NCBI RefSeq assembly: GCF_015169395.1
Contig: NZ_CP063458.1
Location: forward strand, 3,472,001 to 3,536,000
Reading direction: 5' to 3'
DNA: 64,000 bases
Source of the DNA: Humisphaera borealis
GTDB lineage: Bacteria; Planctomycetota; Phycisphaerae; Tepidisphaerales; Tepidisphaeraceae
Shown: positions 1-64,000 of the stretch, in pieces
Numbering within the stretch: position 1 is the stretch's first letter
How the letters are laid out: each line of letters begins with the position of its first letter
Program-made: the position numbers and the translations under genes
Notes under the pieces: generated by a model
Told to the model about the DNA's origin: nothing
What the model saw: only the letters and a program-made list of their open reading frames with translations
Database searches by the model: none

Positions 1-83
1 TTGGCGTCCTTCATCAGGTAGACGCCGGGGGCCTTGGGCAAGGTTTTGGCTTTTTCGGAGAGTTTTTCGAGGCGGTCGTCCAT
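1..83 (-). CDS. uvrC: UvrC, excinuclease ABC subunit C, N-terminal 27 codons only
   Basis: This is the first 27 codons of a gene that continues beyond the left edge. The visible peptide begins MDDRLEKLSEKAK and then LPKAPGVYLMKDA. The pattern LPxxPGVYLMKD is the start of the GIY-YIG nuclease domain of UvrC, which makes the 3' incision in nucleotide excision repair with UvrA and UvrB. The ATG is at 83 on the minus strand. It lies 78 bp from the start of the divergent GTPase gene, so the two probably share a promoter region. The family call rests on a short but very characteristic motif. Confidence 0.85.
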   Translation of the reverse strand, partial: MDDRLEKLSEKAKTLPKAPGVYLMKDA

Positions 84-161
84 GATCGCTGCTTGGATTG
101 GATTCTAGCCCGGCTCGCGGAGATTCGCTCGGTACGTTCTTGCGGTTACTCTTTCCTCCCG

Positions 162-1958
162 ATGGACTTTCGCCCGGAAAAACTGGACCCGCCTGTCGGA
201 CGGATCGAAGCGACTCTGACCGAGTGGGTGTCGGCGTTGCCGCCGCACCGGCGGCCGGCCGTCGAGCGCTGGCTCGGCGACGCTGCGGCGCTGCGATTTC
301 ATCTCGCCCACGGCCTGCGCGGCGGGAAGCGCAATCGTCCGCCGCTGGTGGCGATCGTCGGCGGGACCGGCGCGGGCAAGAGCACGCTGGTCAACCGGCT
401 GATCGGTACCAACCTCACGGCGACCAGCTTCCGCCGAACCTTCACCGCCGGCCCGGTGGTGATCGTCGCCCGCGCGCAAGACCTGCCCGACCAGTGGCTC
501 GGCTGGGAGCACTGGACGGCAAAGGCCGAAGACCTTCCCGTGCGGGGGCAGGACAAGACGCTGATCATCGTCGTTCGCGGGACAGAGGCGGCCGGGGACG
601 CCCGTGCCGCCAGCGGTGCCTCCACAGCCATGCCGACGCTCATCGATACGCCGGACCTGGACGGCGACACACCGGCGCACCACGCCGTCGCCGACCGCGT
701 GTTTCGCTGGGTGGAGGCGGTCGTGTTCGCCGTCACCCCTGAGAAGTACCAGATGACCGAACTGCCGCCCTACTACCGGCTGGCAAAGCGGTACGGCGTT
801 CCGTCGCTTTTCGTGATGAACAAGTGCGAGGAAGCGGTTGTCGCGGAGGACTACCAGCAGCAGTTGGCAACGCAGGGCTTGGCGGGCGTTGCGGGGGAGA
901 GCCCGCAGCGTGTCTTCATTATCCCGCGCGATGAATCCGGTTATGAGCCTCCCGCGCCGCAGGGCCTGGCCGCGTTCCGAGCTGCGGTCACTTCGCTCGA
1001 CCCCGCCGCCCAGCCGATCGAAGGGTTGCGCAACCGCGCCGGCGACGTGCTGAACCGGCTGCGCGACCAGGTGCTCGCGCCACTCAGTGAAGATCGCAAG
1101 GAAATCGATCGTCTCATCTCCGCACTGCACGGCATGGAAGCGCCGGTGGTCGGCGTGAACGTCAACCCGATCACGCAGCAACTTCAGCGGCGGCTCCAGC
1201 AGCGCAGTGTGCTGTACCTCATCGGCCCGCAGCGGGTGCTGGAGCGCGTCCGCCAGGCGCCGGCACTGCTGGCGCGACTGCCGCGAACTGTCTGGGATTG
1301 GTTCCGCACCGGCGAGCTGTCCGGCGATCTGCTCAAGGCGTCGTCAGGCGACAAGGCGAATCAGCCGCCCGATTTCAATGCGGTTTTGTCGGATCAATTT
1401 GCGGTCGTGCAGAGCCGGATTGATGACATCGTCCGCGGCAGCCCGGCGACGGCGAAGTGGATCGATGCCAAGACCGCCGGCGCGGGCTCATACGCCGCCA
1501 CGCGGTTCGACCCGCGCGAGGCCGGGAAGATCGCCGAGCAGGAGTTGGCCGATCTCAAGGCCTGGCTGGAAGCCCGCTGGAACGCCAATCCGCGCGACAC
1601 GCGGATGATCCAGCGGCTGATCAACCACCTGCCCGGCGGCAAGAAGCTGGCGCAGTGGAGCGAGTCGGCCCCCTACCTGCTGACGATCGTGCTGGTCGCC
1701 AAGGGTGCGGTGTTCGGCCATCTCGATTTGATCATCCTCGGCGGCTACAGCATCGCGACCTGGATCGGCGAGAAAATCAGCAACGAAGTCACCGGTCGCG
1801 CCAAGGCAACGAACCTGAAGATCGAACAGCGGTTCGTCGAAATGGCGTCGGAGCAGATCCGGCGAGTCACCCAATGGCTCGATCAGCAGGCACCAAGCCG
1901 GCGATCGATCGAGGCGCTGGAGCAACAGGCGGAAGACGCGGCGACCATTTTGGGATGA
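162..1958 (+). CDS. Membrane-associated P-loop GTPase (dynamin/Era-like superfamily)
   Basis: A 598-residue protein with a GTPase domain near the N-terminus. G1/Walker A is GGTGAGKSTLVNRL at about residues 66-79, G3 is LIDTPDLDGD, and G4 is FVMNKCEE, giving NKxE where NKxD is usual. The C-terminal third has a hydrophobic stretch (LLTIVLVAKGAVFGHLDLII) that could be a membrane hairpin, followed by charged helices. This resembles bacterial GTPases with C-terminal membrane segments that are related to dynamin or YfjP, but the exact subfamily and role are not clear. The frame is open upstream to a TTG at 93; I prefer the ATG at 162 because the residues before it look like non-coding spacer. It is divergent from uvrC. 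Confidence 0.7.
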   Translation: MDFRPEKLDPPVGRIEATLTEWVSALPPHRRPAVERWLGDAAALRFHLAHGLRGGKRNRPPLVAIVGGTGAGKSTLVNRLIGTNLTATSFRRTFTAGPVVIVARAQDLPDQWLGWEHWTAKAEDLPVRGQDKTLIIVVRGTEAAGDARAASGASTAMPTLIDTPDLDGDTPAHHAVADRVFRWVEAVVFAVTPEKYQMTELPPYYRLAKRYGVPSLFVMNKCEEAVVAEDYQQQLATQGLAGVAGESPQRVFIIPRDESGYEPPAPQGLAAFRAAVTSLDPAAQPIEGLRNRAGDVLNRLRDQVLAPLSEDRKEIDRLISALHGMEAPVVGVNVNPITQQLQRRLQQRSVLYLIGPQRVLERVRQAPALLARLPRTVWDWFRTGELSGDLLKASSGDKANQPPDFNAVLSDQFAVVQSRIDDIVRGSPATAKWIDAKTAGAGSYAATRFDPREAGKIAEQELADLKAWLEARWNANPRDTRMIQRLINHLPGGKKLAQWSESAPYLLTIVLVAKGAVFGHLDLIILGGYSIATWIGEKISNEVTGRAKATNLKIEQRFVEMASEQIRRVTQWLDQQAPSRRSIEALEQQAEDAATILG

Positions 1959-1978
1959 CGACCGCGGGCAAATTTGTG

Positions 1979-2140
1979 ATCCTGAGCGTGTGACTTTTTG
2001 AGGAGCCGCGCACGGAGTGTACTCACGAAGTAAGCGGGAACGGTGACGTTAAGCGGGAACCGTGACGGTTCGAGGTCGTTTCCGCTTACTTCGTGAGTAC
2101 ACTCCGTGCGCGGCTCCTCAAAAAGTCGTACGCTCAGGAT
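1979..2140. repeat. 162-bp near-perfect inverted repeat (large hairpin)
   Basis: The two arms run from about 1979 to 2046 and from about 2073 to 2140. The core 1992-2037 pairs without mismatch to 2082-2127, and the match continues to the outer ends with two mismatches (ATCCTGAGCGT against its complement). The loop holds two near-identical direct repeats of TAAGCGGGAAC followed by GTGACG. It sits alone between the GTPase and glucosidase genes. It has no transposase, so it is either a MITE-like element or a very large hairpin or terminator-like structure. Confidence 0.9.
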
Positions 2141-2201
2141 GACAAGTGGCGCAATGTGCTCGTCCCCTCTATCTTGAAGCGACTGCACTTCTGACTTAAC
2201 C

Positions 2202-4970
2202 ATGGCCGACAACCGCCCCATCGATTCCGAAACCGAACGGATGAAGGAAGACACAGCCCGCGCCGCCAACTGGAAGCGCTGGGGGCCGTACCTCTCTGAT
2301 CGGCAGTGGGGGACCGTTCGCGAGGACTACTCGGCGGACGGCAGCGCGTGGGGTTACCTGTCACACGATCACGCCCGCAGCCGGGCCTATCGCTGGGGCG
2401 AAGACGGCATCCTCGGCATCTGCGATCGCGAGTGCCGGCTCTGCTTCGGCGTCACCCTGTGGAACGGCAAAGACCCCATTCTGAAGGAACGCCTGTTTGG
2501 GCTGACCAACCCCGAAGGCAACCACGGCGAAGACCCCAAGGAACTCTGGTGGCACCTCGATGCCACGCCGACGAGTGCTTACCTGAAAGGCCTCTATCGC
2601 TACCCGCAGGCGGCGTTTCCGTATCAGGATCTGATCACCGAGAACGCCCGCCGTGGAAAGCACGACCGCGAGTACGAGATCCAGGACACCGGCGTCTTCG
2701 ACGACGGGCGGTACTTCGATGTCCTCGTCGAATACGCCAAGGCGGCCTCGGATGACATCCTCATCCGCATCACGGTGACCAACCACGGCCGCGAGGCCGC
2801 CGACCTGCACCTGCTGCCGACACTCTGGTATCGCAACGCCTGGAGCTGGGGATGCACACACGAAGGGTGCTACCTCAAGCCGCTCATGAACCGATCGAGC
2901 GATCACGGCGTCCTGTGCGACCACATGACACTGGGCAAGTTTCACTTCGAAATCGACCCGGCCAACATGGCCGCGGATTCGTCGACCGCTCAGGCGGGTG
3001 CGTCCGCCCCGCGCTGGCTCTTTACCGATAACGAGACCAATACCGAGCGCATCTTCGGCGAGCACAACTACAACCCCTATGTGAAGGACGCGTTCCACGA
3101 GTTCGTCGTCCACGGCAACGAGAAAGCCGTCAACCCCAAGTGGCGCGGGACCAAGACTGCGCCGCACTACAAAATGCGGCTGGCGCCCGGCGAAAAGCGC
3201 GAGTTTCGCCTGCGGCTGTTCGCCGAAGACCAGACGCCGAAGGAACTGTTCGGCCCTTCGTTCGACGCGATGTTCGTCGCCCGGACGTTCGAAGCCGACC
3301 TGTTTTACGAGCGGCGCATCCCGACCAGCCTGCCGGCCGAGGAGCGCCGGCTTGCCCGCCTCGCATACGCGGGGCTTCTCTGGAGCAAGCAGTTCTACCA
3401 CTACGTGATCAAGGACTGGATCGCCGGCGATCCGAACATGCCGCCGCCCCCGCCACAGCGGAAGGACGGACGCAACAGCGACTGGGGGCACCTGTTCAAC
3501 CGCGACGTCATCTCGATGCCCGACAAGTGGGAGTACCCCTGGTACGCGAGCTGGGACCTGGCGTTCCACATGATCCCGATGGCGCACATCGATCCGGAGT
3601 TCGCCAAGGACCAACTGCTGTTGTTCCTGCGTGAGTGGTACATGCACCCCAACGGGCAGCTGCCGGCGTACGAGTGGGCACTGGGCGACGTCAATCCGCC
3701 GGTGCATGCCTGGGCGTGCTGGCGTGTCTACAAGATCGGTGCCTGGCAAGGCGGCCGCGACAAGCTCTTCCTGCGCCGCGCATTTCAGAAGCTGCTCATC
3801 AACTTCACCTGGTGGGTGAACCGTAAAGACGTCAACGGCAAGCAGGTCTTCGCCGGCGGGTTCCTGGGGATGGATAACATCAGCCTGTTCGACCGCTCCG
3901 CCCCGCTACCCGATGGCACGCAACTTTCGCAGGCCGACGGCACGGCGTGGATGGCGTTCTACTGCAATGTCATGCTCGACATCGCGCTGGAACTGGCCGC
4001 CGACGACCCGGCTTACGAAGACGTCGCCAGCAAGTTCTTCGAGCACTTCATCGCGATCACCGACGCCATGAACACGCTCGGCGGCACCGGCCTGTGGGAC
4101 GACGAAGACGGCTTCTACTACGACCAGCTTGCCGCCGACGGGCAATCCACCCGGCTGCGGGTCCGCTCGATGGTCGGCCTCATTCCGCTGCTGGCGTGCC
4201 AGGTGCTCGACGGGCAGCGACTGGAGCGGTTCAAGGGATTCGCCAAGCGCACGCGCTGGTTCATGGAGCATCGCGCCGACCTGGCCCGCTTCATCGCGTA
4301 CATGGAAAAGGCGTCGCCGGATGGATCGCCGGGCGGGAATCGGTATCTGCTGGCGGTGCCTTCGCGCAAGAAGCTCGTCCGGACACTCAAATACGTGCTC
4401 GACGAAAACGAGTTTCTATCCCCGTACGGCATCCGATCGATGAGCCGGTATCACCTGGATCACCCGCTGACGGCGAATGTCCACGGGCAGGAGCTGTGTG
4501 CCCGCTACGTGTCCGGCGAGTCGGAGACGACGCTGTTCGGCGGCAACAGCAACTGGCGCGGGCCAATCTGGTTTCCGACCAACTTCCTGCTCATCGAAGC
4601 ACTGCAGAGATACCACCATTTCTACGGTGATTCATTGAAAGTCGAGTGTCCGACCGGGTCCGGAATCCTGATGAATCTTGAGGAAGTGGCACAGAATCTG
4701 GAACGGCGTCTGGTCTCGATCTTCCTCCCGGACGACGACGGCAAGCGACCCTGCAACGGCGGATGCCCGCGTCTGGACGGCGTGCACGACAAATCCTTCG
4801 GCGAGCTCGTCCACTTTCACGAGTACTTCGATGGCGACACCGGTCGCGGAATGGGCGCACCGCACCAGACAGGGTGGACGGCGCTCCTGGCGCGGGTCAT
4901 TCGAGACGTGGGCCGGCGGAACCGCCAAGGGGAAGTCAGCGCCGCCCCGCGGGCGACCCCGGAAACTTAA
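2202..4970 (+). CDS. Glucosidase of the GH63-like (alpha/alpha)6-barrel type
   Basis: A 922-residue cytoplasmic-looking protein without signal peptide. It begins with the segment ERMKEDTARAANWKRWGPYL and then WGTVREDYSADGSAWGYLSH, which is typical of the roughly 900-residue bacterial proteins annotated as glucosidase and related to eukaryotic processing alpha-glucosidase I (GH63). The C-terminal half has the barrel motifs, for example WDLAFHMIPMAHIDPEFAKD and GNSNWRGPIWFPTNFLLIEA, where the acidic residues of the active site are expected. Substrate is unknown; an alpha-glucoside such as a compatible solute or storage oligosaccharide is a reasonable inference. No good Shine-Dalgarno is seen before the ATG. 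It is probably transcribed alone. Confidence 0.85.
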   Translation: MADNRPIDSETERMKEDTARAANWKRWGPYLSDRQWGTVREDYSADGSAWGYLSHDHARSRAYRWGEDGILGICDRECRLCFGVTLWNGKDPILKERLFGLTNPEGNHGEDPKELWWHLDATPTSAYLKGLYRYPQAAFPYQDLITENARRGKHDREYEIQDTGVFDDGRYFDVLVEYAKAASDDILIRITVTNHGREAADLHLLPTLWYRNAWSWGCTHEGCYLKPLMNRSSDHGVLCDHMTLGKFHFEIDPANMAADSSTAQAGASAPRWLFTDNETNTERIFGEHNYNPYVKDAFHEFVVHGNEKAVNPKWRGTKTAPHYKMRLAPGEKREFRLRLFAEDQTPKELFGPSFDAMFVARTFEADLFYERRIPTSLPAEERRLARLAYAGLLWSKQFYHYVIKDWIAGDPNMPPPPPQRKDGRNSDWGHLFNRDVISMPDKWEYPWYASWDLAFHMIPMAHIDPEFAKDQLLLFLREWYMHPNGQLPAYEWALGDVNPPVHAWACWRVYKIGAWQGGRDKLFLRRAFQKLLINFTWWVNRKDVNGKQVFAGGFLGMDNISLFDRSAPLPDGTQLSQADGTAWMAFYCNVMLDIALELAADDPAYEDVASKFFEHFIAITDAMNTLGGTGLWDDEDGFYYDQLAADGQSTRLRVRSMVGLIPLLACQVLDGQRLERFKGFAKRTRWFMEHRADLARFIAYMEKASPDGSPGGNRYLLAVPSRKKLVRTLKYVLDENEFLSPYGIRSMSRYHLDHPLTANVHGQELCARYVSGESETTLFGGNSNWRGPIWFPTNFLLIEALQRYHHFYGDSLKVECPTGSGILMNLEEVAQNLERRLVSIFLPDDDGKRPCNGGCPRLDGVHDKSFGELVHFHEYFDGDTGRGMGAPHQTGWTALLARVIRDVGRRNRQGEVSAAPRATPET

Positions 4971-4999
4971 GTTGGAGCCGTGTCCAGCGGCAAACGCGA

Positions 5000-5293
5000 T
5001 CAGGGGGACTTGCCGCCGCGGGAAGCGCGGGAGGCTTTCGGCGTGGCGGCCGAGCCCGTGGCACCAATGCGTGCCCGCAGCGAAGCCGACAGATCGGCGT
5101 CGACCGTCGAATTGATGTTGTTGAGTACGGCCGCCTGAACCAGTTGCGGCTGACCCACGAGCCAACCCACCAAACGACTGGCGAGTTCGGTCTGGCTCAT
5201 GCCGTGGCGGCTCGCCTGGCGTTCCAGAGAGGTCTTGGCGTCTTCGGCAATTTGCAGCCGTAGAAATGTTCCTTCGGACTTCGCTGTTTTCAT
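5000..5293 (-). CDS. Small ribbon-helix-helix-like protein
   Basis: A 97-residue protein with GTFLRLQIAEDAKTSLERQA followed by SRHGMSQTELASRLVGWLVG. This looks like a beta strand followed by two helices as in Arc/CopG-type DNA-binding proteins or antitoxin N-termini, but no partner toxin is adjacent. The C-terminus is Ala/Ser/Lys-rich and probably disordered. The ATG at 5293 is preceded by a good Shine-Dalgarno (GGAG, eight bases upstream). It converges on the glucosidase gene with 29 bp between stops. The family call is tentative. Confidence 0.5.
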   Translation of the reverse strand: MKTAKSEGTFLRLQIAEDAKTSLERQASRHGMSQTELASRLVGWLVGQPQLVQAAVLNNINSTVDADLSASLRARIGATGSAATPKASRASRGGKSP

Positions 5294-5584
5294 CTCAACT
5301 CCAGGCTCGACCGTCTCAGCAACGGAACAAATCTGGTTCCGTCAGCTCCAGGCAAGCACGACATAATTTCTCGGCCTACCCGGCTATTTCGTCGCTGTGT
5401 GCAATTGTAACTCAAGTTGACGTCCCGCAACCGGCAAAACGTTCGAAAATACCAATCCTTGGCGTTCTTATTTGCATCCAAGCACGTCAATTTGTCGCAA
5501 CTCTCCTGCTTTCGAATCGATCAGAACCGAAACCTTGACGTAGCGACGGCAGACTCCTGATTCGCTAAGTTTCTTTCGGTGCAC

Positions 5585-6493
5585 ATGACCGACCTCACGC
5601 ATTTCGATCCTCTTCGCGACCTGGACCAGATGTCACAACTGGTCGCGGACGCGTCTGGCGTGACGGTTGAAGAAGCGCACCGACGGCTGCTGGCGGAGCA
5701 GGCCCGGCCAGGAACCGCGGTTTCCGAAGATTTTGCCGCCCGCGGCGGACGTCGCTACGAGCCTGGCTCGGCGATGGACGCGTTCTACGGTTCGACCGAT
5801 GCGTTTCTTTACGAGCTTGCCGTCTGGAACCGCAATCGCCTCAAAAGGGGCATGCGAAAGTGGATCACCCGCCACATGGACCGGGTCTCAAGCATCATGC
5901 AGAAGTCGCCCCTTGAGGTGCTGTCCATCGGCGACGGCATGGGGTTCGACTGCCTGCACTGGGCGCGGCACGGCCATCGTGTCACTTATTTCGAACTGCC
6001 AGGCGACGGGCCGCGTTTCGCCGAAAGGCTTTTTCGGGGAGCGGGGATCAGCATCCCGATGCTGACCGACCCGGCATCCATCCCGACCGGGCAGTTCGAC
6101 GCCATCACCTGCCTGGACGTCCTGGAGCACGTGCCCGACGTGCCCGGACTGGTCAAGACGCTGGTGTCGTACCTGCGTCCCGGCGGCGTTCTGTACGTCA
6201 GTGCACCCTACTTCCTGATCCTGCCCTGGTACCCAACGCATCTGCGGCAGAATCGCCGGTACAGCGCAAGTCTAAGTCCCTACCGGGAGGCAGGACTCAA
6301 CCTGATCGGCGGTCGGCCGGGGTGGGATCCGATCGTGCTTCAGAAGCCGGGCGGGACGGCCAGCCTGAGGTCGTCGCTTTCCGTGGCGGCCGTTCGCGGC
6401 GGAAGTCTGCTATGGCTGCCCGGCCGATTCATGGCGTGGCCTTATGCGCCACTGCATTACCTGCGGAAATGGACCGGGCAGAAGTTCGAGTAG
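5585..6493 (+). CDS. Class I SAM-dependent methyltransferase
   Basis: A 302-residue protein with a Rossmann methyltransferase core. Motif I is LSIGDGMGFDCL at about residue 113, and the post-II region is FDAITCLDVLEHVPDVPG followed by LRPGGVLYVSAPYF. The N-terminal 80 residues are a separate helical region of unknown role. The order and spacing match ubiquinone/biotin-type (Methyltransf_11/23) enzymes; substrate is unknown. A GTG two codons earlier (5579) is an alternative start. It stands between unrelated genes and gives no operon clue. Confidence 0.75.
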   Translation: MTDLTHFDPLRDLDQMSQLVADASGVTVEEAHRRLLAEQARPGTAVSEDFAARGGRRYEPGSAMDAFYGSTDAFLYELAVWNRNRLKRGMRKWITRHMDRVSSIMQKSPLEVLSIGDGMGFDCLHWARHGHRVTYFELPGDGPRFAERLFRGAGISIPMLTDPASIPTGQFDAITCLDVLEHVPDVPGLVKTLVSYLRPGGVLYVSAPYFLILPWYPTHLRQNRRYSASLSPYREAGLNLIGGRPGWDPIVLQKPGGTASLRSSLSVAAVRGGSLLWLPGRFMAWPYAPLHYLRKWTGQKFE

Positions 6494-6825
6494 CTCACTT
6501 TTCTGTTGAACCTCGCCCCGCCGCATCGTTAAGCTTGCACTCGACACGTCCAGGCCCGCAGGGCTGACGATCATTTCGCGGTTCGTTTGTTTGGCCGACG
6601 CGTTGCCAGGCAACCAGACACCTTGTCTCCAACACATCGTGTTGCTGCCGGCACCGGAACATCTCGGACTCGGCCGAGGAGTATGACAAATGACTTCACG
6701 TTCGAATTCGGTGGTGATGCGCCCCAATGTCGCCGGCTGATGTCGCCGGGAGGGCTCGGGTCAGGTACGTCCGGCATGAATGCCGGCTTGACACCCGGCC
6801 CCGGTCCGACGACACCAACGCCGGT
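6494..6825. other. Intergenic region before ispE with a small hairpin
   Basis: About 330 bp with no convincing gene. It contains a perfect 16-bp palindrome at 6771-6786 (CCGGCATGAATGCCGG). The ispE frame stays open through it up to 6727, but these codons do not resemble IspE and are treated as leader. Confidence 0.6.
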
Positions 6826-7818
6826 ATGCCCATTGGAGCCGAAACCGCCGTGCCGAACGCCGTCAGCGTCGACTGTCCCGCGAAGATCAATCTGCACCTG
6901 CGCATCGGTCCGCCCCGGGCGGACGGCTTTCATCCGCTGATGTCGTGGATGACGACGGTCGGGCTCTTTGACACGTTGACGATGCAACTTTGTGGCGCAG
7001 GCGTCCCGCCTGCGGCAGGCGAGACGCCTACGCCACAATCGCTTATTGACCTCACGTGCGATCCCCCGATCGTGCCGAACGACGACCGAAACCTCGTCGT
7101 GCGGATGATCAAAGCGTGGGCGCAACGCCGGTCCGACGCCGGGCAGGCGGCCGTAGCGGGCATCCGCGCGACGCTCCTCAAACGAACACCCGCCGGCGCG
7201 GGTCTTGGCGGCGGGAGTTCAGATGCGGCGTGTGCGCTGCTGGCGGCCGAGCGACTGATCGCCGGCGAGCCGCCCCTGACAACCGACCAGATGGCCGAAA
7301 TCGCCGCGACACTGGGCAGCGACATTCCGTTCTTCTTCAGCGCCCCCAGCGCCGTCTGCACCGGCCGGGGAGAGATCGTCCGGCCGATCGCGCCGCCGGC
7401 GGCGAAATGGGCCGTGCTGATCCTGCCGCCGATCCACATGCCGACGCCCGATGTCTATCGCAAGTTCGACGCGATGGGCCTCGGGCGGCAGAAGGATGTC
7501 GAGACCGAGCCCGACTGGGCCGCCTGGGCGAAACTGCCCGCGGCGAAGCTGATGACCATGCTCGTGAACGACCTGGAGGCTCCGGCGTTTGCGATCCGCC
7601 CCGAGCTGGAGGCGATCCGCCTGAAAGCGGAACGAAAATCCGTCCGCCCGGTGCGCATGAGCGGCAGCGGGTCGAGCCTGTTCACGCTGTTCGGCGATGA
7701 GCGCACTGCGACCGAAGTCCGCGACTATCTGCGGATTCATCTGCGGGAGTTCGGGATTGAGGAGCAAGCAGTGATGGTTGTCGGGGTTGGAGTGCCGATC
7801 ATCCCGTCTTCGGCCTGA
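6826..7818 (+). CDS. ispE: 4-diphosphocytidyl-2-C-methyl-D-erythritol kinase
   Basis: IspE phosphorylates CDP-methylerythritol in the non-mevalonate isoprenoid pathway. The protein shows the GHMP kinase fold: the substrate motif CPAKINLHLRI at about residues 17-27, the glycine-rich ATP loop TPAGAGLGGGSSDAA, and a C-terminal SGSGSSLFTLF. Length is 330 residues, longer than the usual 280-300. Part of the excess is a short insertion (CGAGVPPAAGETPTPQ) encoded by a 47-bp palindrome at 6991-7037. The start is uncertain: ATG 6826 is chosen, and GTG 6850 with an upstream GGAG is possible. No neighbouring isoprenoid gene is present. Confidence 0.9.
   Translation: MPIGAETAVPNAVSVDCPAKINLHLRIGPPRADGFHPLMSWMTTVGLFDTLTMQLCGAGVPPAAGETPTPQSLIDLTCDPPIVPNDDRNLVVRMIKAWAQRRSDAGQAAVAGIRATLLKRTPAGAGLGGGSSDAACALLAAERLIAGEPPLTTDQMAEIAATLGSDIPFFFSAPSAVCTGRGEIVRPIAPPAAKWAVLILPPIHMPTPDVYRKFDAMGLGRQKDVETEPDWAAWAKLPAAKLMTMLVNDLEAPAFAIRPELEAIRLKAERKSVRPVRMSGSGSSLFTLFGDERTATEVRDYLRIHLREFGIEEQAVMVVGVGVPIIPSSA
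6991..7037. repeat. 47-bp palindromic element inside the ispE reading frame
   Basis: Left arm TGTGGCGCAGGCGTCCCGCC pairs with the right arm ending GACGCCTACGCCACA with two mismatches. It adds about 16 codons in frame between two normal IspE segments (LTMQL and LIDLTCDPP), so the gene stays open. Confidence 0.85.
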
Positions 7819-7830
7819 AGGGCCAAGGTC

Positions 7831-7978
7831 GCTCAGCCCAGGGCAACGCCCTGGGTAAGCGAGTGCAATTCAATGCGGACTGAAAGTCCGCGATCCCGGC
7901 CTGGCGCGGTTCTATCGCGGCCCTTCAGGCCGTGTTGGAATCGATCATACAAACCCAGGGCGTTGCCCTGGGCTGAGC
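7831..7978. repeat. Compound palindromic repeat with 26-bp perfect arms
   Basis: The arms 7831-7856 and 7953-7978 are exact reverse complements, and each contains the smaller palindrome CCCAGGGC..GCCCTGGG. Between them are further hairpins: GCGGACTGAAAGTCCGC at 7875-7891 and GGCCCTTCAGGCC. The same word types recur in the element at 31292-31528. It fills the ispE-spoVG gap and may act as a REP-like element or terminator. Confidence 0.9.
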
Positions 7979-8071
7979 ACCCCCGGTCTGTCAGGCCGGA
8001 AACGTCGTCCACATCGTCCGTGTCTCGAAAAACCTGTGATCTCTTCACCTCTGCCCCTTTGGAGATCCGTT

Positions 8072-8611
8072 ATGCAGTTGACCGAAATCCGCATCAACCT
8101 TTGCGCCACCAGCCACGAGCCGGTCGTCGCCCGTCACGGCCATGGCAGCCGACTGCGGGCGTTCTGCTCGCTGACGTTCGACAACACGTTTGTCATCCGC
8201 GACGTCAAACTGATCGAAGGCAACGACGGGCTTTTCCTGGCGATGCCGTCGCGCAAGCTCTCGGACCACTGCCCGGATTGTGGGGAGAAAAACCACCTGC
8301 GAGCCCGATACTGCAACCAGTGTGGCGGCCGACTGAACGAGGACCGCTATCTTCAGTATCGCCAGGGCAACGGCACGACGCGCCTGAAGCTGCACGCCGA
8401 CGTCGCGCATCCGATCAACGCGCGGTGCCGCCAGCAGGTTGAGAAGCGGGTGGTCGATGCGTACTGGTTCGAAGTCCAACGCAGCAAGCTACCTGGATAT
8501 GTGCCGCCGAGCCTTGACCACGAGGACTTTGATATTTACGATTCTTCCCTAAGTGCCCCTGCGCGAGCGCTTCCCGTGGAAGGCCTGCAGCAAGTTGGCG
8601 CGGTGCATTAG
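8072..8611 (+). CDS. spoVG: SpoVG-family protein with an inserted zinc ribbon
   Basis: A 179-residue protein. Residues 1-65 match SpoVG (MQLTEIRIN, then RLRAFCSLTFDNTFVIRDVK, then EGNDGLFLAMPSRK), and the family continues only at about residue 112 with AHPINARCRQQVEKRVVDAY. Between these is an insertion of about 45 residues with CPDC at 67-70 and CNQC at 81-84, a zinc-ribbon pattern. The usual SpoVG is about 85-100 residues. SpoVG proteins are site-specific DNA/RNA-binding regulators in Firmicutes. There is a C-terminal tail of about 45 residues. The ATG at 8072 has GGAG eight bases upstream and is where SpoVG homology begins, so longer frame starts are rejected. Confidence 0.85.
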   Translation: MQLTEIRINLCATSHEPVVARHGHGSRLRAFCSLTFDNTFVIRDVKLIEGNDGLFLAMPSRKLSDHCPDCGEKNHLRARYCNQCGGRLNEDRYLQYRQGNGTTRLKLHADVAHPINARCRQQVEKRVVDAYWFEVQRSKLPGYVPPSLDHEDFDIYDSSLSAPARALPVEGLQQVGAVH

Positions 8612-9001
8612 GCACACGATGAATCCGGTTCCCATGGGTTATCTCCTTCGCATTCCTCGACTTATTAGACGGCTACCGGGCACGGTGGTCGTACGATAGG
8701 TCGGTACCGCTGGCCGCTGGATTCGAGCAAAGCAATCCACACCGCGACCGACCCCCCTCCGACCGATAAGCCCGGTAGCCGTCAAAAAACGCTTTTCCCG
8801 GCGTATCCAGAACTCGCGTTTTCACTACAACTTGTGAACATTTAGGTTGCCGACCGGTGCCGTTGGCGGGTATCTTTCCCGCCCCTTGCGACCCTCGGGT
8901 CGTGGCGCTGGCGGAATCCCAGCAATCGAACCGAAGCGAAGTCGGCGGCGACCTTCAGGCTCCCGACTTCCAGCTTCTGACTCCTGACTTCCGAGACCAC
9001 C
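8612..9001. other. 390-bp leader region upstream of ilvB
   Basis: No gene is seen. It holds a perfect 14-bp inverted repeat, GACGGCTACCGGGC at 8668-8681 and its complement at 8770-8783, enclosing 88 bp. The repeat may be a leader structure or an intergenic element; no leader peptide rich in branched-chain codons and no T-box was recognised. Confidence 0.5.
8668..8783. repeat. 14-bp inverted repeat in the ilvB upstream region
   Basis: Arms 8668-8681 and 8770-8783 are exact reverse complements. The minus strand has a run of six T before the outer end of the right arm. Function unknown. Confidence 0.6.
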
Positions 9002-10753
9002 ATGACTCCAAAAACCGAAACCGCTCCGCAGACCTCCACCGCCACCAGCAAGCCCAAGTACAAGGGCAAGATCGGCGCCCAGATCCTTCACGAAATGCTC
9101 GTCGGCCCCCACAAGGTCGACACCATGTTCGGCTATCCCGGCGGCGCCATCCTGCCGATGTTCGACCAACTCTATAACACCCCCGCCAAGTTCATCCTGA
9201 ACCGCCACGAGCAAGCCTCCGGCCACTGTGCCGACGGCTACGCCCGCGCGACCGGCAAGCCCGGCGTCTGCATCGTGACCTCCGGCCCCGGCGCGACCAA
9301 CACCGTTACCCCGCTCGCGACGGCCCAGATGGATTCGGTGCCCATCATCGTCTTCTCCGGCCAGGTCGCGACCAAGGCGATCGGCAACGACGCCTTCCAG
9401 GAAGCCGACGTCACCGGCATCACCCGCCCGTGCACCAAGTGGAACTACCTCGTGAAGGACGTCCGCGATTTGCCGCGCGTCGTGAACGAGGCGTTCCTGA
9501 TCGCCAGCAGCGGCCGGCCCGGCCCGGTCCTGATCGACCTTCCGAAGGACGTGCAGGTCGCCGTCTGTCCCGACGAAGTCGATGACAGCCCGCGGTCGCA
9601 CGTGGTGTCCAAGCGACGCTTCGTCGGCACGCACGCCGGCCATGACAAGCAGGCCCAGGATGCGGCCGAACTGATCAACAAGGCACAGAAGCCGGTGCTG
9701 TATGTCGGCGGCGGCGCGATCATCAGCGGCGCGTACCAGGAAGTCCGCAAGCTCGCCGACCGGGGCAACATCCCCTGCACCACCACCCTGCTGGGCATGG
9801 GCGCGTTCGATGAACTTGACCCCAAGTCGCTGCACATGCTGGGCATGCACGGCTCGGCGTATGCCAACTACGCCGTCCAGGAGTGCGACGTGCTGATCGC
9901 CGTGGGCGCCCGGTTCGACGACCGCGTCACCGGCAACCTCGCGACCTTCGCCCCCAAGGCCAAGATCATCCACGTCGACATCGACCCGAGCAGCATCGGT
10001 AAGAACGTGGACGTTGACGTCACCGTCGTCGGCGACGCCAAGCAGAGCCTGGAACTGATGCTCAAGTACATCGAGCACCGCGACCGCAACGAGTGGTTCG
10101 CCACGATCGACGCCTGGAAGAAGAAGTACCCCTTCCGCTACCTCGACGACAGCAAGAACGCCAAGCCCCAGTTCGTGCTGGAAGAGATCAACAAGCAGAC
10201 CGGCGGCGACGCGATCTTTACGACCGGCGTCGGCCAGCACCAGATGTGGGCGGCCCAGTTCATCCGCTGGCGCTACCCGCGACAGATGATCACCAGCGGC
10301 GGCCTGGGCACGATGGGCTTCGGCCTGCCCAGCGCCATGGGCGCGGCCCTCGGCCGGCCCGGCGAGCTCGTCATCGATATCGACGGCGACGCCAGCTACA
10401 TGATGACCTGCTACGAGCTGGCGACGATCGCCGAGTACGACATCCCGGTGAAGATCTGCATCCTCAACAACGACTTCCAGGGCATGGTCAAGCAGTGGCA
10501 GGACCTGTTCTACGGCAAGCGCTACAGCCAGACGGTGATGAAGAACCCCAACTTCAGCAAGATGGCCGAGGCGTTCGGCATCCGCGGCATCCGCTGCGAC
10601 CACAAGGCCGACGTGGCCAAGACGGTCAAGGAAATGATCACCCACAAGGGCCCGGTGGTGGTCGATTTCTACGTCGAGCCCAACGAGCACGTGTACCCGA
10701 TGGTTCCGAGCGGCAAGGGCCTGCACGAGATGGAACTGGGCACGCTGGCGTAA
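9002..10753 (+). CDS. ilvB: Acetolactate synthase large (catalytic) subunit
   Basis: This ThDP- and FAD-dependent enzyme condenses pyruvate to acetolactate or acetohydroxybutyrate, the first common step of Val/Leu/Ile synthesis. The 583-residue protein has the N-terminal ThDP domain with FGYPGGAILPMFD and the catalytic glutamate in LNRHEQASGHCADGYARATG. The central FAD-type domain follows, then the C-terminal ThDP/Mg site GDASYMMTCYELATIAEYD, ending ILNNDFQGMVKQWQ. All are intact. The usual ilvN regulatory subunit is not next to it in this window; the next gene encodes an unrelated membrane protein. The N-terminal 17 residues are Thr/Ala/Lys-rich. Confidence 0.95.
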   Translation: MTPKTETAPQTSTATSKPKYKGKIGAQILHEMLVGPHKVDTMFGYPGGAILPMFDQLYNTPAKFILNRHEQASGHCADGYARATGKPGVCIVTSGPGATNTVTPLATAQMDSVPIIVFSGQVATKAIGNDAFQEADVTGITRPCTKWNYLVKDVRDLPRVVNEAFLIASSGRPGPVLIDLPKDVQVAVCPDEVDDSPRSHVVSKRRFVGTHAGHDKQAQDAAELINKAQKPVLYVGGGAIISGAYQEVRKLADRGNIPCTTTLLGMGAFDELDPKSLHMLGMHGSAYANYAVQECDVLIAVGARFDDRVTGNLATFAPKAKIIHVDIDPSSIGKNVDVDVTVVGDAKQSLELMLKYIEHRDRNEWFATIDAWKKKYPFRYLDDSKNAKPQFVLEEINKQTGGDAIFTTGVGQHQMWAAQFIRWRYPRQMITSGGLGTMGFGLPSAMGAALGRPGELVIDIDGDASYMMTCYELATIAEYDIPVKICILNNDFQGMVKQWQDLFYGKRYSQTVMKNPNFSKMAEAFGIRGIRCDHKADVAKTVKEMITHKGPVVVDFYVEPNEHVYPMVPSGKGLHEMELGTLA

Positions 10754-10778
10754 CCGCTGTCAACAATCTCGACCGACA

Positions 10779-10812
10779 CGAAGGCCATTCGACCCCCGTC
10801 GAATGGCCTTCG
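10779..10812 (+). terminator. Hairpin after ilvB, likely terminator or REP
   Basis: CGAAGGCCATTCGAC at 10779-10793 pairs perfectly with 10798-10812 across a four-base loop. No U-run follows, so intrinsic termination is uncertain. Confidence 0.55.
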
Positions 10813-10832
10813 GTCTAGATGGGGGTGGGATC

Positions 10833-11369
10833 ATGCAAGTGTTCAAGATCATTCTGCTCTGCATTGCGGCGGCCGTGCTTTACGGCATCCTTCATGACCA
10901 GATCACGGCGCGCATCTGCGTCGAGTATTTCACGATAGGTCACCCGCCAGTTTTCGCGACGAAGGACCCGACGCTCCTGGGTCTTGGTTGGGGCATCATC
11001 GCGACCTGGTGGGTGGGACTGGGTCTCGGGGTTCCATTGTCCATCACTGCTCGGGCAGGCTCCTGCCCAAAGCTGAGCACATCGCAACTCGTTGCCCCAC
11101 TTTCGATCACGCTGGCGATTGTCGGTGTACTGGCGATTGTCGCGGGTCTGGTTGGACGCTCGGCAGCGTCAGGCGGCTCTGTCTGGCTTTTGGAGCCTCT
11201 GGCGTCACGCGTCCCGGCCGACCGGCACGTCGATTTTCTGACGGCCCTCTGGGCTCACTCGGCAAGCTACCTCGCAGGATTCATCGGGGGGATCGTGCTG
11301 TGCGTCTGGACCCTGATTGTGCGATCGCGCGCGAGCCGACGAATCGCTCAACCACCGCGGCCGAGTTAA
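10833..11369 (+). CDS. Small integral membrane protein, unknown function
   Basis: A 178-residue protein with about four hydrophobic segments: IILLCIAAAVLYGILHDQ at the N-terminus, then GLGWGIIATWWVGLGLGVPL, then LSITLAIVGVLAIVAGLVG, and near the C-terminus ASYLAGFIGGIVLCVWTLIV. The phrase HDQITARICVEYFTIGHPPV between the first two segments looks conserved in my memory of unannotated bacterial membrane proteins, but no function is known. ATG 10833 follows a GGGTGGGA Shine-Dalgarno. It is separated from ilvB by a hairpin, so it is probably a separate unit. Confidence 0.65.
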   Translation: MQVFKIILLCIAAAVLYGILHDQITARICVEYFTIGHPPVFATKDPTLLGLGWGIIATWWVGLGLGVPLSITARAGSCPKLSTSQLVAPLSITLAIVGVLAIVAGLVGRSAASGGSVWLLEPLASRVPADRHVDFLTALWAHSASYLAGFIGGIVLCVWTLIVRSRASRRIAQPPRPS

Positions 11370-11449
11370 GCGGGTGCGATTACGACGATTCCCTTCCCGC
11401 CGACCGGCACTCGTCCAGCAGTGCCTGGCCAAGCTTGGACCGATCCCCA

Positions 11450-11881
11450 CTACGGTGCCGACGCAACATCCTCATCGGACTTCATGACGCGTTTGTATCT
11501 CGCAACGCCGGACCCGCCGAAATGTGCGTAAACGAGATACTTATCATTTAGACCGGCCACGATCAGCTCTTCGGTCTTGCCTTCAAAATCCGGGTTATCG
11601 GACGACTGGCACTTTAGGAACAACCTCGGCGGCATAGCGTTCCACCTGACCTCCCAGGTTCCGCCAAGGGTGTTGCCGCCGGGCGTGTAGTATCGCCGTG
11701 CGAACGTTCCGTCCGGCGACAAATCGAGTTCGCCCATGCACGGCCCGCCGCGCCAGGTCCCCTGGATCTTGCGGTCGAGGTCGGAAGGCACGCCTTTGCC
11801 AGCCGCCGGTTGGTTTGCGGTGCGCAACGCAACGACGACAACGAACAAAAGAGCCAAACTGAATGCTGCGAAGCGAACCAT
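11450..11881 (-). CDS. Exported small protein, unknown function
   Basis: A 143-residue protein with a signal peptide or membrane anchor (MVRFAAFSLALLFVVVVALR). The body has IQGTWRGGPCMGELDLSPDG and GGTWEVRWNAMPPRLFLKCQ, a pattern of short strands like the lipocalin-type proteins in which a GTW motif opens the barrel. ATG 11881 is preceded by GGGAG at a suitable distance; the longer frame start is rejected. It converges on the gene ending at 11369. Function unknown. Confidence 0.6.
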   Translation of the reverse strand: MVRFAAFSLALLFVVVVALRTANQPAAGKGVPSDLDRKIQGTWRGGPCMGELDLSPDGTFARRYYTPGGNTLGGTWEVRWNAMPPRLFLKCQSSDNPDFEGKTEELIVAGLNDKYLVYAHFGGSGVARYKRVMKSDEDVASAP

Positions 11882-12584
11882 GAAGCGAACTCCCGAACGG
11901 GCGGCCTCCATGACCAGTCACGCCGACCCGACTTTGAGACGCCACGTCAGTCGAATAGTTTCCTTCGGTCGAACGGTCACGCTTGTTCTGCAGGTCGAAA
12001 GGGCGACAAAAGGCTTGCACTTTTGAGTCGAACCTAATAAAATACTAACTAGGTAGGTGTGGCCGCGAATGGCAGTTGCAACAAGCCACGACCCTGAGGG
12101 AGCGAAGATTTGGCGCAGCCAGACCCTTCTTGCGAACCGGAAAAGGCGGCTGGCTGCGGCGGCCGACCGGTCCCTGACCGTCGTGACGCGCTACTGAATG
12201 GGTTTGCCTTGGCGTGAGACTGTGCCCCGGAAGTGAGCGACGTTGCCCGCTTCTTTCTCGCGGGCAAGGAATTGAGTGTTTCCCGCGCGACGATTGATCC
12301 GTCAGTCGATGAGCGCCACAGAAACATCGAATTTCCCAAATCAAAGCCATTGGGAAACCGCCGAACCTTGATTTTGATGTCGTAAACGCGTTCTACAGAG
12401 TCAAGGACGTTGGCTTTGAACGGTTGAATGGGCGTACTCGGTCGCTCGAAAAGCTTTCAGGATCGCCCCGCCCACGTGCTATACTGCCGATCCGCCGGAG
12501 GGCGATCGCAATCCCTGACGGTATGTCTCCCGGCGGGTTTCCATCAGCGTCGTTACCCCACCCGAAGTTTTGAGGATCTTGCCG
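11882..12584. other. 700-bp region without a recognisable gene
   Basis: Short open frames on the minus strand (12045-12350) lack a start signal, composition or motif that would support them. There is an AT-rich patch at about 12020-12055, which could carry the promoter of the minus-strand gene at 11881, and an 8-bp hairpin TTGCCCGC..GCGGGCAA at 12243-12267. Nothing else is seen. Confidence 0.5.
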
Positions 12585-14399
12585 ATGCGCCCAACCCACT
12601 TCCGACGGGCCCTTCAGTTGCTCGCAGTTGCCACCTGCAGCGCCTTCGCGACCGTCGGTATCGGACAGTCGGCTCCGTCGGACCCTCCCGTCAGGGGCGA
12701 ACCGGCGCTGATCAACCCGATCGCGCCGTCGGGACCGGCATCGGCAGGTCCGGTGCTGCCCGGCGCGCCGGGGTCGAACACACTTCCGCTGGGCAAGGCT
12801 TTCGAGCGTCCCAGCGCCGGCATCTCCGTCCGCCCGCCCGCCGGGTGGACGGCGATTGTTGAACCCGACCGGGAGGAGCTCGTCCGGTTCGTTGACCGCC
12901 TGGACAACCCCGCCAAGGGACAGCGGACCGACTGGAGCCTCTCTCTCATCCGCCGAAGCTTCCCCAAGCCCCAGCACCTGTTGCAGACGCAGGTGGAGAA
13001 GGACTTCAAGAAAGTCTGGGAGCCGGGCATCGTCGAGAACACGCTGGCGGCGCTAAACGAGCAGTTGCCGGGAGCCAAGATCCTCCGCGGCGGCGACCCG
13101 ACCAACATCGGCAAGTATGACGTCGGCATGATCGTGATGCGCTACACCAAGAACGGCGAACGCCGGCTGGCGCAGCACGCCATCATCGAGGCCAATCCGC
13201 GGCTGTATTTCCTGCTGTCGTTCAATTCGCCGGGCCGGAAGGACGTCGCCGAGGACGACCGCAACGAAGAAAAGACCGTCGACCCGACCGAGTCGCAGGC
13301 CGTCGCGACGTTCCGGTCGATCATCGACAGCGTCCAGTTGCTGGACCTGGAGAAGATCAAGGCCGATCAGGACGCCCGGCTGTTCCGCACCCGCGGGCTG
13401 TTCGTCAACCTCGACGGCCGAGCCCTCAACAGCAAGCTGATCCCGCAGCAGTTCATGCGAATCATCCGCGATGGCAAGGACATCGGCTACAGCTATGTCG
13501 TCGAGCGGCCGGACGTCGATCCCAAGGGGGGCAACGACGGCATCTCCATCGACGTACGAAGCCGCCTGATGACAGAGATCAACGCCGCCGGCCAGGTGTT
13601 GCCGTTCCCCCGGGAGGAATCCGAGGCGTCGATGTTCACCACGCTCGACCGCCGGGTGGAAAACTGGACCAAGATGATCGTTTTCGACGACGGCAAGCCG
13701 AAGGATGCCAAGAACCCCTGGAAGAAGCTCAACGAAGTCGGCGCAACGCAGTTCGAGCAGCGCCGCGTGTTGGCGGCCGATCCGAAGGTCCCGGGGAAGC
13801 AGTTCCAAATCGGTGAAAACGGAGACCCGAACAACCCCTGGGTGAACGTGCGGGAGTCCTACAGCCTGAAGGTCGAGTTCTTCGGCGGCAAGGCGAACCT
13901 GGAACCCGTCGTCCGCCCGCTTCCGCCGTTCTATCTGCCGCAGGCACTGGTCTCGATGCTGCCCCGGCTGATCCCGCCGAACGAGCAGAAGGGGTACATG
14001 GTCGCGACCTACGTGGGCGACCTTCGGCAGGTGATGGCTCGTTACATCGACGTCGAGGCCGAGACGGCGACGCCTTCGGTCATCTCTGGTTCCTCGGGCA
14101 AACTGCGGGCGATTCCGATTCGAGATCGAATCGGCTACGAGGGCGCGCCCACGCTCCACTGGGTAACCAACAAGGGCGAGTATCTCGGCAGCACCATCGA
14201 ATCGACCAAGACGTCGATCGTCCCGACCGACGAGCCGACCATTCGGCGGATCTGGAGCATTCCCGACGGCGAACGAGTTTTCGACAAGATCCGCGAAGCT
14301 GCCCCGGCGACCGTCCCGGCCCGCGGCGGCAGGCCGGGCCCGACAACCCCGTCACCGACAGGCAGCCTGCCGCGCGACCTGCGACCGAACGGGAACTAG
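12585..14399 (+). CDS. Large exported protein, unknown function
   Basis: A 604-residue protein with a signal peptide (RALQLLAVATCSAFATVGIG) and a Pro/Ala/Gly-rich linker. From about residue 70 there is a globular part with FERPSAGISVRPPAGWTAIV, a pattern common in proteins that assess or fit outer-surface binding but without a named domain that I recognise. The C-terminus is again Pro/Gly/Thr-rich. The ATG at 12585 has GAGG eight bases upstream, and the signal peptide supports it over TTG 12570. It is followed 82 bp later by a DUF3472 gene on the same strand. Confidence 0.6.
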   Translation: MRPTHFRRALQLLAVATCSAFATVGIGQSAPSDPPVRGEPALINPIAPSGPASAGPVLPGAPGSNTLPLGKAFERPSAGISVRPPAGWTAIVEPDREELVRFVDRLDNPAKGQRTDWSLSLIRRSFPKPQHLLQTQVEKDFKKVWEPGIVENTLAALNEQLPGAKILRGGDPTNIGKYDVGMIVMRYTKNGERRLAQHAIIEANPRLYFLLSFNSPGRKDVAEDDRNEEKTVDPTESQAVATFRSIIDSVQLLDLEKIKADQDARLFRTRGLFVNLDGRALNSKLIPQQFMRIIRDGKDIGYSYVVERPDVDPKGGNDGISIDVRSRLMTEINAAGQVLPFPREESEASMFTTLDRRVENWTKMIVFDDGKPKDAKNPWKKLNEVGATQFEQRRVLAADPKVPGKQFQIGENGDPNNPWVNVRESYSLKVEFFGGKANLEPVVRPLPPFYLPQALVSMLPRLIPPNEQKGYMVATYVGDLRQVMARYIDVEAETATPSVISGSSGKLRAIPIRDRIGYEGAPTLHWVTNKGEYLGSTIESTKTSIVPTDEPTIRRIWSIPDGERVFDKIREAAPATVPARGGRPGPTTPSPTGSLPRDLRPNGN

Positions 14400-14481
14400 C
14401 CCGATAGGGGGCCGCGCGATCACGCACAAGCGAGTTTATTTGCCGCTGCCACTCCCAATCCTGGCGGCACGGAGCGTTCTC

Positions 14482-15390
14482 ATGCGAAACACGGTTGTTG
14501 CCTTTGGCGTTGTATTGTCCATCGCGCTGATCTCGCATGCCGACCCGGTACCACCGGCCAAGCCGCCAGCCGAGGCTGCAAAGGTCGATGCGCCCCGCGC
14601 CGCCCGCTCGGTTCACCTCTGGTGGAACGCTCCGGAAGGCACCGACTTCTACAACGAAATGTCGATCGAGCATTCCACCCGCGGCAGCTACTTCATGGCG
14701 TGCGGGTTCGGCCACGGCTACTTCGGCATGCAGGAACTGGCCGGCAGCAAAGGTGTCGCCGGCGACGGTGGGAAAACCGACAAGGTGGTCCTGTTCTCCA
14801 TCTGGGACAACTACAAGGGGGACGACGTTAAGGCCGTCCCCGCCGACAAACGCGTTGAAGTGCTGCACCACGACCCGGATGTCCGGCTCGGCCGCTTCGG
14901 CGGCGAGGGGACTGGCGGCCAAAGCTTCTTCAGCTACCCGTGGAGGATCGGCGAGACCTGCAGGTTCCTCGTCCGCGCCAAACCCGAGGGGAATAAGACA
15001 AGCTTCAGCGGCTACTTCTACCTGAACGACAAGAAGGCGTGGAAGCACCTGGTGACGTTCCGCACGATCACCGGCGGCAAGCCACTGGGCGGTTACTACT
15101 CGTTCGTCGAAGACTTCCGCCGCGATGGCAAGAGCGTGAACGAGCGGCGCACCGCCGAGTTCGGCAACGCCTGGGTGAAGTCGCTCGCCGGCGAATGGGC
15201 GGCGGTACCCAGCGTCCGCTTCACCGGCGACCGCACGCCGCTGGACAACTGCGACGCCGGGGCCCGTGACAACGGCAAGTTCTTCCTGACCACCGGCGGC
15301 GAAGTGAATCAGAAGACGAAGCTGAAGTCGTCGATCGATCGCATCCCACCGAAGGACAACAAGCCGCCGACAGATCTGCCGCCGCAGTGA
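14482..15390 (+). CDS. DUF3472 domain exported protein
   Basis: A 302-residue protein with a signal peptide (MRNTVVAFGVVLSIALISHA). The body contains HLWWNAPEGTDFYNEMSIEH and GHGYFGMQELAG, then VVLFSIWDN, the hallmark series of DUF3472, a family of secreted proteins of unknown role common in planctomycetes. The C-terminus has SLAGEWAAVPSVRFTGDRTP. ATG 14482 has GGAG seven bases upstream. The family assignment is good; function is unknown, and a carbohydrate-binding or carbohydrate-cleaving role is only a guess. Confidence 0.75.
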   Translation: MRNTVVAFGVVLSIALISHADPVPPAKPPAEAAKVDAPRAARSVHLWWNAPEGTDFYNEMSIEHSTRGSYFMACGFGHGYFGMQELAGSKGVAGDGGKTDKVVLFSIWDNYKGDDVKAVPADKRVEVLHHDPDVRLGRFGGEGTGGQSFFSYPWRIGETCRFLVRAKPEGNKTSFSGYFYLNDKKAWKHLVTFRTITGGKPLGGYYSFVEDFRRDGKSVNERRTAEFGNAWVKSLAGEWAAVPSVRFTGDRTPLDNCDAGARDNGKFFLTTGGEVNQKTKLKSSIDRIPPKDNKPPTDLPPQ

Positions 15391-15431
15391 ATACCCCCGA
15401 TTAGCGGGATGCCTTTCGGGATTTCAACGCG

Positions 15432-16562
15432 TCAGTAATCCCGCCGGCAGAAGACCCACGCCGCTATGCCGAGGACGACCACCTCGAACGCCAGTGACGT
15501 GCCGATCACCCAGACGGGAGATCGGGTCAACGCCTCGTGCTGCACGCCCATCTGAGCTTCGCGTTCGGCGCGCATCCTCAAAGACATCTCGTTATCGCCG
15601 ATGCGCGGCCGGCGGGCGCGGCGCTGATTTCGCATCTCTTCGTCGAGCGAGGCCAATTCATCGGTCTCGAAGAGCTTGCGGTCAAGAAGCGACACCGTCT
15701 CGGATGTTTTTGGGAGCACCGTCTTGGCGGCGAACAGGATGTCGTGCCACCTGTTCCACGACACCGCCGACTCGCGCAGCTCTTTGCCCTTCTTCACGGC
15801 CAACTCGCGCTTCTCGCGAACGCCGGACTCCTGCGTGCCGAACATGTTCAGCACCGACTTTCGCTCGCGAATCTCGACCAGTTCGGTATCGGCATCGGCG
15901 ACAAGCTGGTCCTGAATTGCGGCCGATGCGTTCAACTGCAGCTTCATGTAGAGCACGCCGTACTCGGCAAAGTGCAGACCGAACAGCAGGAGCCAGAACA
16001 GGATCGTCAGAAGCAGCGCGGCGATGGCCGACCGCGTCCACATGCCCAGCAGAACGCAGGCAGAGTAGAGGTAGCTGTAGAAGATCGTGATCAGCGGAAT
16101 TGCCAGAAAGAGGCTGGGCTTCCACTCACCGGCACGGATACCGACCACGAAGTAGGCACAGATCGAAAAGATCGTCGCCTGCAGAATCACGAACAGCAGC
16201 GCCGCGAGATACTTGGTCAGAAACAGCCGCAGCCGTCCGATCGGCCGCGACAGATAAAGATCAATGGATCCGCTCGCGATGAAGTCGGGGAAGATCGAGG
16301 CGGTCGAGACCAGCGCGAGGATGACGGCTGCCCAGGTGAGCCAGATCGTCACCAATGCCAGCTTCAACAGATAGACCTTGTAGAAGGTCCGGGCCATGGG
16401 CATCGGCCAATCGAACCAGAGGAACGACAGCTTGGTTTCATCGGCACCGAAAAGCGCAAACGCCCCAATGAACAGCCCCGACAGGATCACCGAGATCCAG
16501 AACATCTTGCGGGCGTTGAGCTCGCGGTAGGCGTCGACAAGTATCGCAATCGTCTGATTCAT
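15432..16562 (-). CDS. ABC transporter permease (ABC-2 type)
   Basis: A 376-residue protein with six or more membrane helices. The first follows ELNARKMFWISVILSGLFIG, and LYLSRPIGRLRLFLTKYLAA is typical of ABC-2 type permeases, whose SRP..R motif lies between helices 2 and 3. Between the fifth helix and the last is a long soluble insertion of about 130 residues rich in charged helix (for example RARRPRIGDNEMSLRMRAER). The last helix ends with CRRDY. It overlaps the upstream ATPase gene by four bases (ATGA), so the two are translationally coupled and form one exporter. Substrate unknown. Confidence 0.85.
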   Translation of the reverse strand: MNQTIAILVDAYRELNARKMFWISVILSGLFIGAFALFGADETKLSFLWFDWPMPMARTFYKVYLLKLALVTIWLTWAAVILALVSTASIFPDFIASGSIDLYLSRPIGRLRLFLTKYLAALLFVILQATIFSICAYFVVGIRAGEWKPSLFLAIPLITIFYSYLYSACVLLGMWTRSAIAALLLTILFWLLLFGLHFAEYGVLYMKLQLNASAAIQDQLVADADTELVEIRERKSVLNMFGTQESGVREKRELAVKKGKELRESAVSWNRWHDILFAAKTVLPKTSETVSLLDRKLFETDELASLDEEMRNQRRARRPRIGDNEMSLRMRAEREAQMGVQHEALTRSPVWVIGTSLAFEVVVLGIAAWVFCRRDY

Positions 16563-17668
16563 GGCATCACCCCGCCGCTCGTACGAGCCTTCGCCTTGCC
16601 CGCGCCGGGCGCGAATGCCTGGCCTGTGGTCGGGTCGGTGACCGCTTCCATGAACAGGTCTTCAAGGCTCTGGCGAACCGGCGTCACCCGGCGGATGGTC
16701 AGGCCCGCCTGTCGCAGCGCGTCGAGCACCGGCTGCACCTTTGCCGCCTCGGCGGTGCCGATGCTCAGCACCCCGCCACGCAGCTCAATCCACAGCCCGT
16801 CGGTAAGCACGCCTTTGTGCAGCGGTGTTTGCAACGGCGGCGGACGCGCACCCGGCGGAAGGGGCGCACCGACCGGTATCGCCGGCAGCGGAGCCGGTGC
16901 CTGCTCGAACGCCACCCCCAGCCGCGCGCCAAGGGTACCCGGCAACCCCGGCAGTTCGTGCGGCGGCACTTCCACCTCAATGTCATACCGCTGGCTCTTG
17001 GCGGTCAGGTCGTTGATCGTGCCCTGCCTGGCCACCTGCCCCTGCACCAGGATTGCCACGCGGTTGCACATCATCTCCAGTTCGCTGAGCAGATGGCTGT
17101 TGATGAAGACGGTTTTGCCCTGCTCGCGGATGCGGTTGAGGACGTCGCGGATGTCGCGCCGCCCGACGGGATCGACGCCGTCGGTCGGCTCGTCGAGCAC
17201 GACCAGATCCGGGTCGCTCATCAGCGCCTGGCCGATGCCAATCCGCTGCATCATGCCCTTGGAATACGTGGACACCTTGCGATCGGCCCAGTCGCGCATG
17301 CCGACGACTTCAAGCAGCTCGGCTGACCGCTTCCGCAGCGTCGGCCGATCGACCTTCGCCAGCCCGCCGAAAAACTCCAGCGTCTGCCGGCCGGTCAGGT
17401 AGCGGGGGAAGCGGTGGTTCTCGGGCAGGTAGCCCACGCGGCGAAGGGTCGGCTTATGGCCGACAGGCTGGCCGAGAATCGTGCCGACCGCCCGTGTCGG
17501 ACGGATGACGGTCATCATGATCTTGACGAGCGTGCTCTTGCCCGCGCCGTTCGGTCCGAGCAGGCCGAAGACTTCCCCGCGGGCGACGCGCATCTCGATC
17601 CCCTGCAGCGCGTGGACCCGCCCTTTGTACACCTTGGCGACGTCGTGAAGGTCGATCGCGAGATCCAT
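16559..17668 (-). CDS. ABC transporter ATP-binding protein
   Basis: A 369-residue ATPase. Walker A is GLLGPNGAGKSTLVKIMM, the signature is variant (TYSKGMMQRIGIGQALMSDP) and Walker B is LVVLDEPTDGVDPVGRRDI. The C-terminal 110 residues form an extra Pro-rich region and a small domain (GLWIELRGGVLSIGTAEAAK) of the type found in ATPases paired with ABC-2 permeases. It is the partner of the overlapping permease gene downstream. The nearest likely role is export or membrane remodelling; substrate unknown. Confidence 0.9.
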   Translation of the reverse strand: MDLAIDLHDVAKVYKGRVHALQGIEMRVARGEVFGLLGPNGAGKSTLVKIMMTVIRPTRAVGTILGQPVGHKPTLRRVGYLPENHRFPRYLTGRQTLEFFGGLAKVDRPTLRKRSAELLEVVGMRDWADRKVSTYSKGMMQRIGIGQALMSDPDLVVLDEPTDGVDPVGRRDIRDVLNRIREQGKTVFINSHLLSELEMMCNRVAILVQGQVARQGTINDLTAKSQRYDIEVEVPPHELPGLPGTLGARLGVAFEQAPAPLPAIPVGAPLPPGARPPPLQTPLHKGVLTDGLWIELRGGVLSIGTAEAAKVQPVLDALRQAGLTIRRVTPVRQSLEDLFMEAVTDPTTGQAFAPGAGKAKARTSGGVMP

Positions 17669-17700
17669 GTCGCTCCGATGTCCGCAGTAAGAGTCCCGAC

Positions 17701-17733
17701 AAAAAAGCCCACGGACCGCCGTCCGTGGGCTTT
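17701..17733 (-). terminator. Intrinsic terminator for the outer-membrane protein gene
   Basis: AAAGCCCACGGAC at 17704-17716 pairs perfectly with 17721-17733 (13 bp, loop of four). On the minus strand the stem is followed by six T. It lies 30 bp after the stop at 17763 and upstream of the ABC ATPase start at 17668. Confidence 0.85.
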
Positions 17734-17762
17734 GTATGAGTGAGACATCCTAACCGCGGGGT

Positions 17763-18764
17763 TTAGAACCGCACATCCAGCGCGAAGCGAATATAGGGCT
17801 CGTCGCTGACGTCGGCGAGCAGTTCACTGTCGCTCTGATCCCAGCCGGTGCTGAACTCCGTATTCCAGGAGTAGCCGATTGCCGCGGTCAGCTCGATATC
17901 CGGCTCGTCGATATGGCTTGACTTGCGGTGGTAAGTGACGCCGATTTCGGCGTTGCGCTCTTGCAGGAGCAGGCGTTCCTTATTGCCGTCCAGCCCGTCG
18001 AGGAAGAACGCACCGCTTCGCTGCGCGGCGAGCCCGAACACTTCAAACCCGCTGAAAACCTCGTAACCCACTCGCGCCGTCACATTATCCACCAGCAGAT
18101 AGCCGAACTGCACACGAAGCTTGTCGATCGGCTGCCATTCGATGCTCGTCACGGGAATGCCCAGCGTCAGCAGCAGCCTTTCGTCGACCCGCTTGATATA
18201 GGCGAAACCGGGAAGCGGAAGGTCCGGCCGAAACGTTCGGTTGCCGTTGTAATCGATCGCGATCGCGATGGTGTCGGTCGGCGAGAGCTGTTTGAACACA
18301 CCGATCGCCGCCTTACCGTAGAAGGCATCTCCGTCGCCAAAGAAACTATCGCCGGCATACCCCGCCGCGACGGAGAAACCAACGATCCAGCCGTCCTGCT
18401 GTGCGATAGGCATAGCAAACCCGATCGACTGGTTGACCAGGTGTTCGGGCATGCCGGCGATCGAGCTGTCGATGTTCAGGTAGCTGAACGAGTAGCCGAT
18501 CCGCGGACTGGCGACATCGCCGGGATTCAGGCGGAACCGACCCTGGGTTTCAAAGATGTCCAGGCGGAAGTCGGCATCAGTCGCCTTGTCATGGCCGGTG
18601 TCGCGAAACCCGACATACGCATTGGCGTCGAGCTTCAGCTCTTTCGGGAACGGCGCGAGCAGAAGCTCCGGCCCGGTCTGAGCCAGGGTGTTCGCCGAGC
18701 CGGCAATACACACCAGCAGGAACGCGGGGACGAAGAAAAGCGACGGGGCGTAACGACGGGTCAT
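17763..18764 (-). CDS. Outer-membrane beta-barrel protein (DUF6268-like)
   Basis: A 333-residue protein with a signal peptide (SLFFVPAFLLVCIAGSANTL, cleavage after TLAQ). The mature part alternates polar and hydrophobic residues in short strands, with repeated Tyr/Phe-Gly turns (RIGYSFSYLNIDSSIAGMP; VAAGYAGDSFFGDGDAFYGK), and ends with a C-terminal phenylalanine (ALDVRF), the usual signal of outer-membrane proteins inserted by BamA. It resembles DUF6268 proteins, which lack a known substrate. ATG 18764 is used because it begins the signal peptide. Confidence 0.7.
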   Translation of the reverse strand: MTRRYAPSLFFVPAFLLVCIAGSANTLAQTGPELLLAPFPKELKLDANAYVGFRDTGHDKATDADFRLDIFETQGRFRLNPGDVASPRIGYSFSYLNIDSSIAGMPEHLVNQSIGFAMPIAQQDGWIVGFSVAAGYAGDSFFGDGDAFYGKAAIGVFKQLSPTDTIAIAIDYNGNRTFRPDLPLPGFAYIKRVDERLLLTLGIPVTSIEWQPIDKLRVQFGYLLVDNVTARVGYEVFSGFEVFGLAAQRSGAFFLDGLDGNKERLLLQERNAEIGVTYHRKSSHIDEPDIELTAAIGYSWNTEFSTGWDQSDSELLADVSDEPYIRFALDVRF

Positions 18765-18895
18765 GAGATTGGTTTTCGGCACAAGTGCTCGAACAACTGT
18801 TGTCGACCGTACGACGGCGCGACGCGTCCGAGATTCTAGTGCCGGGCGCACTGGTGTCACCGTGCAAAACTCCGTCACCCACGGATCGCCGGACG

Positions 18896-20353
18896 TCAAT
18901 CTGATGCGTCCTTGGCGGCCTTCTTGCCGCGACGGGCCCCTTCCGGCTTGGCAGAAGGGTCGTAGGCGGGATTCTTCTGCGTCGGGAGCAGCGCATCAGT
19001 CTGCTTCATCCAGGCGAGCATCGCGGCGACCAGTTCGTCGCGCTTGGCGGGGTTCGAAGCCGCGAGGTTGGTCCGCTCGCCCGGGTCTTCGATCAGGTTG
19101 TAAAGCTCAACGGCGTTATGGGTCGCGATCTTGTCCGCCCCGCCATCGAGTTGCCATTCCTCGTGATAGAGCAGCAGCTTCCACGGACCGGTGGTCATCG
19201 CCGACACCGGACGGGTGCGGAAGACCGGATCGCGGCCGCGGATGACCGGACTGTCGAGGTACCCCGGAAAGTGCCAGAAGATCGCCTGGCGCGACAGCTT
19301 GTCGCCACCTTTGAGCAGCGGCAGCAGGCTCGTGCCGTCGAGCAGTTTGCCTTCCGGCGGCTTGGCACCGGCGGCTTCGAGAAACGTCGGGTAGAAATCA
19401 ATGTTAATCACCGGCACATCGCTGGTGCTGCCGGCCTTCGTCACGCCCGGCCAGCGGACGATCATCGGCTCGCGAATGCCCCCTTCGTAATAGCACCCCT
19501 TGTTGCCGCGCAGCGGCTCCTGCGACGACTGCTGCGTGCCGCCGTTGTCGGACGTGAACACCACCAGCGTGTTCTGCTCGAGCCCGAGGTCGGCGATCTT
19601 CTTCAACAGCTGTCCGACGGCATCATCGAAGTCGTACAGACACGCGGCGTAAAGCGGGTTGCTGTGCTGCTTGCCGGCGGCCTTCTTCTGGAAGCGCTCC
19701 AGCGTTGCCGCCCGTGCTTCCAGCGGGCTGTGAATGCCATGGTGCGGCACATAGCAGAAGAAGGGCTTGTCCCTGTTCTTCTCCATGAACTCGCCGGCGA
19801 GCTTTGTGAGGGTGAACACGCCCTTGGGATCGTCCGTGTTTTTGCCACGTGCCTTGGTGCCCGGATCGGTCGCGGCGTCGAATCCCTGCGACGCCGGCGG
19901 TGCGCCGTCCGGCCCGCCAAGATGCCACTTTCCGAATATCCCGGTAGCGTAACCCGCCGCTTTGAGTGCCTCGGCCATCGTGACCTGCGACGGGGCCAGG
20001 CCGCTCTTGTTCGGCACCGGCACCATCCGCATGAGGTTCTTCGGTCCGCGGTCGGTCGAATCGACAGCGTAGACATGGTGTCGCGGCGTGTACTGCCCTG
20101 ACAGCATGCACGCCCGGCTCGGCGCACAGTTGCCCGCAGCCGCATAGGCACGGTTGAACACCATGCCCTGCTTCGCGAACCGATCGAGGTTGGGCGTCTC
20201 GTAGAAGTCGGTGCAGTTGTAGCCGACGTCTTTCCAGCCCAGGTCGTCGGCGAAGATGAGGACGATGTTGGGCGGGCGAGAAGGCGCATCGGCGGCAATC
20301 GCCGAGAGGGGAGCGATCAGCAGCGAAAGAAACGCGGGTACGGCGAGTTTCAT
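18896..20353 (-). CDS. Sulfatase, formylglycine-dependent, exported
   Basis: A 485-residue S1-family sulfatase. The signal peptide MKLAVPAFLSLLIAPLSAIA is followed by the first metal site PNIVLIFADDLGWKDVG. The modification site GNCAPSRACMLSGQYTPRHH gives CAPSR, with the cysteine to become formylglycine. The second metal region is TLVVFTSDNGGTQQS, and the family FPT-type segment NIDFYPTFLEAAGAKPP is present. It should hydrolyse sulfate esters from a polysaccharide or glycosaminoglycan in the periplasm or outside; substrate is unknown. The C-terminus is basic (ARRGKKAAKD). No sulfatase-maturing enzyme is in the window. Confidence 0.92.
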   Translation of the reverse strand: MKLAVPAFLSLLIAPLSAIAADAPSRPPNIVLIFADDLGWKDVGYNCTDFYETPNLDRFAKQGMVFNRAYAAAGNCAPSRACMLSGQYTPRHHVYAVDSTDRGPKNLMRMVPVPNKSGLAPSQVTMAEALKAAGYATGIFGKWHLGGPDGAPPASQGFDAATDPGTKARGKNTDDPKGVFTLTKLAGEFMEKNRDKPFFCYVPHHGIHSPLEARAATLERFQKKAAGKQHSNPLYAACLYDFDDAVGQLLKKIADLGLEQNTLVVFTSDNGGTQQSSQEPLRGNKGCYYEGGIREPMIVRWPGVTKAGSTSDVPVINIDFYPTFLEAAGAKPPEGKLLDGTSLLPLLKGGDKLSRQAIFWHFPGYLDSPVIRGRDPVFRTRPVSAMTTGPWKLLLYHEEWQLDGGADKIATHNAVELYNLIEDPGERTNLAASNPAKRDELVAAMLAWMKQTDALLPTQKNPAYDPSAKPEGARRGKKAAKDASD

Positions 20354-20399
20354 GAGTGTCTCGGAGTGAGAATTTGTTCCAGCGTCAGAGCCACCGTCT

Positions 20400-20488
20400 G
20401 GGTGCCATGGGCTGCGGTACTCCGCTGCCCGTGGCGACGTCCTGCAGGCATCGCCACGGGCAGACGAGTACGTCAGCCCATGGCACCC
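20400..20488. repeat. Palindromic repeat of the GGGTGCCATGGGCTG family
   Basis: Arms 20400-20437 and 20451-20488 are reverse complements with four mismatches in 38. The left arm recurs exactly, on the other strand, at 28080-28115, and a shorter relative is at 48169-48198. It lies between the sulfatase start and the reverse transcriptase stop. Confidence 0.9.
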
Positions 20489-20594
20489 GATGCATCTACC
20501 TCGGCCTTTCAGGCCTCTATGCCTATCGATGCACTACCCAGCCCTTTGGGCCTGCATGACTTCCTATGCATGTCTGCCGGTACGCGACTTTCGA

Positions 20595-22391
20595 CTATGT
20601 CGTGGTCGGTGCGATCCGGCCCATCGCCTCGGCCAACGGCTTCGCCTGCTTCGGGTTCACCATGTGGACGTATGCAATCATCCCCCGCAACCACGCTTCG
20701 AAGTGCGGAATATTCTCCCGATTCTGGGCGGCGAGTCCTTCCTTGCCGGCCTTGTGCAGGATCGCCCGCAGCCGACGGACGACATCGCGCGGAACGCCGG
20801 CGCGGTCGTTCACAACGATACCTGTCACCTTCTGCGCGACGTGTGGCCGCTGGACGCGCGTCTTTTTCTCGTTGACCGCGAAACCTTCGTCATCGGCGAT
20901 GTGCCGCACGCGGGCGAGCAGGTAGCCCACCTTGTCGTTCAGCGCCGCGTCGCCGCTGAAGGTGAGGTCGTCGGCGTAGCGCGTGTAGGTGAAGCCCAGC
21001 TTGCGGCAGATGCCGGCGAGCCGCGAGTCGAGCCGGCGGCTGGCCAGGTTGCTGACCGCCGGGCTCGTGCACGCCCCCTGCGGCAACGCCCGCGGCCCGG
21101 TCGCGACGTGAAACGTCTTGCCGGCGTAGACGACTTCCTGCCGCGGGCTTTCTGTGCAAAGAAGCGCGAAGATCGTCGCCACCGCTGGCGAGTAGCCGAG
21201 CTGCTTGAAGATCCCACGGACACGGCCGAACGAGATCGTCGGGAAAAAGTCGCGAAGATCGCAGTTGATGACGAGCGGCTTACCGACGTGCGGCATGGCA
21301 TTCGTAACCGTGCTGCGGCCGGGCACGAAACCGTGTGCGGCATCGTGCGTCGGCACGCGCGACAGGACGTTGGCCAGGATCCACTGCTGCGTCTCGGCGA
21401 GCGAGTCGTGCGGGGCGGCAAGTTGCCGCGTGCCGCCGCTGCGCTTGGGGACGGTGAAACGAACGTAGTGGCTCACCGTCGCGGCGTCGGAGTGGTAGGC
21501 GAGCCATCGCAGGCGGGAGACGGGCAGATCCATCGCCGCCGCGACATCCGCCGGGGTCGACAGCGCCGGCAAGCCGATCGCCGTCAGCTTCGCGACGTCG
21601 CTCACCCGGTCGTGCAACTGGTTCGACACGCCACGACCGAGGAAGATGATGTCGGCCTGCTTCCGCAGCGCGACGGCCTCGGCGTGCTTTCGCTTTCGCT
21701 CGGCGGCCTCGGCCTGCTTGCGGGCCTTGCGTTCGGCGCGTTCCTGTTCGGGCAGTGTCACCGCGACCTGCGCCTTGGCCAGCTCGACTTGCAGGTCAGG
21801 TCGCGCGGCATCGTACGCCTGGCCGACGGCGTGGATCTCCGCCAGCTCCTGTGGTGTCAGCAGGCCCTCGGTGATCATTGCCCGGTCGATCAGCTTGGTC
21901 CGCGGGTCGTCGGCCGGCGGAATGCGATTGCTGCGGCCGAACAGCCAGAGGTTGTTCCAGTTGTTCTTGAGCCGATCAGCGCCGGTTCGCAGATCATCGG
22001 CGGAGATGGGCGCAAACGGGCCCAAATCGTAGTCAAAGCTTTCGGCCGGCGACGGTGACAGTCGGTTGGCGGGTGCGGGCGGAACGGCCGCTCGCAGAGC
22101 GAGCGAGGCATACGGGATGGTGCTCGCGGCCGCCGAGTTAGGCGTGTTCGTCGCCGAAGACGGGGCCTGACCCGTACTGATCCAATTGGCCGGAACCTTG
22201 ACTACGGTAGGCCGCTGAGGTGGCACGGTCGGCGGCTGATTCACCGGCGGCTGCGAGCCCTGGCCAGCCAGCAACCCCGGATCAATCGTCTGCCCGAACT
22301 CGCGCGCCAGATCGCTCGCGGATTGGCCGCCAGATGGTCGCCCCGGCGACTTTCCGCTCACGAGCTTCTTGATCCAGTTCAGCAGGCCCAT
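20595..22391 (-). CDS. Retron-type reverse transcriptase with long N-terminal extension
   Basis: A 598-residue RNA-directed DNA polymerase. The RT core runs from about residue 305 to 585. It has VINCDLRDFFPTIS (catalytic Asp378), LPQGACTSPAVSNLA, the YADDLTFSG active site (Asp474/475), and two retron-specific signals: NAMPH at 364-368 (the NAxxH motif of region X) and KVTGIVVN at 521-528 (the VTG motif of region Y). Residues 1-300 are not RT: a short amphipathic start (MGLLNWIKKL), a Pro/Ser/Ala linker, then a helical basic region (ERAERKARKQAEAAERKRKH) and FLGRGVSNQLHDR. This layout recalls myxobacterial Mx162-type enzymes. ATG 22391 has only a weak GGCGGA upstream. No separate effector gene is adjacent. 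Confidence 0.9.
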   Translation of the reverse strand: MGLLNWIKKLVSGKSPGRPSGGQSASDLAREFGQTIDPGLLAGQGSQPPVNQPPTVPPQRPTVVKVPANWISTGQAPSSATNTPNSAAASTIPYASLALRAAVPPAPANRLSPSPAESFDYDLGPFAPISADDLRTGADRLKNNWNNLWLFGRSNRIPPADDPRTKLIDRAMITEGLLTPQELAEIHAVGQAYDAARPDLQVELAKAQVAVTLPEQERAERKARKQAEAAERKRKHAEAVALRKQADIIFLGRGVSNQLHDRVSDVAKLTAIGLPALSTPADVAAAMDLPVSRLRWLAYHSDAATVSHYVRFTVPKRSGGTRQLAAPHDSLAETQQWILANVLSRVPTHDAAHGFVPGRSTVTNAMPHVGKPLVINCDLRDFFPTISFGRVRGIFKQLGYSPAVATIFALLCTESPRQEVVYAGKTFHVATGPRALPQGACTSPAVSNLASRRLDSRLAGICRKLGFTYTRYADDLTFSGDAALNDKVGYLLARVRHIADDEGFAVNEKKTRVQRPHVAQKVTGIVVNDRAGVPRDVVRRLRAILHKAGKEGLAAQNRENIPHFEAWLRGMIAYVHMVNPKQAKPLAEAMGRIAPTTT

Positions 22392-22410
22392 GCATCCGCC
22401 GCGTACGAAT

Positions 22411-22538
22411 CGAGGTTCTCGCAAAGCTCTACGTTGACTGACTCAAACCGTTTGCCGACGGAAATCGTCACCGACCCTTCGGGTCGCGATCTTGTGGACC
22501 CCAATCGCCGCGAGCTGGCGGTCGGGCAGAGAACTCGC
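22411..22538 (-). ncRNA. Possible retron msr-msd RNA region
   Basis: Retrons usually encode a folded msr-msd RNA just upstream of the RT, bounded by paired a1 and a2 segments. Here, on the minus strand, GCGAGTTCTC at 22538-22529 can pair with GAGAACCTCG at 22420-22411 (nine pairs with one bulged C). The pair encloses 128 nt and ends 19 nt before the RT start. The interval has small hairpins (CGACCCGAAGGGTCG; GACGATTTCCGTC). A pairing of this length could arise by chance in 170 bp and no branching guanosine was identified, so this is a placement hypothesis only. Confidence 0.35.
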
Positions 22539-22561
22539 ATGCCATGTCACGTGCCGTTGAA

Positions 22562-23353
22562 CTACCTCCAGTTCCACCAATTGCCCCTGAAGTACGGGCG
22601 GATCTCGTTGCCGCGCTTGGTTTCGACGTGTCCGTCGGCAAACCCCAGGTTGATCGAATGGATCTTGTCGCCGTTGCGGTGATTGGTGATCGGGTGAAGG
22701 CGGTACGGATTGCCGTCGGCCGTCAGGTCGGCGTTTGCGGGAGGATTGATGCTGCCTTCGCTGCCGACGATGTCGGAGATGATCGGGTTACGGATGCCGC
22801 GCTCGTCGGCCATGTTGGCGGGCCCTGCGAACGTTTCGGTCGGCCTGGGATTGACGATCACAAACTTCGCGCCAGTGTAGGTGGGTGGCGGAGGAAGTAT
22901 GTTCAGCGCGTTGCTGCCGTTCTGTCTCGGAATCCAGACATTGTAGTTGAGAATGTAGAAGCCCTTGGCCCGGTCGAAGCCGGCTTCCAGTTGCTCAGGT
23001 TCCTGGTGCGCGGCGGGGCAGATGAACGCCGAGTGCGGCACACCCTGCTTCCTGAGAACGTCGTAAAACCCGAAAGGCACGTCCCAGAGATTGGCGCCGG
23101 TCGATGGCATGTCGAGGGTCGGAAACTTCCCCTCGTGCTCAATCGCGAAGGCATTCACCGCGATGGAAATCTGTCGGAGGTTGGATACACAGGTGGTGAG
23201 GCGGGCCTTGTATCGAGCGGCGCTGACCGTCGGCAGCAGGATCGACACCAGCAGCACGAGAATGCCGATGACGACGAGCAGTTCGATCATTGAGAAACCA
23301 AGGCGATGGGAAGCCGCGCTTTTCGCGAAGCGACGCTGGAATGTGCCCGGCAT
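22562..23353 (-). CDS. Prepilin-like protein with H-X9-DG domain
   Basis: A 263-residue protein beginning with a type II/IV prepilin leader: basic SAASHRLGFSMIELLVVIGI with the cleavage at the Gly-Phe of LGF and Glu at +5, then a hydrophobic helix. The globular part includes CVSNLRQISIAVNAFAIEHE and ends with HSINLGFADGHVETKRGNEI, close to the H-X9-DG motif of planctomycete pseudopilins often called DUF1559-like. It should be exported and trimmed by a prepilin peptidase. ATG 23353 is used. It lies 170 bp upstream of the RT gene, on the same strand, and is probably unrelated to it. Confidence 0.75.
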   Translation of the reverse strand: MPGTFQRRFAKSAASHRLGFSMIELLVVIGILVLLVSILLPTVSAARYKARLTTCVSNLRQISIAVNAFAIEHEGKFPTLDMPSTGANLWDVPFGFYDVLRKQGVPHSAFICPAAHQEPEQLEAGFDRAKGFYILNYNVWIPRQNGSNALNILPPPPTYTGAKFVIVNPRPTETFAGPANMADERGIRNPIISDIVGSEGSINPPANADLTADGNPYRLHPITNHRNGDKIHSINLGFADGHVETKRGNEIRPYFRGNWWNWR

Positions 23354-23505
23354 TTGCGTTCCTGGGTCGGTGGTGCGATGTCTCGAGATGATCGACAAGT
23401 ATATCGCGTCCCCACCCCGGCGGGTATCGATTTCTGCCCGCTACCCGCCCGGCAGGCCCATGCTCGTACCCCGCCCAAGGCACGGACAATTCCATCTTGG
23501 GGCGA

Positions 23506-24141
23506 TCACCGACCAGGCGCCGGCTTTGTCGCCGGCAGTTCGGGAAACGCCAGCGTCTTCAGGAAGAACTCGACCCGCGTCGCGGCGGCCTTGGCGTCGG
23601 CGGCGGGATAGGTCAGCCGAAACTTCACGAAGGATCGCCCGCTGACGAACAGGTATGCCTCGGAGACCAGGTCCTGCTCGACGCCGCCGAGCATGCCGCG
23701 CAGCTGATACCGCGCCCGCAGCCCTTCGTAACCGCGCTTGCCGTGCTGGATGGTGATCGACCCGTCCTCGGCTAGCTTCGCTGTGCGGTTGACCTGCGTA
23801 ACTTCGGCCTTGGTCTGCTTGAAGTGCACGTCGAGCGGCAGGCCGTTGCTGAGGTAGACGTAGACCGTCAGGATGATCTTGAGCGACGGGTCGCTGTACC
23901 CGACGGACAGGTTCTCGCCGGCGTCGTCGAAGGTGTACGCAACGGCCCTGCGGAACGCGCCGACGTTGAAGGGGAACTCAAAGCCGCTCGGTGCGTGAAC
24001 CAGCGGCTTGCCGGGGTCGAGGGTGAGCTTCTTTGGGGCTGTGGGCGCGGACGGGCGAGTGGCCGGGTTGGCACCGGGGAGTGCCGCCGCCAGTAGCAGA
24101 GTAAGCATCGCCGCGAGAATGACCGGGCCTGGCTTCGACAA
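23506..24141 (-). CDS. Exported protein, unknown function
   Basis: A 211-residue protein with a signal peptide (ILAAMLTLLLAAALPGANPA) and a Thr/Pro-rich linker. The body has FNVGAFRRAVAYTFDDAGEN, GYSDPSLKIILTVYVYLSNG and SGRSFVKFRLTYPAADAKAA, likely beta strands around a soluble domain. No named family is recognised. It follows the HisN-like gene by 34 bp on the same strand, so the two may be cotranscribed. Confidence 0.6.
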   Translation of the reverse strand: MSKPGPVILAAMLTLLLAAALPGANPATRPSAPTAPKKLTLDPGKPLVHAPSGFEFPFNVGAFRRAVAYTFDDAGENLSVGYSDPSLKIILTVYVYLSNGLPLDVHFKQTKAEVTQVNRTAKLAEDGSITIQHGKRGYEGLRARYQLRGMLGGVEQDLVSEAYLFVSGRSFVKFRLTYPAADAKAAATRVEFFLKTLAFPELPATKPAPGR

Positions 24142-24175
24142 GACATTCCCCTTTGCAGCACGACCTGCGACCAGG

Positions 24176-24997
24176 TCAGATCGACCGCACCGGATCGGCC
24201 GACTTCCGCTTCTCGTTCTTCAGGACGGTGATGACTTCCTGATAGAGCGCGCCGTTGGTGGCGACGGCGTCGGGGCCCCAGATGGTGTCTTCGCCGGCCC
24301 AGGTGGTGAACCGGCCGCCGGCTTCGCGGATGATCGGTGCGATCGCCGCACAGTCCCACGGGTTCATCTTCGGGTCGAGCATGATCTCCGCCCGGCCGGT
24401 CGCGACCAGCACATAGCCATAGACGTCGCCCCAGCCGCGGCTGATGCGGGTGCCGGCCATCAGCTTCTCATAGGCATCCGATCGTTCGAGGCTGCCCTGG
24501 AAGCTGCTGGTCAGCAGGCAGGCGTCTTTCAGGCGACTGACATCGGAGACCTTCGCCGGCCGGCCGTTGTGCGTGACGCCGAGCCCTGTCGCGGCGAGGA
24601 CCAGTTCATCGGTGCCGGGCAGGTAGACCGCGCCGACGGCCGGCTGGCCGCGGACTTCGACGCCGATCATCACGCCGTACATCGGCACGCCGTGGATGAA
24701 GCTCTTGGTGCCGTCGATGGGATCGATGATCCACTTGTGGTCGGGATCGCCGTTGGTTTCGCCCCCTTCTTCGCCGAGGATCGCGTGGGTGGGGTACCGC
24801 TTGGCGACGATGTCGCGAATGAGCTGTTCGGCTTCTTTGTCGGCGCGGGTGACGGGGCTGTCATCAGCCTTGATCTCGACCTCGACGCCGGTGTTGAAGT
24901 AGGCAAGCGTTCGACGGCCGGCAAGGTAGGCGGCGTCGGCGGCGACGGTGAGGAGTTCGCGAAGCGACGGGCTGGGCACGCGGCGAGTCCTTTTCAA
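24176..24997 (-). CDS. Inositol-monophosphatase-family phosphatase (HisN-like)
   Basis: A 273-residue Mg-dependent phosphatase of the IMPase/FBPase superfamily. It has the metal-binding ILGEEGGETNG, WIIDPIDGTKSFIHGVPMYG and a C-terminal DPKMNPWDCAAIAPIIREAG (WD motif), all intact. This type includes inositol-1-monophosphatase and the HisN histidinol-phosphate phosphatase; WIIDPIDGTKSFIHGVP is nearer HisN, but the assignment is not certain. The N-terminus uses TTG 24997 or GTG 24979. The next gene downstream (23506) is on the same strand. Confidence 0.85.
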   Translation of the reverse strand: MKRTRRVPSPSLRELLTVAADAAYLAGRRTLAYFNTGVEVEIKADDSPVTRADKEAEQLIRDIVAKRYPTHAILGEEGGETNGDPDHKWIIDPIDGTKSFIHGVPMYGVMIGVEVRGQPAVGAVYLPGTDELVLAATGLGVTHNGRPAKVSDVSRLKDACLLTSSFQGSLERSDAYEKLMAGTRISRGWGDVYGYVLVATGRAEIMLDPKMNPWDCAAIAPIIREAGGRFTTWAGEDTIWGPDAVATNGALYQEVITVLKNEKRKSADPVRSI

Positions 24998-25022
24998 GAC
25001 ACAGAGAAAAAGACCAATAGAC

Positions 25023-25073
25023 GAACAGACGGAGTGGAAAAAGCAGCCAACTGTTCTTCCACTCCGTCTGTTC
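25023..25073 (-). terminator. Inverted repeat, likely terminator after infC
   Basis: GAACAGACGGAGTGGAA at 25023-25039 pairs exactly with 25057-25073. The pairing extends imperfectly to about 25003-25098. On the minus strand a CTTTTTCT run follows within 15 bases. It sits in the 108-bp gap after infC. Confidence 0.6.
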
Positions 25074-25105
25074 GATTCTCAGTCTCTTCGTCTCTGGTTT
25101 TCAGT

Positions 25106-25990
25106 TCAAGTCTTCGGGGTTGACGTCGTCCCGGCCCCGACCGGCGACGGTCGAGCCGGTGCGGGTCGTGCAGTAGCCGGCCGAGGAGGCTGTGCCGACG
25201 CCGGTGCGCCGACGGGGCCCGCCGGAGGCGCGCCCACCGGACGAACGGGCATCGGGCGGGCCGGAGGAGCGCCGCCGGGAGCGGTCGTCCCGGGACCGGT
25301 CGAAGGTGACGCCTGACCAGCCGGGCCAGCCGGGCCAGCCGAGGTCGGACCACCTGCCGCCGGAGCGGCACCCGGACGCTGCGGAATGTTCAGTCCCGCG
25401 CCGGCCGTCATCGGACCGGTCGGCGGAGCGCCAGCGGCACCGGGCTTGACGCCCGGCTGCGGTGGCTTGGCGTTGGGGTTCTTGTGATCCGGTTGAAGGA
25501 CCAGCGTCATCCGCTTGCCTTCCATCTTCGCGTCGCGCTCCACCTTCGACACCAGCCACAGTTCCTTCTTCACCTTGTCGAAGAGATCGCGGCCGAGGTT
25601 CAGGTGGGCCAGCTCACGGCCCTTGAAGCGGAGCGTAAACTGGACCTTGTTGCCTTCCTTGAGGAAGTCGCGGGCCTTGTTGATCTTGATCTCAAGGTCG
25701 TGCTCGCCGATACGGACCGTATCGACGTTGAGCATCTTCAGCCGGCCGCCCTTGTGGGTGGTCGCCTTGTGCTCCTTCTTCTGCTGCTGATAACGCCACT
25801 TCCCGTAGTCCATGATCTTGCAGACCGGGGGACGGGCGTTGGGGGCAACTTCGACCAGATCCATCTGCGCTTCCTGCGCGCGGCGCTGAGCCTCGGCGAG
25901 CGACGTGGGACCAATCTTGTTGTCGTTCTGATCGATCAGGAAGATCGGCGAAATGCGGATCTGATGGTTGTGGCGGAAATTCGTAGAAAT
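25106..25990 (-). CDS. infC: Translation initiation factor IF-3, AUU start, long disordered tail
   Basis: A 294-residue IF-3, which proof-reads start codons on the 30S subunit and keeps it free of the 50S. The family N-terminus (RISPIFLIDQNDNKIGPTSL) and DLVEVAPNARPPVCKIMDYG are only complete if translation begins at ATT 25990. An in-frame TAG lies two codons upstream of it and no ATG occurs until residue 43, so AUU is the forced start. GGAGG ends eight bases before. AUU is the classic infC start and allows autoregulation by IF-3. The C-terminal domain (EGNKVQFTLRFKGRELAHLN) is followed by about 100 residues of Pro/Ala/Gly. It is not next to rpmI-rplT. Confidence 0.95.
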   Translation of the reverse strand: MSTNFRHNHQIRISPIFLIDQNDNKIGPTSLAEAQRRAQEAQMDLVEVAPNARPPVCKIMDYGKWRYQQQKKEHKATTHKGGRLKMLNVDTVRIGEHDLEIKINKARDFLKEGNKVQFTLRFKGRELAHLNLGRDLFDKVKKELWLVSKVERDAKMEGKRMTLVLQPDHKNPNAKPPQPGVKPGAAGAPPTGPMTAGAGLNIPQRPGAAPAAGGPTSAGPAGPAGQASPSTGPGTTAPGGAPPARPMPVRPVGAPPAGPVGAPASAQPPRPATARPAPARPSPVGAGTTSTPKT

Positions 25991-26003
25991 GGCCTAGGCC
26001 TCC
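25988..26003 (-). promoter_or_regulatory. AUU start codon and Shine-Dalgarno of infC
   Basis: On the minus strand, GGAGG at 26003-25999 is followed by an eight-base spacer and then ATT at 25990-25988. An in-frame TAG lies in the spacer. This is the arrangement that permits IF-3 to repress its own translation by rejecting a non-AUG start. Confidence 0.85.
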
Positions 26004-26360
26004 GAAAACACAAGTCGATGCGACCACCGAGAACACCCCGGCAATTCGCAAATGGAACAACAATCCGGTGGCCCGAAATGCCACCATTCGCCTCCGCTGA
26101 GAGACGACAACGGCGCGGGCTTACGTTGTACGGTAGCCCCGCGATCTCTCATATTCACTTTACCTGCCCCGAAATTCAAGACAAATTGACCCCAGAAGCA
26201 GCCGTCAGACAATCATTCCGACGAATCACCTCGAACCGCCATATCATATAATTGCCCATTATCCGTCCACGTGAAGTCACGACAGCGCCGCTTCGGGTCT
26301 TTCCCAGTGAGATATATCCCACTGCGCGTTCCCAGCGTCTTGCGGTAGTATCCCGCACCC
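25991..26360. other. Divergent control region between infC and the aminopeptidase gene
   Basis: About 370 bp with no gene. It has a TATAAT hexamer at 26247-26252 on the plus strand, without a clear -35. A small hairpin, CAGTG..CACTG around ATATAT, lies at 26305-26324. Both genes must start their transcripts here. Confidence 0.5.
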
Positions 26361-27653
26361 ATGCGCCACGCTCCCATCCCTGCGGACCTGTTCATTGCCA
26401 ACCGCCAGCGGCTCGCCGCCATGCTCGACCCGCGTTCGCTCGCGGTCGTCGTCGCCAACGATCAGCTTGCTACCAACGCCGACGGGTCGGTCTCTTACGT
26501 CCCCAACTCCGACCTGTTCTACCTGACCGGTGTCGAGCAGGAAGAGACGATCCTGGTCCTCTTTCCGCAGGCCGCCGACGAACGGAACCGCGAAATCCTT
26601 TTCGTCCGCGAGCCGATCGAGTACCTCAAAATCTGGGAAGGCCACAAGCTCTCCAAGGACGAAGCCAAATCGCTGACCGGCATCACGACCATCAAATGGC
26701 TCAGCGAGTTTCCGGTCGCGTTCCGGTCGCTGATGATCGAGGCGCAGAACGTCTACCTGAATGCCAATGAGCACGGCCGGGCCCACGTCGAGCACGACAA
26801 CGCCGACACCCGCTTCGCCCACAAGACCCAGGCGGCGTTCCCGCTGCACACCTACCGCCGACTCGCCCCACTGCTGCACAAGCTCCGCGTACGCAAAAGC
26901 CAGCAGGAAATCGACCTGCTCCAGAAGGCCGTCGATATCACCGCGGCAGGGTTCGACCGACTGCTGAAGTTCGTCAAGCCCGGCGTCTGGGAAAACGAAG
27001 TCGAAGCCGAACTCGCCCACGAATACACCCGCAACCGGGCCCGCTTCGCCTACAACGCCATCATCGCCTCCGGCGGCAACGCCAACGTCCTTCACTACAA
27101 CAGCAACGACCAGCAGTGTAAGGACGGCGACGTTCTACTGATGGACGTCGCCGCCAACTACGCCAACTACGCCGCCGACCTGACACGCACGATTCCGATC
27201 AACGGCCGATTCACCGCGCGACAACGCAAGGTGTACGACGCGGTCCTGCGCGTCATGCGGCAGAGCATCGCCGGCGCGACGGTCGGCAAAATGCACCGCC
27301 AGTGGCAGAACGAGTCACGGGCGATGATGAACCAGGAACTGCTGCAACTGGGCCTGATCACCCAGGAGCAGGTGGACAAGCACACCGAAGACGAGCCGGC
27401 GTGCAAGAAATACTTCATGCACGGGCTGGGCCACGTCCTGGGCATCGACGTCCACGACGTCGGCCCGATGTGGGAGCCGTTCGCCCCCGGCTGGGTGCTC
27501 ACCGTCGAACCGGGCATCTACATTCCCGATGAAGGGTTCGGCGTACGCCTGGAAAACAACATCGTGGTCACCGAGTCCGGCCCGATCGACCTCACCGGAA
27601 ACATTCCCGTCGAAGCAGAAGAGATCGAGCAGATCATGAACAAAGGCCGGTAG
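26361..27653 (+). CDS. pepP: Xaa-Pro aminopeptidase (M24B)
   Basis: A 430-residue metallopeptidase that removes N-terminal residues before proline. The N-terminal domain has FYLTGVEQEETILVLFP. The pita-bread domain has all five metal ligands: LLMDVAANYANYAADLTRTI (two Asp), MHGLGHVLGIDVHDVG (His), LTVEPGIYIPDEGFG (Glu) and VRLENNIVVTE (Glu). Length and order match PepP. ATG 26361 is divergent from infC. It is followed by the repeat region from 27654. Confidence 0.93.
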   Translation: MRHAPIPADLFIANRQRLAAMLDPRSLAVVVANDQLATNADGSVSYVPNSDLFYLTGVEQEETILVLFPQAADERNREILFVREPIEYLKIWEGHKLSKDEAKSLTGITTIKWLSEFPVAFRSLMIEAQNVYLNANEHGRAHVEHDNADTRFAHKTQAAFPLHTYRRLAPLLHKLRVRKSQQEIDLLQKAVDITAAGFDRLLKFVKPGVWENEVEAELAHEYTRNRARFAYNAIIASGGNANVLHYNSNDQQCKDGDVLLMDVAANYANYAADLTRTIPINGRFTARQRKVYDAVLRVMRQSIAGATVGKMHRQWQNESRAMMNQELLQLGLITQEQVDKHTEDEPACKKYFMHGLGHVLGIDVHDVGPMWEPFAPGWVLTVEPGIYIPDEGFGVRLENNIVVTESGPIDLTGNIPVEAEEIEQIMNKGR

Positions 27654-27671
27654 CGCCGGAGCAACGCACAC

Positions 27672-27993
27672 CGCCAAACGAACCCAAGGCGATCCCGCCG
27701 AACGAACCCGAGACGTCCGAGTTGGACGCTCTCAGCACCCGACGGGCAAACCGGTTAGCGCTCGCACCGCAGGTGCACTTGTGTCTCGCGCCACTCGCCC
27801 GGGACGACTTCGCCGAACGAACCCAAGGCGATTCCGCCGAACGAACCCGAGACGTCTGAGCCGGACTAGCACAGCCCCCGGCACGCAACCCGGTTAGCGG
27901 TCGCACCGCAGGTGCACTCTTGTATTGCGCCACTCACCCGGGACGATTCCGCCGAACGAACCCAAGGCGTTTCCGCCGAACGAACCCGAGACG
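27672..27993. repeat. Imperfect direct repeat, about 139-bp unit, 2.3 copies
   Basis: The word CGAACCCAAGGCG begins units at 27679, 27817 and 27957, giving periods of 138 and 140 bp. Each unit has the sub-repeat CCGCCGAACGAACCC and the phrase CGCACCGCAGGTGCACT. Only the start of the third copy is present. There is no gene here. Confidence 0.85.
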
Positions 27994-28079
27994 GACGATC
28001 GGGACGATCACTGGGAATTTCGGATGCCATGTCTGGCGCACTCTCCTGGTGCGGGGCGGTGACCTCGGGGTCATGCTTA

Positions 28080-28115
28080 GCCACGGGCAGCGGAGTACCG
28101 CAGCCCATGGCACCC
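28080..28115. repeat. Second copy of the GGGTGCCATGGGCTG repeat
   Basis: These 36 bp are the exact reverse complement of 20400-20435, one arm of the palindrome in front of the sulfatase gene. Confidence 0.9.
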
Positions 28116-28170
28116 TGGAAACACTCAGGTGCTAAAACTCTCCGCCTCGATCACCGCTGCAAGAAAACGC

Positions 28171-28198
28171 TTGCAATCCCGCCGTTTGTTCGTATATT
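28171..28198 (+). promoter_or_regulatory. Possible sigma-70-like promoter with no gene downstream
   Basis: TTGCAA at 28171-28176 and TATATT at 28193-28198 are 16 bp apart. The only frame after it on the plus strand is eight codons (28205). It points at the 3' end of the GH5-like gene, so it may make a small or antisense RNA, or may be chance. Confidence 0.25.
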
Positions 28199-28318
28199 GT
28201 ACGGTATGAAATTGGTCTGTCAAAAGTAATCTCTGAACGATCACGGATGACCGGGTTCGACGCTCGGACAGTGGTCGGTTCGAGATGGCGCAAGCGGCAT
28301 GGAAGGACGTACGAGCTC

Positions 28319-28334
28319 GGCGGGCAAGCCCGCC
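28319..28334. repeat. Short palindrome GGCGGGC-AA-GCCCGCC
   Basis: A perfect 7+2+7 hairpin just after the stop codon of the convergent GH5-like gene (stop at 28378, minus strand). It could end transcription or be one more REP-like word. Confidence 0.5.
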
Positions 28335-28377
28335 GGCTACACTGTTGCAGCTTTGCAATTTCGATCGCTGGTCCCGC

Positions 28378-29613
28378 TCACGGCGCGATCTCTCCGAACT
28401 CCGCGTACAACTTCTTCTGGATCTCCCACGGATTTCGGTAGTACTCGTCGGCAGTTACCGGCAATTTGACGACCTTCTCGGGTGCCTGCACCCTCGGCCG
28501 GGTCGCGATGAAGTCTTTCACCGCCTGCCCCATCGGCTTGAGGCTTCCGTCGGGTCGCCAGAGGCCGAAGAAGCGTTCGAACGGCTGGAAATCGCAAGGC
28601 GGGCGATCCCAGATGCTCTTGTCGTAGTCGGGGAAGCACCAGCAGAACGCCCCGATCGCGCCGACCTTCACCAGCCGCTTCAGCACGCCGGCGTAGTACG
28701 TCGCGGCGTCTTCTTCAGACGCGAAGAACACCTTCCGCGTCGTGCCGTCGTGATTCGTGATCTCCTGCCAGAAGCTCGGCTTGTTCGGCCAGTGCGTGTT
28801 GATGCCGAACTCTTCGAACAGCACCGGCCGGCCGGCGAGCGCTGCCGTCAGCGCACACACGAACGGCACGTAATCCGGGTCGAGCGCATGGCGGGCGAGC
28901 GGATGGTAGATCGAGTAGCCGTGCATGACCGACACATCCGTCTCGCCGGCGATGTGGTCGACGCGCAAGCCGCAGTCGGAATCGATGCTGGCGGTATGAA
29001 CGCCGATCAACGCCAGGTGGTTCGGGTCGGCCTCGCGGATGGTGGCAACGCGGTCGCGCACCCACCGCCGGCCGATGTCCGCTGTCGCCGGTTTGCAGAA
29101 CAGGTCGGGCTCGTTGCCCAAGCTGTATCCCCAGATCGCCGGGTGATCCTTGAGCGCGCTGCAAACCGTTTTCAGCAGCAGGTCCTCCGCCTCGATGACG
29201 AACGGCTCGTCATACGTGTTGAAGATCGAACTCGGATAACCCTTCCAGTTCTGCAGGCTGCAGAGCTGGCGTTCGTCCTTCTTCCGCGGGGTCTGCTTGT
29301 CCACCAGCCAGGGCGGCGTCCAGTTGGGGCCAGACATGTGGCCGGTGAAGAACGTCGGCTGGAGCTTTAGCCCCAGTTCGCTGGCGATGTCGCACACCGT
29401 GCGCAGGTGCTTCATCGCCGTCGGGCTGACCGATCGCGGCGTCGGCTGGAAGCTCTCCCACAGCAGGAAGAACCGGACATGCGTGATGCCGATATCGCGG
29501 ATCATCGCGAACTCTTCGCGCACCTCGGCGGCGTCGAACTGCTCCCACCAGAAGACGGACTTTTTGCGCGGCCAGTAGTTGATGCCGAGGATGAAGGGTT
29601 GGCCTGGAGTCAT
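28378..29613 (-). CDS. Glycoside hydrolase, GH5-like (clan GH-A)
   Basis: A 411-residue (beta/alpha)8-barrel enzyme without signal peptide. It begins FILGINYWPRKKSVFWWEQF and has IGITHVRFFLLWESFQPTPR. The acid/base glutamate lies in IWGYSLGNEPDLFCKPATAD, and the nucleophile glutamate in RPVLFEEFGINTHWPNKPSF. Both fit the GH5/GH-A spacing. It could be a beta-mannanase, beta-galactosidase or glucanase; the sequence alone does not decide. ATG 29613 begins the barrel; the longer frame start would add a non-homologous segment. Confidence 0.8.
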   Translation of the reverse strand: MTPGQPFILGINYWPRKKSVFWWEQFDAAEVREEFAMIRDIGITHVRFFLLWESFQPTPRSVSPTAMKHLRTVCDIASELGLKLQPTFFTGHMSGPNWTPPWLVDKQTPRKKDERQLCSLQNWKGYPSSIFNTYDEPFVIEAEDLLLKTVCSALKDHPAIWGYSLGNEPDLFCKPATADIGRRWVRDRVATIREADPNHLALIGVHTASIDSDCGLRVDHIAGETDVSVMHGYSIYHPLARHALDPDYVPFVCALTAALAGRPVLFEEFGINTHWPNKPSFWQEITNHDGTTRKVFFASEEDAATYYAGVLKRLVKVGAIGAFCWCFPDYDKSIWDRPPCDFQPFERFFGLWRPDGSLKPMGQAVKDFIATRPRVQAPEKVVKLPVTADEYYRNPWEIQKKLYAEFGEIAP

Positions 29614-29645
29614 AGTTGGCACGCCTGAAACGTGGGGAGAAAGAG

Positions 29646-29764
29646 AACCACCGATGCACACGGATCCGCACAGATGAAGACCAGGCTGACGAGGCGGCTT
29701 CACCCGCCGTGCTTGCCACGAGACTCCGTCTCTATCTGTGCAGATCGGTGTGCATCTGTGGTTC
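29646..29764. repeat. Inverted repeat with 32-bp arms
   Basis: Arms 29646-29677 and 29733-29764 match as reverse complements in about 29 of 32 positions (GAACCACCGATGCACACGGA and its complement). It separates the GH5-like gene from the small gene at 29777. Confidence 0.8.
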
Positions 29765-29776
29765 CTGGATTTTGGA

Positions 29777-30022
29777 TTAGAGTCGAACGCCGTTCCACTG
29801 CTTCTCCAACTCGCTGATCTCGCTCAGGCGGATGATCTGCTTGTGGAACTTCCAGTAGAGCCGGACTTCGTTCTTTACGAGTTGGCTATTGACGACATCA
29901 TCGATTGATCGGCCACGAAACCCGAGCACTCGTTGCAGCGGCCGCTGCAGCATGATGTATTCGGTCCGCCGATTGTCGAGCGGATCAAACTGCGGCGTTC
30001 GTCCGAAAAGGGAGTCGTTCAT
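29777..30022 (-). CDS. Small protein, unknown function
   Basis: An 81-residue protein with no signal peptide or known motif: it has RRTEYIMLQRPLQRVLGFRG and LVKNEVRLYWKFHKQIIRLS, largely helical and charged. It starts 36 bp after the SGNH hydrolase gene stops on the same strand, so it is probably its operon partner. Codon use looks like neighbouring genes. Function unknown. Confidence 0.55.
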   Translation of the reverse strand: MNDSLFGRTPQFDPLDNRRTEYIMLQRPLQRVLGFRGRSIDDVVNSQLVKNEVRLYWKFHKQIIRLSEISELEKQWNGVRL

Positions 30023-30058
30023 CGTCCGGGATTGTATCCGCAGCCGGAGCGTCTGGCT

Positions 30059-31078
30059 TCAGGGTGTTGCGACGCCGGGAGAAATCGCGTCCAGCACACC
30101 CTTCTCCAATTCGGCGGCCAGCAGCTTCTGGCCTATTTCGTTGGGATGGATCGGGTCGCGGTACGGGGAGAGCCCTGCCTTCAACTGATTCGCGAACGCC
30201 GGGCCCAGTTGGCGGACCGTGGCCCCGGCGGCCTCGGCGGCGGATTGGATCAGGGCATGCCCTTCGCCCGGCACGCCCTGCACCTCCTGCAATTCCAGGT
30301 GCTGAAAGACAACGACCTTTGCGCCCTTGGCCCGGGCGATGGCGATCAGCTCGCGGAGATCGGCCAGACACCTGGCGACATCGCCAACCGGCAGCGTGGC
30401 CGGCGAAGGCGCGGGCGTCGTCGGTTCCGGCGAAGGCGCCGCGCCGCCGAGCCGATGCACCAGGTCGCCGAGGCTGTAACGCTGGAATCCCTCGACCAGC
30501 GCCGAGATCGGCTTCTGGGTTTCCCCCGGAAGCGGGCCGAATCCCGGGACGTCCGCCGCGTCATGACTCGACAGGACGATCGCGACGACGTCGGCGTCGA
30601 ACAGCCCGAACTTCCTGACGTACGCCAGCTGGTTGGGCGGGCCCCAGCTCCCGGCCGAGATATTGCCGACGACGACCGGCCGCTGAAGCCGGGCGGCCAG
30701 CATCGGGCCCATCAGTGTCGTGGCGAGATCGGCCTGGTCGGTCGGGCTCCCACCGTTGACGATGCTGTCGCCGACCACCATCACCCGCAGCTCGGCGGGG
30801 CTGGTCCTGGTGGCGGGAAAGTCGTCGCTCCGCATCGACCATGCGTTGTATCGCACGTGATGGCCGAATCGACGGCAGTCCTGGTTCGGGCGGAAAAGGT
30901 ATTCGACCTGGGGGTCGGCCATCAGCAGCGGCGGATCGCCGAGACCGAGCCAGAACCGCGCCGCAAGCTCGCCGGCGACGACCAGCACGAGCAACACGAC
31001 AGCCGCCCGGGAAAGACGGCGTCGCCATTTTCGAACGGACGGAGGACTTCCCGCGGCGGCGGGCGAGGCGCGGTTCAT
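30059..31078 (-). CDS. SGNH/GDSL hydrolase with N-terminal membrane anchor
   Basis: A 339-residue protein with one N-terminal helix (AAVVLLVLVVAGELAARFWL) and then a GDSL-type fold. Block I is ELRVMVVGDSIVNGGSP (catalytic Ser), block II/III carries VVGNISAGSWGPPNQ and VLSSHDAAD, and block V is RDPIHPNEIGQKLLA (Asp and His). Such enzymes are esterases or polysaccharide deacylases in the envelope. The linker has a Pro/Ser-rich stretch (SPEPTTPAPSPATL). The small gene at 29777 follows it. Confidence 0.8.
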   Translation of the reverse strand: MNRASPAAAGSPPSVRKWRRRLSRAAVVLLVLVVAGELAARFWLGLGDPPLLMADPQVEYLFRPNQDCRRFGHHVRYNAWSMRSDDFPATRTSPAELRVMVVGDSIVNGGSPTDQADLATTLMGPMLAARLQRPVVVGNISAGSWGPPNQLAYVRKFGLFDADVVAIVLSSHDAADVPGFGPLPGETQKPISALVEGFQRYSLGDLVHRLGGAAPSPEPTTPAPSPATLPVGDVARCLADLRELIAIARAKGAKVVVFQHLELQEVQGVPGEGHALIQSAAEAAGATVRQLGPAFANQLKAGLSPYRDPIHPNEIGQKLLAAELEKGVLDAISPGVATP

Positions 31079-31147
31079 GACGCCATCTTAGAGCAATTCA
31101 GCGGGCACCGGGTACAACTCGTCCTGTGCGGGGGAAGAGGAAATCAC

Positions 31148-31170
31148 CACGGAGACACGGAGACACGGAG
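31148..31170. repeat. CACGGAGA tandem repeat, 8-bp unit
   Basis: Nearly three copies of CACGGAGA. This word is often seen in tandem in intergenic DNA of planctomycetes and other environmental bacteria (remembered, not searched). Confidence 0.75.
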
Positions 31171-31291
31171 GACAGCTTGGATCTTCGGCGGTTTACCTGG
31201 TACCGAAATGATGGGTAAAGGATGAAGGAGAATTGATTCCAGGTTCTTCGGAATCGCAGTGGGTCAGAAGCGATGGGTGATTACGTCTTTG

Positions 31292-31528
31292 AGCCTCGAA
31301 GAGGCGGCAGAGCCATAGCCCAGGGCGCTGGGCGGCGCAGCCGGACAAGCCCTGGGTTTGTGACTAACAAGAGCTTGAGCCTGAAAGGGCGAAAGAGCCA
31401 TCGCCGTGCCAACACCGTGTGCTCTGTCGCCCCTTCAGGGCTCAAGGCGAATTGCTCGATCAACCCAGGGTTGCGGTCGGAGTACCGATCTCCACCCTGG
31501 GCTATGGCTCTGCCGCCTCTTCGAGGCT
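31292..31528. repeat. 240-bp nested palindrome with perfect 34-bp arms
   Basis: Arms 31292-31325 and 31495-31528 are exact reverse complements. Inside is a second imperfect pair, GCTTGAGCCTGAAAGGGCGA against TCGCCCCTTCAGGGCTCAAG, plus AAGCCCTGGG and CCCAGGGTT. The CCCAGGG/CCCTGGG and CCTGAAAGGG words are shared with the repeat at 7831-7978. Confidence 0.9.
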
Positions 31529-31540
31529 TCGGAGCACCGT

Positions 31541-34159
31541 TCAGCGGCGGCCGGGTCGGGCTGGCGGTTTGGCTTCGGTGTCATTACCCCGGAGGCTGCC
31601 CTGGTCGCGCTGCCGCGGTTCGGGGCGGGGTTCGGGGCGGGGCTCGGGGCGGGGCTCCACCGACTGGCGACGCTGCGACTCGCTGCGGGCTTTCTCGGCC
31701 GCGATCCGACGCTGATTCGCCTCGGCGGCTTCGCGCCGGGCTTCATCGGCGATGCGCTTCTGCGACTCGAGCTCCTTCAGCCTCGCCGATTCGCGCTTTG
31801 CCATCTCGGCGGCCTGCCGGCGCGATTCCTCTTCCGCTCGCTTCTGAGCCTGGGCAGCCTCGCGGTCCTGGGCCCGTTGACGATCGATCTCGCGGGCGCG
31901 TTCCGCGTCGCGGCGGGCGGTCTCGGCGGCGTTCTTCCTGGCCTCTTCCGCGGCCCGCTTCTGAAGATCGATCAACTGGCCTTCCTTGATCCGCTCTTGC
32001 TCGACGTCCTTCAGCCGGGCGGTTTCTCGCTTCGCCGACTCCTCGGCGATCTTCTTCGCCGCTGCAGCCTGTCGGGCGCGCTCGGCGTCGTCGGCGCGAA
32101 TGCGCGCCTGTTCCGCGTCGTGAAGCTTCTTGAGATCGGCTTCTCGCCGAGACTGATCCGCCGCCGCCCGCGAGGTTTCGTCGCGGAGCGACTTCTCCTT
32201 CGTCGCCAGTGCCTTGGCCGCCTTCTCGGCAAGCGCCTGGCGATCGTCGTCCTGCTTCAACTGGGTGCTGCGCTGTCGGGCAAGATCGGCCTGCTCGCGG
32301 TCGAGCCGGGCGGACTGCTCCTTCTGCTTCGCGGCCGCTTCCTTCGCCTCGCGCAACGCCTTGGATTGTTCGGCCTGTGCCTGCCGCAGAAGTTCCTGCT
32401 GACGCTGCATATCGCGGCCGGCCGACAGTCGTGCCGCCGCGACCTGGGCATCGTCCTCAACGGGCAACCGCCCGGGCATCGCCTGATCGGTTCGAGGCAA
32501 AACCTGACCCGTTCGAGGCGCAGCCTGACCGATCTGAGGCGCTGCCTGGCCCGTTCGAGGCGTCGCTTGGCCAGTTCGAGGAGCAGCCTGACCGGTATTG
32601 CGTCCTGACGTGATTGCAGGCCCCTCGATCGCGGGCCGCGAGGTTCGGCCGGGTGCGGTCGGGCCGACGAACGGCCTGGGGTTGTCGGTCGTCACGACCA
32701 CCGTCTGCCGTCGCTGCTCGACCGGCAAGCGCGGCGCGATGTTCGGCTGCTGCGGACGGGATCGATGGTTGTCGTCGCGGTCGCGGTCGTGGCCGGGCCG
32801 GTGGCGGTCGTCGCGGTCCCATCGGTCACGGGGCGAGCGACGCCAATCGTCATTCCCCCAACCGATGACCACCACGAAGCTCGGCGGGCAGACCACGCGG
32901 GGCGGTGGGCAGTAGATGGGTTCCGGCGGACAGACCGACGGCGGCGGGCAGAACACCGGGGTCGGGCACACCGGCACGAACACCGGCCGCGGGCGGGCGA
33001 GGTTCTGTGATTGCAATTCGTAAATGAGCTGGTCCCGGTCGCGGGCGATCGCGTCGGCGGCGGCGAGCGCGCCGTTCAGCCGGGCAGAGGCGTCGTCCAT
33101 GTCGGCGCGGGCGCGGTCCATGTCCCGCTGCATGGCGAGAAGGTCACCATCGATGCGCTCCCTTTCGGCGACGGCCTTGTCGCGGTCGGCGGTCATCCCG
33201 GCGATCGCCGTGTCGATCCGGGCGAGCCGTTCGTCGGCCTGTTTCAGATCGGCCGAGGCGCGGTCGAAGTCCGGCTGAATCTGCTGGAGCCGGGCGATCG
33301 CCGCCGCGACGGCCGGCTCGGTCGGCAACAGCCTGGCGAACTCGGCGCGAAGGATCTCGACGAATTTCGCAGCCATGGTGACGCCGTTGCGGGCGGCCCG
33401 CACGACCGGGTCGCCCTCGAGCGACGATCGCTTGAGCGCTTCGAGCCTGTTTCGGGCATCGATCGCCTGCTGGCTGACGCCGGCGAGAGTCGTGTCGCCC
33501 GGAGGGCGCTCGGCGCGGACCGCCTGCAGGATGGCGTTGGCAGACCGGACTTCAAACTCGGCGCGGGCGAACTCTGGGGTCTTGGACAATGCATCGAGAA
33601 GGGTCTGCTCGGCGGCAGACAGCTCGCGCTGGGCCGCCGCCGCGGATGCCGCGGCGTTTTGAAATGTCGGGCCGGCCTCGAACGCGGCGGTCGCATCGGC
33701 CTCTGCTTTCTGACGATCGCCGGTCGCGGCGGCATGGGCCGTCAGGACGGGATTGGCGGCGGCCTGGATTGTCGCCCGGTCCATAGCGGCCTGCTCGCGG
33801 TCGACCGTCATGCGGGTCATGTTGCCGTCGAAGTCGGCAAGGCGCTGTGCGACCTCCGTCCGCGCACGATCAGCCCCGGCGAGCTGAGCAGCCAGTGCGT
33901 CGGCGTTACGCCGGGCGGCATCAAAGCTGGCGCGCGACGCATCGGCGTCGGCTTGCGCCCGGCGGAGCTGGAAGTCGGCCAGATCGATCTCGGAGCGCAG
34001 CCGATCGCGCTGGAACTCCCACTGCTGGTAGGCGTAGCCCGCCTGGACGGGCGCAGGCGCAAGAATTGGCGCGGCCCCGGCAATCGCCAAACCTAGCATC
34101 CATCGCAAAGCCCTGCTCGCACGAAAACGGTTCGAAGCTGACCTGCTTGGACGTGACAT
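31541..34159 (-). CDS. Large exported coiled-coil protein with Cys-Pro segment and octapeptide repeats
   Basis: An 872-residue protein, probably periplasmic or in the outer envelope. A signal peptide (LRWMLGLAIAGAAPILAPAP) is followed by a coiled coil of about 350 residues (heptads of Ala, Arg, Asp, Glu). A Cys/Pro-rich segment with several CPPP words follows (PVCPTPVFCPPPSVCPPEP), then an Arg/Asp/His-rich stretch. Five copies of an eight-residue repeat (TGQAAPR) come next, then a second long Lys/Glu/Ala coiled coil of TolA type. ATG 34159 has GGAGG eight bases upstream. Function unknown; a structural or cell-shape role is plausible. The GC and codon pattern is typical of the window. Confidence 0.65.
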   Translation of the reverse strand: MSRPSRSASNRFRASRALRWMLGLAIAGAAPILAPAPVQAGYAYQQWEFQRDRLRSEIDLADFQLRRAQADADASRASFDAARRNADALAAQLAGADRARTEVAQRLADFDGNMTRMTVDREQAAMDRATIQAAANPVLTAHAAATGDRQKAEADATAAFEAGPTFQNAAASAAAAQRELSAAEQTLLDALSKTPEFARAEFEVRSANAILQAVRAERPPGDTTLAGVSQQAIDARNRLEALKRSSLEGDPVVRAARNGVTMAAKFVEILRAEFARLLPTEPAVAAAIARLQQIQPDFDRASADLKQADERLARIDTAIAGMTADRDKAVAERERIDGDLLAMQRDMDRARADMDDASARLNGALAAADAIARDRDQLIYELQSQNLARPRPVFVPVCPTPVFCPPPSVCPPEPIYCPPPRVVCPPSFVVVIGWGNDDWRRSPRDRWDRDDRHRPGHDRDRDDNHRSRPQQPNIAPRLPVEQRRQTVVVTTDNPRPFVGPTAPGRTSRPAIEGPAITSGRNTGQAAPRTGQATPRTGQAAPQIGQAAPRTGQVLPRTDQAMPGRLPVEDDAQVAAARLSAGRDMQRQQELLRQAQAEQSKALREAKEAAAKQKEQSARLDREQADLARQRSTQLKQDDDRQALAEKAAKALATKEKSLRDETSRAAADQSRREADLKKLHDAEQARIRADDAERARQAAAAKKIAEESAKRETARLKDVEQERIKEGQLIDLQKRAAEEARKNAAETARRDAERAREIDRQRAQDREAAQAQKRAEEESRRQAAEMAKRESARLKELESQKRIADEARREAAEANQRRIAAEKARSESQRRQSVEPRPEPRPEPRPEPRQRDQGSLRGNDTEAKPPARPGRR

Positions 34160-34332
34160 ACCACACCTCCACGGCGACCGCCCGGAGGCCATGACGGATC
34201 TCCGGCGCAAGAGGTCGGACACGTGAGAAGTGAAAGGGTTTGCGAGAATCCCTGAATTCACGGACGAAGCGACGTTATGTCACAGATGTCATTGATGTGC
34301 TGAACGTGCGTGATCCGTTTACATTGGTGTCC

Positions 34333-35034
34333 ATGGCGGAGCGGGATGAAGTCGAGCGGGTTTTGGATTACCAAGGCTCCAAGACCGCTCCGGCGCGCCG
34401 TCGTCCCGCCCCGCCGATACTGAGTATTGCTGCAATTGGCCTCTGCCTATTCATCGCTTTGGCGCTGATTGGATACCCCATTGCGGCGTCACTTCCTATG
34501 GGCTGGGATACGGCTGCCGGCGTAGAAGTTCCGACCTCACAGACAAACAAATACAACAAGCCGGCCGTCTTCTACATCGGGGCGTATGGCAGGGGACGGG
34601 GGGAATGGACGGTCATGGAAAGCGTGTACGTCAATTTTACGGGCGAGACCTCTGGGTTTCTCACTGTGGAATTGCAGGAGAATACTTACAAGCGAAACTT
34701 CTACCGGAACGAGGGGCCTCCGGGACTACCCCTTTCCCGACCAGCTGTCCTGGACTTCGTCGCCAACGCGGGATTCGATCCGACCTCAGCGGAGGCGGCA
34801 GCGATCTCGGACCAGATTCTAATTGAGCTGCAATCATTGGCCGCCGGTAAGCTGCCGCCTGCGTCGCGCCATGTTATGTCGGGTACGGGGTTCATCCGTC
34901 TGGGGCCGTACTCATTGCTATGGTTGCCCTGGTATACGCCTTTTTGCGTGCCTGTCTGGATACTCTGCTGGTGGGCCGCGGGTCGCGTTCTGATGCGGCG
35001 CTATCGTCGGAAGACGCAACATTTCAAGGTGTGA
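34333..35034 (+). CDS. Membrane protein, unknown function
   Basis: A 233-residue protein with a membrane helix after a short N-terminus (LSIAAIGLCLFIALALIGYP) and another at the C-terminus (SLLWLPWYTPFCVPVWILCW). The region between, about 130 residues, includes TNKYNKPAVFYIGAYGRGRG and ESVYVNFTGETSGFLTVELQ and should face the periplasm. No family recognised. ATG 34333 is used in place of the longer open frame. It is convergent with the DUF1501 gene at 35132. Confidence 0.6.
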   Translation: MAERDEVERVLDYQGSKTAPARRRPAPPILSIAAIGLCLFIALALIGYPIAASLPMGWDTAAGVEVPTSQTNKYNKPAVFYIGAYGRGRGEWTVMESVYVNFTGETSGFLTVELQENTYKRNFYRNEGPPGLPLSRPAVLDFVANAGFDPTSAEAAAISDQILIELQSLAAGKLPPASRHVMSGTGFIRLGPYSLLWLPWYTPFCVPVWILCWWAAGRVLMRRYRRKTQHFKV

Positions 35035-35131
35035 CGGCCAGTCAACCAACAACACAGCCGCCGCGCCGTGGGTCCCTCAACCAACACGACGCGACGGCTT
35101 CGTTTGTACGACCAGCGATCTGAACCGCCGG

Positions 35132-36550
35132 CTAGGCCATGATTTGCTTGACCACGTTGCCGTAGACGTCGGTCAGGCGGAAGTTGCGGCCGGCGTACTT
35201 GAAGGTGAGCTTCTCGTGATCCAGGCCGAGCAGCGCCAGCGTGGTGGCGTGGAGGTCGTGGACGTGGGTCTTGTTCTCGACGGCGGTGCCGCCGGTCTCG
35301 TCGGTGGCGCCCCAGCTGGTGCCGCCCTTCACGCCGCCGCCGGCCATCCACATGGTGTAGCCGCGGTTGTTGTGGTTGCGGCCGTCGCCGTTCTGGCCGG
35401 AGGGGGTGCGGCCGAACTCGCCGCCCCAGATAACCAAGGTGTCTTTCAGCAGCCCGCGCTGCTCGAGATCGGTCAGCAAAGCCGCGATTGGCTTGTCGGT
35501 CGATCCGCAGTTCTGCGTCAGCTTGGCCTTGAGCGCCTGGTGTTGGTCCCAGCCCTGGAAGCAGACTTCGATAAACCGCACGCCCGCCTCGGCAAACCGC
35601 CGGGCCAGCAGGCACTGACGGCCGAAGGTTTGGGTCATGCCGCTATCAGCGCCGTACATCGCGAGGGTTTCGGGCTTCTCGTCGGAGATGTCCATGAGCT
35701 TGGGCACGGCGCCCTGCATGCGGAAGCCCAGCTCGTAGCTTTCGATGACGCCGTCGAGCTGCTCGTTCGGGCCGGACTTGCGGAGCAGGTCGCGGTTCAT
35801 CTGCTGGATGAGGTCGAGCTGCTTACGCTGCTGAGTGCCGGTCAGGAAGTTGTTGCGGATGTCGGCGATGTTACGGTCGGTGGCGTCGATGCGGGTGCCC
35901 TGGAACGTCGCCGGCAGGAAGGCAGAACCGAAGTTCTGTGCCCCGCCGAGGCCGGTGGGCGGATTAATGGTGATGTAACCCGGCAGGTTTTCGTTCTGCG
36001 TTCCCAGGCCGTACAGCACCCACGCGCCGACGCTCGGGCGGACGAAGTTCACGCTGCCAGTGTGGAGCTGAATGGTCGCCTGCGGGTGGGCGGGGTTGTC
36101 AGTGTGCATGCCGTGGAGCATGCAGAGCTTGTCGGCCTGTTGGGCGACGTTGGGGAACAGCTCGCTGATCCAGTGGCCGCTCTTGCCGTGCTGCTTGAAC
36201 TTGAACGGCGACGGCAGCAGCTTGCCCTTACCGCCGGCCGGGCCGGAGAGCGTGGCGAGCTTGGGTTTGTAGTCGAAGGTGTCCAGGTGCGACGGGGCAC
36301 CCTGCATGAACAGGAAGATGACCCGCTTGGCGCGGGCGGGGAAGTGCGGCTGCTTTGCCGCCAGCGGCGACGCATAGCCGGGAGCCGGTGCCGTCACGCC
36401 GCCGGCCACCGCCCCGGCCGTCGCCGCCTGTGCCTGCTGTCCGAGCAGACCGGCCAGCGCGAGATAGCCAAAGCCGTTGCCGGCCTGGAGAAGCATCTGC
36501 CGGCGGGAAAGCGGGGAGACGGTCGGACGAAGCAGGTCGTCGTTCAGCAT
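35132..36550 (-). CDS. DUF1501 protein with Tat-like signal
   Basis: A 472-residue protein. The N-terminus has LSRRQMLLQAGNGFGYLALA, a twin-arginine-type signal. The body has the alkaline-phosphatase-like DUF1501 motifs: VIFLFMQGAPSHLDTFDYKP, FGRQCLLARRFAEAGVRFIE and [20 protein letters not shown]. Members are paired with PSCyt1 proteins throughout planctomycetes; the function is not known. ATG 36550 has GGAG eight bases upstream. It lies 36 bp downstream of the PSCyt1 gene and is surely cotranscribed with it. Confidence 0.9.
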   Translation of the reverse strand: MLNDDLLRPTVSPLSRRQMLLQAGNGFGYLALAGLLGQQAQAATAGAVAGGVTAPAPGYASPLAAKQPHFPARAKRVIFLFMQGAPSHLDTFDYKPKLATLSGPAGGKGKLLPSPFKFKQHGKSGHWISELFPNVAQQADKLCMLHGMHTDNPAHPQATIQLHTGSVNFVRPSVGAWVLYGLGTQNENLPGYITINPPTGLGGAQNFGSAFLPATFQGTRIDATDRNIADIRNNFLTGTQQRKQLDLIQQMNRDLLRKSGPNEQLDGVIESYELGFRMQGAVPKLMDISDEKPETLAMYGADSGMTQTFGRQCLLARRFAEAGVRFIEVCFQGWDQHQALKAKLTQNCGSTDKPIAALLTDLEQRGLLKDTLVIWGGEFGRTPSGQNGDGRNHNNRGYTMWMAGGGVKGGTSWGATDETGGTAVENKTHVHDLHATTLALLGLDHEKLTFKYAGRNFRLTDVYGNVVKQIMA

Positions 36551-36586
36551 AAGAGGCTCCAAGTTTCATGCCGGAGGCATGAGGCG

Positions 36587-39274
<2,688 letters not shown>

Positions 39275-39403
39275 GGGGTCTCTCTGGTGCTGGGGACTGT
39301 CTTGCCGCTTCTTTCTTCGGCCACCACCTCAACGGGCGAGCACTTGGAATATTTCAGCGTTGCGGCGATCCTTCGCGGCCCCATCACGCGAAGGAGACGA
39401 GTC

Positions 39404-40159
39404 ATGTCAAACGAACTTTCCGGGCAGGTTGCCCTGGTCACCGGTGCATCCCGCGGCCTCGGCCGGGCGATCGCAGAGGAACTCGCCGCCCGCGGCGCCA
39501 AGACCGCCGTCAATTACTTCGGCAACGCCGACCTCGCCGGCGACGTGGTGCGGACGATCGCCGATCGCGGCGGCGTCGCCCGGGCGTTCAAGGCCGATGT
39601 CCGCGACGAGGCGGACGTGAGCCGGATGGTCGGCGAAGTCGAAGCCGCGTTCGGCCCGATCGACATCCTGGTCATCAACGCGACCGGGCCGCAGCCGTTC
39701 ATCCCGATCGAGAAGCTCAACTGGCGGGCGATGCTCGACCAGCTCGAGTTTTTCGTAAAGAGCCCGATGCTGCTCGTTCAGAGCGTGGTCGGCCAGATGA
39801 AGCAGCGACGCACCGGGCGGATCATCAACATCGGCTCGGAGGTCTTCGACAAAGGCGTGCCCGAGTTCTCGAACTACGTCGCCGCCAAGGGCGCACAGCT
39901 CGGGCTGACACGGTCGTGGGCGATGGAGCTGGCCCCGTTCGGCATCGCCGTGAACCTGATCGCGCCGGGTTGGATTCCCACCGAACGCCATGCCGGCGAC
40001 CCGCAGGAAATGAAAGACGCCTACGCCGCCGGCGTGCCGATGAAGCACATGGGCGAAAACACCGACATCGCCAGGGCCGTGGCTTTTTTGGCAGGCGAAG
40101 GCGGGCGGTTTATCACCGGGCAGAAGCTGAGCGTGAACGGCGGAAATACGCTGGGTTGA
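39404..40159 (+). CDS. Short-chain dehydrogenase/reductase (SDR)
   Basis: A 251-residue classical SDR. The cofactor motif is VALVTGASRGLGRAIAEELA (TGxxxGxG). ADVRDEADVSR is next, the NAG-type strand is ILVINATGP, and the catalytic Tyr/Lys are in FSNYVAAKGAQLGLTRSWAM (YxxxK). The serine position is INIGSEVF. It ends FITGQKLSVNGGNTLG, the usual SDR tail. Substrate is unknown; FabG-like 3-oxoacyl or sugar reductase activity is possible. ATG 39404 has AAGGAG upstream. It is divergent from the PSCyt1 gene. Confidence 0.92.
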   Translation: MSNELSGQVALVTGASRGLGRAIAEELAARGAKTAVNYFGNADLAGDVVRTIADRGGVARAFKADVRDEADVSRMVGEVEAAFGPIDILVINATGPQPFIPIEKLNWRAMLDQLEFFVKSPMLLVQSVVGQMKQRRTGRIINIGSEVFDKGVPEFSNYVAAKGAQLGLTRSWAMELAPFGIAVNLIAPGWIPTERHAGDPQEMKDAYAAGVPMKHMGENTDIARAVAFLAGEGGRFITGQKLSVNGGNTLG

Positions 40160-40239
40160 AGGCCGTCACGTGACGTCTGGAATCATCTGTCCCCGACGAG
40201 CGGTTGCACTGCAGGTGCTTGCCGGTCGGTGCCGAACTT

Positions 40240-40836
40240 TTACGGAACGACCTTCTTCCCCGCGGCCAGCATCTCGACGAACCCTTCGATCCGTCGCTTC
40301 CGCGTTTCGGGCCTTTTCGCGTCCTGAATGCGGTACAGGATCGCGTAGCGATTGGTCCCGGTCAGCGTCGCAAAGAATGCCGCCGCCTTCTTGTTCTTCG
40401 TTAACGCCGCCGCGAAATCGTCGGGGACGGTTGCGGTGCGGGGCGAATCGTAGGCGGCGTCCCAACGACCGTCGGCTTTGGCCAGTTCGATCTGCCGTTG
40501 GCCGGCGGGCTTCATTCTCCCCTGCTCGATCAACGTCTGAACCTTCGCACAGTTGATTTTCGACCACTTGCTCCGCGACCGGCGCGGCGTGAACCGCTGC
40601 ATGTACCACGTTACGTCAACGCTCTGCACCTGCCCGTCGATCCAGCCGTAGCATAGTGCGACTTCCAGAGCCTCGGCATACACCACCGACGGCACACCGG
40701 ACGCCTTCTTGGCGAACTTCAGCCAGATGGCATCGACGCTGGTGTGATTTGCGTCGAGCCACGCTTCCCAGTCGTCTTTTGACGCGAACGACAGCACCGG
40801 CGGATCGGCCGAAGATGCCTTGGACTTTGCAGGCAT
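40240..40836 (-). CDS. YdeI/OmpD-associated family protein
   Basis: A 198-residue protein. The N-terminal part has SVDAIWLKFAKKASGVPSVV and EALEVALCYGWIDGQVQSVD, and the middle has WYMQRFTPRRSRSKWSKINC, the core pattern of the YdeI (OmdA) family. The C-terminal part VPDDFAAALTKNKKAAAFFA and RYAILYRIQDAKRPETRKRR matches the family's second domain. Some members have been linked to bacteriocin protection in Proteobacteria; the biochemical role is not known. It is convergent with the SDR gene. Confidence 0.85.
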   Translation of the reverse strand: MPAKSKASSADPPVLSFASKDDWEAWLDANHTSVDAIWLKFAKKASGVPSVVYAEALEVALCYGWIDGQVQSVDVTWYMQRFTPRRSRSKWSKINCAKVQTLIEQGRMKPAGQRQIELAKADGRWDAAYDSPRTATVPDDFAAALTKNKKAAAFFATLTGTNRYAILYRIQDAKRPETRKRRIEGFVEMLAAGKKVVP

Positions 40837-40866
40837 GGGATACCGGGTTACGTCGAGGGCGATCCA

Positions 40867-40913
40867 CGCTCCGCTTCGCGTCGCGGCTAACCGATTGGCC
40901 GCGAAGCGGAGCG
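40867..40913. repeat. Hairpin with 14-bp stem
   Basis: CGCTCCGCTTCGCG at 40867-40880 pairs exactly with 40900-40913. It lies between the YdeI-like gene and the DUF1501 gene. Confidence 0.75.
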
Positions 40914-40938
40914 CGAATCGGTGTACGTCTCTAGTCCG

Positions 40939-42441
40939 TCACGCAAGCAGCGCCTTAACCACATTCCCGTGCACGTCGGTGAGCCGGAAGTTGCGGCCCT
41001 GGAAGCGATACGTGAGCTGCTCGTGGTCGATACCGAGACAGCGCAAAACTGTCGCGTTGAAGTCGTGAATGTGAACCGGGTCTTTCACGATGTTGTACGA
41101 GTAGTCGTCGGTTTCGCCGTAGACCAAACCCGGCTTGATGCCGCCGCCGGCCATCCACATCGTGAAGCAGCGGCCGTGGTGGTCGCGGCCGTGGTTGTCC
41201 TTGCTGAGCGTGCCCTGGCTGTAGATCGTCCGGCCGAACTCGCCGCCCCAGATGACCAGCGTGTCTTCGAGCAAGCCGCGGTTCTTGAGGTCTTTGATGA
41301 GCGCCGCCGACGGCTGATCGACGTCCTTGCACTGGCCGCGAATCTGCTTGGGCAGGCTGCTGTGCTGGTCCCAGCCCCGATGCATGAGCTGCACGAACCG
41401 AACGCCGCGCTCGGCCATTCGGCGTGCGAGCAGGCAGTTGCGGGCGTAGCCGCCGTCGGTGGGATGATTGCCGTCGGCATCCAGGCCGTACATGTCGAGC
41501 GTTGCCTTGGATTCCTGTTTCAGGTCGGTCAGGTCGGGCACGCTCGCCTGCATGCGGAACGCCATCTCGTACTGGGCGATGCGGGTGTTGATTTCCGGGT
41601 CGCCGAAGGCATCGGCGGCCATCTTGTTGAGCTGGGCGGAGGCGTCGAGCATGGTCCGACGGCTTTCGCCGTCGATGCCGGCGGGGTTCGACAAGTACAG
41701 CACCGGATCGCCGCCGGTCCGCAGCCGCACACCCTGGTGCTGGCTGGGGACGAAGCCGCTGCCCCAGAGCCGGCTGAAGATCGGCTGATCGGTCTTGTTA
41801 CCGCTGCCCTGGGAGATCATGACCACGAACGCCGGCAGGTTTTCGTTGGCGCTGCCGAGCCCATAACTGAGCCATGCCCCGAGCGAAGGCCGGCCGGGCT
41901 GCTGCGAACCGGTTTGCAGGAAGGTGATCGCAGGGTCGTGGTTGATCGCCTCCGTGTGCATCGACTTGACGATCGCGATGTCATCCACGATCTGCGACGT
42001 GTGCGGGAGCAGTTCGCTCACCCACGCACCGCTCTTGCCGTACTGCTTGAAGTCGAACATCGGCGCGACGCAGGGGAATGACTTCTGCCCGCTGGTCATC
42101 CCGGTCAGCCGCTGCCCTTGGCGGATCGCTTCGGGCAGCTCTGTGCCGTGGATCTTGCGGAGCGAAGGCTTGTAGTCGAACAGATCGATGTGCGAAGGCC
42201 CGCCCGACATGACCAGGTAAATGACCCGCTTTGCCTTGGGCGCGAACTGCAGCGCCTTGAGAGCCGCCCCGACGCCCGGCGACACCCCCGGTGCAGCCGG
42301 CGATGCGGGCGTTGCCGTCGCCGCCGACAGCAACGCAGGGTTCAGCAGCGACGCCAGAGCGGCGGTGCCAATGCCGGCCGAGGTCCGGCCGAAGAGTTGT
42401 CGGCGGGTGAGGAGGGTGCTGATGTTCGTGTCGCTTAGCAT
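40939..42441 (-). CDS. DUF1501 protein, second copy
   Basis: A 500-residue protein of the same family as the one at 35132. The signal ([20 protein letters not shown]) is twin-arginine-like. The body has [40 protein letters not shown] and [20 protein letters not shown], and ends [14 protein letters not shown]. The two window copies are clearly paralogous but diverged. ATG 42441 is used because the signal begins there. Its expected PSCyt1 partner is at 43083, with a toxin-antitoxin module lying in between. Confidence 0.9.
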
Positions 42442-42515
42442 GCTTGAATTCCATTCACACAAAGGAGCTACGACGTTCACCTTGCCCGCCAGGGAAAGGC
42501 CGCTTCGCACGACGC

Positions 42516-42809
42516 CTACCCTAGCCGATCGAGCCAGTACCCCGGCTTTCGACGCAAGTGCATCACGGCGATGACATGAATCGAATCGCCTTCGAACAAG
42601 TAAACGACTCCATATTGGAATCGCTTCGTACGAATGCGCCGCGCGCCCTCTTCGACAATCTGCCACGCTTCGGGAAACTGCACGGCAAGGTCAATGGCCT
42701 CTTCGACCGCACCGGATAGGTCATCGCCCAGCCCCGGCTCTATCCGGTTGTGATAGTCGACGGCGTGAAGCAGCTCCGCTTCGGCATCCGGTTCAAAAGT
42801 AACCTTCAT
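42516..42809 (-). CDS. ParE/RelE-type toxin
   Basis: A 97-residue protein of the RelE/ParE superfamily. It has [20 protein letters not shown] at the N-terminus, [20 protein letters not shown] in the middle and [20 protein letters not shown] at the end, the usual strand-helix-strand layout of ParE-like toxins with the C-terminal R..YW. It overlaps the antitoxin gene by four bases (ATGA), so translation is coupled. Whether it cleaves mRNA or inhibits gyrase cannot be told from sequence. Confidence 0.88.
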
Positions 42810-43051
42810 GCACGCCTCGCGCGCAGCTTGGCGAACACTTCCTGCGCCGGGATGGGCGTCGTTTGTCCGCTTCGGTGCGCTGCGATTCGTCGTCGAATCT
42901 CGTGGGCCCAGGCGGCGTCAACCTCGGCTTGCTCCGCATCGGCTAGTATCGGATCGTCCAAGCTCAACATCAGCTCTTCCGCGAGCCTCGCACGTTCGTC
43001 GCGGGAAAGAGACAACGCAGCTTCCCGAACAGATTGCATCTGGGCAGTCAT
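42806..43051 (-). CDS. Antitoxin, addiction module component (TIGR02574-like)
   Basis: An 81-residue acidic, helical protein: REAALSLSRDERARLAEELM followed by LSLDDPILADAEQAEVDAAW and AHEIRRRIAAHRSG. This is the addiction-module component family that pairs with ParE-type toxins. ATG 43051 has AAGGAG eight bases upstream; a GTG at 43060 overlaps the Shine-Dalgarno and is rejected. It is the first gene of the pair. Confidence 0.85.
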   Translation of the reverse strand: MTAQMQSVREAALSLSRDERARLAEELMLSLDDPILADAEQAEVDAAWAHEIRRRIAAHRSGQTTPIPAQEVFAKLRARRA

Positions 43052-43082
43052 CGAAGGCACTCCTTTAGAACAGATAGCAATT

Positions 43083-46000
43083 CTATCCCCGCGTCACCGC
43101 CTCATCCAAGTTCAATATCACGCTGCACATCGTCGCCCAGGCCGCCAGATCGGCCGGGTTGAGCTTCTCGTTTCGGCCCGATTCGCCGACGCTCAGCAGC
43201 TTCGCCGCCGCGGGCAGATCTGCCGCGAACTTCGCACGCTGCTTGTCGATGACTGACTTCAGCACGGCGGCCTCCGCGTCCTTCGGCGACCGGCCCAGAA
43301 CCTGGCGGAACGCGAAGGTGATGCGGTCGGCGTCGCTCGCCGTTGCCGGCGGCTCGGACATCAGCCGCTCGGCTAGCTTGCGCGACGCCTCGACGTATGT
43401 CGGGTCGTTCATCAGGATCAGCGCCTGCAACGGCGTGTTCGTCCGGCCTCGCCGCACCGTGCAGGTTTCGCGGTCCGGGGCATCAAACGTCGACAGCGTG
43501 GGCGGCGGACTGGTGCGCTTCCAGAACGTGTACATCGTTCGGCGATACAGGTCTTCGCCCTTGCTCTGCACATAGACCTGCGCGCTCCACTTCGCCCCGT
43601 CGCCGCGGCTCATGAGCTCTTCCCACAAGCCGGCCGGCTGGTACGGCGACACGCTCTGCCCGCCGACCTTGCCGTTGAGCAATCCGCTCGCGGCAAGCGC
43701 CTGGTCCCGAATGACCTCGGCCTGCAACCGGTATCGAGAGCCCCGGGCGAGCAGACGGTTCTCAGGATCGCGGCCGTGCAACTCCGGCGTGACCGCCGAC
43801 CGCTGCCGGTACGTGCTGCTGGTGACGTAGGTGCGCATCAGCCGGCGGACATCCCAACCGGTCTCTATGAACTCGGCCGCGAGCCAGTCGAGCAGTTCGG
43901 GGTGCGAAGGCAACTCGCCTTGTGAGCCAAAGTCCTCCGACGTCTTGACCAGCCCGACGCCGAACACCATCTGCCAGTAACGGTTGACCGTCACGCGCGA
44001 TGTCAGCGGATGTTGCCGGTCGATCAGCCAGCGGGCAAAGCCGAGGCGGTTCATCGGCTGATCCTTCGGTAACGGCGGCAGGAATGCCGGCAGGCCAGGC
44101 GTGACTTTTTCGCCGGGCTTGTCGTACTCGCCGCGCATCAGGATGAACGTGTCGCGCGGGTTTGCCATCTCCTGCATGACCATCGACGTGGGAACGCTCG
44201 CCACAAGTTCGTCGCGGGCCTTTTTGGCCTCGGCGATCTCGGCGACGACCGCCTTGCCGCCGGCCCAGACGCTCTGGCGGAAGTAATCTCGCAGGGCGTT
44301 GCGCTGCGGCTCGGACCGCTTTTCCGACGGCGATGCCAGGATGGCGGCGACATTTGCCGGCGTGTTGCCGGCCTTCGTCGGCGACGGGGCATCCGTAAGC
44401 GACAGCCTGAACTTGCCGAGCTGGTGCTGACCGAAGGTGGTATTGAACGCCAGCTTGATGACGAGTTGCGGGCGGGGGGCGTTGGCCGCGTCCGCCAAGG
44501 CGGACCCTACGGGCTCGGCCAGTTCGAAGACGGCTTCGTGTGCCTTGCCGACTTCGGGGTAGATCGCCCAGCCTGAGGTCGGGTTGGCGTCGATCGCATT
44601 GTCGATCGGAAAGGTGTCCTGGGCAAAGCTCGCGACGGCCTTGGCGATCTTCACGGGCGCGGGCGAAGCCTTCTCGCCACGCGACACGCCGACCGTAAAG
44701 TCGGTCATCACCATGTTGCCGTTGGGGCTGCGGCCCGGCCCGCCGGCGGCGAGCGACTTATCGGGCAGCGCCTCCAGCCGAACGCCGGTCACCTTCTTCA
44801 GGCCGGCGGGGATCGCCAGCGTGACGGTGTACGTTTCCTTTGCCGGGTTGCGGTCGGTCGCGAGGATCGACTTGTCCGCCTGCTGCGTGAGCGTCGCGCG
44901 GCCGGCGGACTTCATGTCGACCGCGTCGGCCGCCGTCCAGGTGAGTTTTGTCTTCGATTCCGCTGGCAGCGACGCCTCCCATTCGGCCTGCGCCGCGTCG
45001 GCGTCGGCGAGCGGGCCGGCGAGCTTTCGCTCGGCGGCGGCGACTCGGGCCGAGAGCGCCTCAAGCGCTTTCTGCTGCTCTGCGGTCGGGGCCGAGACCA
45101 TGGGTGCCGCGTTCCCCTTGCTGCCGTCCAAGCCACGTTCGTCGATCGTGTTGAAGAACGCGTAGAGCTGGTAGTACTCCTTCTGCGTGATCGGGTCGTA
45201 CTTGTGGTCGTGGCACTGCGTGCAGGCCACGCTCAAACCGAGGAACACCGTGCCGGTCGTGTTGACGCGATCGAGCACGTAAGCCGTGCGGTACTCCTCG
45301 GCGATCGCGCCGCCTTCGAAGTTCACCATGTGGTTGCGGTTGAAGCCCGAGGCGACCTTCTGCTCCAGCGTCGCGTTCGGCAGCAGGTCGCCGGCGAGCT
45401 GTTCGACCGTGAACTGGTCGTACGGCTTGTTCGTGTGGAAGGCGTTGATCACCCATTCACGCCAGCGGGTCATGTCGCGGCCGGCATCAATGTGATAGCC
45501 GTGCGTGTCGGCGTAACGGGCGGCGTCGAGCCAGTCCATCGCCATCCGCTCGCCATACCGAACGCTCGACAACAGTCGATCGACCACCTTTTCATAGGCA
45601 TCGGGCGCGTTGTCGGCCAGGAAGTCGTCGACGTCTTTGGTTGTCGGCGGCAGCCCGGTCAGGTCGAGCGTCAATCGGCGGATGAGGGTCGTCTTGTCAG
45701 CCTCGGGCGACGGTGCCAGCCCTTCCTTCTTGAGCCGTTCCAGCACGAACGCGTCGATCGGGTTGCGCACCCAGTTGCCGTCGCCGGCCTGAGGAACAGC
45801 CGGCCGGGCCACCGGCACAAACGACCAGTGGTCCTCCCAAGCGGCGCCCTGCTCGATCCATTTCTTCAGCAGCGATTTCTGCCGTTCGGTCAGGGTCTTC
45901 TTCGAAGCCGGCGGCGGCATGATCTCTTCGGCGTCGGCCGTCATCACCCGCTGATAGACCAGGCTTTCGGCCGGCTTGCCGGCGACGACCGGAACCCCGG

Positions 46001-46235
46001 CGTCGATCTTGTGCGTCAGTCCGGCCCGCGTATCCAGGCGAAGGTCGGCCTTGCGCTTCTTCTGGTCGAAGCCGTGACAGGCAAAGCAGTTCTCCGACAG
46101 AATCGGCCGAATGTCGCGGTTAAACTGCACCCGCTCGGGCAGCGGGCCGTCGTGCGCGATGTCAGCGGCGAATACCCGCCCGCCCGAAAGGCCGACACAC
46201 GTCAATGCCACGAATCCGATCAATGAGCGATGCAT
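43083..46235 (-). CDS. PSCyt1-DUF1549-DUF1553 protein, second copy
   Basis: A 1050-residue exported protein. The signal peptide is LIGFVALTCVGLSGGRVFAA. The cytochrome domain has ILSENCFACHGFDQKKRKAD and EEIMPPPASKKTLTERQKSL. DUF1549 has LTLDLTGLPPTTKDVDDFLA and CTQCHDHKYDPITQKEYYQL, and DUF1553 has RVTVNRYWQMVFGVGLVKTS and STYRQRSAVTPELHGRDPEN. Compared with the other copy it has about 200 extra residues between DUF1549 and DUF1553, a probable carbohydrate-binding-like insert (KVTGVRLEALPDKSLAAGGP and QLVIKLAFNTTFGQHQLGKF). The ATG is at 46235. Confidence 0.9.
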   Translation of the reverse strand: MHRSLIGFVALTCVGLSGGRVFAADIAHDGPLPERVQFNRDIRPILSENCFACHGFDQKKRKADLRLDTRAGLTHKIDAGVPVVAGKPAESLVYQRVMTADAEEIMPPPASKKTLTERQKSLLKKWIEQGAAWEDHWSFVPVARPAVPQAGDGNWVRNPIDAFVLERLKKEGLAPSPEADKTTLIRRLTLDLTGLPPTTKDVDDFLADNAPDAYEKVVDRLLSSVRYGERMAMDWLDAARYADTHGYHIDAGRDMTRWREWVINAFHTNKPYDQFTVEQLAGDLLPNATLEQKVASGFNRNHMVNFEGGAIAEEYRTAYVLDRVNTTGTVFLGLSVACTQCHDHKYDPITQKEYYQLYAFFNTIDERGLDGSKGNAAPMVSAPTAEQQKALEALSARVAAAERKLAGPLADADAAQAEWEASLPAESKTKLTWTAADAVDMKSAGRATLTQQADKSILATDRNPAKETYTVTLAIPAGLKKVTGVRLEALPDKSLAAGGPGRSPNGNMVMTDFTVGVSRGEKASPAPVKIAKAVASFAQDTFPIDNAIDANPTSGWAIYPEVGKAHEAVFELAEPVGSALADAANAPRPQLVIKLAFNTTFGQHQLGKFRLSLTDAPSPTKAGNTPANVAAILASPSEKRSEPQRNALRDYFRQSVWAGGKAVVAEIAEAKKARDELVASVPTSMVMQEMANPRDTFILMRGEYDKPGEKVTPGLPAFLPPLPKDQPMNRLGFARWLIDRQHPLTSRVTVNRYWQMVFGVGLVKTSEDFGSQGELPSHPELLDWLAAEFIETGWDVRRLMRTYVTSSTYRQRSAVTPELHGRDPENRLLARGSRYRLQAEVIRDQALAASGLLNGKVGGQSVSPYQPAGLWEELMSRGDGAKWSAQVYVQSKGEDLYRRTMYTFWKRTSPPPTLSTFDAPDRETCTVRRGRTNTPLQALILMNDPTYVEASRKLAERLMSEPPATASDADRITFAFRQVLGRSPKDAEAAVLKSVIDKQRAKFAADLPAAAKLLSVGESGRNEKLNPADLAAWATMCSVILNLDEAVTRG

Positions 46236-46313
46236 CACAGCACGACTCCGTTAAAGCAATGCGGCGGGAAGGAAACGGGGAACCGCTTCGGACCAATACT
46301 AATAGATATCGAG

Positions 46314-48065
46314 TTAAGCCTCGACCGTTGGCCTTACCGGCTCGCCGCCGGTGTGAAACGCCGACGCCTTGGCCTGTAACGCCAGGTCCGCTTTCACCAG
46401 CCGTCCCGGCTGCCGGTCGAACTCCTTACGGCTGGCAAAACCGAAGTGCTCTTTGAACTGCCCCGGCACGTTGCCGGCGACCAGCTTCCAGGCGCGGGCG
46501 CCGTTGCGCTTCCGCTGGCTGGCGAGTTGGACCATGGCAGTGCGGAAGTCGGCCTCGCGGGCCGGGTCGATCTGATAGTTAACGACCACGTTCACCGCAC
46601 CGCTGGGCGGCGGCGTGCCGTCGGCAAACGGCACAACCGGCGCGTCTTTACCAAACGCCGGCGACAAATCGAGGCCTTCATTGAGCGTCAGCGGGAAGCG
46701 GGGCGCCAGCAGCAGCATCAGCGCCATGACCCCGCCGCCAATCTGCAAAGACGTCGCGATATCGGCCGAGGTCGTCACCCGACCCCAGATCGCCCCGCCC
46801 AGCGCGAACGAGCCGAACAATACCGTCAGGTAAAACGAGATCGCCCTCCCTTTAACCCAAGGCGGGACCGACTTCTGCGTCGCAGTGTTGAAGTTGGTCG
46901 GGATGATGACCCAGTTCACGCCCATCAGCAGCATGATGGGTGCGGCGAGCCAGATCGAATGCACGAAAGACAGCGCGATCAGCCCCATCGCGAAGATGAG
47001 CGTGCAGGTGTTGACGACCGGATCAATCTTGAACCGCTTGTGCAGCCCGGGCATCAGCAAGACGCCAAGAATCGCACCGAGGCCGACGAAGGCAAACAGC
47101 AACGCATAGCTCTGCTCGCCGCGAAGGTGCAGCTGCTCGGTCGCGATGATCGGCACCTGCGACCACATGACAACCGCCGGCACGATGAACGCCAGCACGC
47201 GAAACAGGATCGCGCGGTTGGCCCGGGAGTAGACCGTGTAATTAAACCCGGCGCGAATGGCGCCCAGGAACGATTCACCATGAACCGCCGCCCGCTGCGG
47301 GGCCCGCTTCCACTTGAACAGCACCCAGACCGAGCCGACGAAGGTCATTCCCGACAGGATGAACGATGTCCCGACGCCGTACTTGCCCGTCAGGCCCGGG
47401 ACGCTGACGACCAGGATAAACAGCGCCGGTCCGATCGCCCGCGCCACGTTCAACGCCACGCTGTTGAGGTTGATCGCCAGCGCCATTTCCTTCGGCGGCA
47501 CCAGTTCGGGAAGGACCGCCTGCAGCGCCGGCCCGCTGGCGGCAGTTCCGACGCCGAGCAGGAATGTCAGCGCCAGCAGCAGACCCGGCGTGATCATGCC
47601 GAACAGCGTCATCACACCCAGCACGACCGATACCACGAGCATCCAGAGTTGCGTGACGATCAGCAGGCGGCGACGGTCCAGCACGTCGGCCAGCCCGCCG
47701 GCGAAGACCGACAGGAGCATGATCGGCAGATTGGAGAAGACCAGCACCCGGGCCACCATCGCCGGCTTATCCTGCCAGCCGTCGGTGAGCACTTTCATCA
47801 GCCAGGGGCCGGCGGCCTCGCGCATCCAGGTGCCGATCTGGGCGATGCTGGTGGCGATGTAAAGCGAGCGGAACAGCTCAACTTTCAGCGGCGACCAGGC
47901 CTCGGCCGAGAAGAGCGGCACCCTTGCCGGAGGGCCCTTGGCAGCCGGTGCCGCACCCGGGCCCGAAGATCCGCCAGCCGCCGCGACGGCCGAGGGTGAC
48001 GCAGAACTGGAAGCAGGATCGGGAACGGCAACATCAGGCGGTCGGCTGGACATGCTGGTCATCAT
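46314..48065 (-). CDS. MFS exporter with C-terminal monooxygenase-like domain (EntS/DUF894 type)
   Basis: A 583-residue membrane protein with about 12 helices. It has LYIATSIAQIGTWMREAAGP, the loop GGLADVLDRRRLLIVTQLWM between helices 2 and 3, and GFNYTVYSRANRAILFRVLA. The C-terminal 90 residues are soluble (VVNYQIDPAREADFRTAMVQ), an antibiotic-biosynthesis-monooxygenase-like domain known in the DUF894 branch of MFS proteins. It begins with a Ser/Pro/Ala-rich cytoplasmic arm. Substrate unknown. Three near starts exist (48053, 48062, 48065). Confidence 0.85.
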   Translation of the reverse strand: MMTSMSSRPPDVAVPDPASSSASPSAVAAAGGSSGPGAAPAAKGPPARVPLFSAEAWSPLKVELFRSLYIATSIAQIGTWMREAAGPWLMKVLTDGWQDKPAMVARVLVFSNLPIMLLSVFAGGLADVLDRRRLLIVTQLWMLVVSVVLGVMTLFGMITPGLLLALTFLLGVGTAASGPALQAVLPELVPPKEMALAINLNSVALNVARAIGPALFILVVSVPGLTGKYGVGTSFILSGMTFVGSVWVLFKWKRAPQRAAVHGESFLGAIRAGFNYTVYSRANRAILFRVLAFIVPAVVMWSQVPIIATEQLHLRGEQSYALLFAFVGLGAILGVLLMPGLHKRFKIDPVVNTCTLIFAMGLIALSFVHSIWLAAPIMLLMGVNWVIIPTNFNTATQKSVPPWVKGRAISFYLTVLFGSFALGGAIWGRVTTSADIATSLQIGGGVMALMLLLAPRFPLTLNEGLDLSPAFGKDAPVVPFADGTPPPSGAVNVVVNYQIDPAREADFRTAMVQLASQRKRNGARAWKLVAGNVPGQFKEHFGFASRKEFDRQPGRLVKADLALQAKASAFHTGGEPVRPTVEA

Positions 48066-48168
48066 AGGGTGTACCGGCCGGGCATCCAGTTCGTTTGCCG
48101 GCGGGCGCTTGCCCATACGTCAATGGTTGGGGGATGTATCGCGCCGGTGCGCGTATCGAATGTGAGAG

Positions 48169-48198
48169 CACGGGTCGCCGGAGTACCGGCGACCCGTG
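48169..48198. repeat. Palindrome related to the 20400/28080 family
   Basis: CACGGGTCGCC and GGCGACCCGTG form a perfect 11-bp stem around GGAGTACC, followed by GCACC. The loop word GGAGTACC and the TGGCACC edge also occur in the repeats at 20400 and 28080. Confidence 0.7.
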
Positions 48199-48206
48199 GC
48201 ACCAAG

Positions 48207-49307
48207 TCAGACCCCCAGCCGATGCACGAAGCCGGAAATCCATTCCGCGCACACCTCCGCGCCGTCCGTGCTCATCGATTCTGTCGGCCCGGGCAGCTTG
48301 CTCGCGGCACGGATGTGCTCGGCCCATCGGCCGGCGTGGAAGTCGTCCATCGGGAGTTCCCGCATCCGCATGACCGCCGGCCCGTCGCGCTCGACGACCT
48401 GGTCTTCGCGAAACCCCGTCCGCCTCGGCCACAGCAGCGGCACGCCCGATGTAATGCACTCGGCGATCAGCCCGTAGCCCATCTTGCCGACGACCACATC
48501 GCACGCCTGCAAAACATCGGAAAAGTCGAGCCCCTCGCCGACCGGCACCGCCAGCACGCCCGACGGAACCTCGCCCGGCTCATTCGTCGGGCACAGCAGC
48601 AGGATGTCCTTCGCCGACGCCGCTGCAGTCGCGAGCGTCGCCGTCGGGACGGCTCCGCGAATGCCGAACAGCACGCGGGTTCTGCGGTCGCTTGCGTCGA
48701 TCCCCAGCTGCCGCAGCACGTCCTTCGGCTCGCGCCCGCCGCGGTTGGCAACCAGCGGCACATCGATCACCTTCCGGAAGACGCCGGAGATCCCGCCCAG
48801 CGGCATGCGGAGGATCGCCTCCATCGCCGCGTAGCCCGAGCCGATGGCGTCGAGCGCCAACTGCGATCGGCCCAGGCTTTCGACGAACGGCTCGACGATC
48901 CAATCCCACGAGAAGTTGCTCAGGCCGATACACGGCACGCCCGCCGCCTCGGCCACCGTGCCTGCCATGAACGGAATGTCCGAGACGATCAGCGACGGCC
49001 GCACCGTCCGGATGAACGCCAGCTCGTCGGCGACGATCGGCGACTGTCGCGCGAGCAGGGATTCGATACGATCGAGGGTTCCGGCGGCGTCAATTTCCAG
49101 CGGCGATCGCTCGGCCGCCCCGGCGTCGATCGCCGTCGGCGTCACCCTTTCAGGCGGCACCAGCCCGGCGAAGATCCTTTTGGGGGCCGTCGTGCGGACA
49201 TGGACGACCAGTTCCGGCGCGAGGTTCCCCAGCGCCGCGATGACCTGCGACGTCCGCCGGGCATGACCGTAACCGTGGCCGCTGATGTAAAAGAGAAGCG
49301 TTTTCAT
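48207..49307 (-). CDS. Glycosyltransferase, GT-B fold
   Basis: A 366-residue protein. The N-terminus MKTLLFYISGHGYGHARRTS has the GHGxGHxxR motif of MurG/GT28-like and L-arabinokinase N-terminal domains. The donor-binding half has VLFGIRGAVPTATLATAAAS and CDVVVGKMGYGLIAECITSG, a typical GT-B nucleotide-sugar motif. The acceptor is unknown. ATG 49307 starts the motif; longer frame starts are rejected. It is followed by an intergenic repeat. Confidence 0.8.
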   Translation of the reverse strand: MKTLLFYISGHGYGHARRTSQVIAALGNLAPELVVHVRTTAPKRIFAGLVPPERVTPTAIDAGAAERSPLEIDAAGTLDRIESLLARQSPIVADELAFIRTVRPSLIVSDIPFMAGTVAEAAGVPCIGLSNFSWDWIVEPFVESLGRSQLALDAIGSGYAAMEAILRMPLGGISGVFRKVIDVPLVANRGGREPKDVLRQLGIDASDRRTRVLFGIRGAVPTATLATAAASAKDILLLCPTNEPGEVPSGVLAVPVGEGLDFSDVLQACDVVVGKMGYGLIAECITSGVPLLWPRRTGFREDQVVERDGPAVMRMRELPMDDFHAGRWAEHIRAASKLPGPTESMSTDGAEVCAEWISGFVHRLGV

Positions 49308-49647
49308 AGGGGCAGTCGGTCGCGAGCTTGGAGAATGCGTCAGATGAACGCCGAGACGCCAAACCGCCAAGAATGCGCGATCCGAACACGCCGCTGTTCT
49401 TGGCGATTTGGCGTCTTGGCGTTCATCTCGACGTTCTTTGAATCCGTGGCGATTGCCTCGCGTCCCGAAATCTGCCGCGGCAATCTTTACACGATGCCGG
49501 TCAGTCGGTACACTCCCCGCCCCTTTCACGCACCCGTGCGCGATGGGGATGCTCGTTTTTGACCCCGGATTGACGACCTCGGCGGACTGTCGCGCGGGTG
49601 CGTATCGCCGGTGATGGTCCAGTGGCTGCGAAGTCGAAGGAATTCCA
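49308..49647. other. Intergenic region before rpmI with an inverted repeat
   Basis: About 340 bp holding no gene. Arms 49342-49373 and 49397-49428 are reverse complements in about 30 of 32 positions (AGATGAACGCCGAGACGCCA and its complement). Confidence 0.7.
49342..49428. repeat. Inverted repeat with 32-bp arms (AACGCCAAGACGCC type)
   Basis: See the intergenic entry for arms. The AACGCCAAGACGCCAAG word is a common planctomycete intergenic repeat as I recall it; this was not searched. Confidence 0.85.
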
Positions 49648-49935
49648 ATGGCCCGCAAGGCAATGAAGCCGAACAAGGCAGTCGCGAAGCGATTCAAGGT
49701 CTCCAAGACCGGTAAGCTGAAGCGGCATCATGGGTTTACGTCGCACCTGATGAGCGCCCGCTCGGCGAAGCGCCGCCGCAAGCTGCGTGGCTCGGAGATC
49801 GTGCCCGAAGTGCATGCCCGCCGCCTGCGGAAGCTCATGGGCATCAAGAAGGGCCCGGGCAAGATCGCCACGGCCCGTCTCGCCGCCCGCAAGGCCAAGG
49901 CAGCCGCCGAAGCCGCCGCCCCTGCCGCGGCGTAA
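49648..49935 (+). CDS. rpmI: Ribosomal protein L35 (bL35) with Ala-rich tail
   Basis: A 95-residue 50S protein. It has the L35 core (KPNKAVAKRFKVSKTGKLKR, then HLMSARSAKRRRKLRGSEIV). The usual protein is about 65 residues; the extra part is a C-terminal Lys/Ala/Pro tail (KAKAAAEAAAPAAA). ATG 49648 has AAGGAA upstream. It is followed after 193 bp by rplT. Confidence 0.93.
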   Translation: MARKAMKPNKAVAKRFKVSKTGKLKRHHGFTSHLMSARSAKRRRKLRGSEIVPEVHARRLRKLMGIKKGPGKIATARLAARKAKAAAEAAAPAAA

Positions 49936-50128
49936 ACGCCGTAACAATACATCTTTTGACCAAGTGCCGGGGTGTACCTGGCACAGCTATGCCGTCCGCG
50001 GACGTGCCCCTGGCTCAATGAAGGTCAATTCGCCTCTGCCGCTGGCCCCGTGCGTCTGCCGACGCCCAATGGGGTCCACTTAAACCGGCTGAAGGCATCG
50101 ATTCCTCGGCAAACAGAAAGTTCAAGTC
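49936..50128 (+). other. rpmI-rplT spacer, possible L20 leader
   Basis: 193 bp between the two genes, larger than usual. It has GTGCC..GGCAC (49964-49984) and GGCCCC..GGGGTCC that could fold. L20 represses its own translation in several bacteria by binding such a leader; whether this one does is not known. Confidence 0.3.
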
Positions 50129-50503
50129 ATGGCACGCACCAGTGGCGGCAAGCACGCGAAGAAGAAAAAGAAAGTCATGAAGGCCGCGAAGGGCTTTCGT
50201 GGCGGTTACGGCAAGCTGTATCGCGCCGCGATCGAGTTCACGATGCGGGCCAAGCGGTTCGCGACGCGTGACCGGGCCCAGAAGAAGCGGCATTTCCGCA
50301 CGCTGTGGGTCGTTCGCCTGAACGCCGCCTGCCGCGAGCGTGGCATCCCCTACAACCGCTTCATCCCCGCCCTGCTCGCCGCCGGCATCGAGCTCAACCG
50401 CAAGATGCTCAGCGAGCTGGCGATCGGCGACCCCGCCGCGTTCGACAAGATCGTCGAACTCGCCCGCCCGCATGTGAAGATCATCAAGGCCAAAGCGGCC
50501 TGA
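50129..50503 (+). CDS. rplT: Ribosomal protein L20 (bL20)
   Basis: A 124-residue 50S assembly protein. It has the basic N-terminal tail (KHAKKKKKVMKAAKGFRGGY) and the conserved core RDRAQKKRHFRTLWVVRLNA, YNRFIPALLAAGIELNRKML, ending ARPHVKIIKAKAA. Length is normal. It follows rpmI on the same strand. A terminator-like hairpin follows at 50545. Confidence 0.95.
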   Translation: MARTSGGKHAKKKKKVMKAAKGFRGGYGKLYRAAIEFTMRAKRFATRDRAQKKRHFRTLWVVRLNAACRERGIPYNRFIPALLAAGIELNRKMLSELAIGDPAAFDKIVELARPHVKIIKAKAA

Positions 50504-50544
50504 ATCGTCCGGTCCGCGATGCGGACTGTTGGCGATTGAATACG

Positions 50545-50579
50545 AGTGCCGAGTGTGGTGACCGCCCACACTCGGCACT
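50545..50579 (+). terminator. Hairpin terminator after rplT
   Basis: AGTGCCGAGTGTGG at 50545-50558 pairs exactly with 50566-50579 (14 bp, loop of seven), followed by a weak T-rich TCTGCGTTTCC. It lies 42 bp after the rplT stop. Confidence 0.7.
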
Positions 50580-50691
50580 TCTGCGTTTCCATCAGTGTCG
50601 TGCCTGCCGTCGTAGCGATGGAGCGCCGTCGTTCCTCGTGCTGCACGCCACGGACTGTAAAGCCAACCCTACGCAAACCACCGCCGTAACC

Positions 50692-51840
50692 CTACCGCGT
50701 CACCGTCAGGAACGCCGACACGGCCAGATACCCCGCATAGCCGGCGATCAGCGCGACGGCTTCCATCCGGCCGAGCCGCCATTTGCCCAGGGCCGCCGGC
50801 AGCAGCGCGAAACCTACCACCGTGATCACGATCGCGTCGATCCGCCAGACCGTCAACGGCAAGGGGAGCGACGGCAGGCGCATGAACCAGTCGGTCGCCG
50901 GCTGGAAGAGGCCCTGCCTTGTGCTGGCGTATGCCGCTTTGGGCAGACCGGTGACGACGACCGACCGGATCGCCCAGGCGACGATCAGCAGCGGCACGAG
51001 GCCCAGCAGGTTGAGCAGCGCCAGGCCGACGCACGCCGAGCAGGCTTCGCCGGACTGGTTCTTCTGCGCCAGGTCGGTGCCGATCGCCAGCAGCGGCAGC
51101 ACCAGCAGCGGGCTGATCGCCCCGGCGACCAGGATGCCGGCCCGCAGCCAGGGGGAGGCAGCGTCGGCGATCAGCGTGCCCCTGACCACGGTCCAGCCGG
51201 CGAACATCGCCAGTCCCACCGATAGCGCCCACTGCAACACCCGCCAGGAGACCAAGCTCTGCCAGCGCGACTTTGGCCCTGCCGCGGATTCCGCAGCGCC
51301 GACCGGCGGTGCCAGCTCGCCACCCTCGGCCGCGGTCAGTACCTGCTCGATGGACCCCTGCTCTTCCCGCAGCGATCGCCAGAGTCCCAGCACGCACACA
51401 CCCAGCACGGCGAGCATGACGGCGTGAATCAGGTTCAACGCCGACCCGAACCCCGCGACGACGATGAGCAGTCCCGCCGGCAGTAGGAACGGCCAGACCC
51501 GTCGGCTGGTCGGCAACGGCTCGGACGGGACGAGAAACACCGTCATCCCCAGCGCCAGCAGCAACGCCGCCACGCTGACCGCGAACGCCACCGCGATCGC
51601 CAGGTCGGCCCGGCCGGCGAACAGTGCGGTCATGCTGACGGCAACGGTCGGCGCCCAATGCCCCAGGGCAATGCCGCCGGCCGCCGGCCGTGCTCGTTCG
51701 GCGGGGCCGCTGCCCCGGCCGATCAGCGCGTGCGTGCCGAAGCGCGCGGCGATGTACAGCCCCACGCCGCCCAGTGAGAGCAGCATCGCGACCCATCGCA
51801 TCGGATCGATATCCGCAGGAACATCCGCCAGAAGGTGCAT
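50692..51840 (-). CDS. Polytopic membrane protein resembling a degenerate CaCA antiporter
   Basis: A 382-residue protein with about 10 hydrophobic helices. Helices near residue 60 read GHWAPTVAVSMTALFAG and DLAIAVAFAVSVAALLLALG, and the end reads GRMEAVALIAGYAGYLAVSA. The spacing resembles the alpha repeats of Na/Ca exchangers of the YrbG type (GS-type repeat and R.EG..L...Y..Y ending). The acidic residues needed for cation transport (the Glu in GN..E and the GSN motif) are missing or replaced by Thr/Ser. It may be a relic or repurposed transporter. Start at ATG 51840 is the first in frame. Confidence 0.5.
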   Translation of the reverse strand: MHLLADVPADIDPMRWVAMLLSLGGVGLYIAARFGTHALIGRGSGPAERARPAAGGIALGHWAPTVAVSMTALFAGRADLAIAVAFAVSVAALLLALGMTVFLVPSEPLPTSRRVWPFLLPAGLLIVVAGFGSALNLIHAVMLAVLGVCVLGLWRSLREEQGSIEQVLTAAEGGELAPPVGAAESAAGPKSRWQSLVSWRVLQWALSVGLAMFAGWTVVRGTLIADAASPWLRAGILVAGAISPLLVLPLLAIGTDLAQKNQSGEACSACVGLALLNLLGLVPLLIVAWAIRSVVVTGLPKAAYASTRQGLFQPATDWFMRLPSLPLPLTVWRIDAIVITVVGFALLPAALGKWRLGRMEAVALIAGYAGYLAVSAFLTVTR

Positions 51841-51969
51841 CGACCCGCATCGTGCAGAACCGGACCGACATTGTCCAGCGACCGCCGAACCATTCCGCTA
51901 TCGGCGCGGTCGGCGGTATGATTGCGAACGGCTCGAGGCTTTTCGCGGCTCTGAATTTCGGGGAGTGTG

Positions 51970-53385
51970 ATGTCTACCGCTGCATATCCAGGCCATGTTC
52001 CTTCGTATCGGTCCCCGTCGGGCTACGCGCCGCGGGGGCACCGGCCCGGCCTGGTGACGGCGATCGGGGTTACCAGCATCATCGTCGCGAGCCTGGGCCT
52101 GATCGCGGGCGTGGTCGGCGGGCTCTGGACGATGATGATGTACCGCAGCGCGCAGATGGTCGCGACGGCCAGCAGCGGCGCGAACGCGCGATCCAACGCC
52201 TCGTCGTCGGCGCTGGTCCTCCCCACGCCGGACGAGCTTGACGCCGACGCCGAAGCAAAGCGTGCGGTTCGTGCCACCCGCCGCGCCGGCCTGCTCGATC
52301 TGCTGGACGGCATCCGTCCGCTGTCGCCGGCCGTCCGCGCCCAGGCCGACGGCCTGCTGGCGCGGCACGCCGAGCGGGTCGTTCCACGGTCGCTGCTGAC
52401 CCGGCCGGAGGTATCGACGGCCGACCTGCGGAACGCGATCGCGGCGATGGGCTCATTGCCGCCGGTGCAGGCCGGCGATTCGGAAGGATCGTTCGTACAG
52501 TTCAAGGAGACCGGACGGCTTGAACTATACGCCAGCCGTGCGGTGTTCAAACCTGCCGATGGCAGTGGCACGTTGCGAAGCGCCGGACCGGCGACGGCCG
52601 CCGAGGAAGACGCCGCCATTGCGGCCCTGACCGTCGAACCCGGGCCACTGCCCGCCGCCGAAACGCCGGACCAGGCATCGCCGCAACCGCCATCGCCACC
52701 GGTCGGCGGGGGATTCGGCGGTGGACGTCAGGTCTTTCCATCCGGCTTGAACGGGAAAGAGGTTCAATCGGTGACGCAGAAGGCGCAGGCCGCGACCGGT
52801 GGCAAGCTCAACACCGCCCAACTCGCCGCCGTCACCTACGCGCTGCAGAACCAGTCGCCGCCGCTGGTGAAATCGCAGATGACTTACTCGCCAATACGCA
52901 TGGCAACCGTCCAGCCCGACGGGCAGGCGCTCGTGTTGTTCAGTGACGGCATGCTGTTGCTCGACAGCGCCGGGACGGTGGTACAGCAGTCGACGAACAA
53001 TCTCCAGGAAGTCACGATCGACCCGATCGGCCTGACCCTCATGATCGGCGAAGCGGTTGCAGCGGCGCTGATGGCGGCTTTCCTGATGGCCAGCGGCATT
53101 CTGCTTCTGCGAAACTCGCCGCGTGCCCACCATTTTCATTGGGTTTACGCGGTGCTGAAGCTCCCGCTGGCGGTGATCGGCTCCGTCGCGTTTGCCTGGG
53201 TCATGCAGGACGTTATCTCCGGCGTCAACCGCATGTCGACCGGCAACACTGCCGACCGCATGACCACGATCGCCGTCTGGATGGCGGTCGCCGGGGTGCT
53301 CTACCCGATCGCCCTCATGATCGCGCTGGCGACGCCGACCGTGCGCGACTACTTCGCGGCGGAGCGCTCCGGGGCTACCATCTGA
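51970..53385 (+). CDS. Membrane protein of the BatA/vWA cluster, unknown function
   Basis: A 471-residue protein with an N-terminal helix (LVTAIGVTSIIVASLGLIAG) and three helices near the C-terminus (LMIGEAVAAALMAAFLMASG; LKLPLAVIGSVAFAWVMQDV; VWMAVAGVLYPIALMIALAT). Between are about 280 residues of Pro/Ala/Ser-rich and helical sequence. No named family recognised. ATG 51970 has GGGAG close upstream. It ends 24 bp before the BatA/vWA gene, so they are probably one operon. Confidence 0.65.
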   Translation: MSTAAYPGHVPSYRSPSGYAPRGHRPGLVTAIGVTSIIVASLGLIAGVVGGLWTMMMYRSAQMVATASSGANARSNASSSALVLPTPDELDADAEAKRAVRATRRAGLLDLLDGIRPLSPAVRAQADGLLARHAERVVPRSLLTRPEVSTADLRNAIAAMGSLPPVQAGDSEGSFVQFKETGRLELYASRAVFKPADGSGTLRSAGPATAAEEDAAIAALTVEPGPLPAAETPDQASPQPPSPPVGGGFGGGRQVFPSGLNGKEVQSVTQKAQAATGGKLNTAQLAAVTYALQNQSPPLVKSQMTYSPIRMATVQPDGQALVLFSDGMLLLDSAGTVVQQSTNNLQEVTIDPIGLTLMIGEAVAAALMAAFLMASGILLLRNSPRAHHFHWVYAVLKLPLAVIGSVAFAWVMQDVISGVNRMSTGNTADRMTTIAVWMAVAGVLYPIALMIALATPTVRDYFAAERSGATI

Positions 53386-53409
53386 TCGCTCGTTCCATCG
53401 ACGCCACTG

Positions 53410-55740
53410 ATGTTCGCGAACCCCCTCATGCTCGTCGGACTCTCGGTGGCAGTGCTGCCGATCGTGGTGCACCTGCTGAGCCGGGCGAGGTTTCGCAGCG
53501 TGGACTGGGGCGCGATGATGTTCCTGGACGGGGTCGGGGGTTCGCAGTCGCGCAGCCGCAAGTTCCACCAGTGGTTCCTGTTGTTGATCCGCGCGCTGAT
53601 GGTCGCGCTGCTTGCCGTCGCACTGGCCCGGCCGGAAATCCGCGGCAAGTTTGCTTCGACCACTGCCGATGGCCGTCGCGGCGTGGTGGTCATCCTGCTC
53701 GACTGCTCGGCGAGCATGGGATTCGACGAAAACGGCCACTCGCGGCTGGACCTGGCCCGCGAAGCCGCCAAGCAACTGCTGAGCCTCCATCGCGGCGACC
53801 GCGTCTCGCTGGTGCTGATGGGCCAGCCACAGCCGCCCGCCGAGCGGCTTCCCACCGGCGACCTGTGGGACGTGGGCCGGCGGATCGAAGCCGCGCAGCT
53901 CACCTACGCCCGTGCCGATGTGGACCGTGCGCTGGGCGAAGCGCTCGAAGCAATCGCACCCCCGGCCGACAGCCCCGACCGCGGCGACAGACTTCCGGCG
54001 ACGTTCTATGTCATCACCGACCGCCAGGCCGCCAACTGGCGCAACGTCCTGGACGACACCAACGACACGCCCGCCGCCTGGCGGCAGAGACTCGATCGCG
54101 CCGGGGTGATCGCGAGAGTCGTCTGCATTCCCATCGGGTCACCCGAGAGCGAAAATGTCCTGGTCAAGTCGGTCGAGCAGATCAACGCACCGGCGGTGGT
54201 CGGCCAGCCGGTGGAGTTTGAAGTGAAGGTGCAGAACCAGGGGCCGGTGCAGTGGGCGGCACTGCCTCTGCTGGTGACCGCCGACCGCAGGCCGATCTTC
54301 AACCAGAAGGTCAATCTGGCGCCCGACAGCACGGCGACCTTCCGCGTAAGCATCCCCGCCGGCTTGCCGGACGCCGGCACCCACCTGATCACCGCGGAAC
54401 TCAACCGCACGCCGCCGGGCGTCGCACCGCCGCCGACCACGGTCAAGCCGCGCGGTCTGGTCGAGGACGACCGGCTCGACCTGGTGATTGACGTGAAGGA
54501 CCCGATCCGGGTGCTGGTCGTCACCGGCGACGACCCGGCCGACCGTCCCAACGCCAAGGACGACGATGCCATGCCCGCGGGAACACACGTGGGGCAATAC
54601 CTTGCGGCCGCACTGGCGCCTTACAAGGCGTCGAAGAAGAAGCTCGCCGATCCGTGCGTCGTGGAGGCCGTCACCGCCGAGCGCTGGGCCGGCGCGCTCG
54701 TTCGCACGCCGGGCGACAAGAAAGGCGAAACCAGGGAGGTTCGCCTGTCGGCGTTCCAGGCAGTGATCCTGGCCGGCCTCGAACAACTGACCGATGCACA
54801 GGCCGTCGCGATCGAACAGTTCGTCTACGACGGCGGCGGCGTACTGATTGCGCCGGGCGAGTTGTCGCGGCCGACGGCGTACGACGTCGCACTCTTTCGC
54901 GACGGGGCCGGCATTCTGGCGGCGTCGCTCGCCGAGGCGACCCCGTTCGACGGATCGATGCAGACCACGCTCCTGGGGTTCGAAGCGACGCACCCGATTC
55001 TCAAGTTCCTCGGCGGACGGCCCGACGCGCTGCTGCCGGTGTCGGTCGGCCAATACTTCCCGGTCGATCGCCTCGGCCCGCAGGCGCAGGTGCTGATGCG
55101 CTACGCGACCGGCGAACCCTTCCTGATCGAGTCGGTCTCCAGTTCCCAGCGGCGCGGCAAGCTGCTGCTGATGACGACCTCGCTGGGGGAAGACTGGAGC
55201 ACCCTTCCGATGACGAGCTTCTACCTGCCGTTCGTCCAGTCGGCCGCCCGGTACCTGGGTGAGGGGCCGCCCCGGCGGTTCAACCTCGCGCCCGGGGAAC
55301 CGATCGAACTGCCGATCGAAGATGCCGCCGAGGGCTCGGTGCTCCGGGTCAAGCCGCCCGACGCGCCCGAAGAACGGGCATCGGAAGTGACGCGCGTCGG
55401 CGGGCAGACGGTGGCGCGCTTCGGCGATACCGAAACCCCCGGCCTGTATGTCGCGCGGCTGATCGACCCAGGCCGAAAGACGGTCACCCTTCAATACACC
55501 GTCACCGCGCCGCGCGACGAATCTGATCTGGAATCCCTGACCCCGGCCGACTGGCAGCACCTCGAAAGTCGTCTGGAACTGACCCGGCTGGACCCGGCGG
55601 TCACCCCCATCGCCGCCGCCACGGCACTACCGGCACCCCTGGAGCTGTGGGTGTGGCTGCTCGGCGCGGTTCTGATCTTGGGATTACTCGAAATGAAACT
55701 GTCACGGAACTGGAGCCGGACCGACCCGGCCGAAGCATAA
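53410..55740 (+). CDS. BatA domain and von Willebrand factor A protein
   Basis: A 776-residue protein. The BatA-type N-terminus is MFANPLMLVGLSVAVLPIVV followed by HLLSRARFRSVDWGAMMFL, two helices that hold it in the membrane. The vWA domain starts VVILLDCSASMGFDENGHSR with the MIDAS DxSxS, and a second MIDAS residue is likely near VLMGQPQPP. The middle has VKPRGLVEDDRLDLVIDVKD and QAVILAGLEQLTDAQAVAIE, a glutamine-amidotransferase-like fold; the last helix is ALPAPLELWVWLLGAVLILG. Such proteins usually sit with a MoxR ATPase and DUF58; neither is here. Confidence 0.85.
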   Translation: MFANPLMLVGLSVAVLPIVVHLLSRARFRSVDWGAMMFLDGVGGSQSRSRKFHQWFLLLIRALMVALLAVALARPEIRGKFASTTADGRRGVVVILLDCSASMGFDENGHSRLDLAREAAKQLLSLHRGDRVSLVLMGQPQPPAERLPTGDLWDVGRRIEAAQLTYARADVDRALGEALEAIAPPADSPDRGDRLPATFYVITDRQAANWRNVLDDTNDTPAAWRQRLDRAGVIARVVCIPIGSPESENVLVKSVEQINAPAVVGQPVEFEVKVQNQGPVQWAALPLLVTADRRPIFNQKVNLAPDSTATFRVSIPAGLPDAGTHLITAELNRTPPGVAPPPTTVKPRGLVEDDRLDLVIDVKDPIRVLVVTGDDPADRPNAKDDDAMPAGTHVGQYLAAALAPYKASKKKLADPCVVEAVTAERWAGALVRTPGDKKGETREVRLSAFQAVILAGLEQLTDAQAVAIEQFVYDGGGVLIAPGELSRPTAYDVALFRDGAGILAASLAEATPFDGSMQTTLLGFEATHPILKFLGGRPDALLPVSVGQYFPVDRLGPQAQVLMRYATGEPFLIESVSSSQRRGKLLLMTTSLGEDWSTLPMTSFYLPFVQSAARYLGEGPPRRFNLAPGEPIELPIEDAAEGSVLRVKPPDAPEERASEVTRVGGQTVARFGDTETPGLYVARLIDPGRKTVTLQYTVTAPRDESDLESLTPADWQHLESRLELTRLDPAVTPIAAATALPAPLELWVWLLGAVLILGLLEMKLSRNWSRTDPAEA

Positions 55741-55753
55741 AGAGGCTGTAGAC

Positions 55754-55802
55754 TCGATATTCGATATTCGATATTCGACGTTCGACGTTCGATGTTCGAT
55801 GT
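55754..55802. repeat. Seven tandem copies of a 7-bp unit (TCGATAT/TCGACGT/TCGATGT)
   Basis: Three copies TCGATAT, two TCGACGT and two TCGATGT occupy 49 bp between the two vWA genes. It gives rise to spurious frames with NVERRTSNIEYR-like translation, a known kind of false protein repeat. Confidence 0.9.
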
Positions 55803-55817
55803 TCAACCCAACACGAC

Positions 55818-58787
55818 GTGCCATCGACCCTTCCCATCCTCCTTCAGGCACTGCCCGTGCGATGGCAGTCGCCCTGGCTGCTGCCGCTGGTCTTGGGACT
55901 GGGTGCCGCGCTGACGGCCGCGGTCCTCTGGTATTACCCCGGCCAGGTGCGGCTGGTGCGACGTCCGTGGCGATACGTCATTCCGCTGCTGCGGCTACTG
56001 GCATTTTCGGCACTGGCGATTTCGGTCGCGCGGCCGGTCGCATTGCGAGCCCGACCGGCCGAGGACAAGGGGGCACTGATCGTCCTCATCGACCGCTCGG
56101 CGAGCATGGGCATCGCTGATGGCGGCCGGCGGCCGGCCGACCTGGTGTCGCTCGCCGACGCCCTGGGCCTGCTGCCGGCGGGCGCGCGGGCCGAGTCCTC
56201 CGCGGCGATCGCGGCCGAGTTCGAACAACTGCAGGCGTCGGTCGGGCAGGCGATCCGTGCCCAGGGGGATCTGGATTACGCCCGCGTCTCCGGTCGCGGA
56301 ATCGAGGCCGCCGAGGCGCGCGTCCACAAGGGTGTCGAGGAGAGCCGACAGCTCGGCCGCCTGCTGGCGGCAAGGCTGCTGGGGTTGGCAGGCGCGGCAG
56401 AGGCCGGACCGGGCAGCCCGGCGGCCGTCCAGGACAAACTCAAGCCGCTCGCCGAACTTCCACCGGCCGACCTCCGGGGCGCGTGGATCGCCGAGACGCG
56501 CCGCCGTCTCGACCAGGCGGCCGCCGCCATGACCCGCTTTCAGGATGTCGCCGACCGCAAACTGTATGACGGCAATCCCGCCGTGCGCGCCGTCTGCCTC
56601 GAACTGGAGAAGCGCACCCGGCTCGAGATGGCCGCCGAGGCGATGGTCCGGCCCGGCGGGCTTCTGTCGCGGCTCGGCGCCGATACGCCAGTGCTGCTGT
56701 TCGCGTTCGACCAGTCGGCGGCCGCGATGCCGTCGATCGCCCCCGCGCCGGCGTCGGCCACGCGGCCGGCCGAGCCGACCGGCGAAGCCGACCCCGAGGC
56801 GCCTGCTTCGGTATCGGCAGAAAGGCCGCCGGTTGTCTGGACGTCCACACTTATGCCGATCACGCCGGTGGGCACGACCACCGACATCGCTGGGGCGCTG
56901 ACGGCGGCGCTGGCAGCGACCGAGGGGCGGCCGGTCAGAGGCGTACTGGTGATCTCCGACGGACAGCAGGTGGGCGGCTCGACCGGCAATGCCGCCGCGG
57001 CGCTGCCGCCGGGCGTGCCGTTGATCACCGTCGCCGCTGCCGGCCTCCAGCCGCCTCGCGACACGGCGGTGCTGGATGTCGATTCGCCGCCGGCGGCGTT
57101 CGTCGGCGAGACGATCCTGGTGCGGGCGCGGGTGCGCGGTGCCGGCGGCATCACCGCCGACCCGGCGGCCGTCCGGCTGACCATTGCGGGCGGCGACGAC
57201 CCCGCCGATCTCTCCCCCGCCGCGATCGAAAAGCCCGGTGTCAACGCCAAGTCGACCGATGGCAGCGCCTATGCGCAATTCGCCGTCCGGATCGATCATC
57301 CCGGTGTCACGGAACTGGTGGTCCGTCTGCCGCCGGCGGAAGGGGAAGTCAGCGCGGAGAACAACACCGTTCGGCGATGGGTGAAGGTGCTGCCCGAGCG
57401 GATTCGCGTCGCGGCATATGCCGGCTCTGCCGGCTGGGATTTTCAGTACCTCCGCTCGGCGCTGGGACGGCGCGACTGGTTCGCAATCGAGTCCGGCGTG
57501 CTTGATCCTGGCAGGCCGCGCGTGCCTTTGTCGCCGGCGCAGATCCTCGCCCAGGACGTGCTGGTTCTGTACGACCTTCCGGTCGAGGCACTGGACCGCG
57601 AACAGTGGTATGCCGTCGATCGGCTGGTGACCCAGCGCGGCGGCAGCCTGATCGTCGTCGCCGGACCCGGCTTCAACCCGGCCAGTTTTGTCGATCAGCC
57701 GCTGGCGTCGGCGCTGCTGCCCTTCAACCTGCAGCTCGAGAAGAAACCCGCCTGGCGACAATGGCCCGGCGATCGGCCGAGCATACGGCTCACACCCGGT
57801 CCGGAGTTCCTGCGATCGGATTTGCTCCGGCTGTCGGACGCGGACCTGGCCAACCGCCGCTGGCAGGATTTGCCCGGCGCCTGGCGTGTATTCCCGGTTC
57901 GGGTGCCCCGGCCGGGCGTCCGGACGATTCTTCGCGACGCCGAAACCAACCAGGCCGTCGTCACCGAGATGAAGCCGGGCGCTGGCCGGTGTTTCTTCGT
58001 CGGCACGCACGAAACCTGGCGCTGGCGGAGCAAGGGAGGCGACGCCGAACAGGAGCGTTTCTGGCGGCAGTTCGTCCGCTACGCGGCCGAGGAGCCGTAC
58101 GCGTCGCAGACCGGTCGGCTGGCGCTGGACATCGATCAGGTTGCCGCTGCCCCCGGCATGTCGATCCACGCCCGCGTCCGCGTGCTGCCACAGGAAGCGA
58201 CTGCGTCAACCAGGCCCCAGGTGATCGGCGACGACCTCCGTCTTGAGGTTTACAAGGTGGATGACACGTTGGACCGAGCGCGCCATCGCACGCCGTCGGC
58301 TGTTCCATCGGCGTCGGTGACCCCTTCATCGGAGTTGCGTCCCGGCGCGCCCCTGTTGCCCTCACCGCTTCTGGCAGCACCCGAGCCGATCCGCGTGATC
58401 AGGCTTCCCGGCATCGCCGACGGGGGCGGCCGGACACGCGTTGCGATCGGCGATCTGCCGCCGGGACATTTCGAGGTACGCCTGGCCGGAACGTCTTCGG
58501 ACCTGTCGTGGCCGGTGGTCCCGCTGTTGATTCAGCCGAGCCTCGAACTTGAGATGAAGAACCTCACCGGCGACCCCGATCGCCTGCGGCGGATGGCCGA
58601 GAGCACCGGCGGTCGGCTCTTGAAGCTGGACCAGCTCGCCGCCGTCCCCGGCCTGCTCGCCGCCGCCGCCGACCAGCGACCGCGCGTCGTCGAATGGAGT
58701 CTGTGGGACAGCCCCTGGCTGTTCGTCTTTGTGGTCGGCTGCCTGGGGGCGGAATGGGCGCTGCGCAAGCGCGCCGGCCTCGCGTGA
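55818..58787 (+). CDS. Large membrane vWA/glutamine-amidotransferase-like protein
   Basis: A protein of up to 989 residues. Two N-terminal helices (WLLPLVLGLGAALTAAVLWY and VIPLLRLLAFSALAISVARP) are followed by the vWA domain (LIVLIDRSASMGIADGG, MIDAS). A coiled-coil and Pro/Ala linker follows, and then a GATase1-like fold (RIRVAAYAGSAGWDFQYLRS; QRGGSLIVVAGPGFNPASFV). A C-terminal helix (SPWLLFVFVVGCLGAEWALR-like) ends it. It matches planctomycete proteins next to BatA. The start is uncertain: GTG 55818 or GTG 55857. Presumed operon with the two preceding genes despite the 77-bp gap with the 7-bp repeat. Confidence 0.8.
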   Translation: MPSTLPILLQALPVRWQSPWLLPLVLGLGAALTAAVLWYYPGQVRLVRRPWRYVIPLLRLLAFSALAISVARPVALRARPAEDKGALIVLIDRSASMGIADGGRRPADLVSLADALGLLPAGARAESSAAIAAEFEQLQASVGQAIRAQGDLDYARVSGRGIEAAEARVHKGVEESRQLGRLLAARLLGLAGAAEAGPGSPAAVQDKLKPLAELPPADLRGAWIAETRRRLDQAAAAMTRFQDVADRKLYDGNPAVRAVCLELEKRTRLEMAAEAMVRPGGLLSRLGADTPVLLFAFDQSAAAMPSIAPAPASATRPAEPTGEADPEAPASVSAERPPVVWTSTLMPITPVGTTTDIAGALTAALAATEGRPVRGVLVISDGQQVGGSTGNAAAALPPGVPLITVAAAGLQPPRDTAVLDVDSPPAAFVGETILVRARVRGAGGITADPAAVRLTIAGGDDPADLSPAAIEKPGVNAKSTDGSAYAQFAVRIDHPGVTELVVRLPPAEGEVSAENNTVRRWVKVLPERIRVAAYAGSAGWDFQYLRSALGRRDWFAIESGVLDPGRPRVPLSPAQILAQDVLVLYDLPVEALDREQWYAVDRLVTQRGGSLIVVAGPGFNPASFVDQPLASALLPFNLQLEKKPAWRQWPGDRPSIRLTPGPEFLRSDLLRLSDADLANRRWQDLPGAWRVFPVRVPRPGVRTILRDAETNQAVVTEMKPGAGRCFFVGTHETWRWRSKGGDAEQERFWRQFVRYAAEEPYASQTGRLALDIDQVAAAPGMSIHARVRVLPQEATASTRPQVIGDDLRLEVYKVDDTLDRARHRTPSAVPSASVTPSSELRPGAPLLPSPLLAAPEPIRVIRLPGIADGGGRTRVAIGDLPPGHFEVRLAGTSSDLSWPVVPLLIQPSLELEMKNLTGDPDRLRRMAESTGGRLLKLDQLAAVPGLLAAAADQRPRVVEWSLWDSPWLFVFVVGCLGAEWALRKRAGLA

Positions 58788-58826
58788 TCGTGTCAGGCCC
58801 GCCGACCCGCCTTGATCGCCGCCCTT

Positions 58827-60134
58827 CTACCGCGGCAGCGCTTTCAACCGTCGCCACGCCGCTTCGACCCAGAAGAACGTGCAGTAATACAGCTTCGAAT
58901 AGTCATAGTGCGCGATGATGCGTTCGATGACTTCGGCGTGAGCCCGAACGGTCTGGGCGTCGGGGCAGAGAGTGACGATCCATGCCGCCGACGTCGGTTC
59001 GCGAACCCACGCCGTCTCCTTCTGGCGGCGTGGCGAGATCTTCATGAACTCCCTCAGCTGCGCGTTGGCCAGTTCCTGCGCTTCCTGCTCCGTTTTCTGC
59101 GGCTTCCAAAGCGGCATCATCGCTTTGCGCCAGTCCTGGCTGAAGGTGGACGGATCGCGGTGGTCGAACTGCGTACCGATCGCCAGGCTCTCGGACGCCA
59201 GTGCCGCGCTGGCCTTGAGGCCCGTGACGTAGTCGGCTTTCAACGCCGGGTCGGACTCCATCTCCCAAAGCCCGCGAATCGCCGATACGGCCGTGCAGGA
59301 GGTCCAGTTATGCGTTCTGGCGTAGTCGAAGACCATGCCTTTGCGGCAGATTTCCAATCGGCTCTGCTTCTCCTTCCCGCCTCGCTCGTCGATCGCCCGT
59401 CGATACTTTTCTTCCCATGCGTCGTCACCGGTCACGCGATGCAGGAGCTTGAGCACGAAGAGTTGCCGGGGTGCCGTATCGAAGGTGAATCCAGCGAAGC
59501 TGCCGCGAGTGCCGAACGGCTGCTCCGCGGGCATCTTCCAGCCCAATCGCTCGATGACGCCGGTCGTCTCCACCAGCTTCGCGACGATCCGCTGGCGCTC
59601 GTCCTTCGTCGCCAGGCCGGACTCGAGGTATCGCCAGAGGCCGAAATACCAAGGCATTGTCTGGTCGTTCGATCCCATGGGATAGTGTGATTTTCCGTCG
59701 CTGCTGACACCCCGGCCGACAAAGCCTTTGACGTCACTGATCGAATTGAGGAACAGCAGACCTTCCATCAGCCGCCGGGCCTTGGCGGCGTCGTCGGCCG
59801 AGCCCGACTCCTGCCAGCGCAGGACCGCCGCATCCAAGTACATGCCGTTGAACATCGCGCCGTTCTCGATCGGCTGATACCAGCCCAGCGCGTTGGGTTT
59901 GCCTTCGCGGCATTCTTCAGGCGTCGGGAGGTTGATGCTGCCGTCGAGGTCGGTGAAATCGACCATGACGCCATGCTTGTCGATGAACCGTCGCCAGGTT
60001 TCGGCGTGGGCTTGTTCGACGGCCTTGGAGGCGTCGGCCGGCTTGCCGGCATCCGCGGCGACACTCCACTGACGCGGAATCGCCGAGCCGACCGAGGCAG
60101 CGAGCAGGGACCGGAGGACGGTGCGTCGGTTCAT
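58827..60134 (-). CDS. Tat-exported protein, alpha-helical barrel-like, unknown function
   Basis: A 435-residue protein beginning MNRRTVLRSLLAASVGSAIP, a twin-arginine signal. The mature part has DFTDLDGSINLPTPEECREG and then NGAMFNGMYLDAAVLRWQES, DQTMPWYFGLWRYLESGLAT and GMVFDYARTHNWTSCTAVSA, repeated helix-turn patterns like the six-hairpin glycosidases, but no catalytic motif is sure. It may bind or cut a polysaccharide. It is convergent with the vWA gene. Confidence 0.65.
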   Translation of the reverse strand: MNRRTVLRSLLAASVGSAIPRQWSVAADAGKPADASKAVEQAHAETWRRFIDKHGVMVDFTDLDGSINLPTPEECREGKPNALGWYQPIENGAMFNGMYLDAAVLRWQESGSADDAAKARRLMEGLLFLNSISDVKGFVGRGVSSDGKSHYPMGSNDQTMPWYFGLWRYLESGLATKDERQRIVAKLVETTGVIERLGWKMPAEQPFGTRGSFAGFTFDTAPRQLFVLKLLHRVTGDDAWEEKYRRAIDERGGKEKQSRLEICRKGMVFDYARTHNWTSCTAVSAIRGLWEMESDPALKADYVTGLKASAALASESLAIGTQFDHRDPSTFSQDWRKAMMPLWKPQKTEQEAQELANAQLREFMKISPRRQKETAWVREPTSAAWIVTLCPDAQTVRAHAEVIERIIAHYDYSKLYYCTFFWVEAAWRRLKALPR

Positions 60135-60253
60135 GGAAGATCCGAAGAAGGGACTGAAATGAAGAGTGAGACCCTCAAATCAGTCTATGCCCCGACCGAA
60201 GTCAGGCAAGGCTGAAGCGCGAAGGTTGTGGGTTGGTTGGCTCGCAAAAAGAC

Positions 60254-60272
60254 GGGCGGCCAGAGACCGCCC
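60254..60272. repeat. Small hairpin in the 60135-60351 spacer
   Basis: GGGCGG at 60254-60259 pairs with 60267-60272. The rest of this 217-bp spacer shows nothing. Confidence 0.5.
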
Positions 60273-60351
60273 CAGCACAGCTGCCCCGGGGCGAGCGAAG
60301 ACGTAACTGAATGACTGCGGCGTGAACCGGCCGTCGTTGCGATCGCCGCAC

Positions 60352-62436
60352 TCAGTGCGATCCGACCGGCTGACCCTTGGCCGCCTGGGGTGACGTGGCC
60401 GTTCCGCGATGGTGCGCCACGAAGTCGGCATAGCCGGGCTTGGTCATGTAGCGTTCGAGGACCCTGGCTTCGGTGTGCAGCAGGTCGACGACGATCAGGC
60501 CGTCGAGGCAGTCGCCGAAGTCGCGATCGACGTTAAACGCCAGGAACTTGGCACCCAGTTTCAGGTACTGCCGGATCAGAACGGGGATGCCCTTCTGGTC
60601 GGGCTCGAGGTCGGAGACGAGGTTGGACACTTCTTCGTCGTCCTGAAGCAGCCGACGGATCCCTTCGTCGTCCCACTTGCCCAGGCCCAGCCGCAGAGGG
60701 CGTTTGGGCTTGAACGGGTTCTTCGGGGCGGCGAGCGTTTCGCCTTCGGGCATGGCGTGGTGCATCTTCAGGAAGTTGACCATGATCTCGCGCGACGCCG
60801 TCTGATAGCTGTTGCTGATGCTCACCGGTCCGAACAGGTATCGATACTGTCGGTTCTGGACAAGGAAATGTCCGATGCCCTTCCAGAGCAGCAGCAGCGG
60901 CGAGTAGGACTTCTGGTACTCGGGGCGGACGAAACTCCGGCCCATCTCCAGCGCCGGATTCAGCCGGTTCAGCAGCTCGGCCTTGTAGTTGAACAGCGTG
61001 CTGGTGTAGAGACCCTGCCGCCCCTTGGCCTGCAGCAGCAGGTCCGTCTGCCCCAGCCGGTACGCGCCGACGATTTCCCGCGCCTGGCGATTCCAGATGA
61101 ACAGGTGGCGGTAGTCGTAGTCGAACGTGTCCAGGTCCAGGCTTTTGCCGGTGCCCTCGCCGACCTGGCGGAAGGTGATTTCCCGCAGGCGGCCGATCTC
61201 ACGCAGGATGAGCCTGATCTGCGATGCCTTTGCGTCGATCACGACCAGGCCGTCGTGCTCGACCAGTGCCGATTCTCTCGGCAGCGCGGCCATCTCGGCT
61301 TCCATCAGTGCCGGATCGACCGGGGGAATGATTTCCTCCATGGTCTTGGGCTGGTGGGCAAACGGAAATCGCGCCCGCATGATCTGCATCGCCCGAAACG
61401 CGGACTTGGCGAACTTGGCACCCGGCATCGGCTGCTTGTGCGAAGCATCGGGGACGGCGCTGACTGCTTGCGTCGATCCCGCCGTGTCCGAAGCAGCATT
61501 CGGCGTCGCCGCCGAAGACTCGGCAATGGAGGGACGCGGACCGCTGTTGCGCAGGTGGAACGTTCGACGACGCAGGTAATCGGTGACCTGCTGCTCGGAC
61601 TCGAAATCGGCGATTCTCTTGGCCGGGATCAGCGAGCCGACGCGGAGCGTCACTTCGCTGTCGTGCTTGCCCAGGAACGCCCGCGGCAGCAGCACCGTCC
61701 GGATCAAGGGGTGAATCAGGCCGGCGGCCTGGAACAACGCGTTGTTGCGGCCGTCGAAGTACACCGGCAGCACCGGCACTTCTGCCCGGGTGATGATGCG
61801 GGCGATCGTGCCGTTCCACGCCGGATCGGTAACCGGCCCCTCGGGGTTCTTCAGGTTTGAGAGTTTCAGATGCGCCACTTCGCCGGCGGGGAAAGCCGCC
61901 AGCACGTGCCCGTCCTTGAGCCAGCGCAGGCTCTGCCGCATGGGTCCGATGTTTCGGCCGGCGGCGCCTTCGCCCTGGAACGGGTCGACGAGCAGAAAAA
62001 GGTCCTTCAGTTCCGGAACACGGCCGATCAGGTAGTTGGCCATCACCTTCACGTCGTCGCGGGCTTCCGAAAGAACCGCCGACAGGATCAGGCCATCGAG
62101 TGCGCCGAACGGATGATTGGCGACGACGACGAAGGGACCTTTCTTGGGGATGCGGGCGAGGTCTTCCTTCGCGATGCGCAGCTTGACGTTGAGCGCTGCC
62201 AGGATGCGCCCGATGAACTCGCGATACCCCCTGCCGCCGGGCGCAACCGGGCCCTGGGCGACGGCGCCGTCGTAGAGCGCGTTGATCTGGTCGAGGCCGA
62301 ACGCCTTCTCCAGCGACGCAATGGACCGATGGCCCAGGGCTTTGCCGAGGAACCTGTCCTTGGGCAGGTCGAGCCTCAGCAGGCGGTCGGGACGAGGAAA
62401 AGACGGTCGTCGAGCGGCGGTCGTAGCTCGTGGCAT
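60352..62436 (-). CDS. Bifunctional acyltransferase (PlsC-like plus GNAT N-acyltransferase, OlsF-like)
   Basis: A 694-residue protein with two domains. The N-terminal lysophospholipid acyltransferase-like domain has PFVVVANHPFGALDGLILSA (HX5D active site at about 108-114) and FPAGEVAHLK. The C-terminal domain, from about residue 380, has LRLGLGKWDDEGIRRLLQDD near its end, and IWNRQAREIVGAYRLGQTDL and YLFGPVSISNSYQTASREIM, close to OlsB-type N-acyltransferases. OlsF enzymes in some bacteria join both steps of ornithine lipid synthesis in one chain; this fits by arrangement, but the substrate is inferred. ATG 62436; the open frame continues upstream only as a shadow of the symporter gene. Confidence 0.75.
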   Translation of the reverse strand: MPRATTAARRPSFPRPDRLLRLDLPKDRFLGKALGHRSIASLEKAFGLDQINALYDGAVAQGPVAPGGRGYREFIGRILAALNVKLRIAKEDLARIPKKGPFVVVANHPFGALDGLILSAVLSEARDDVKVMANYLIGRVPELKDLFLLVDPFQGEGAAGRNIGPMRQSLRWLKDGHVLAAFPAGEVAHLKLSNLKNPEGPVTDPAWNGTIARIITRAEVPVLPVYFDGRNNALFQAAGLIHPLIRTVLLPRAFLGKHDSEVTLRVGSLIPAKRIADFESEQQVTDYLRRRTFHLRNSGPRPSIAESSAATPNAASDTAGSTQAVSAVPDASHKQPMPGAKFAKSAFRAMQIMRARFPFAHQPKTMEEIIPPVDPALMEAEMAALPRESALVEHDGLVVIDAKASQIRLILREIGRLREITFRQVGEGTGKSLDLDTFDYDYRHLFIWNRQAREIVGAYRLGQTDLLLQAKGRQGLYTSTLFNYKAELLNRLNPALEMGRSFVRPEYQKSYSPLLLLWKGIGHFLVQNRQYRYLFGPVSISNSYQTASREIMVNFLKMHHAMPEGETLAAPKNPFKPKRPLRLGLGKWDDEGIRRLLQDDEEVSNLVSDLEPDQKGIPVLIRQYLKLGAKFLAFNVDRDFGDCLDGLIVVDLLHTEARVLERYMTKPGYADFVAHHRGTATSPQAAKGQPVGSH

Positions 62437-62598
62437 GGTGTCAGCGTAGATGCCTCGCGATAGCCTTCGGTTACGTGAATGTAAAACATGGGTTAGTGCC
62501 GATTTTGGTCGGCGCTTGCGGGCATGGCTGCCTTGTCGTCCTGAGGATGACAATTTCCTGATGCCTTTTGTGCGGTGAACGGTTAAGACTCGCAGCCG

Positions 62599-64000
62599 AT
62601 GCAAACACCGGACGATGCCAATCCCACCGATCCGACCGACGGGCCGGGCCCGATTTCGCGGGCTTTCGCGGCTTATGACCGCGTTCCGCTTTACCTCCGC
62701 ATCGTGGTCGGGCTTGTGCTCGGCGTGGTGATCGGAACGATCCTGAATCTGGCCGGCGCGGCTGATGCCCCGCCGGCGACCGCGCAACCCGCCACCCAGC
62801 CGACTACCTTGCCGGCAACCCAGCCGGCGGCAAACGCCGAGGCCGTCGCGACCTCCCTCCCAGCAACCCAAGTTTCGCCCCAGCCTCAAACAGCGTCGGC
62901 TGCCACCCAGCCGTCCACTAGGCCGGCGGTCGCACCGCCGAGCCGACCGGTGGCCGCGGTAGTTGCCGGCGGCATGGATCTGTTCGCCAAGTACGTCATT
63001 CAGTTTCTGGCAGCCCTGGCACCGCCCCTGATTCTGCTGGCCATCGTCCGCGCACTGCTGACCGCCAAGGTCGAGGGACGCCAGGGTGCCTACATGGTGT
63101 TCCTGCTCTTCGTCAACACGTTGGTGGCGATCTGCGTCGGTTTGTTGGTCGCGAACGTCATCCGGCCCGGCCATTTCGCCCATGGCAGCGGAACGGCCCC
63201 GCCGAAAGGCGTCGGCGATGTCGACATCGTCAAGCAACTGCTCGAAAACATCCCGGTCAGCCTGCTCGAGCCGCTGGTCAGCGGCCGCGTGATCGGCGTG
63301 GTCATCGTCGCGCTCACGTTCGGCATGGCCGCACGGAAGCTCAAGGACCGTCGACGGGAGATGGTCGAAGACCTGATCGAAGCTGGGTTCGACACCATCA
63401 TCGTTGTGCTGCACTGGGTGATCTGGCTGGTGCCACTGGCGGTGCTGTGCAAGGTCGGGGCGATCCTGGGAACCAAGGGCTACAAGCCCTTCGTCGCCTT
63501 GGGCGTCTTCGTCATCGCCGTCCTGGTGGCGCTGGCGCTGCAGGCGACCTGGTACCTCGGGCGGATCAAGTGGAAGACCTGGATCCATCCGACGTTCCTC
63601 CTTCAGCAGACAAGAGACGCACTGGTCATGGCGTTCAGCACCGGCAGCTCGACCGCGACCATGCCAGTCACCTACGAGCGGCTGCGCAACGGCGTCGGCC
63701 TGCGGGAGCGCTCGGCCAGCCTGGGTGCGCTCGTCGGCAGTAACTTCAACAACGACGGCACCGCACTTTACGAGGCGATGGCGGCGCTCTTCGTCGCGCA
63801 GATGCTGGGGATCGAGTTGTCCTTCGGACAACAGATTCTCGTCGTGCTGACTAGTGTCATCGCGTCGGTCGGGGCGGCCGGCATTCCCGAGGCCGGGCTG
63901 GTCACCATGACACTGGTGTTCACCGCCGTCGACCTCCCGACCACCTATATCCCATTCCTGCTGCCGGTGGACTGGTTCCTGGACCGCTGCCGGACGGCGA
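62599..64000 (+). CDS. Sodium:dicarboxylate/glutamate symporter (SDF family), incomplete at the right edge
   Basis: The first 467 codons of a cation:carboxylate symporter (GltP/DctA family). It has the first helix YLRIVVGLVLGVVIGTILNL, then a Thr/Gln/Pro-rich insertion at residues 52-118, then the family core: FLAALAPPLILLAIVRALLT, the HP1 Ser-rich turn VMAFSTGSSTATMPVTYERL and TM7 GSNFNNDGTALYEAMAALFV (NxxGT), and VIASVGAAGIPEAGLVTMTL (HP2). The normal family length is about 420, so the insertion makes it longer. ATG 62599 is used. It is divergent from the acyltransferase gene with 162 bp between. Confidence 0.88.
   Translation, partial: MQTPDDANPTDPTDGPGPISRAFAAYDRVPLYLRIVVGLVLGVVIGTILNLAGAADAPPATAQPATQPTTLPATQPAANAEAVATSLPATQVSPQPQTASAATQPSTRPAVAPPSRPVAAVVAGGMDLFAKYVIQFLAALAPPLILLAIVRALLTAKVEGRQGAYMVFLLFVNTLVAICVGLLVANVIRPGHFAHGSGTAPPKGVGDVDIVKQLLENIPVSLLEPLVSGRVIGVVIVALTFGMAARKLKDRRREMVEDLIEAGFDTIIVVLHWVIWLVPLAVLCKVGAILGTKGYKPFVALGVFVIAVLVALALQATWYLGRIKWKTWIHPTFLLQQTRDALVMAFSTGSSTATMPVTYERLRNGVGLRERSASLGALVGSNFNNDGTALYEAMAALFVAQMLGIELSFGQQILVVLTSVIASVGAAGIPEAGLVTMTLVFTAVDLPTTYIPFLLPVDWFLDRCRTA

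Follow-up and report, generated by a model that had tools for sequence, protein, structure and literature searches.

Why does ispE, the gene for an essential kinase of the planctomycete Humisphaera borealis, contain a palindrome that is translated along with the rest of the protein? The gene (4-diphosphocytidyl-2-C-methyl-D-erythritol kinase; 6727..7818, plus strand) lies in the window, by which we mean the whole 64-kb stretch of DNA that was analysed, and scores 164.8 bits against TIGR00154 (cut-off 138.7). The GTG at 6850 is its likelier start because homology begins downstream of that position. A single copy of ispE was found in the genome. The initial annotation had described a palindrome inside this kinase that kept the frame, and both the TIGR00154 match and an open reading frame that runs continuously across the palindrome confirm this. 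The palindrome itself is real, but its extent had to be corrected from 47 bp (6991-7037) to 49 bp (6990-7038), with arms of 22 bp that differ by 2 mismatches around a centre of 5 nt. The window has no second inverted repeat of this class, and this one is read through in frame as CGAGVPPAAGETPTPQ. An automated repeat search of 6900-7150 returned no match, though direct comparison shows the palindrome there, and an Rfam scan of 6700-7300 gave no family at its gathering score. Folding as RNA was far better than that of shuffled sequences (z = -7.0 on the plus strand and -10.1 on the minus strand; 0 of 200 shuffles equally good), with a predicted sense-strand hairpin of -38 kcal/mol.

Is the palindrome peculiar to ispE? 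The genome, a single contig of 7.19 Mb, contains 43 sites matching the half-element TTGTGGYGCAGSCGTCYCGSCTGC with at most 3 mismatches (21 on the plus and 22 on the minus strand), against 2 for a reversed-pattern control. Many of these copies are intergenic, as the initial annotation had suggested they might be. For a sister subtype, TTGTGGTGCAGGCTTTCCAGCCTGCA, the same threshold gives 11 sites, again against 2 for its reversed control. A covariance model was built from 12 copies taken from loci L001-L015, leaving out L007 and L013, which are without outer arms, and L008, which has a degenerate half. It gave at least 96 matches (E <= 0.1) at no fewer than 52 places, counts that are lower bounds since scoring covered 150 of 13,425 first-look candidates. 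Of the 21 copies measured among these 52 places, 20 are inverted pairs whose outer ends can both be recognised; in the other, L105, one end has decayed. The remaining places hold another subtype, single units or degraded units. The ispE copy scores 70.1 bits on the plus and 67.8 bits on the minus strand.

A full copy consists of a GTGG tag, an 8-bp stem and a 3-nt loop, followed by an inverted partner of the same design. In ispE, the left unit (6992..7014, plus strand) has its tag at 6992-6995, its stem at 6996-7003/7007-7014 and the loop TCC at 7004-7006. The right unit (7014..7036, minus strand) has its tag at 7036-7033, a stem with mismatches at 7032-7025/7021-7014 and the loop TCT at 7024-7022; base 7014 is common to both. 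Does such a unit fold as one long hairpin or as two short ones? One stem pair alternates between G-C and C-G across the 12 copies, in the first hairpin 6 against 6 and in the second 7 against 3 with 2 unpaired, amounting to 6 and 3 double changes, respectively. A model of two local hairpins pairs 97.2% of cells, which no shuffle equals, while a single long hairpin pairs 89.5% and scores below its shuffles. We rejected the long hairpin as the family structure, because nearly every copy breaks 2 of its 24 pairs (10 and 11 copies of the 12, respectively). The ispE copy, atypical in being near-symmetric over its full length, can itself form the long hairpin in predicted folds. Because the local pairs covary and the long-hairpin pairs fail, the unit behaves, as judged from these alignments, as two REP hairpins, that is, as a head-to-head REP dimer, and is REPIN-like. 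The small stem-loop carries the tag of the GTAG superfamily in its GTGG form, copies are dispersed in large numbers through one genome, and two inverted REPs form one unit, as in a REPIN.

Several published systems resemble this one. GTGG variants of the tag are listed in passages of PMC3733652 and PMC2817692, the latter including REPs of Pseudomonas fluorescens SBW25. The REPINs of P. fluorescens likewise have an inverted REP doublet as their unit, but part of PMC3116915 describes the doublet as a single extended hairpin whose REPs are 71 or 110 bp apart; here, covariation is local to each stem, and in most copies the two stems mismatch. The group 3 REPtron Sm of Stenotrophomonas maltophilia also has a tetranucleotide followed directly by an 8-bp stem and a 3-nt loop; its tag is GTAG and experiments demonstrated that its RAYT cleaves it (PMC8266576, in the section concerned), whereas the present family is known from sequence alone. 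Closest in habit is GTAG-20 of Opitutus terrae (Verrucomicrobia), which shares with the ispE copy the tagged stem-loop, the head-to-head dimers, the PVC superphylum and a tag that is mutated to GTGG in most units. Passages of PMC3733652 report intragenic REPs of both the GTAG and CGTC superfamilies, with many GTAG-20 dimers coding for 20-30 residues compared with about 16 for the ispE insert; the organism is different, and the likeness is one of described architecture. Since intragenic dimers are described there, the ispE case is a further example of a published phenomenon.

Variants of this architecture were also seen. At L002, L012, L136, L138 and, in part, other loci, REP dimers are enclosed by an additional, longer pair of inverted arms (about AATGACTGTGCGTGAATC ... 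GAATCCCGCACAGTCATT), giving a larger MITE-like unit; these arms occur in a subset of copies only and are absent at ispE. At L129-L132 and L135, REP halves are part of a repeat flanked by TTTTCCGGGCGG and ACCGCCCGGAA, which resemble terminal inverted repeats. A second genome, G002 (L328-L367), has sister REP dimers of the form GTGGTGCAGGCTTTCAGCCTGC..GCAGCCTGAAAGGCTGC, the two stems usually one G/C flip apart; none of the 41 places checked there showed convincing coding bias on both sides.

Do other IspE proteins have the segment? The initial annotation had named its absence from the ispE of sister strains as the sign of an insertion, and in the related loci checked it is missing: none of the 29 other IspE loci has a covariance-model match inside the gene, and the weak matches at L075 and L085 (17.0 and 16.2 bits) fall beyond the limits of the ORF. 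In an alignment of 27 IspE proteins, the segment is confined to that of the window; the closest relatives are 58-59% identical. The loop concerned has 30 residues here and a median of 17 in relatives, with a range of 15-35 in 26 sequences (the 35 being that of L075) and of 15-22 in 35. The 26 are those of the 29 relatives that passed the motif filter, which L086, L088 and L089 failed. The claim that the palindrome adds 16 codons thus holds approximately: the loop is longer than the median, but removing 16 residues leaves 14, one below the smallest relative. Such an undershoot could reflect the loss of a few host codons, or else a net gain of fewer than 16 codons. The same variability of length would allow the loop to have expanded in place, with its match to the repeat family arising by chance. 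We consider this highly improbable, as the two arms match the half-element with 0 and 1 mismatches (the 1 in the right unit) where the reversed control finds 2 sites in 7.2 Mb, and the copy matches the model with 70 bits, a score that is partly circular because ispE is among the 12 model sequences. An AlphaFold2 model of the protein (mean pLDDT 92.1) has the IspE fold, matching 4emd and others, and places insert residues 48-63, at a pLDDT of about 60, between strands 30-48 and 66-70, where E. coli IspE has a short turn. As modelled, the palindrome encodes a low-confidence surface turn and simply lengthens a loop.

Other genes of this genome contain in-frame copies as well. One lies in an ORF that we take to be recN from its conserved C-terminal motifs (Pfam SMC_N falls just under its cut-off), and another in the linker of an ABC permease/periplasmic-binding-protein ORF (PF02653, PF13407). 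Both use the same peptide frame as the ispE copy, both sites are length-variable among relatives, and the element was absent from the relatives checked, which do possess the linker of the permease ORF. A degenerate in-frame copy in a GT/sulfotransferase ORF (L113), which had no match in 25 relatives, may be there by chance. We rejected the openness of the element in six frames as a special adaptation, as 28% of shuffled same-half palindromes are open in all six. A length of 1 mod 3 was found in 4 of 4 intragenic copies and 3 of 17 others (p = 0.006), a rule that is expected by construction because intragenic status was assigned by an unbroken ORF. Could the segment nonetheless be a selected functional part of IspE, acting either as a regulatory RNA hairpin for ispE or through the loop itself, and not a neutral passenger? 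The very stable RNA hairpin in a coding region and the preserved frame and openness would agree with such a role. The same element stands in recN, in the ABC fusion and at intergenic sites, it is absent from other ispE loci and the loop varies in length among relatives, and we regard a selected function as improbable.

RAYTs are the class of transposase thought to move REPs, and the genome has 11 Y1_Tnp loci. One of these, L035, encodes a RAYT of 201 aa (NF047646, 77.9 bits, just under the cut-off of 80) with GTGG-REPs on either side; these belong to the sister subtype GCAGGCTTTCCAGCCTGC and not to the GTCYCG subtype of ispE. The GTGGTGCAG head occurs near only 1 of the 11 loci, and none of the 11 is flanked by the exact REP subtype of ispE. 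In genome G005, the RAYT closest to that of L035 sits amid covariance-model matches of up to 54 bits. Hairpins tagged GT[AG]G occur at 0.62/kb in 30 RAYT loci, some of which overlap, compared with 0.08-0.09/kb in IspE, RecN and ABC control loci. The enrichment is not exclusive to this tag, because hairpins tagged GA[AG]G are also raised at RAYT loci (0.34/kb, against 0.03-0.06/kb in controls). Two tandem, near-identical RAYT-like genes (L029/L030, G000:C1:4158951-4160170) have no GTGGTGCAG repeats nearby. Part of PMC8266576 reports that REPs in single-stranded form are cut by RAYTs and that the cut can be guided to CA or CC by a GTGG tag; by analogy, the REPs of this genome would be cleaved by a RAYT too.

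The ispE insert is, in our judgement, very probably a REP dimer of the REP/RAYT kind: a mobile pair of hairpins that is not autonomous. A RAYT, being an HUH-tyrosine transposase, would have moved it as folded single-stranded DNA, and its landing site would have been the turn of a beta-hairpin on the IspE surface. It was presumably retained because it introduces no stop in the frame used, leaves that frame intact and encodes a flexible loop rich in Ala, Gly and Pro, so that IspE with the insert would still be functional.

How does this reading compare with the Rickettsia palindromic elements (RPEs), which the initial annotation had invoked? RPEs, too, insert within ORFs, leave the frame unbroken and occupy solvent-exposed regions, according to the relevant part of PMC3767692. 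What survives of the earlier comparison is a mobile in-frame insert with sister copies and absence from relatives; the identity with RPEs does not. The GTGG tag, 8-bp stem, 3-nt loop, head-to-head pairs and presence of RAYTs, one of them flanked by GTGG hairpins, are of the REP/RAYT kind. To our knowledge, neither a GTGG tag nor a link to RAYTs is known for RPEs. The elements of Rickettsia belong to another lineage and are longer, and we rejected membership by size, with RPEs at 100-150 bp (PMC3767692, in part) and the core copies here, GTGG-tagged pairs of 8-bp hairpins, at 49-52 bp. Moreover, RPE-4 and RPE-6 are treated in passages of PMC3733652 as CGTC-tagged REPs, a superfamily other than GTAG. 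That the insert is an RPE-type element, or belongs to an unrelated, convergent family of in-gene palindromes with a mobiliser of its own, is in our view a slim prospect, and the Rickettsia link is an analogy of behaviour.

Several RAYTs lie in exceptionally long open reading frames. In one case, some 54 kb ahead of the window (L323/L369, G000:C1:3415225-3417942, minus strand), a complete Y1_Tnp domain lies in frame inside a DinG/XPD-like helicase ORF (Helicase_C_2, DEAD). Among 23 helicase loci, 6 carry the full domain, and G004 also has it, cut by a contig end, so that the carriers are H. borealis and six relatives. The remaining loci comprise 13 relatives with a short loop, 2 (G002 and G023) with REP-like remnants, one perfect GTGG hairpin each, and 1 truncated before the site. 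Perfect GTRG hairpins in inverted orientation bracket the RAYT domain in G022, G021 and G006, and two identical inverted hairpins tagged GTGA bracket that of this genome; that scan gave none that was both perfect and tagged in G020 and G011. All 7 helicase RAYTs retain the HUH histidines and the tyrosine. Across six of them, identity is lower in the RAYT part (43-61%) than in the helicase part (66-75%). In a tree of the 19 of 28 rows that passed a motif filter, the 7 form one clade against 12 other RAYTs (support 99/98). Because of this clade, the sequences fit a single RAYT insertion kept by descent, a reading made alongside a host helicase tree in which the G005 row was wrongly trimmed and the deep forks have no clear order.

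RAYT domains also occur in other ORFs. At L299 (G005:C367) and L301 (G010:C15), they lie in frame at different sites inside DUF1156-type ORFs, and at L299 REP dimers are in frame around and within the RAYT as well. At L039 (G000:C1:930440-930601, plus strand) and L308 (G023:C559), in two genera, a RAYT stands at the C-terminus of a ThiD2/thiamine-phosphate-synthase (ThiE-like) ORF. Long proteins of this sort may have been passed over: part of PMC6006769 describes a survey that discarded TnpA proteins which were 'unexpectedly long', treating them as fusions or errors of annotation. In the open-licence literature searched, we recognised no account of a RAYT inside DinG or of a palindrome in a planctomycete ispE.

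What does this mean for the family? An essential enzyme appears to tolerate a mobile pair of hairpins that is translated as part of a loop, in a phylum from which there are few descriptions of the kind, and the ispE finding points to a series of REP transposase genes in frame inside a host helicase, which is rarer than the ispE dimer. We suggest, tentatively and with rather less than even confidence, that the REP/RAYT system may live habitually in frame within host proteins of this planctomycete family, the ispE insert being the transposase-less form of the REP-RAYT-REP unit translated in the DinG-like helicase. If so, one insertion would have given rise to a lasting chimera of HUH nuclease and XPD-type helicase, and the helicases of relatives would span the steps from empty loop through REP remnant to full REP-RAYT-REP. 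Were the chimera translated as a single polypeptide, it would join an HUH nuclease to an XPD-like helicase in nature, and would illustrate one way for mobile elements to provide proteins with new linkers and domains.
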